NCBI GenBank assembly: GCA_024275955.1
Contig: JAJRYD010000001.1
Coordinates: 1 to 22,822 of the forward strand
DNA length: 22,822 bases
Source of the DNA: Nitrospirota bacterium
GTDB taxonomy: Bacteria; Nitrospinota_A; UBA7883; JACRGQ01
Reading direction: 5' to 3'
The notes under the pieces are model-generated. The model did no database searches, was not told where the DNA came from, and saw nothing but the letters and a program-made list of their open reading frames with translations. This document shows, piece by piece, positions 1 through 22,822 of this stretch (the stretch's first letter is position 1; every line of letters begins with the position of its first letter). A program made the position numbers and the translations under genes.

Positions 1-1
1 T

Positions 2-85
2 GAGCTTAATCCGTATAATTTAAAAAAAGAGATTGAGAAGAAATTGAAGAGAATCTTTACTGTTCTAGGGGCAGGTAAATCATGA
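2..85 (+). CDS. C-terminal end of an unidentified protein (5' part outside window)
   Basis: A reading frame is open from base 2 to a TGA at 83-85 and gives 27 residues beginning ELNPYNLKKEIEKKLKRIF. The tail is amphipathic and Lys/Glu-rich. The pattern of an LNP motif followed by a charged helix occurs at the C-termini of some DDE-type transposases, but the fragment is too short to assign. The decayed DNA that follows would fit the edge of a mobile element. The frame itself is seen directly; the family guess is inference. Confidence 0.45.
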   Translation, partial: ELNPYNLKKEIEKKLKRIFTVLGAGKS

Positions 86-142
86 GTCAACGAAGGAACT
101 TCTTGGGGCCGATGGGTTAGGTTCTGCCATGAGTCAATGCGC

Positions 143-161
143 CGTGTACGAACCGTGTACG
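143..161 (+). repeat. CGTGTACG direct repeat able to pair as a hairpin
   Basis: CGTGTACG occurs at 143-150 and 154-161, separated by AAC. Because the word is nearly self-complementary, the two copies can pair as RNA over 8 positions with two G-U wobbles. The leading GCGCCGTGTACG resembles the start of domain V of some bacterial group II introns, but the second half does not match the usual complementary strand, so an intact catalytic domain is not supported. Confidence 0.3.
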
Positions 162-318
162 TTTCATTTCTTGGGCAACCTTACCACTTCGGCAAAAACA
201 GGCAAGTTTCTATTCGCAGAAATCTGTCCGTAATGTCTGACAAATTCTTCAACCATCTCAACCTCCATTGTTTTTAGGCGGGCGGTAAAGGCATATCCTC
301 TCTATCTTTTTGGGGTAA

Positions 319-339
319 TCCAAGAACGCCGTTCTTGGA
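319..339. repeat. Perfect 9-bp inverted repeat, 3-base loop
   Basis: TCCAAGAAC (319-327) pairs with GTTCTTGGA (331-339) around a GCC loop. No T-run follows on either strand, so it is not an obvious terminator. It lies inside the uncharacterised upstream region and may be part of a folded RNA or a relic. Confidence 0.5.
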
Positions 340-424
340 GCCCTTCTTTTCAAGTAGCATTACCGTTGCCTAGACCTTCACGCTATCTTCTACTCATGAC
401 AAAGTGTGCCATGCATTGAAGACC

Positions 425-446
425 AACAATCTATATGACGATTGTT
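425..446. repeat. 7-bp inverted repeat, 8-base loop
   Basis: AACAATC (425-431) pairs with GATTGTT (440-446). It has no T-run and no neighbouring gene that it would obviously regulate. Confidence 0.4.
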
Positions 447-643
447 AGTAGGGTCCTGCCTAGCAAGGTCTCCTTTACGCTATCCACCTACCTTTTACCC
501 CTACGGTAAATTGCCTGCAGTCATATCCACAGAAGATACATGGGCATTTATAAAGCCGCCCATTAAAGGAGCCTCCATAAAAAAGGGATGATTGGAAATG
601 CGGATGCAAGGGATGCTCCACCTTCGGTTACGCTAACGCTCAG

Positions 644-686
644 AGATTGCCGCGTCGTGCTTACGCACTCCTCGCAATGACAATCT
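644..686. repeat. REP-like imperfect palindrome
   Basis: The element starts AGATTGCCGCG and ends CGCAATGACAATCT, so its ends are imperfect inverted repeats around a TGCTTACGCA core. Intergenic elements with this AGATTGC ... CTCGCAATGACA layout are common, often in many copies, in genomes of environmental bacteria. It is the only copy I see in the window, and whether it is mobile or structural cannot be judged here. Confidence 0.55.
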
Positions 687-844
687 TCTAAATTTTATCT
701 TCCACCTGTGAGAACCGGCTCTATGCTCTGCATGGCCCGCGCAAGAGAGACGAGCGATACGAGGAGAACTAGTGAGAAGTGAGGAAGCGTACATCAGGTA
801 CGCGACCGAATCTTTTTGCGAAGTTCGACGAAGTAGGGCGAAGT

Positions 845-860
845 CTATCCGAAGCAGGCA
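845..860. repeat. Left copy of a 16-bp exact direct repeat
   Basis: CTATCCGAAGCAGGCA is found here and again at 4151-4166 in the same orientation. The two copies bracket fpr and the whole restriction-modification block. This copy ends 4 bases before the stop codon of fpr. Confidence 0.6.
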
Positions 861-863
861 TGG

Positions 864-1679
864 CTACCAGAATTTTTCGACATGAATCTGCCCCGGCTCT
901 TTTTTCTTATGAACCTTGAAACCATCGGCCTCAAGTTTTTGTGTCATATCTTTCAGCATTGCCGGCGCTCCGCATAGGAAGATATGAGTATCTTGCGGTG
1001 TCGGCTTTACGCCCCATTCCTTTTCTACGAAGCCTTTGGTCCAAAGCTCTTGGACGTAGCCTTTATAAGCTCCTTCTTCATCGCCGCGGCTTAAAGTAGG
1101 CAGATACGAAAAACCGGCAAAATAATTTGCAAGTGTGGAAAGCTCTGCCCTGTAGCCAAGATCCCACGAATGTCTGGCACCGTGAAGCACGGCAAACCTG
1201 CGGTTCGGCCTTTCCTCGAACTCGGTGCGTATCATGCTTACATAAGGGGCAAGCCCCGTGCCTGTGGAGATAAGGACAAGGTTAGATTCTACCGGCACAT
1301 CCTTTAGTGTGAACAGCCCCTTATACTTTTCAGACATAAACACTTTGTCGCCGACATCAAGGGCAAAGAGTCTTGGAGTCAGACTGCCGGAGCGTATAAG
1401 GGTTATGTAAAACTCTATGTACTGTTTTTCCTTCGATGATGAAGATATGGAGTAGGGGCGTTTTATAATTTTATCTGGGTCCGGCGCTGTTTCTTCTTTG
1501 TCCGAGAGTTTTGTTCGTTTAGACGCGCCCGCTAAGCCGAGCACAGCGTACTGCCCCGCCTTAAAATCCGGCAGTTCCCATCCATCCGGCTTTGCCTGAA
1601 GGATGATTAATCCGGGCGCTATTTCTATACGCTTTGAAATAACGGCGTTGAACTGGTTGATGTCTGCCATTGGGTTCAT
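864..1679 (-). CDS. fpr: Ferredoxin--NADP(+) reductase
   Basis: This is a 271-residue FAD-dependent reductase that moves electrons between NADP(H) and ferredoxin or flavodoxin in the cytoplasm. The N-terminal FAD-binding barrel shows the signature RPYSISS at residues 74-80. The NADP-binding domain shows STGTGLAPYVSM starting at 138, and a C-terminal CGAPAML block precedes the terminal HVEKFW, whose final aromatic residue is typical of bacterial Fpr-type enzymes. A charged insertion of about 20 residues (52-72) lies before the FAD motif. A second Met at residue 4 is an equally possible start, and neither start has a clear Shine-Dalgarno. It lies 83 bases downstream of the restriction endonuclease on the same strand and may be read with it, although nothing links the functions. 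The family call is firm; the physiological partner is unknown. Confidence 0.9.
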   Translation of the reverse strand: MNPMADINQFNAVISKRIEIAPGLIILQAKPDGWELPDFKAGQYAVLGLAGASKRTKLSDKEETAPDPDKIIKRPYSISSSSKEKQYIEFYITLIRSGSLTPRLFALDVGDKVFMSEKYKGLFTLKDVPVESNLVLISTGTGLAPYVSMIRTEFEERPNRRFAVLHGARHSWDLGYRAELSTLANYFAGFSYLPTLSRGDEEGAYKGYVQELWTKGFVEKEWGVKPTPQDTHIFLCGAPAMLKDMTQKLEADGFKVHKKKEPGQIHVEKFW

Positions 1680-1762
1680 TTTACTACATCGAGATGAAAA
1701 CCGGATGCGTTTTTTTGTGGTGTGGGGGGAAGGGGGGTGATTGAGGGAAGAAATGTTGTTCT

Positions 1763-2686
1763 CTAATTTGTCAATATGTGCCTCAGAATACCCTTCTCAA
1801 GCATGCTTAGGTTGAATAAGTAATCATTCTGATCAAATGTCTGCCTGAGGGGTTTTGAAGTTTTTCTCCATCCGAGACCGTCTGTGATCCATAAAAATTT
1901 GTACTTGCCTTTTAGAATACGATACAGATCTCTGTATTCCCCAGCTGTCGATTTTAACTTGGAGCCTCCCCCTCCATAAAAATTAGTTTCAACAATAAAA
2001 AGTTCTCTCCCATTATCAATAACAAAGTCGTACCTTCTTGAAGACTTATCGGCTGGTACATCATAATCAAGCTCGGTTTTGATTCTTTTCGAATTGGCTT
2101 CCTTAAGATATCGATACTTATTTTTTTGACAAATATCAGAAATAAAAACTTCCACAATCTCTTCCATTATATGACCGCTACGATTTTTCCTCCCGTTGCT
2201 ATCTAATCCAGCCTCAACTCCAAGCATGTAATCGACAAGGTTTTTTATTCTTTTATTAACTATTAAATCTTTCAGCCCTGTTTCTTTCATAAACTTTAAA
2301 TATTTGTTAATATCTTCGCTAATGATTACTTCCTTTGTAAAATCAAATTCTTCATAGACCAATTTTTTGCTTTTATAATCAATAAGAATTTTAAACTTCC
2401 CCTTATTGGAGCCATCTCTAACAGCAAGAGATGGTAACGCACTAACAATCTTCGGATTTTCTCTCAGCAGGAACCTAAATTCCTCATCAAATTCATTTTT
2501 CCCTATCAAATAGTTTAATGTGTTCAGTGCAACTTCAATTTTTTTTGTATTTCCCGCTACTTTTTCCCAATTCACAAAATATGACCATGTCGTATTGCTT
2601 GGCTTTAGGGTTGAAAGAATAAAGTCAAATACCTCATCTTCTGTTTGGCAATGCAATATGTCTTTGTAGAATTTGAGATGTTTCAT
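1763..2686 (-). CDS. dpnB: DpnII/MboI-type Type II restriction endonuclease (GATC)
   Basis: This 307-residue protein matches the DpnII endonuclease family, which cleaves unmethylated GATC. Family hallmarks are the GLDSNGRKNRSG block (160-171) and the PD-(D/E)xK-like core: Asp220 in RRYDFVI, then FIVETNFYGGGGSKL (230-244), where Glu233 and Asn235 replace the usual E-x-K, as in other DpnII-type enzymes. Length is normal for the family. It starts at ATG 2684-2686, 31 bases after the methyltransferase stop codon, with only a weak purine tract upstream, so it probably shares the methyltransferase transcript. The gene is noticeably AT-rich with many A/T-ending codons, unlike leuS, which suits acquisition by transfer. 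GATC specificity is inferred from family membership, not seen directly. Confidence 0.92.
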   Translation of the reverse strand: MKHLKFYKDILHCQTEDEVFDFILSTLKPSNTTWSYFVNWEKVAGNTKKIEVALNTLNYLIGKNEFDEEFRFLLRENPKIVSALPSLAVRDGSNKGKFKILIDYKSKKLVYEEFDFTKEVIISEDINKYLKFMKETGLKDLIVNKRIKNLVDYMLGVEAGLDSNGRKNRSGHIMEEIVEVFISDICQKNKYRYLKEANSKRIKTELDYDVPADKSSRRYDFVIDNGRELFIVETNFYGGGGSKLKSTAGEYRDLYRILKGKYKFLWITDGLGWRKTSKPLRQTFDQNDYLFNLSMLEKGILRHILTN

Positions 2687-2717
2687 ATTACTGGTCTCTT
2701 ATAAAGCCAAGCATTTA

Positions 2718-3713
2718 TTACACCCCGGATGCTAGCTTTTGATTATTAAATAATGTTGGAGCTTTAATTACCTCTGTAAGTCGCTTTTTTGAAAGATCCA
2801 AATACTCTTTTTCTAAATCGATCCCTACATAATTCCTGTTAAGCATTAAAGAGGCAACTCCTGTTGTTGAACTGCCGCAAAAAGGATCAAGCACAAGATC
2901 TCCCTCTTTGGTGGAGGCAAGTATTATTCTCTCTAAAAGCTTTAATGGCTTTTGTGTTGGGTGCTTCCCGAATGTCTTTTCACTCTTTGAGGGAGAGATA
3001 ATTTCCCATACATTATCTACAGTTTGAGCTTCCTCTTTTTCGGTAAATTGCCAAAGGTTTCGCATCTGTTTGTCATTATTGAATTGCTTCATAAGCTTGT
3101 ATTCAAAATGATGCTTGCTCTTCTGGTTTTTTGAAGCCCACAAAACTATTTCAGTCGAATGAGTAAAATATCTGCATGAAAGGTTTGGCGGCGCGTTACG
3201 CTTGTACCAGACAATATCGTTTAGAACTTTAAACCCAAGCTGTTGCATGGCAAAGCCGATTGAATAAATTACATGAGTAGTCCCCGACACCCATATAGTG
3301 CCGTTTGGTTTTAAAACTTTCTGGCATGCTTTTAGCCATTCAAGGTTGAACTGGTGGTTTTCTTCGACTCCTTTGGATTTATCCCATTTGCCTTTGTTCA
3401 CAGAAACCATTTTCCCAGCATGGCATGAGATGCCACCGTTGGAAAGAAAGTACGGCGGGTCGGCAAATATCATATCTACAGAATTTTCTCTCGCTTGATT
3501 TAATATTTCTACGCAGTCTCCCTTTAGAAGTCTTAAATTTTGCTTAGGGGCATCATAGAAAATGCTGAATGGCTTCTTCTTGCCATAGGTGGCAGTCTGC
3601 TCAGATACATAGAACTCCAGCGGATCCTTTGATGTTTTATAGCTGGTTTTTTTAGGTTTCGGCTTAGCTTTAACCTTTGCTTTTGCGCTTTTGCTACTTT
3701 TTCTTTTTGGCAT
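2718..3713 (-). CDS. dpnA: DpnA-like beta-class N6-adenine DNA methyltransferase (GATC)
   Basis: This enzyme transfers methyl from S-adenosylmethionine to adenine in GATC. Motif order is that of the beta class: catalytic DPPYFLSNGG at residues 85-94 first, then the AdoMet pocket DPFCGSSTTG near 276-285. NLSCRYFTHSTE and GKHPTQKP in between are closely DpnA-like. DpnA in the DpnII system is known to methylate single-stranded as well as duplex DNA. I choose ATG 3711-3713, preceded by CAGGT, over an in-frame TTG at 3725; this gives 331 residues. The first 25 residues are almost all Lys, Ser, Ala and Pro, an extension not typical of DpnA. The gene overlaps the controller gene by 20 bases, suggesting translational coupling. 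No DpnM-type (alpha-class) partner lies in the window. Confidence 0.92.
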   Translation of the reverse strand: MPKRKSSKSAKAKVKAKPKPKKTSYKTSKDPLEFYVSEQTATYGKKKPFSIFYDAPKQNLRLLKGDCVEILNQARENSVDMIFADPPYFLSNGGISCHAGKMVSVNKGKWDKSKGVEENHQFNLEWLKACQKVLKPNGTIWVSGTTHVIYSIGFAMQQLGFKVLNDIVWYKRNAPPNLSCRYFTHSTEIVLWASKNQKSKHHFEYKLMKQFNNDKQMRNLWQFTEKEEAQTVDNVWEIISPSKSEKTFGKHPTQKPLKLLERIILASTKEGDLVLDPFCGSSTTGVASLMLNRNYVGIDLEKEYLDLSKKRLTEVIKAPTLFNNQKLASGV

Positions 3714-3942
3714 TAATACCTGCAAATAATTCAGACGGTTTTACATTGAGAGCATCAGCAATTTTGAATAGAACTCTTAAAGAGGGGTATTTCAAGCCAC
3801 GCTCTATCTGCCCTACATAGCTGATATGAACATCCAATTTTTCGGAAAGCGTTTCCTGAGTTAGTCCCCTAGACTCCCTTAACTTTTTTATAGAAATACC
3901 AAGAATCTTGCATCGTTTGTCTACGGGCTTGCTTCTTGGCAT
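3694..3942 (-). CDS. XRE-family HTH protein, probable restriction-modification controller
   Basis: The product is 82 residues from ATG 3940-3942 and has a single helix-turn-helix of the XRE/Cro type: IKKLRESRGLTQETLSEKLD followed by the recognition-helix stretch ISYVGQIERGLKYPS. That is the layout of C (controller) proteins, which set the timing of methyltransferase and nuclease expression. An in-frame TTG at 3951 would add three residues, but it lies right next to a good -10 hexamer, so the ATG is preferred. The 3' end overlaps the methyltransferase start by 20 bases. The promoter position implies an almost leaderless mRNA, known for several controller genes. A role as regulator of this system is inferred from context. 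Confidence 0.85.
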   Translation of the reverse strand: MPRSKPVDKRCKILGISIKKLRESRGLTQETLSEKLDVHISYVGQIERGLKYPSLRVLFKIADALNVKPSELFAGINAKKKK

Positions 3943-3951
3943 ACAGCGCAA

Positions 3952-3980
3952 AGTATAGGTTTTTGGAAATGGAATGGTAA
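3952..3980 (-). promoter_or_regulatory. Candidate sigma70-type promoter of the restriction-modification operon
   Basis: Read on the minus strand, TTACCA (3975-3980) is followed after exactly 17 bases by TATACT (3952-3957). Transcription would start near 3945, within a few bases of the controller ATG at 3942, giving a leaderless or nearly leaderless message. I could not identify a convincing symmetric C-box around it. Confidence 0.5.
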
Positions 3981-4150
3981 GAGACTATTTGTAAGAATAC
4001 TGTTTATCCAGCTCGAATAACATATTCAAAAGCTTGCGCATGAGAGGCGGGTGATGCAAGGAAAAGAAACAAAAAGCGTGGGAGCGTGCGTAATCTATGC
4101 CACCAAGCTTTCCACAAAGTGCGACTACCGGCTCCACGCCGCTACTTGGC

Positions 4151-4166
4151 CTATCCGAAGCAGGCA
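4151..4166. repeat. Right copy of the 16-bp exact direct repeat
   Basis: This is identical to 845-860 (CTATCCGAAGCAGGCA) and lies just upstream of the leuS promoter region. Outside the 16 bases the two copies diverge quickly. Confidence 0.6.
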
Positions 4167-4167
4167 G

Positions 4168-4206
4168 TTTATGTTATCCTTCCCCTCTTATATAATCGAC
4201 AAGGAA
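4168..4206 (+). promoter_or_regulatory. Candidate leuS promoter and ribosome binding site
   Basis: A perfect TATAAT (4191-4196) lies 12 bases before the leuS ATG, with a poor -35 (TTTATG, 4168-4173) 17 bases upstream. AAGGAA (4201-4206) sits just before ATG 4209 and decides that start over the upstream in-frame ATG at 4086, which has no Shine-Dalgarno and would add 41 residues without family similarity. Confidence 0.5.
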
Positions 4207-4208
4207 TT

Positions 4209-6677
4209 ATGGCTAAAAAATACGAATTCAATGAGATAGAGAGCCGCTGGCGCAAAACATGGGCCGATGCCAACGCTGACGGCGCAACGGCGGACGAGAC
4301 ACGCGAAAAGTTTTATCTGCTGGAGATGTTTCCTTACCCCTCCGGCCGTATCCATATGGGGCATGTGCGCAACTACACTATAGGCGATGTTCTGGCACGG
4401 TTCTGGCGGATGAACGGCAAGAACGTGCTTCACCCTATAGGCTGGGACGCGTTCGGCATGCCTGCCGAGAACGCCGCCATCCAAAGCAAATCCCATCCTT
4501 ACAAATGGACAAAATCGAACATCGCCGAAATGCGCGAGCAGATAAAGGCTCTTGGCATCTCTTACGACTGGGAGAGGGAGGTAACGACCTGCGAGCCGGA
4601 CTACTACCGATGGACGCAGTGGCTCTTTACTAAATTTTTAGAAAAAGGACTCGCATACAGCAAAAAGACTTTTGTGAACTGGTGCGAATGTTGCGGGACG
4701 GTGCTTGCCAACGAGCAGGTACAACAGGGGCTTTGCTGGCGGTGCGACAATGCTGTAACTCAAAGAGAGCAAAACGGCTGGTTTTTAAAAATAACCGACT
4801 ACGCGGAGCAACTGCTTGCCGACCTAGAAAAACTAAAAGGCGAGTGGCCCGATAGGGTGATAGCGATGCAGGAAAACTGGATAGGCAAATCGCGCGGAGC
4901 GAGGGTAAGCTTTAAGGTAGACGGTATGGACGAAACGATAGAGGTGTTCACCACAAGACCCGACACCATCTACGGTGCTACATTTATGGCGCTTGCACCA
5001 GAACATCCGCTTACCAAAAAGCTTTCTGCCGGAACGAGCCAAGAAAAAGCGGTAGATGATTTTGTTATTAAAATGGGAAAAGAGGAGACCTCCAAGCGTA
5101 CAGCCGACGATACCGAAAAGCTCGGCATCTTTACGGGCCGTTACGCAATCAATCCCATGAGCGGCGAAAAGATTCCTGTATGGATCGCCAACTTCATTCT
5201 TATCGAATACGGTACCGGCGCCATTATGTCTGTGCCTGCGCATGACGAGCGGGATTTCGCGTTTGCCGAAAAATACAGCCTCCCTATCCGCAGAGTGATA
5301 CTAAAAGAGGGCGAGGACGAAAACGCTCCACTAAAAAAAGCGTACACAGGCGACGGCACGATGATAAACTCCGCCGAGTTTAACGGAGCAAATAACCGCG
5401 ATGAAATTCCGGCTATCAACGAAAGGCTAAAAGAGACCGGCGTAGGCGAAGAGACGATAAGCTACCGGCTGCGCGACTGGGGAATAAGCATACAGCGTTA
5501 CTGGGGGGCGCCTATACCTGTTGTCCACTGCGAGGCGTGCGGCACTCTGCCTGTACCAGAAGCAGAACTGCCGGTAATACTGCCTACCGATATAGACCTT
5601 CTGGATGGAGGCAAGTCGCCATTGCCGCGGCTTGATTCGTTCGTTAATACCAAATGTCCCGAATGCGGAGGCGAAGCGAAGCGTGAAACCGATACGATGG
5701 ATACCTTCATCTGTTCTTCGTGGTATTTCTACCGCTACATATCGCCCAAATGTGAGGAGCTACCGGCAGATAAAGGAGATCTTAAATATTGGTTGCCTGT
5801 CGATAAGTATATCGGCGGCATAGAACACGCGGTGCTTCATCTTCTTTACGCAAGATTTTTTAACAAATTCTGCCGAGATATAGGACTGCATAGCGAGGAC
5901 GAACCTTTCAAAAACCTTCTCACGCAAGGGATGGTGATAAAAGACGGCGCGAAGATGAGCAAATCGAAAGGCAACGTGGTGGACCCTGATGAAATATTAA
6001 AAAAATATGGTGCCGACGCGACAAGGGTGTTTATACTTTTCGCGGCACCGCCGGAGAAAGACCTCGACTGGGACGACAGCGGCGTCGAAGGCGCGTACCG
6101 CTTTGTCAGCAGAGTATTCCGTCTTTACGATAAATGGGTGGATGAACTTAGAACTATACCGGAAGAAAAAGGCGCTCTTACCGACAGCGGCAGGGAACTG
6201 CGCCGTATGCGTCATCACACCATAAAGCGGTTCACGGTCGATATAAAAGATAGAGCGCATTTCAACACCGCTATCGCCGGCGGGATGGAGCTTTTAAACT
6301 TCCTTGCCGATTGCAAACCGCAAGACAACGCCGAGAAGCTGGAACTAAAAGGGACATTAATAGATTTTCTAAAGCTTCTCCACCCGATTATGCCGCACCT
6401 TACGCAGGAGATGTATCACCGCTTCGGTTTTGAGAGCTATCTCACAGATGAAACATGGCCAAAATATATGGAAGAACTGACAAAAGCCGATACAGTAACA
6501 ATAGTTGTGCAGGTAAAAGGAAAACTGCGCGCCAAAATGGAAGTCCCAAAAGATATTTCCGAAGATGAGCTTAAAGAACTGGCTCTTGAGCAGGAAAAAG
6601 TAAAAGCCGATATAGGCGGCAAAGAAATACGAAAGATCATAGTTGTTCCCGGCAGGTTGCTAAACATTGTCGTATAG
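4209..6677 (+). CDS. leuS: Leucyl-tRNA synthetase
   Basis: This cytoplasmic class I synthetase charges tRNA-Leu. From ATG 4209 it has 822 residues, normal for bacteria. The HIGH motif is HMGH at 49-52 within [17 protein letters not shown], and the KMSKS loop is at 582-586 ([14 protein letters not shown]). Between them lie a CECC ... CWRC zinc-type Cys cluster and the CP1 editing domain with [12 protein letters not shown]. The C-terminal anticodon-binding helical region ([17 protein letters not shown]) and the final tRNA-binding domain are intact. The upstream extension to 4086 is rejected because the Shine-Dalgarno and family homology both begin at 4209. It stands alone, divergent from the restriction block and convergent with the amidase gene. 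A tRNA-Leu gene lies about 4 kb downstream. Confidence 0.97.
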
Positions 6678-6748
6678 CTTTTAAGCCCCCAGCCCTGCAA
6701 CCAAAAAGCGCAAAAAAACCTACTAAAATGCTGATTTCCACTGTTACC

Positions 6749-6947
6749 TGTGGATAACTTTCAAAATGAAGGTCATTAAATTGGAATAAAACCGTTCACT
6801 TTTAAACCACCTACGCAACCAGCTAAAAAACAATAGCTTGCATGAATGCTTAAAATTTCATCAATCTGTTAAAGGCCTTTCATTAAGTAGGTCAAACTCT
6901 ACTTTGAGGAAATTTATCCACAACTTTTCCACAGAAGTTGTGGATTA
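6749..6947. other. DnaA-box cluster, possible replication origin
   Basis: The 378-base gap between convergent leuS and the amidase gene has no gene but carries four matches to the DnaA box (TTATCCACA or close): 6749-6757 minus strand, perfect; 6914-6922 plus strand, perfect; 6925-6933 plus strand, TTTTCCACA; 6939-6947 minus strand, TAATCCACA. The last three form a tight group in which ATCCACAACTT (6916-6926) and AAGTTGTGGAT (6935-6945) make a perfect 11-bp inverted repeat. A/T-rich stretches and a T9 run (6980-6988) flank it. It could be oriC, a DnaA-titration site or a DnaA-regulated region; no dnaA, dnaN or parAB gene lies in the window. Confidence 0.5.
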
Positions 6948-7055
6948 CTTTCTCGGGCGATTTTCCCTTATAAAGAGCCTTTTTTTTTGCACTTGATGCC
7001 TGATACCTGTCGGCAAAACTTTTCTACCAAAATTTTCCGTTTTCAATGCCGAAAT

Positions 7056-9065
7056 CTACCTCGCTAACGCGACTCTCTCCCCTTTTGCAAAGTTCCGCAC
7101 GCCCGAAGCGATACCAAGCGCAACCTTTTGACGGAAATTCGAGCTTTTTAGGTGCCTTTCCTCTTTCTTATTTGAAATAAAACCTGTCTCTACTAATACC
7201 GAAGGCATTCTCGCGCCATGAAGGACATAAAACATCGCCGTTTTTACACCTTTGTCTTTTGTGCCGTACCTCTTGTTAAGATTTTTTACGAGCGAACGCT
7301 GAACATTCCTAGCCATTTTGTTTGACTGGTTTATTTTGTCGGTATTTTTCATGTCGGAAAAAATAAAGTTAATATCATCCATTGATTCGCTTCCGCTACT
7401 CATCTTCACCATATTTTCACGGGATGCCGTCCGCATAGCCGACTTACTGCGCGCCGGGCTTAGAAAAAATGTTTCAACTCCATTAGCAGAGCGTGTCGGC
7501 GCGGCATTAACATGAATAGATATAAAAAGATCGGCGTTAACAGAGTTGGCTATCGCCGTTCTTTGCACAAGAGGGATGTAAACATCTTTAGTGCGGGTCA
7601 TTACAACCTTGCATCTGCATTGACGTTTTAGTATCGTGCGTAGCCGCTTGCTGATATCGAGAGTAACCGTCTTTTCTTTTAAACCGCTTCTCCCCACCGC
7701 TCCGGGGTCTTTTCCTCCATGACCGGGGTCTATCACTATTGTTTTTACCCCGTAAAAACTCCCTCCGGTTCCAGCAGAAGCGGCTCTTACAGGTTTTTTG
7801 CTTTTCTTTTTTGCTACTCTTTTTGGGTTTACTCTTTTCTTTATCGGTGCCGCGCTAATTAGCCCCGCCTCTATAAGCGCGGCATCTGGTGTTCTCCTAC
7901 TTTTTTTGGCTTTTGCAGGTTTTCTTTTTTTAATCGGCAGAACCACAGCTTTGGCCAGCCTGCCGCCGCCCTTTTTTACAGCTACAGCGACAGACTTCGC
8001 TACTTTGGCCGGTATATTCTTCTCTATTACGGCAATACTTTTTAAGGAAAGCACCGCCTTTCTTCCATCTCCCTCTTGGGCTTTGCCGGATTGTAATGGC
8101 GGTTCGGCAACTTCGCTCGAAACGCTTTGCCCGCCTCTGGAACTGTTTGGCAATTCCTCTAACCGCACTAGTGTGGCAGACGGCTCCTCGCCAAAAATAT
8201 CGAGAACAATTCTGTCCGGCCCGCTTAGCTCCATCGAGTTTATCTTGTGCTTCCGGTTAAGGGAAATGTGTATCCTGCTCAGGCCGCCATCTGGCTCCGC
8301 GATATTGATAGCACTTATAATCCCCTGTTTCTTTGCGATATCAAGTGCCGCTTTATCTCCAAGCCTCGTTACTAAAAGATCTATCGTAAGTTCGCTATTT
8401 TCGGAAGACCTTGAAATTCTGTAATTAACCATCTTGGAAACCTTGAAAACCACCCTTGCGTAGTTTTCACTGCTCCAGAAGTTTACCGCTTCAAGTTCCG
8501 AAAAAGTGGCTACAGCTTCCGTCTTCCTTGTCGCGCCGGTAAGCCTTTTTGCCTTTGCCACCTTTGGCTCTATCTCTTTTATCCGTTCTCTTGCCTTTCC
8601 GCTCATATCCCCTTCTGGAAACCAGCGCAAAAGACCGCGATAGGAGGAAAGAGCGTTCTCAAAATCTTCGCTCTTACGGTAAACTTCGCCGGTGAGAAAA
8701 AGCGCGTCGTCGGCAAGCCTGCTGTGGGAATGACTTTTCACCAAAACACGAAAAATAGAGACTGCGTTTTGCCTGTCAGACTCTCGGTGGAACCGGAAAT
8801 AAATCTCCTTGTAAATCTTGCCGGTCATATAAAGTGCTTCTGGCGATTTTTTGCCCGACGGGTAACTGGTATAAACCTTTTTGAAAAGCTCTATCGACTT
8901 TACCCATTCATCGCGGGGAAGCTCCATACCAAAACGGGAAAGCTTATGGTAGTAGTCGGCCCCTTTTCCATAAAGCGTTGCGGAACCATCTGTTTTGGAA
9001 AACGCACTGCCTGAAAACAAAACTACTAAAAAGAGAGTTCCCAGCAGAATCACCGGCTTTTTCAT
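7056..9065 (-). CDS. N-acetylmuramoyl-L-alanine amidase (TPR, AMIN and Amidase_3 domains)
   Basis: This exported zinc amidase splits the amide bond between MurNAc and L-Ala in peptidoglycan, typically during cell separation. Its 669 residues are organised as a signal peptide (about 1-23), TPR-like repeats resembling YbgF/BamD units (about 35-165), an AMIN domain (about 191-293) that would place it at the septum or envelope, a long Lys/Ala/Pro-rich linker (about 340-435), and the Amidase_3 catalytic domain. Zinc ligands are His449 in DPGHGG, Glu464 in GLKEKTV and His518 in FISIHVNA; Glu626 in VLVETGFISN is the expected catalytic acid. The TPR block ahead of AMIN makes it longer than AmiC of enteric bacteria. 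There is no evident Shine-Dalgarno, and an inverted repeat lies right before the start. Function is confident; regulation is unknown. Confidence 0.93.
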   Translation of the reverse strand: MKKPVILLGTLFLVVLFSGSAFSKTDGSATLYGKGADYYHKLSRFGMELPRDEWVKSIELFKKVYTSYPSGKKSPEALYMTGKIYKEIYFRFHRESDRQNAVSIFRVLVKSHSHSRLADDALFLTGEVYRKSEDFENALSSYRGLLRWFPEGDMSGKARERIKEIEPKVAKAKRLTGATRKTEAVATFSELEAVNFWSSENYARVVFKVSKMVNYRISRSSENSELTIDLLVTRLGDKAALDIAKKQGIISAINIAEPDGGLSRIHISLNRKHKINSMELSGPDRIVLDIFGEEPSATLVRLEELPNSSRGGQSVSSEVAEPPLQSGKAQEGDGRKAVLSLKSIAVIEKNIPAKVAKSVAVAVKKGGGRLAKAVVLPIKKRKPAKAKKSRRTPDAALIEAGLISAAPIKKRVNPKRVAKKKSKKPVRAASAGTGGSFYGVKTIVIDPGHGGKDPGAVGRSGLKEKTVTLDISKRLRTILKRQCRCKVVMTRTKDVYIPLVQRTAIANSVNADLFISIHVNAAPTRSANGVETFFLSPARSKSAMRTASRENMVKMSSGSESMDDINFIFSDMKNTDKINQSNKMARNVQRSLVKNLNKRYGTKDKGVKTAMFYVLHGARMPSVLVETGFISNKKEERHLKSSNFRQKVALGIASGVRNFAKGERVALAR

Positions 9066-9090
9066 AATTAGCGTTAATTATATGCTAATT
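9066..9090. promoter_or_regulatory. Palindrome next to the amidase start, possible operator
   Basis: AATTAGC (9066-9072) and GCTAATT (9084-9090) are perfect inverted arms with an 11-base A/T spacer, directly upstream of the amidase ATG in the 230-base divergent, AT-rich gap 9066-9295. It could be a regulator site or an mRNA hairpin covering the start. Confidence 0.35.
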
Positions 9091-9179
9091 TATGGGCATT
9101 CTGTAAAAGATTTTTGATAGAAGAAAATTTTGAAATCAAAAATAAAGGCATAAATGTACAAAAATTCATATATCTATAG

Positions 9180-9209
9180 TTGAAATCAAATAAAACAATG
9201 TGTTACAAT
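9180..9209 (+). promoter_or_regulatory. Candidate promoter of the unrecognised gene at 9296
   Basis: TTGAAA (9180-9185) and TACAAT (9204-9209) are separated by 18 bases. A start near 9216 would leave a leader of about 80 bases containing CCCC and GGGGGG runs that can pair; I do not match it to a known riboswitch. Confidence 0.4.
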
Positions 9210-9295
9210 GCTGTGCGGATGAGTTGTTTCCCCTATGAAACGCAGGTTCAGGCTGGGGGGTATCCCTTTTTTGTAACTTTCAGAGGTTATTTTAA

Positions 9296-10375
9296 GTGTG
9301 GCGTGAAGACTTCCAGTTGAGCAGAACAGAAAAGCAACGCCGTGCCATTTACAAAACCTTGCGGGACGAGCTTGACTACTCCCTTCTACAGCTTGGAATA
9401 ACCGACGGGTATAAAAAGATCAAAAAGGCTGGAGAGGAATATAGATTTGTTGAAAAGAGAGAATTAAAACCAAAAAGTAAGGTATCCGAAGCTGAGAACG
9501 ATCTTATAGAAGGCTTCATAATTCTTTTTTGCGAAGAGGCTATCCCGACAAAGCTTAAAAAATATATCCGTTATTTCGATGACAACAAGGTAACGATGGA
9601 TAACCTGCCGGAGGTGGTGCTAAGGTCTGGGCGTATCGCCTCAAGCCTTTTAAAAACCCAAAGACAGTTTGAGCATGCAAGGTTTATTGACCTTCTAAAG
9701 TCGTTACTGCCGGTAGACTACGCTCTTTTAATACAGCAGGACAACTCTCCCAAAGGCCAAACAAGATACTCCCTTACCAACTTTCATGTAAGAATAGATT
9801 GGCTTATAGATTTCGCGGCGGAGGCACTCGGCAAACAGCTAAGATATATTTCCAAAGATCTGTATGAAAAAGGAGAAACATACGCAGGAGACATAGTAGA
9901 AAAACTTTTCGAATATTACAGCTTTCACCATACCGTTTCGGGCCGCCGTACCGCCGCTGTAGTCGCCTACCAGCTTCTCACATCAACAGACTTTCTTTCC
10001 ACTGTCTATGTGAACAGCTCCGAATCGCGCACGCTTACAAGAATTTCTGAAAATGAAATTTCAAAATCGTGCCTTGTAAAAATGCCAAAAGAGCATATAG
10101 AAAAACTTGAAAAGGACGAAAAATATAGAGTAAAGAACTTTAGAAAAAACTATCTGATTGACGAAACAAAAGACGGCGGCATAGCGCTTTTCCGCGTTAT
10201 CTACACTCACAACGAGTATTCCACACCGCCCGCCGACGGAAAGCTACGCGACCTACAGCAAGATGTAAACTGGCTTAAAGTAACAAACCAATCGATACTG
10301 CCCCTGCCGAAGGCATCTGGCATGGCACCGATACCGTACTCGATTATTTACGACCAGCAAGATCCGCTTCGATAG
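9296..10375 (+). CDS. Protein of unknown function, 359 residues
   Basis: I do not recognise this family. It begins with GTG at 9296, preceded by an AGAGG purine tract about 10 bases upstream. It has no signal peptide and no membrane segment, so it should be cytoplasmic. It is mostly helical and highly charged (KRELKPKSKVSEAEND, KMPKEHIEKLEKDEKYR), with a hydrophobic patch LLKSLLPVDYALLIQQ near residue 135 and a Pro-rich C-terminus (SILPLPKASGMAPIPYS). I see no nucleotide-binding, zinc or catalytic signature. Codon use resembles its neighbours, so it looks resident rather than newly acquired. It stands as a single gene between the divergent amidase gene and tRNA-Leu. That it is a real coding sequence is well supported by its length and composition; its role is open. 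Confidence 0.8.
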   Translation: MWREDFQLSRTEKQRRAIYKTLRDELDYSLLQLGITDGYKKIKKAGEEYRFVEKRELKPKSKVSEAENDLIEGFIILFCEEAIPTKLKKYIRYFDDNKVTMDNLPEVVLRSGRIASSLLKTQRQFEHARFIDLLKSLLPVDYALLIQQDNSPKGQTRYSLTNFHVRIDWLIDFAAEALGKQLRYISKDLYEKGETYAGDIVEKLFEYYSFHHTVSGRRTAAVVAYQLLTSTDFLSTVYVNSSESRTLTRISENEISKSCLVKMPKEHIEKLEKDEKYRVKNFRKNYLIDETKDGGIALFRVIYTHNEYSTPPADGKLRDLQQDVNWLKVTNQSILPLPKASGMAPIPYSIIYDQQDPLR

Positions 10376-10678
10376 ATTGGTTTAAAACTTCCCTCCTAAG
10401 GCGTCAATCTTTGGTTTCTGATACCTTTTGGATCTTTAGAGGGCTGTTGCCGAAATGGTTGACGAGTGTTCAGCTTTGCATATCTTTCGCTCGCTTTTTC
10501 TTTTGAAGAATTCCCTTAACCGAAAACTAAAAAGGGGCTGTTGCCGAATGAGATAAATTTGGTTTTTCTACAAATTACCAATCTCTAAAGGTTCTATTTT
10601 AAAGAAGTTGGGAAATGAACTTCTTCTTAAAATCCTCAAAAAACTCTTTTGGAAACAGTCCCCAAAAAGGCTAAAAAA
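10376..10678. other. Intergenic region with a repeated GGGCTGTTGCCGAA motif
   Basis: There is no gene in these 303 bases. GGGCTGTTGCCGAA occurs exactly at 10441-10454 and 10535-10548. A related GCTATTGCCGAA occurs near 11971, and the inverted AGGGGCTGTTGC lies at 12370-12381. The first copy continues as GCCGAAATGGTTGA, which matches 12 of 14 bases of the 5' end of the adjacent tRNA-Leu gene (GCCGAAGTGGTGGA). It may hold relic insertion ends or a decayed tRNA copy. Confidence 0.45.
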
Positions 10679-10765
10679 TGGTGCCGAAGAGAAGATTTGA
10701 ACTTCCACGCCCGTGAAGGCACAGGATTCTGAGTCCTGCGTGTCTACCAATTCCACCACTTCGGC
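10679..10765 (-). tRNA. tRNA-Leu (anticodon CAG)
   Basis: The gene is 87 bases on the minus strand, a class II tRNA with a long variable arm. Acceptor arms GCCGAAG and CTTCGGC pair perfectly, followed by discriminator A and an encoded CCA. The anticodon stem is CAGGA/TCCTG with loop CTCAGAA, giving CAG, which reads CUG codons. A T6 run directly after CCA could end transcription. It is divergent from rlmN with a 46-base gap. A minus-strand reading frame across it is not a gene. Confidence 0.95.
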
Positions 10766-10811
10766 CCGTAGACCATTATCGGAGTAAATAAAGAAACTTC
10801 AAGGTTATAAT

Positions 10812-11882
10812 ATGGCAAAAATGGATACCGCATGCAAAAAAAAAATAAATCTAAAGGAATTACCGCTCTCAGCGCTGGAAAGAGTGGTCTTAAACCTTGC
10901 TCAGCCGGCATACAGGGCCAAACAGATAGAAGAGTGGCTCTACAAAAAAAATGTCTGCGACATCGCTGACATGAGCAACCTTCCTAAAAGCTTGAGGCAA
11001 GACCTCTCTTCGTCGTTTACCGCCGCTGGGCTAAAAATGGAAAAAAGGCAAGCATCTAATGACGGTACCATCAAGTACCTCTTCATGCTAAGTGACGGCA
11101 ACACTGTTGAGACTGTCTATATTCCCGACAAAACAAGAGGCACCATATGCCTTTCGACACAGGTTGGGTGCAGGTTCGCCTGCTCGTTCTGCGCCACCGG
11201 CTCACAGCGGTTTACCCGCGGTCTTTTCGTTTCGGAGATACTCAACCAAGTAATAGAAGTAAAAAACGATATTAAAGACAAACCGTTAACCAATATCGTA
11301 TTTATGGGAATGGGGGAGCCGCTCGATAATTTCGGCCCGCTTAACGGTGCCATTGCTGTACTGCATGCAAAAAACGGATTCGGGTTCGGAGTAAGAAGAA
11401 TGACCGTTTCTACCGCGGGGGTGGCGCCGAAAATCGGCGAGCTGGGAAAACTATGGCCCGGCCTTAACCTTGCCGTCTCACTGCACTCCGCTAGGAACGA
11501 AACAAGAACAAAACTGATGCCGATAAATAAAAAATATCCGGTAGATAGCCTTTTAAAAGAGTGTGCCGATTACCCTCTCCAGCTCACTAGAAAAATTACA
11601 ATGGAAATAATCCTTTTTAATAAGGTAAACGACTCGGATGAAGAGGCAAAAACCGTTATCGAAAAACTAAAGCCGCTTCAGGCAAAAGTAAACCTGATTA
11701 CCTTTAACAACATAAAAGAGCTTCGGCTAACCCCGTCGCCGAGAGAAAAAGTAAACCGCTTCCAGAAGCTATTAACCGATGCCGGAATAAAAACAACTAT
11801 TAGAAAAAGCAGGGGAGGAGATATAGAAGCGGCCTGCGGACAATTAAGATCAAGCAGTGAAAAGGAAAAAAAGGAAGGCTGA
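10812..11882 (+). CDS. rlmN: Dual-specificity rRNA/tRNA adenine-C2 methyltransferase RlmN
   Basis: This is a radical SAM enzyme that methylates C2 of A2503 in 23S rRNA and A37 in some tRNAs, tuning peptidyl-transferase fidelity. It has 356 residues, normal length. The CxxxCxxC cluster that binds the 4Fe-4S centre is Cys120, Cys124 and Cys127 in VGCRFACSFCATG. FMGMGEPLDN, typical of the family, follows. The C-terminal AACGQLR supplies Cys342, the cysteine that forms the covalent intermediate; the partner methyl-carrying Cys is expected nearby in the conserved core. The N-terminal accessory domain (residues 13-80, YRAKQIEEWLY) is present. Start ATG 10812 is preceded by AAGG with 7 bases spacing; ATG 10821 is an alternative. 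A TATAAT immediately before the ATG may be coincidental. Confidence 0.96.
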   Translation: MAKMDTACKKKINLKELPLSALERVVLNLAQPAYRAKQIEEWLYKKNVCDIADMSNLPKSLRQDLSSSFTAAGLKMEKRQASNDGTIKYLFMLSDGNTVETVYIPDKTRGTICLSTQVGCRFACSFCATGSQRFTRGLFVSEILNQVIEVKNDIKDKPLTNIVFMGMGEPLDNFGPLNGAIAVLHAKNGFGFGVRRMTVSTAGVAPKIGELGKLWPGLNLAVSLHSARNETRTKLMPINKKYPVDSLLKECADYPLQLTRKITMEIILFNKVNDSDEEAKTVIEKLKPLQAKVNLITFNNIKELRLTPSPREKVNRFQKLLTDAGIKTTIRKSRGGDIEAACGQLRSSSEKEKKEG

Positions 11883-11990
11883 GTATAAAAACAGTTCCTA
11901 AGGGAACCTCTAAAAATCTATTTTTAAAGTTCTGACTTTTGGTTGGTCGAATTATAGATGGGGATTTAGTGCTATTGCCGAAACCGATGA

Positions 11991-12383
11991 AATATTCAAT
12001 GTTCTAACCTCGTTAAGAAATATCTAAAGTCTGTCGGCTGTGATAGCGACGGATTTGCCATCTTCCCCGGTTATGAAACTGGAAACTGGGCAATGGCGCG
12101 TCTTCTGAGACGTTGGGCCAGATATAAAAATGAAACGATAGAAAGCACCATAAAAATATATTCTCCTTCTACAGACGGAAACCCTACGGAAAAGTACATT
12201 GAATACGTTGCGAGAGAATCCGGGTTACCCAGAACGAAAGTAATACTTGATATGACCGACGATGAGTTTGAACAATTCCAGAGGGCGATGAGGGAGTTTG
12301 AAGACAGTACTCCGAACTACTCTTTAACCGATTTCGGAGATGGAAAGTATTACAAACAAGATTATTTGAGCAACAGCCCCTAG
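11991..12383 (+). pseudogene. Truncated phage-type gene (prophage virion/lysis-associated family)
   Basis: The frame is open from 11991 to TAG at 12381-12383, but the only good start, ATG 12093, lies inside the conserved part. The fragment DGFAIFPGYETGNWAMARLL followed by a YSPSTDGNPTEKYIEYV segment resembles the prophage family whose members begin RNNNPxNIR and continue with F.VF....G.RA...LL and a WAPxxENxTxxYIxxV block. The N-terminal RNNNP motif is missing. A neighbouring frame just upstream reads FNVLTSLRNI before a stop, which may be its shifted remains. I therefore read it as a degraded fragment; a short functional gene from 12093 (96 residues) is less likely. Confidence 0.5.
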
Positions 12384-12530
12384 AACATACCGGCGGTAAT
12401 ATTTGCACCACCGGCTGAGCTTTAATCTCCCCTGTCTCGCACCACTGCTCCACTTTTAAAAAGCTTGTCCGGCAAAGTAGCAAGAGAAAGCCACAACTTG
12501 TCCGGCCAGATGAATAAGCCGCAGACTTTC

Positions 12531-12566
12531 AAAAAACCCAGACAGCTTTTATAAAGCTGTCTGGGT
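12531..12566 (-). terminator. Rho-independent terminator of the chemoreceptor transcript
   Basis: A perfect 14-bp stem (ACCCAGACAGCTTT at 12536-12549, complement at 12553-12566) with a 3-base loop is followed on the minus strand by a T6 run. It lies 56 bases beyond the chemoreceptor stop codon, in the correct orientation to end that operon. Confidence 0.85.
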
Positions 12567-12622
12567 GCCTACCTCAAAGTATCAAACAGTCAAAGCTTGG
12601 TAAGCCTCTGCTGTCATCTTCC

Positions 12623-14647
12623 TCAAAAGTCCTTAAAATCGTCGTCATCACCCATAGGGATTACCGTATTTGGGTCGACAGCTCCTTTGCTGTTATCCGG
12701 TCTTTTAAGCGGTGCCGCCTTATATTGAGGCTCTGGAAGACCTACCGGCCTGCTGGAAACAGCCGCCGCTCCGCCGGCCGCCAATCCGGCTGTAAGGCGG
12801 TGATCACGCCCTCCTCTGCCAGCTCCGCCACGGCCACCGCCGTTGATAAGAGCCGAAAGCTCGCCAACAGCGTCGTTCACGCTTACAGCCTGCGCGTTAA
12901 GCTCCTCACTGGCAGAGGCAGATTCCTCTGCTACAGCGGCATTTTTCTGCGTTACTGTGTCCATCTGGCTGACAGCGCTGTTTACCTGATCGATACCTGA
13001 CGACTGCTCCTTAGAAGCGGCCGCTATCTCGGCTACAAGGTCGCTAGACTTCTTTGTGCTGTCTGCTATCTCGTCCAAAGCTTTAGCCATTTTCTCGACT
13101 ATCTCTCCGCCTTCGTTCGATTTAGAGACAGCATTCTCGATGAGCGAGGCGGTATCTTTAGAGGCGGTGGCGGAACGCTGGGCTAGATTTCTCACCTCTT
13201 CGGCGACAACGGCAAACCCTTTGCCATGCTCGCCGGCACGCGCCGCCTCTACAGCGGCATTAAGGGCTAAAAGGTTAGTCTGGAAAGCGATCTCCTCGAT
13301 AACCTTGATAATCTTCGATATCTCGCCTGAAGATTCTTTGATGGAATCCATAGCGACTATCATACCTTTCATGGAGCTAACGCCGTTATCGACCATGCTT
13401 CGACTGCCGTCCATAAGCGAGTTGGCAGTGGCGGCGTTATCTGCGTTTTGTTTGGTCATGGATGCTATCTCTTCAAGAGAGGCCGATGTCTCTTCAAGCG
13501 ATGATGCCTGCTCGGTTGCCCCTTCCGCCAAAGACTGGCTGGTGGAAGATATTTCGCCAGAAGCAGAGTTGATCTGGGCCGCGCCTTCGTTAAGGGTGCT
13601 GATAATGGTATTTACAGGTCTAGTAATAGAGCGGATCATGAAAACGCTTAAAAGCAGGGAAACTACTAAAGCTACAAAGCCGAGTATGTACAGCTCCCAT
13701 ACAAGCATTTCATTTGTATCGTGCGCCAGCACCATATCGTCTTTCATCAGCTTTGCCTGGCTCTCGGCCATTTTGTGAAGAATATCTTTTATCTTAAAGG
13801 CGGTAGGCGCCGCTTTGGTTCCCAGCCAGAAGTTTGCCATGTTCCACTTATCGCTATTGCGTATATCAAACATCTTCGGAGGAAGAACTTTGAACTCATC
13901 TCTAGCCGATTTGAAATTTTGATACGACTCGAGCTGTGCCGCCGTCAGCAGGCTGAGGTTTTGGGAAAGGTCGCCAAAACGCTTTTCGTTTTTTGCCCAG
14001 AGAGTATTGAAACTATCATGGAATTTTTCATCGCCGGAAAGGAGAAAAGCCCTTACAGCGCCAAGGGAAAGCCCCAGCGACCCCCTTATATCAGCCATCA
14101 TTCCAAGCAAAGCTTTACGCTCTGGAGTGGCGCCGTAGGTAGCCTCCAAATCTATCATCCTTGTAATTTCCTTGGCAAGAATAGCCGCCTTCGGCGCCGC
14201 GTCGTGGAAAAGCATCTTGCTCGCCGGAAGGTTATCCGCGCTGTTGGCTATATCTTCTATCTCTTTTTGGTACACACTGAACTCGCTAAAAAGAATTTTC
14301 ATGTCGTTCAGCTTTTTTACATTCGCAGGAATAGTCCAGCTTTTGGCAAAGCCGTCCAGCTCTGCCAGCGCGTCGTTAATCTCTTCCCATGCCTTGACAC
14401 GCTCTTCTTTGAACTTCGGCTTGCCAAGAATCATCCAGCCGCGTAAAGCGGCAAGAGAATGGTTTACCCCGTTGAGCAGTACAACGTCGGTTTTCGCTGT
14501 CGGCGCCCTAAGGTTGATTACCCTATCGGTTATCACCTGGGTTACTTTGACCTGCCAGACAACTATAACGATAATAAGTATCATAATCGCTAGCATCGCA
14601 CCGGAAATAGAAAATATCTTTACGGCAAGTGACTGGTTTTTAAACAT
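12623..14647 (-). CDS. Methyl-accepting chemotaxis protein
   Basis: This inner-membrane chemoreceptor signals to CheW/CheA. It has 674 residues: a first membrane segment at 10-32, a periplasmic helical sensor (about 33-314), a second membrane segment at 315-338, a HAMP-like segment starting [10 protein letters not shown], then the coiled-coil signalling domain. The hairpin tip is the classic [20 protein letters not shown] stretch (450-469), continuing to [16 protein letters not shown]. The sensor is about 270 residues of helix with two RG(W/F)-L-x-G-type blocks ([10 protein letters not shown] and [10 protein letters not shown]), like helical-bimodular or 4-helix sensors; the ligand is unknown. 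The C-terminus is a Gly/Arg-rich linker ending in an acidic DDDDFKDF, with no CheR-binding pentapeptide. The start has a strong AAGGAG. A strong terminator follows. It is 51 bases downstream of the small exported protein gene. Confidence 0.95.
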
Positions 14648-14698
14648 CGCTTCTCCTTCTAAAACTACTGCTAAGGCACCTAGATTTGTTTGTCTGCA

Positions 14699-15142
14699 TT
14701 AAACAGATATAACTCCCAAAAAAAAGTCGGCTTCGCCCTGTTCCTTTTCTGTATCGACCTCTACCGTCACTCTCTTTAAACTATAAAAACCGGCAGACAC
14801 CGCATCTGCGTATTCCGGCTTGACAACCGGCTCCGCTCCTACAAAAAGTTCTTTTAGTTCTGTCGATTTATCTCTGAACATCTTGGTATAAGGTCGCGCC
14901 TCGGCGAAACTATCGTCAAAACCGTCGGCAGTTCTCGGTGTGAAGATGCCGGCAAACGAGCCGTAAACCTGCGAATCTGTAAATTTCATTTTGTTGATAG
15001 TTTCCAGCTTTTTAAATGTATCGGATAGTGTCACCACAGCTTTAATCGGCTGGAAAGAGCTGTCGGTTGAAAAACCCCCGAGTATTAAAGCTACAACCAG
15101 CAAGGGAAAGAACCCAAGGTATATATTCTCTATTATATCCAT
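14699..15142 (-). CDS. Small exported or membrane-anchored protein of unknown function
   Basis: This 147-residue protein is not recognised. An N-terminal hydrophobic stretch (IYLGFFPLLVVALILGGFS, about 7-25) should be a signal peptide or anchor, leaving a soluble periplasmic domain of about 120 residues. There is no lipobox Cys. Blocks such as YGSFAGIFTPRTADGFDD and KELFVGAEPVVKPEYADAV show no motif I can name. The gene lies 51 bases upstream of the chemoreceptor on the same strand, with no terminator between, so the two are probably one transcript; it might be a periplasmic partner of the receptor, but that is inference from position only. Start ATG 15142 has a weak Shine-Dalgarno (GGGTG). 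Confidence 0.7.
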   Translation of the reverse strand: MDIIENIYLGFFPLLVVALILGGFSTDSSFQPIKAVVTLSDTFKKLETINKMKFTDSQVYGSFAGIFTPRTADGFDDSFAEARPYTKMFRDKSTELKELFVGAEPVVKPEYADAVSAGFYSLKRVTVEVDTEKEQGEADFFLGVISV

Positions 15143-15265
15143 AAATCACACCCACTAAAAAGAGGCCAAAATAGAGTCCTAATAGGTATAATTCTACACT
15201 AAACTACGCAAAACAACAGTCAAAATTGAGATTACGGCAAAAGAGATTCCTGCCTATATAACCGA

Positions 15266-15312
15266 AACAGGCTATCAAAGCCTGTTCAAACAGGCAAAAG
15301 TTTAGATATAAT
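15266..15312 (+). promoter_or_regulatory. Promoter with overlapping AACAGGC palindrome
   Basis: AACAGGC (15266-15272) and GCCTGTT (15280-15286) form a perfect inverted repeat with a 7-base spacer, and a third AACAGGC follows at 15289-15295. A perfect TATAAT (15307-15312) lies just downstream, 7 bases before ATG 15320. The palindrome would cover the -35 zone, a typical place for a repressor or activator. Confidence 0.45.
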
Positions 15313-15319
15313 ACCGCAG

Positions 15320-16309
15320 ATGTCATTTATTGGAAAAACCGTCCTAATTGCGTATTTTTTAACACTTTCTGTCACAGCACCGCCAAACCCCGGCGATATG
15401 GTAACTGTTTCCGGCGAAGGTAGCATAAAAATTGAAAATAGCAACTACATCGCGGCAAGAAAATCTGCCGCGCGAAAAGCGCTGGATCATGCCCTTTTCG
15501 AAGTTTTAAGAACCTTAATATCCGAAGAGGAAATTGACGGGAAAAGAGAGTACCTAGAAAAGCATATTTTTCCCAAAGGTATGAAGTTTGTCCAGAGCTA
15601 CAGCTTTACCAGCGAAGCGGTTGGGCCGGAATCTGGCTTTGGCGAGAACCAAGAAGAGTGGTCCGCCGACGGCGCATCTCTTGAAAAAACCGACCCGATG
15701 AAAAAAAACGACACTCCCCAAGACGAAGAGTTTTATTCCGTCACAATGGAATATACCTTTTTTATCACCTACCTCAGCGAAGAGCTGGCAAACAAAGGCT
15801 TTAGAATTACCGGCGGGGGACGGCCCAAAGTGGTACTACTGGTAAACGAGGAATCTATAGGAGTGGTGCATGGAGATGCTTCTCTCGTACTGCCGTCCGC
15901 CACGGAAGAAAGCGGAAAAAGCGCGATAACCGAACAGGGATATTTTGTTATCACCCGAGCAGAGGTGCGAAAGCTCAATAACGACAAATGGGTCTCAATG
16001 GCGATGAACGGCGACAGGCTGGCTGTAAGGTGGCTGGCCAAAGAATTTAACGCCGATTATGTAATTCTCGGAAAGGCAAGAGCGGTAAGCTATCCCGGGT
16101 CGAGAGATAAGCTTCCACGGATAGAAGGGGTGGTAGAGGCCCGTGTATACGACGGCTTTACCGCCGGCATTTTATGGAGAGGACGGGTAATTGAACCGAT
16201 TTACGGCAATATCGCAGGCGGAGCAAGGTTCAGATCAATACGGCTTGCGTCCGAAAAGTTCAACCATAAGATAATAGACTTCCTCAAAAGCCCGATGGAG
16301 CTACGGTGA
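15320..16309 (+). CDS. Exported FlgT-like protein of unknown function
   Basis: This is a 329-residue protein with a probable signal peptide (about 1-20, KTVLIAYFLTLSVTA). The block after it, VTVSGEGSIKIENSNYIAARKSAARKALDHAL, has the form seen at the mature N-terminus of FlgT and related exported proteins (G-x-A/S-I...AR..A...A). A second region resembles the GRPKVVLLVNEESIG and ADYVILGKARA blocks found in periplasmic proteins of that type. It ends in TGA 16307-16309, overlapping the GTG start of the next gene by 4 bases, so the two are translationally coupled. No lipobox is present. A flagellar or envelope role is plausible given the chemoreceptor nearby, but no other flagellar gene is in the window. 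Similarity to FlgT is from pattern reading only. Confidence 0.75.
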   Translation: MSFIGKTVLIAYFLTLSVTAPPNPGDMVTVSGEGSIKIENSNYIAARKSAARKALDHALFEVLRTLISEEEIDGKREYLEKHIFPKGMKFVQSYSFTSEAVGPESGFGENQEEWSADGASLEKTDPMKKNDTPQDEEFYSVTMEYTFFITYLSEELANKGFRITGGGRPKVVLLVNEESIGVVHGDASLVLPSATEESGKSAITEQGYFVITRAEVRKLNNDKWVSMAMNGDRLAVRWLAKEFNADYVILGKARAVSYPGSRDKLPRIEGVVEARVYDGFTAGILWRGRVIEPIYGNIAGGARFRSIRLASEKFNHKIIDFLKSPMELR

Positions 16310-17373
16310 GGCCTCTATCAGCGGCATCATACCTCTTCATACTGCTTTTCCTTGCTCTTTTGTATATAATCCGCGAAGCGCTCTACCCGTTTCTCATAGC
16401 TTTCGCTCTGGCATATCTTTTCGACCCTCTCCTCGACAAAATGGAAGAAAAAAAGATTCCGCGTACAGCCGGCATAATGGTTCTTCTGCTGTCGGTGTTC
16501 GGGGCTGTCCTTATCGTAAGCTTTTTGCTTTATCCGGTAATGGAGCGTCAGGTGGTAAAGGCTATCGGCGAAATGCCGAGGTATGCCGCGCTGGCACAGG
16601 AAAAGCTCTCGCCGGTGATAGAAAAAGTGAGCAACTACGACAAAGCGCAAGCAGACCTGATGATACAGAAGATTACGGAAAAGATAGGCTCCCTGCCGAT
16701 GGAAATAATAAAAGTGGTATATGGTTTTATTGTTTCAATATTTTCGTCGGTAGCCGGAATCGTATCTACCCTTTTCGGAATGGTTGTAATTCCTGTGGCG
16801 GCGTTCTATTTTATGCGTGACATAGACAAAATAACGACGGAGATGAAATTACTCATTCCGGCCGCGCAAAGGGAAGAAGTTATGACTGTTTCACAAGAGA
16901 TAAACAAAACCCTCTCCGCCTACCTGAGAGGGCAGTTCACCGTAGCTATAATACTGTCGGTCGTCTACACGGCGGGGCTTTACTTAATAGGCACCCCTAT
17001 GGGCATGTTTATCGGCATACTGGCCGGCATGTCTATTATCGTCCCTTACCTCCCGCTTTTCACCGGCCTTATCCCGGCGCTACTGCTTACATATTTCGAG
17101 TTCGGGCTTGAGAGGGAGATGGTAGAAGTTCTTCTTCTCTTTATCGTCATTTCGGTAGCGGAAGGGTTTTTCATCACTCCTAAAATTATGGGCGAATCTA
17201 TAGGTCTCCATCCCCTTGCTATCATGTTCGCCCTGCTGGTAGGCGGCATGACACTCGGCATTGTAGGGCTTATGCTTGCCGTTCCTGTAGCGGCGGTGAT
17301 AAAGGTACTTCTAAAACGCCTTTTAGAAAAATACAAATCTTCGGATTTCTACAGCAAAAAAGAAGAGGAGTAA
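16306..17373 (+). CDS. AI-2E family transporter (PerM/YdiK/TqsA type)
   Basis: This 355-residue polytopic inner-membrane protein belongs to the AI-2 exporter superfamily. The layout fits: paired N-terminal membrane helices (YLFILLFLALLYIIREALYP and the stretch IMVLLLSVFGAVLIVSFLL), a soluble helical insert (about 85-135), then further helices including VVIPVAAFYFMRDIDK, SAYLRGQFTVAIILSVVYT and the family-typical C-terminal block GGMTLGIVGLMLAVPVAAVI. Members include AI-2 exporters, Na+/H+ antiporters and many of unknown substrate, so the substrate is open. It starts at GTG 16306, overlapping the FlgT-like gene by 4 bases. It converges on relA with only 12 bases between stop codons and no visible terminator. 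Confidence 0.92.
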   Translation: MRPLSAASYLFILLFLALLYIIREALYPFLIAFALAYLFDPLLDKMEEKKIPRTAGIMVLLLSVFGAVLIVSFLLYPVMERQVVKAIGEMPRYAALAQEKLSPVIEKVSNYDKAQADLMIQKITEKIGSLPMEIIKVVYGFIVSIFSSVAGIVSTLFGMVVIPVAAFYFMRDIDKITTEMKLLIPAAQREEVMTVSQEINKTLSAYLRGQFTVAIILSVVYTAGLYLIGTPMGMFIGILAGMSIIVPYLPLFTGLIPALLLTYFEFGLEREMVEVLLLFIVISVAEGFFITPKIMGESIGLHPLAIMFALLVGGMTLGIVGLMLAVPVAAVIKVLLKRLLEKYKSSDFYSKKEEE

Positions 17374-17385
17374 GAGGTAAAGCAG

Positions 17386-19587
17386 CTACTCCTTAACCGT
17401 AACCTTCTCCATAAGGCGAACGGCAGACTTTACCCCGTCTACTTTTTTTACAGCGTCGAGCATCTTCTTGAGGTGCGGCAGGTTTTCTACCTCTACCGTC
17501 AGCTTTAGTCTGCCGCTCCGGTTATCGGTGGGCGACACCACCGCATCATATATATTCGCCTTGCAATGGGCTATCGCCGTAGAAATATTGGCGAGTATCC
17601 ACGGCCTATTACGGGAGTGAACCATTATCGAAGCATGATACAGACGCTTCTTGCCGTTTTCTTCCCACTGCGCGTCGACAAACTTTTCAAGGTTAGGCTC
17701 CATATCCTTTAGCGTGGGACAGCTCCGGCAATGAATAACAAGCCCCTTTTCACCGGAAGCATAGCCTGCTATGCCATCTCCCGGTATAGGGTTACAGCAT
17801 ATAGCTAGGTTTATAAGCATATTGTCCCCCGCGCTTACCCTTACGCCGACACTCTCTTTAGGCCTCCTCCATGACAATCTCCTCATTATGCTCTTAAGAG
17901 GCCTTTTTTTAGCCGCCTCCAGAGATTTGAACTCCTTGGCAGGCAAAAGCCTTTGCAAGAGGCTATGCAAAGGAATCCTCTGAAAGCCGACACGCTGTAA
18001 AAGAATATCGGAAGTTTTACAACCAAAAGCCTTCGCCGCCTCTTCAAGAGCCGGCACCGTAAAATATTTCTCCGGCGGAAAGCTGTACTTCAAAAGTTCA
18101 GCTTCGATAATCTCCTGCCCCAGCCTCACGGCATCGGCCCTCTCTCTCGTTCGGATGTTGGAAATTATTTTAGATCTCGCGTGCGATGTTTTCGCTATTT
18201 TCAGCCAGTCCTTATTCGGCTGTTGGGTATCAACGGTAATCGCCTCCACCACATCGCCGTTCTCAAGTATATAGTCAAGACGAACCTCTTTGCTGTTTAC
18301 AAGAGCGCCGACGCAATGATCGCCTATCTCGGTATGCACAGCGTAGGCAAAATCTATCGGAGTAGCACCTCTGGGGAATGCCTTGACCTCCTGTTGCGGA
18401 GTAAAGACATAAACTTCGTCAGGGAAAAGATCTACCTTCACATTTTCTAAAAACTCCTCCGAGTTGTCAAGGTCTTTCCCGAGGTCTATAAGCCGCCGCA
18501 CCCAAAAAAGGCTCTTATTATCATCAACGGGGGGACTGCCGCCCTCTTTGTAATGCCAGTGGGCGGCAAAACCTTCTTCGCTTACAATGTGCATTTGTTG
18601 GGTTCTCAGCTGAAACTCCACCCTCTGCCCCGTGTTCATAAGCACCGTAGTATGGAGAGATTGATACATATTCTCCTTTGGAAGAGCTATATAATCTTTC
18701 AGCTTTCCATGAATCGGCTTCCAGAGAGAATGAACGATGCCAAGAGCGCCGTAACAGCCGACAACTGATTTAGTCATTACCCGTATACCTATGATGTCGT
18801 AAATCTGGTCGAAATCGAGATTCTGATCGACCATTTTTGTATAGATAGCGTAAAGCCCTTTGGTTCTTCCACTAACTTCGGCCGCTATTCTTTCCTTTAA
18901 AAGGCCTTCCTTTACCCTCTTGCATATCAAGTGGATAAGGCTCTCCGCCTCCTCTTTGTACTCCTTTGTCAGCTTTATCAGCTTGCCGTACTCAACAGGA
19001 TGAACATACTTAAACGAAAGGTCTTCCAGCTCTCTCCTCAGCCAGAAAATCCCAAGCCTATTGGCAATCGGGGCATAAATATCGAGCGTTTCCTCCGATA
19101 TCGCCTTTTGCCTTTCCGGCATCAGGTACTCTAAGGTTCTCATATTGTGCAGGCGGTCAGCCAGTTTTATTACTACTATCCTTATATCCTCGGAAAGAGC
19201 GAGAATCATCTTGCGTACATTTTCCGCCTGCCTTTCCTCACGGCTCCTAAACTTTATTTTGGCTATCTTTGTAAGCCCCTCCACCATATGAGCAACCTCT
19301 TTGCCGAAGTTCGCCTCTATTTCCGTGACGGTAGTCTCTGTATCTTCAACAGTGTCGTGCAAAAGAGCTGTGGTAAGCACCTCCGGTGGCATTTTGAAAG
19401 TGGTAAGAATGAGGGCTACCTCCATCGGGTGGCTCATATATGCCTGCCCCGAAAGACGAACCTGACCGCCATGCGCCTTCGACGCGAAAGCATAAGCTTT
19501 TAGCAGACATTCCACATCCGCTTCCGGTTCGTATCTCCTCAAAGATTCTATTATATCTTCAAGGTGAATCCCCTTACGCGGCCTCAT
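17386..19587 (-). CDS. relA: Bifunctional (p)ppGpp synthetase/hydrolase RelA/SpoT
   Basis: This enzyme makes and degrades the alarmone (p)ppGpp in the stringent response. Its 733 residues run in the usual order: HD hydrolase with His53, HD at 77-78, ED at 81-82 and KLADRLHNMRT (140-150); synthetase domain with YDIIGIRV (262-269) and YIALPKENMYQSLHTTV (298-314); TGS domain (386-447, DEVYVFTPQQEVKAFPRGAT); a conserved CC/zinc-finger region (ICCNPIPGDGIAGY, 595-608); and a C-terminal ACT domain (about 648-726). The synthetase motif that separates enzyme types reads KLKD (294-297), the basic RxKD-like form of bifunctional enzymes, with Lys for Arg. Both active sites look intact. It is divergent from secA over an 86-base gap and converges with the permease gene. 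Confidence 0.96.
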   Translation of the reverse strand: MRPRKGIHLEDIIESLRRYEPEADVECLLKAYAFASKAHGGQVRLSGQAYMSHPMEVALILTTFKMPPEVLTTALLHDTVEDTETTVTEIEANFGKEVAHMVEGLTKIAKIKFRSREERQAENVRKMILALSEDIRIVVIKLADRLHNMRTLEYLMPERQKAISEETLDIYAPIANRLGIFWLRRELEDLSFKYVHPVEYGKLIKLTKEYKEEAESLIHLICKRVKEGLLKERIAAEVSGRTKGLYAIYTKMVDQNLDFDQIYDIIGIRVMTKSVVGCYGALGIVHSLWKPIHGKLKDYIALPKENMYQSLHTTVLMNTGQRVEFQLRTQQMHIVSEEGFAAHWHYKEGGSPPVDDNKSLFWVRRLIDLGKDLDNSEEFLENVKVDLFPDEVYVFTPQQEVKAFPRGATPIDFAYAVHTEIGDHCVGALVNSKEVRLDYILENGDVVEAITVDTQQPNKDWLKIAKTSHARSKIISNIRTRERADAVRLGQEIIEAELLKYSFPPEKYFTVPALEEAAKAFGCKTSDILLQRVGFQRIPLHSLLQRLLPAKEFKSLEAAKKRPLKSIMRRLSWRRPKESVGVRVSAGDNMLINLAICCNPIPGDGIAGYASGEKGLVIHCRSCPTLKDMEPNLEKFVDAQWEENGKKRLYHASIMVHSRNRPWILANISTAIAHCKANIYDAVVSPTDNRSGRLKLTVEVENLPHLKKMLDAVKKVDGVKSAVRLMEKVTVKE

Positions 19588-19636
19588 ACGCCAGCCACTC
19601 CGCGGATCAGCGGTTTTTCGTTTGTTAAACTATTAT

Positions 19637-19665
19637 CTTTCATATCACTATTATATTTATATAAT
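19637..19665 (+). promoter_or_regulatory. Candidate secA promoter
   Basis: TATAAT (19660-19665) lies 8 bases before the secA ATG, with a weak CTTTCA 17 bases upstream. A start near 19672 would give an almost leaderless mRNA. No Shine-Dalgarno is visible (ACCTCTCT precedes ATG), in keeping with that. Confidence 0.4.
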
Positions 19666-19673
19666 ACCTCTCT

Positions 19674-22340
19674 ATGTTTGGTACGATTTTAAGTAAAATA
19701 TTTGGCAGTCACAATGAGCGGGAATTAAAGCGCATAAGCGAAACCGTCGACAAAGTAAACGCGCTGGAGCCGGAGATATCTGCCCTAGATGATGCCACCC
19801 TTAAAGGGAAAACGGCAGAGTTCAAAAACCGCCTGAAAAGCGGGGAGACTCTCGATTCACTGCTCCCAGAGGTCTTCGCCGTCTGCAGAGAAGCGGGAAA
19901 AAGGGTTTTGAACATGCGTCATTTCGACGCGCAGATTATCGGCGGCGTAGTGCTTCACGAAGGAAAAATAACCGAAATGAAAACCGGCGAAGGAAAAACG
20001 CTGGTAGCTACCCTCCCGACGTATCTTAACGCTCTTACCGGCAGGGGCGTGCATGTCGTAACAGTCAACGACTACCTAGCGACAAGAGACTCGGAATGGA
20101 TGGGAAAACTATACAAATGGCTCGGCCTATCGGTAGGCGTAATAATCAACAACCTCGAAGAGGAGATAAGGCAAAAAGCGTATAGCTCCGACATCACATA
20201 CGGCACGAACAACGAGTTCGGGTTCGACTACCTGCGCGACAACATGAAGTTCGACAAACAGTCGTGCGTTCAGCGGGAACTAAACTTCGCGCTGGTGGAC
20301 GAGGTCGATTCGATACTTATAGACGAAGCAAGAACTCCGCTTATCATCTCCGGCCAGGCCGAGCAGTCTACTGAACTTTATGTAGACGTAAACAAAATCA
20401 TTTTACCGCTTATGAAAAAAGAGGAACTTTATACCATAGACGAAAAAGCACGCTCCGTGGCGCTTACGGACGATGGAATAGTAAAAGCCGAAGAGCTCTT
20501 AAATGTCCAAAACCTTTACGACCCGCGCAACGTGGAAACACTTCATCATCTTAATCAGGCTATGAAGGCCCATGCGATTTTCAAGCGGGATGTCGATTAC
20601 GTCGTCAAGGACGATAAAGTTTTAATCGTAGACGAATTCACCGGCAGGCTTATGGAGGGGCGGCGCTATTCTGACGGACTGCATCAGGCACTGGAAGCAA
20701 AAGAGGCGGTAACTATAGAGCACGAAAACCAGACTCTCGCCTCTATAACATTCCAGAACTACTTTCGGCTTTACAATAAACTCGCCGGAATGACAGGCAC
20801 CGCCGATACCTAAGCAACAGAGTTCCAGAATATATACAAACTCTCGGTTACTATAATCCCCACCAACAAACCGATGATAAGAGACGATCAGTCCGACCTT
20901 ATATATAAAACAACTAAAGAAAAGTACGATGCTATCGTCGATGATATAGAAGCGTCGCGCAAAAAAGGACAGCCGGTGCTGACCGGTACCATATCTATAG
21001 AAAATTCCGAAAAGATATCTCGGTTGCTTAAAAAACGAGGTTTAAGGCACAGCGTTCTTAACGCGAAACACCATGAAGATGAAGCGCAGATAGTAGCGCA
21101 GGCCGGAGCAAAAAACGCGATAACTATAGCGACGAATATGGCCGGCCGCGGAACCGACATCGTTCTTGGCGGTAACGCCGAAAAACTTATGGAGAACGAA
21201 GGGATAGACCCGCTCGACAAAGAGAGATGGGACAAACGGCTTGCCGAACTGATAAAAGAATGCGAAGAGAATAAAAAAGAGGTGCTTGCCAGCGGTGGGT
21301 TAAGAATAATAGGAAGCGAGCGGCACGAATCACGCCGTATAGACAACCAGCTGAGGGGACGCTCTGGACGGCAGGGGGACCCGGGTGAATCGCGTTTCTA
21401 TATTTCGCTTGAAGACGACCTGATGAGAATATTCGGTTCCGACAGAATAGCCACCGTGATGGACAAACTCGGCATGCAGGCAGGAGAGCCGATTGAACAT
21501 AAAATGGTCTCCCGTGCGATAGAAAACGCCCAGAAAAAGGTGGAAGGACACAACTACGATATACGCAAGCATCTTCTTGAGTACGACGACGTTATGAACA
21601 AACAGCGTGAGGTTATCTACAGCCAACGCGGAGAGATTCTCGAAGGAGCCAACCTAAGAGAAGAGGTTATAGATATGGCAAGGCTCCTTGCCGAAGATAT
21701 TGTTTACGAACATTGCCCAGAAAAAGCACACCCGGAAGACTGGAACCTTGACAGCCTAAAAGAACTGCTTCCCGCGCGGCTTGGCCTGCAGGTTTCCGTA
21801 GATGAGGGGAAAAACCTGACCATAGGCGAAGAAAAACTCTCGTTCGACTTGATGCTTCACGAAGATGTTATCGAAGCGGTAAGCAAAGAGGTAGAAGCGG
21901 CGTATAAACGCCAGGAAGAGATAGTGGGAGACCCTGAGCGTTTGAGAGGGTTCGAACGCTACATAATGCTCAACGTGCTTGATTCGATGTGGAAGGATCA
22001 TCTGCTCCATATGGACCACCTAAAGGAAGGGGTAGGTTTTAGGGGATACGCCCAGAAAAACCCACTAAACGAATACAAGCGCGAAGGGCATCAAATGTTT
22101 CAGGATATGATAAACCGCTTCAAAGATGAGGTTGCGTCTGTATGCTTTAAGGTAAAAGTAGAGGCTGGTGCCGATGAACCGCTGGAACAAGAGAGACGGG
22201 AACAAAAAGTTATAGAACACCGGGGAGAAGCGGAACTGCCGGAACAGACAACCGTAAGACGCACAACGCCAAAAGTAGGACGCAACGACCCTTGCCCATG
22301 CGGTTCCGGTAAAAAATATAAAAAATGCCATGGGAAATAA
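19674..22340 (+). pseudogene. secA: Preprotein translocase ATPase SecA, interrupted by one in-frame TAA
   Basis: SecA is the essential motor that drives unfolded preproteins through SecYEG. The whole frame from ATG 19674 to TAA 22338-22340 covers 888 codons, normal for SecA. Walker A is TGEGKT (104-109), Walker B-type DEVD is at 209-212, and [18 protein letters not shown] and the family-typical GTADT follow. NBD2 motifs ([33 protein letters not shown]) and a C-terminal SEC-C zinc tail ([13 protein letters not shown]) are present. Codon 380 (20811-20813) is TAA where the family has Glu (GTADTE); the codons after it still encode [12 protein letters not shown] in the same frame. As written, translation would give 379 residues, plus perhaps a second piece from ATG 20874, which lacks a ribosome binding site. 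One base change (GAA to TAA) explains it: sequencing error, minor variant, true nonsense allele or readthrough. Confidence 0.9.
20811..20813 (+). other. In-frame stop codon inside secA
   Basis: TAA replaces the conserved Glu codon after MTGTADT, just before NBD2. The frame is the same before and after, so this is a substitution and not an indel. TAA also ends integrase and secA, while TAG and TGA end other genes here, so a changed genetic code is not indicated. Confidence 0.9.
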
Positions 22341-22372
22341 AAAATATAAATCAAATATAATCTGTTTGACTA

Positions 22373-22402
22373 TTGACAAGGTGGGGCTTTTTTGGGTACC
22401 CT
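22373..22402 (+). promoter_or_regulatory. Candidate promoter of the tRNA-Lys/tRNA-Glu pair
   Basis: A consensus TTGACA (22373-22378) is followed after 18 bases by TACCCT (22397-22402). Transcription would start about 5 bases before tRNA-Lys. The -10 is weak, but the perfect -35 and its placement directly ahead of the tRNAs support it. Confidence 0.45.
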
Positions 22403-22413
22403 CTTTTGTTCGT

Positions 22414-22489
22414 GGGCCGCTAGCTCAGTAGGTAGAGCAACGCCCTTTTAAGGCGTGGGTCGAAGGTTCGAATCCTTCGCGGCTCACCA
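22414..22489 (+). tRNA. tRNA-Lys (anticodon TTT)
   Basis: The gene is 76 bases with encoded CCA. Acceptor strands GGGCCGC and GCGGCTC pair with one G-U. The D-arm TAGCTCAGTAGGTAGAGCA, anticodon stem ACGCC/GGCGT with loop CTTTTAA (anticodon TTT) and T-arm GAAGGTTCGAATCCTTC are all complete. It starts 73 bases after secA and is 18 bases from tRNA-Glu, so the two are probably cotranscribed. Confidence 0.97.
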
Positions 22490-22507
22490 TTTTAAAACCA
22501 CGATGTT

Positions 22508-22585
22508 GTCCCCATCGTCTAGTTTGGTCTAGGACACCGCCCTTTCACGGCGGCAACAGGGGTTCAAATCCCCTTGGGGACGCCA
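22508..22585 (+). tRNA. tRNA-Glu (anticodon TTC), integration site of the adjoining element
   Basis: The gene is 78 bases with encoded CCA. Acceptor strands GTCCCCA and TGGGGAC pair perfectly; the anticodon stem CCGCC/GGCGG has loop CTTTCAC (anticodon TTC); the T-arm is AGGGGTTCAAATCCCCT. Six bases after its CCA comes the stop codon of a tyrosine recombinase on the other strand, the usual arrangement when an element has integrated into a tRNA 3' end and rebuilt it. Confidence 0.96.
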
Positions 22586-22591
22586 AATTTC

Positions 22592-22822
22592 TTAATGACT
22601 TACACCTCCTTTCCTCCCTTTGGGAACCTCTACTGTGTCCAAATTGTGACCCAAATTTTCAAATATATTTACAGCATCACGCAAATTCTCCGGTGCAAGG
22701 TGTGCATACCTTTGCGTCATCCTCGCATCCTTGTGACCAAGAAGTTTTTGGACTTTAAAAAGGTCTACACCGTTCTGAACGAGCATAGAGGCGAAATGAT
22801 GCCTTAAGTCGTGCCAACGAAA
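22592..22822 (-). CDS. Tyrosine recombinase/phage-type integrase, C-terminal part (runs off window)
   Basis: 76 residues plus a TAA stop are visible; the 5' part lies beyond base 22822. The catalytic C-terminal signatures are present in order: HDLRHHFAS with the second catalytic Arg, LLGHKD with the conserved His, and the nucleophile Tyr in TQRYAHL. The tail after the Tyr is about 36 residues ([15 protein letters not shown] ... KGGVSH). Such enzymes cut and join DNA at att sites, and this one ends 6 bases from tRNA-Glu, so its attachment core is most likely in the tRNA 3' end. It marks one boundary of a genomic island or prophage extending to the right. Confidence 0.93.

Follow-up and report, generated by a model that had tools for sequence, protein, structure and literature searches.

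The question raised by this locus is whether the stop codon that interrupts secA belongs to the living cell or to the consensus in which the gene was read. The window, a stretch of 22,822 nucleotides, constitutes one whole contig (C47) of a draft genome of 2.45 Mb in 56 contigs, estimated as 98.4% complete and 0.15% contaminated. Its secA frame covers 888 residues from the initial ATG and holds a single internal stop, a TAA at codon 380 that is in frame with this ATG, the next in-frame stop being the TAA at 22338-22340 (Table 1). On account of the internal TAA, the gene cannot be described as one uninterrupted SecA reading frame. The Pfam domains SecA_DEAD and SecA_PP_bind are matched before it and P-loop_SecA, SecA_SW and SEC-C after it, in both cases strongly, and the domain order (DEAD, cross-linking, second ATPase, wing/scaffold, SEC-C) is complete, in two pieces around the TAA. 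The original prediction of a lone in-frame TAA at a conserved Glu codon was borne out by comparison with 98 other secA genes, all of which encode Glu in this column (GAA in 59 and GAG in 39). The accompanying statement that the gene shows no further decay also holds, codon 380 being the sole departure of the window gene among 218 SecA columns that are invariant with at most one exception. Because conservation is strong on both sides, the break is more than a chance interruption of an open reading frame; to judge from the codons of relatives, it would have arisen by a G-to-T change.

Table 1 Features of the window and lone in-frame stops found elsewhere in its genome and in a relative, G001 (positions without a contig or locus label are those of the window).
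Feature	Stop	Location	Strand	Remark
secA		19674..22340	+	frame intact but for one codon; only copy in assembly
In-frame stop, secA codon 380	TAA	20811..20813	+	Glu in every other SecA gene compared
Open stretch before stop		19674..20813	+	DEAD (NBD1) and preprotein cross-linking domains
Open stretch after stop		20874..22340	+	from first in-frame ATG
tRNA-Lys		22414..22489	+	normal anticodon TTT
tRNA-Glu		22508..22585	+	normal anticodon TTC, not a suppressor
gatB	TAA	C18:23439		same genome
ribBA	TAA	C6:147256		same genome
Cysteine desulfurase, IscS-type	TAG	C4:1828-1830	minus	same genome
cheA	TAA	C16:51854		same genome
motB, probable	TAG	C12:334		same genome
pal, probable	TAA	C6:107426	minus	same genome
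secA of G001	TGA	L134 11724		relative
leuS of G001	TAG	L248 3292	minus	relative; aligned to the window's own intact leuS
cbb3 oxidase gene of G001, probable	TAG	L141 5003		relative; inside COX1 domain

The stop had been treated as unique to secA, and this view could not be maintained. A coding-potential scan over 1.12 Mb (46%) of the genome, with candidates checked against Pfam, solved structures and relatives, revealed lone in-frame stops in at least four other core genes, namely gatB, ribBA, an IscS-type cysteine desulfurase and cheA. Two further probable cases, motB and pal, were recognized from downstream OmpA domains and upstream parts that match relatives across the stop. All of these other stops sit on five contigs besides that of the window; relatives keep the frames open, and none has any of the same stops. 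The ribBA stop site is Glu in 21 of the 21 relatives compared, and both the ribBA and the cysteine desulfurase stops fall inside single domains. The case for Glu as the original residue is weaker at the remaining sites, since gatB and cheA vary at this position, the residue in motB is read from one homologue, and none could be assigned in pal. One candidate nonsense site (L166), where a P-II-like ORF is followed by CBS domains, was rejected as relatives have a natural gene boundary there, and the TGA codons of relatives' cysteine desulfurases proved to be C-terminal ends and not internal stops.

Ten genomes of the same family were compared, and those with a secA covering codon 380 have Glu at this position. 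G001, a member of the same family but of another genus, has a different lone stop in secA, a TGA that replaces the Gly of all other sequences at codon 500; the secA of its congener G007 is intact, and no internal stop was found in 80 further secA genes. Over the 465 kb of G001 that were scanned, lone stops were also met in leuS and probably in the cbb3 oxidase gene. In 360 kb of a third family member, G002, judged by eye, no lone-stop case stood out, a contrast that is not significant given that about two would be expected at the rate of the window's genome.

The genome-wide search for a second secA that had been proposed as a check was carried out with both SecA halves and with PF07517, at the protein and HMM level, and none was found in the whole assembly. 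Among the explanations offered at the outset, a second secA is hence excluded within the assembly and readthrough gains no support, while the recurrence of such lone stops in other core genes here and in one relative favours consensus error or strain heterogeneity. We consider it probable that the secA TAA owes its existence to a wrong base, or to that of a minor variant, in a short-read metagenome consensus, with the living cells most likely having Glu at position 380; we infer that these cells do not carry the TAA base. That several unrelated core genes of one genome show lone stops of this kind, as observed here, is what consensus error would lead one to expect. A cell lacking SecA, GatB and RibBA simultaneously is not credible, and consensus errors or minor variants are the best account since the stops of these three genes occur together, are unshared by relatives and are accompanied by no decoding apparatus. 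According to such an account, the genome would contain dispersed single-base errors, about 1-2 in every 10 kb, the secA TAA would be one of them, and those creating stops in conserved genes would be the ones easily spotted.

With six to seven nonsense changes, approximately 155-181 substitutions are implied in the scanned part, that is 1.5e-4 to 1.8e-4 per base, a frequency plausible for a shallow short-read assembly. The assembly itself has some contig ends with 135-141 bp in common at 99-100% identity, overlaps which fit a de Bruijn graph assembler and could point to MEGAHIT with k=141. The original residue is best established at three sites (secA, ribBA and cysteine desulfurase) and is Glu at each of them. 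With the codon usage of this genome, Glu would account for 21% of nonsense changes under random substitution and for 54% under G-to-T/C-to-A change; the three sites fit a G-to-T process better than random substitution, although this is suggestive only, the residues elsewhere being uncertain. Oxidation of guanine during library preparation is a known source of G-to-T artefacts (PMC12390751), and oxidative G-to-T damage may have contributed here. No G-to-T missense change, and no excess of missense changes, was seen in 579 near-invariant columns of SecA, GatB and RibBA, a weak test since the implied error rate predicts less than one error in these genes. Repeat copies, from which the kinds of error might have been read, were also sought, but diverged repeat families and overlaps of contig ends were all that emerged.

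At 10531-10666 the window contains a copy of a dispersed repeat that is about 130 bp long, has inverted ends and resembles a miniature transposon; nhmmer recorded 81 matches to it over 1.12 Mb of this genome, against none over 825 kb from two members of the same family. Another dispersed repeat (11896-11991), about 95 bp in length, has six matches in the same 1.12 Mb and none in the two relatives sampled, and a tandem array with an 81-bp period occupies 15846-16484 of L232. The window additionally encodes a DpnII-type restriction endonuclease (PF04556) on the minus strand at 1763-2686. Beside the tRNA-Glu gene, the contig breaks off within a phage-type integrase (PF00589; C-terminal part at 22592-22822, also on the minus strand), an arrangement that suggests the border of an element inserted at this tRNA.

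Strain heterogeneity differs from pure consensus error in that the nonsense allele would be real, being carried by part of the population or by dead or damaged cells and chosen by the assembler, with most cells intact. A draft of 56 contigs leaves room for this, as an assembler can retain a minor branch, and in-frame stops that are mostly short-lived have been reported in bacteria at SNP-like frequency (PMC7918605). Nevertheless, nonsense alleles of secA, gatB and ribBA would be purged at once, and one would not expect a single population to have several such alleles at high frequency, which makes this explanation unlikely.

It is considerably less likely that TAA and TAG are truly suppressed, with Glu or another residue inserted through a suppressor tRNA or leaky termination to yield full-length proteins, even though a lone TAA or TAG is present in several core genes and the residue replaced is Glu wherever it can be inferred best. 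In total, 40 tRNA genes were found by covariance model, a set that is not quite complete since Ala(TGC) and Ile(GAT) are missing; its tRNA-Glu anticodons are TTC and CTC, and ARAGORN detected no suppressor anticodon (TTA, CTA or TCA) among the 40. Most long genes end in the very codons that would be suppressed (TAA 180, TAG 160, TGA 118 among the terminators of long ORFs). Neither a matching tRNA nor a stop codon rare or absent as terminator, the marks of reassignment, was therefore observed. Programmed readthrough or recoding finds no better footing, as the stop is not conserved at this site in relatives and no structured downstream element is seen, the 90 nt of RNA from the secA stop folding no better than shuffled sequence (z -0.72). 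Moreover, the stops of G001 include TGA at a Gly position, which lies beyond a single Glu suppressor. A variant in which this Nitrospinota-related lineage puts up with in-frame TAA/TAG in essential genes because Glu is efficiently inserted, by a tRNA that escaped recognition or owing to weakened termination, although most genes still end in these codons, is a slimmer prospect yet.

More improbable again is a split SecA, in which termination followed by re-initiation near 20874 would give two separate halves that assemble into a working motor. In favour of this, the stop separates the first nucleotide-binding domain from the second, and the ORFs on either side of it are open. However, reading the sequence by eye, no purine-rich ribosome-binding site was seen just upstream of the ATG at 20874, so re-initiation there is without visible support; a start at this ATG would cost about 20 conserved residues, and a split secA occurs in no relative. 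The breaks inside single domains of ribBA and cysteine desulfurase also imply that splitting cannot explain the set. Least probable of all, a real stop in a dead secA with the function supplied by another SecA could be accommodated in the 1.6% of the genome that may be missing, but it is opposed by the single copy in the assembly and would leave the gatB and ribBA stops unexplained.

If the stops are errors, this genome and at least one relative (G001) contain false pseudogenes in core genes, and polishing would be needed prior to any claim of gene loss for these genomes. If they were real, a cell living with the SecA, GatB and RibBA stops together would need a hidden decoding system.

In comparison with bacterial SecA (NCBIfam TIGR00963/PRK12904; PF07517, PF01043, PF21090, PF07516, PF02810), the window gene has all the domains in order and its product is 67-74% identical to full-length SecA of family members, with 67-68% identity to those of a Nitrospinota MAG (L035) and an unclassified MAG (L034), but a TAA takes the place of one Glu codon that is otherwise invariant. 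Stop-codon reassignment and suppressor tRNA systems likewise present TAA or TAG where a sense codon is expected, whereas here there is no matching tRNA and the same codons end most genes. The in-frame stops of bacterial genes treated in PMC7918605, which according to that view are often read through but the vast majority of which its authors assume to be without functional recoding, are alike in being lone stops in otherwise conserved-looking genes; those described here differ in that they come from a draft assembly, affect essential single-copy genes and are common to no relative. With regard to 8-oxoguanine G-to-T artefacts of short-read sequencing, the TAG in the leuS of G001 is not one G-to-T change away from the residues in homologues, whereas the best-supported stops, at Glu in this genome and at Gly in G001, fit that pattern.
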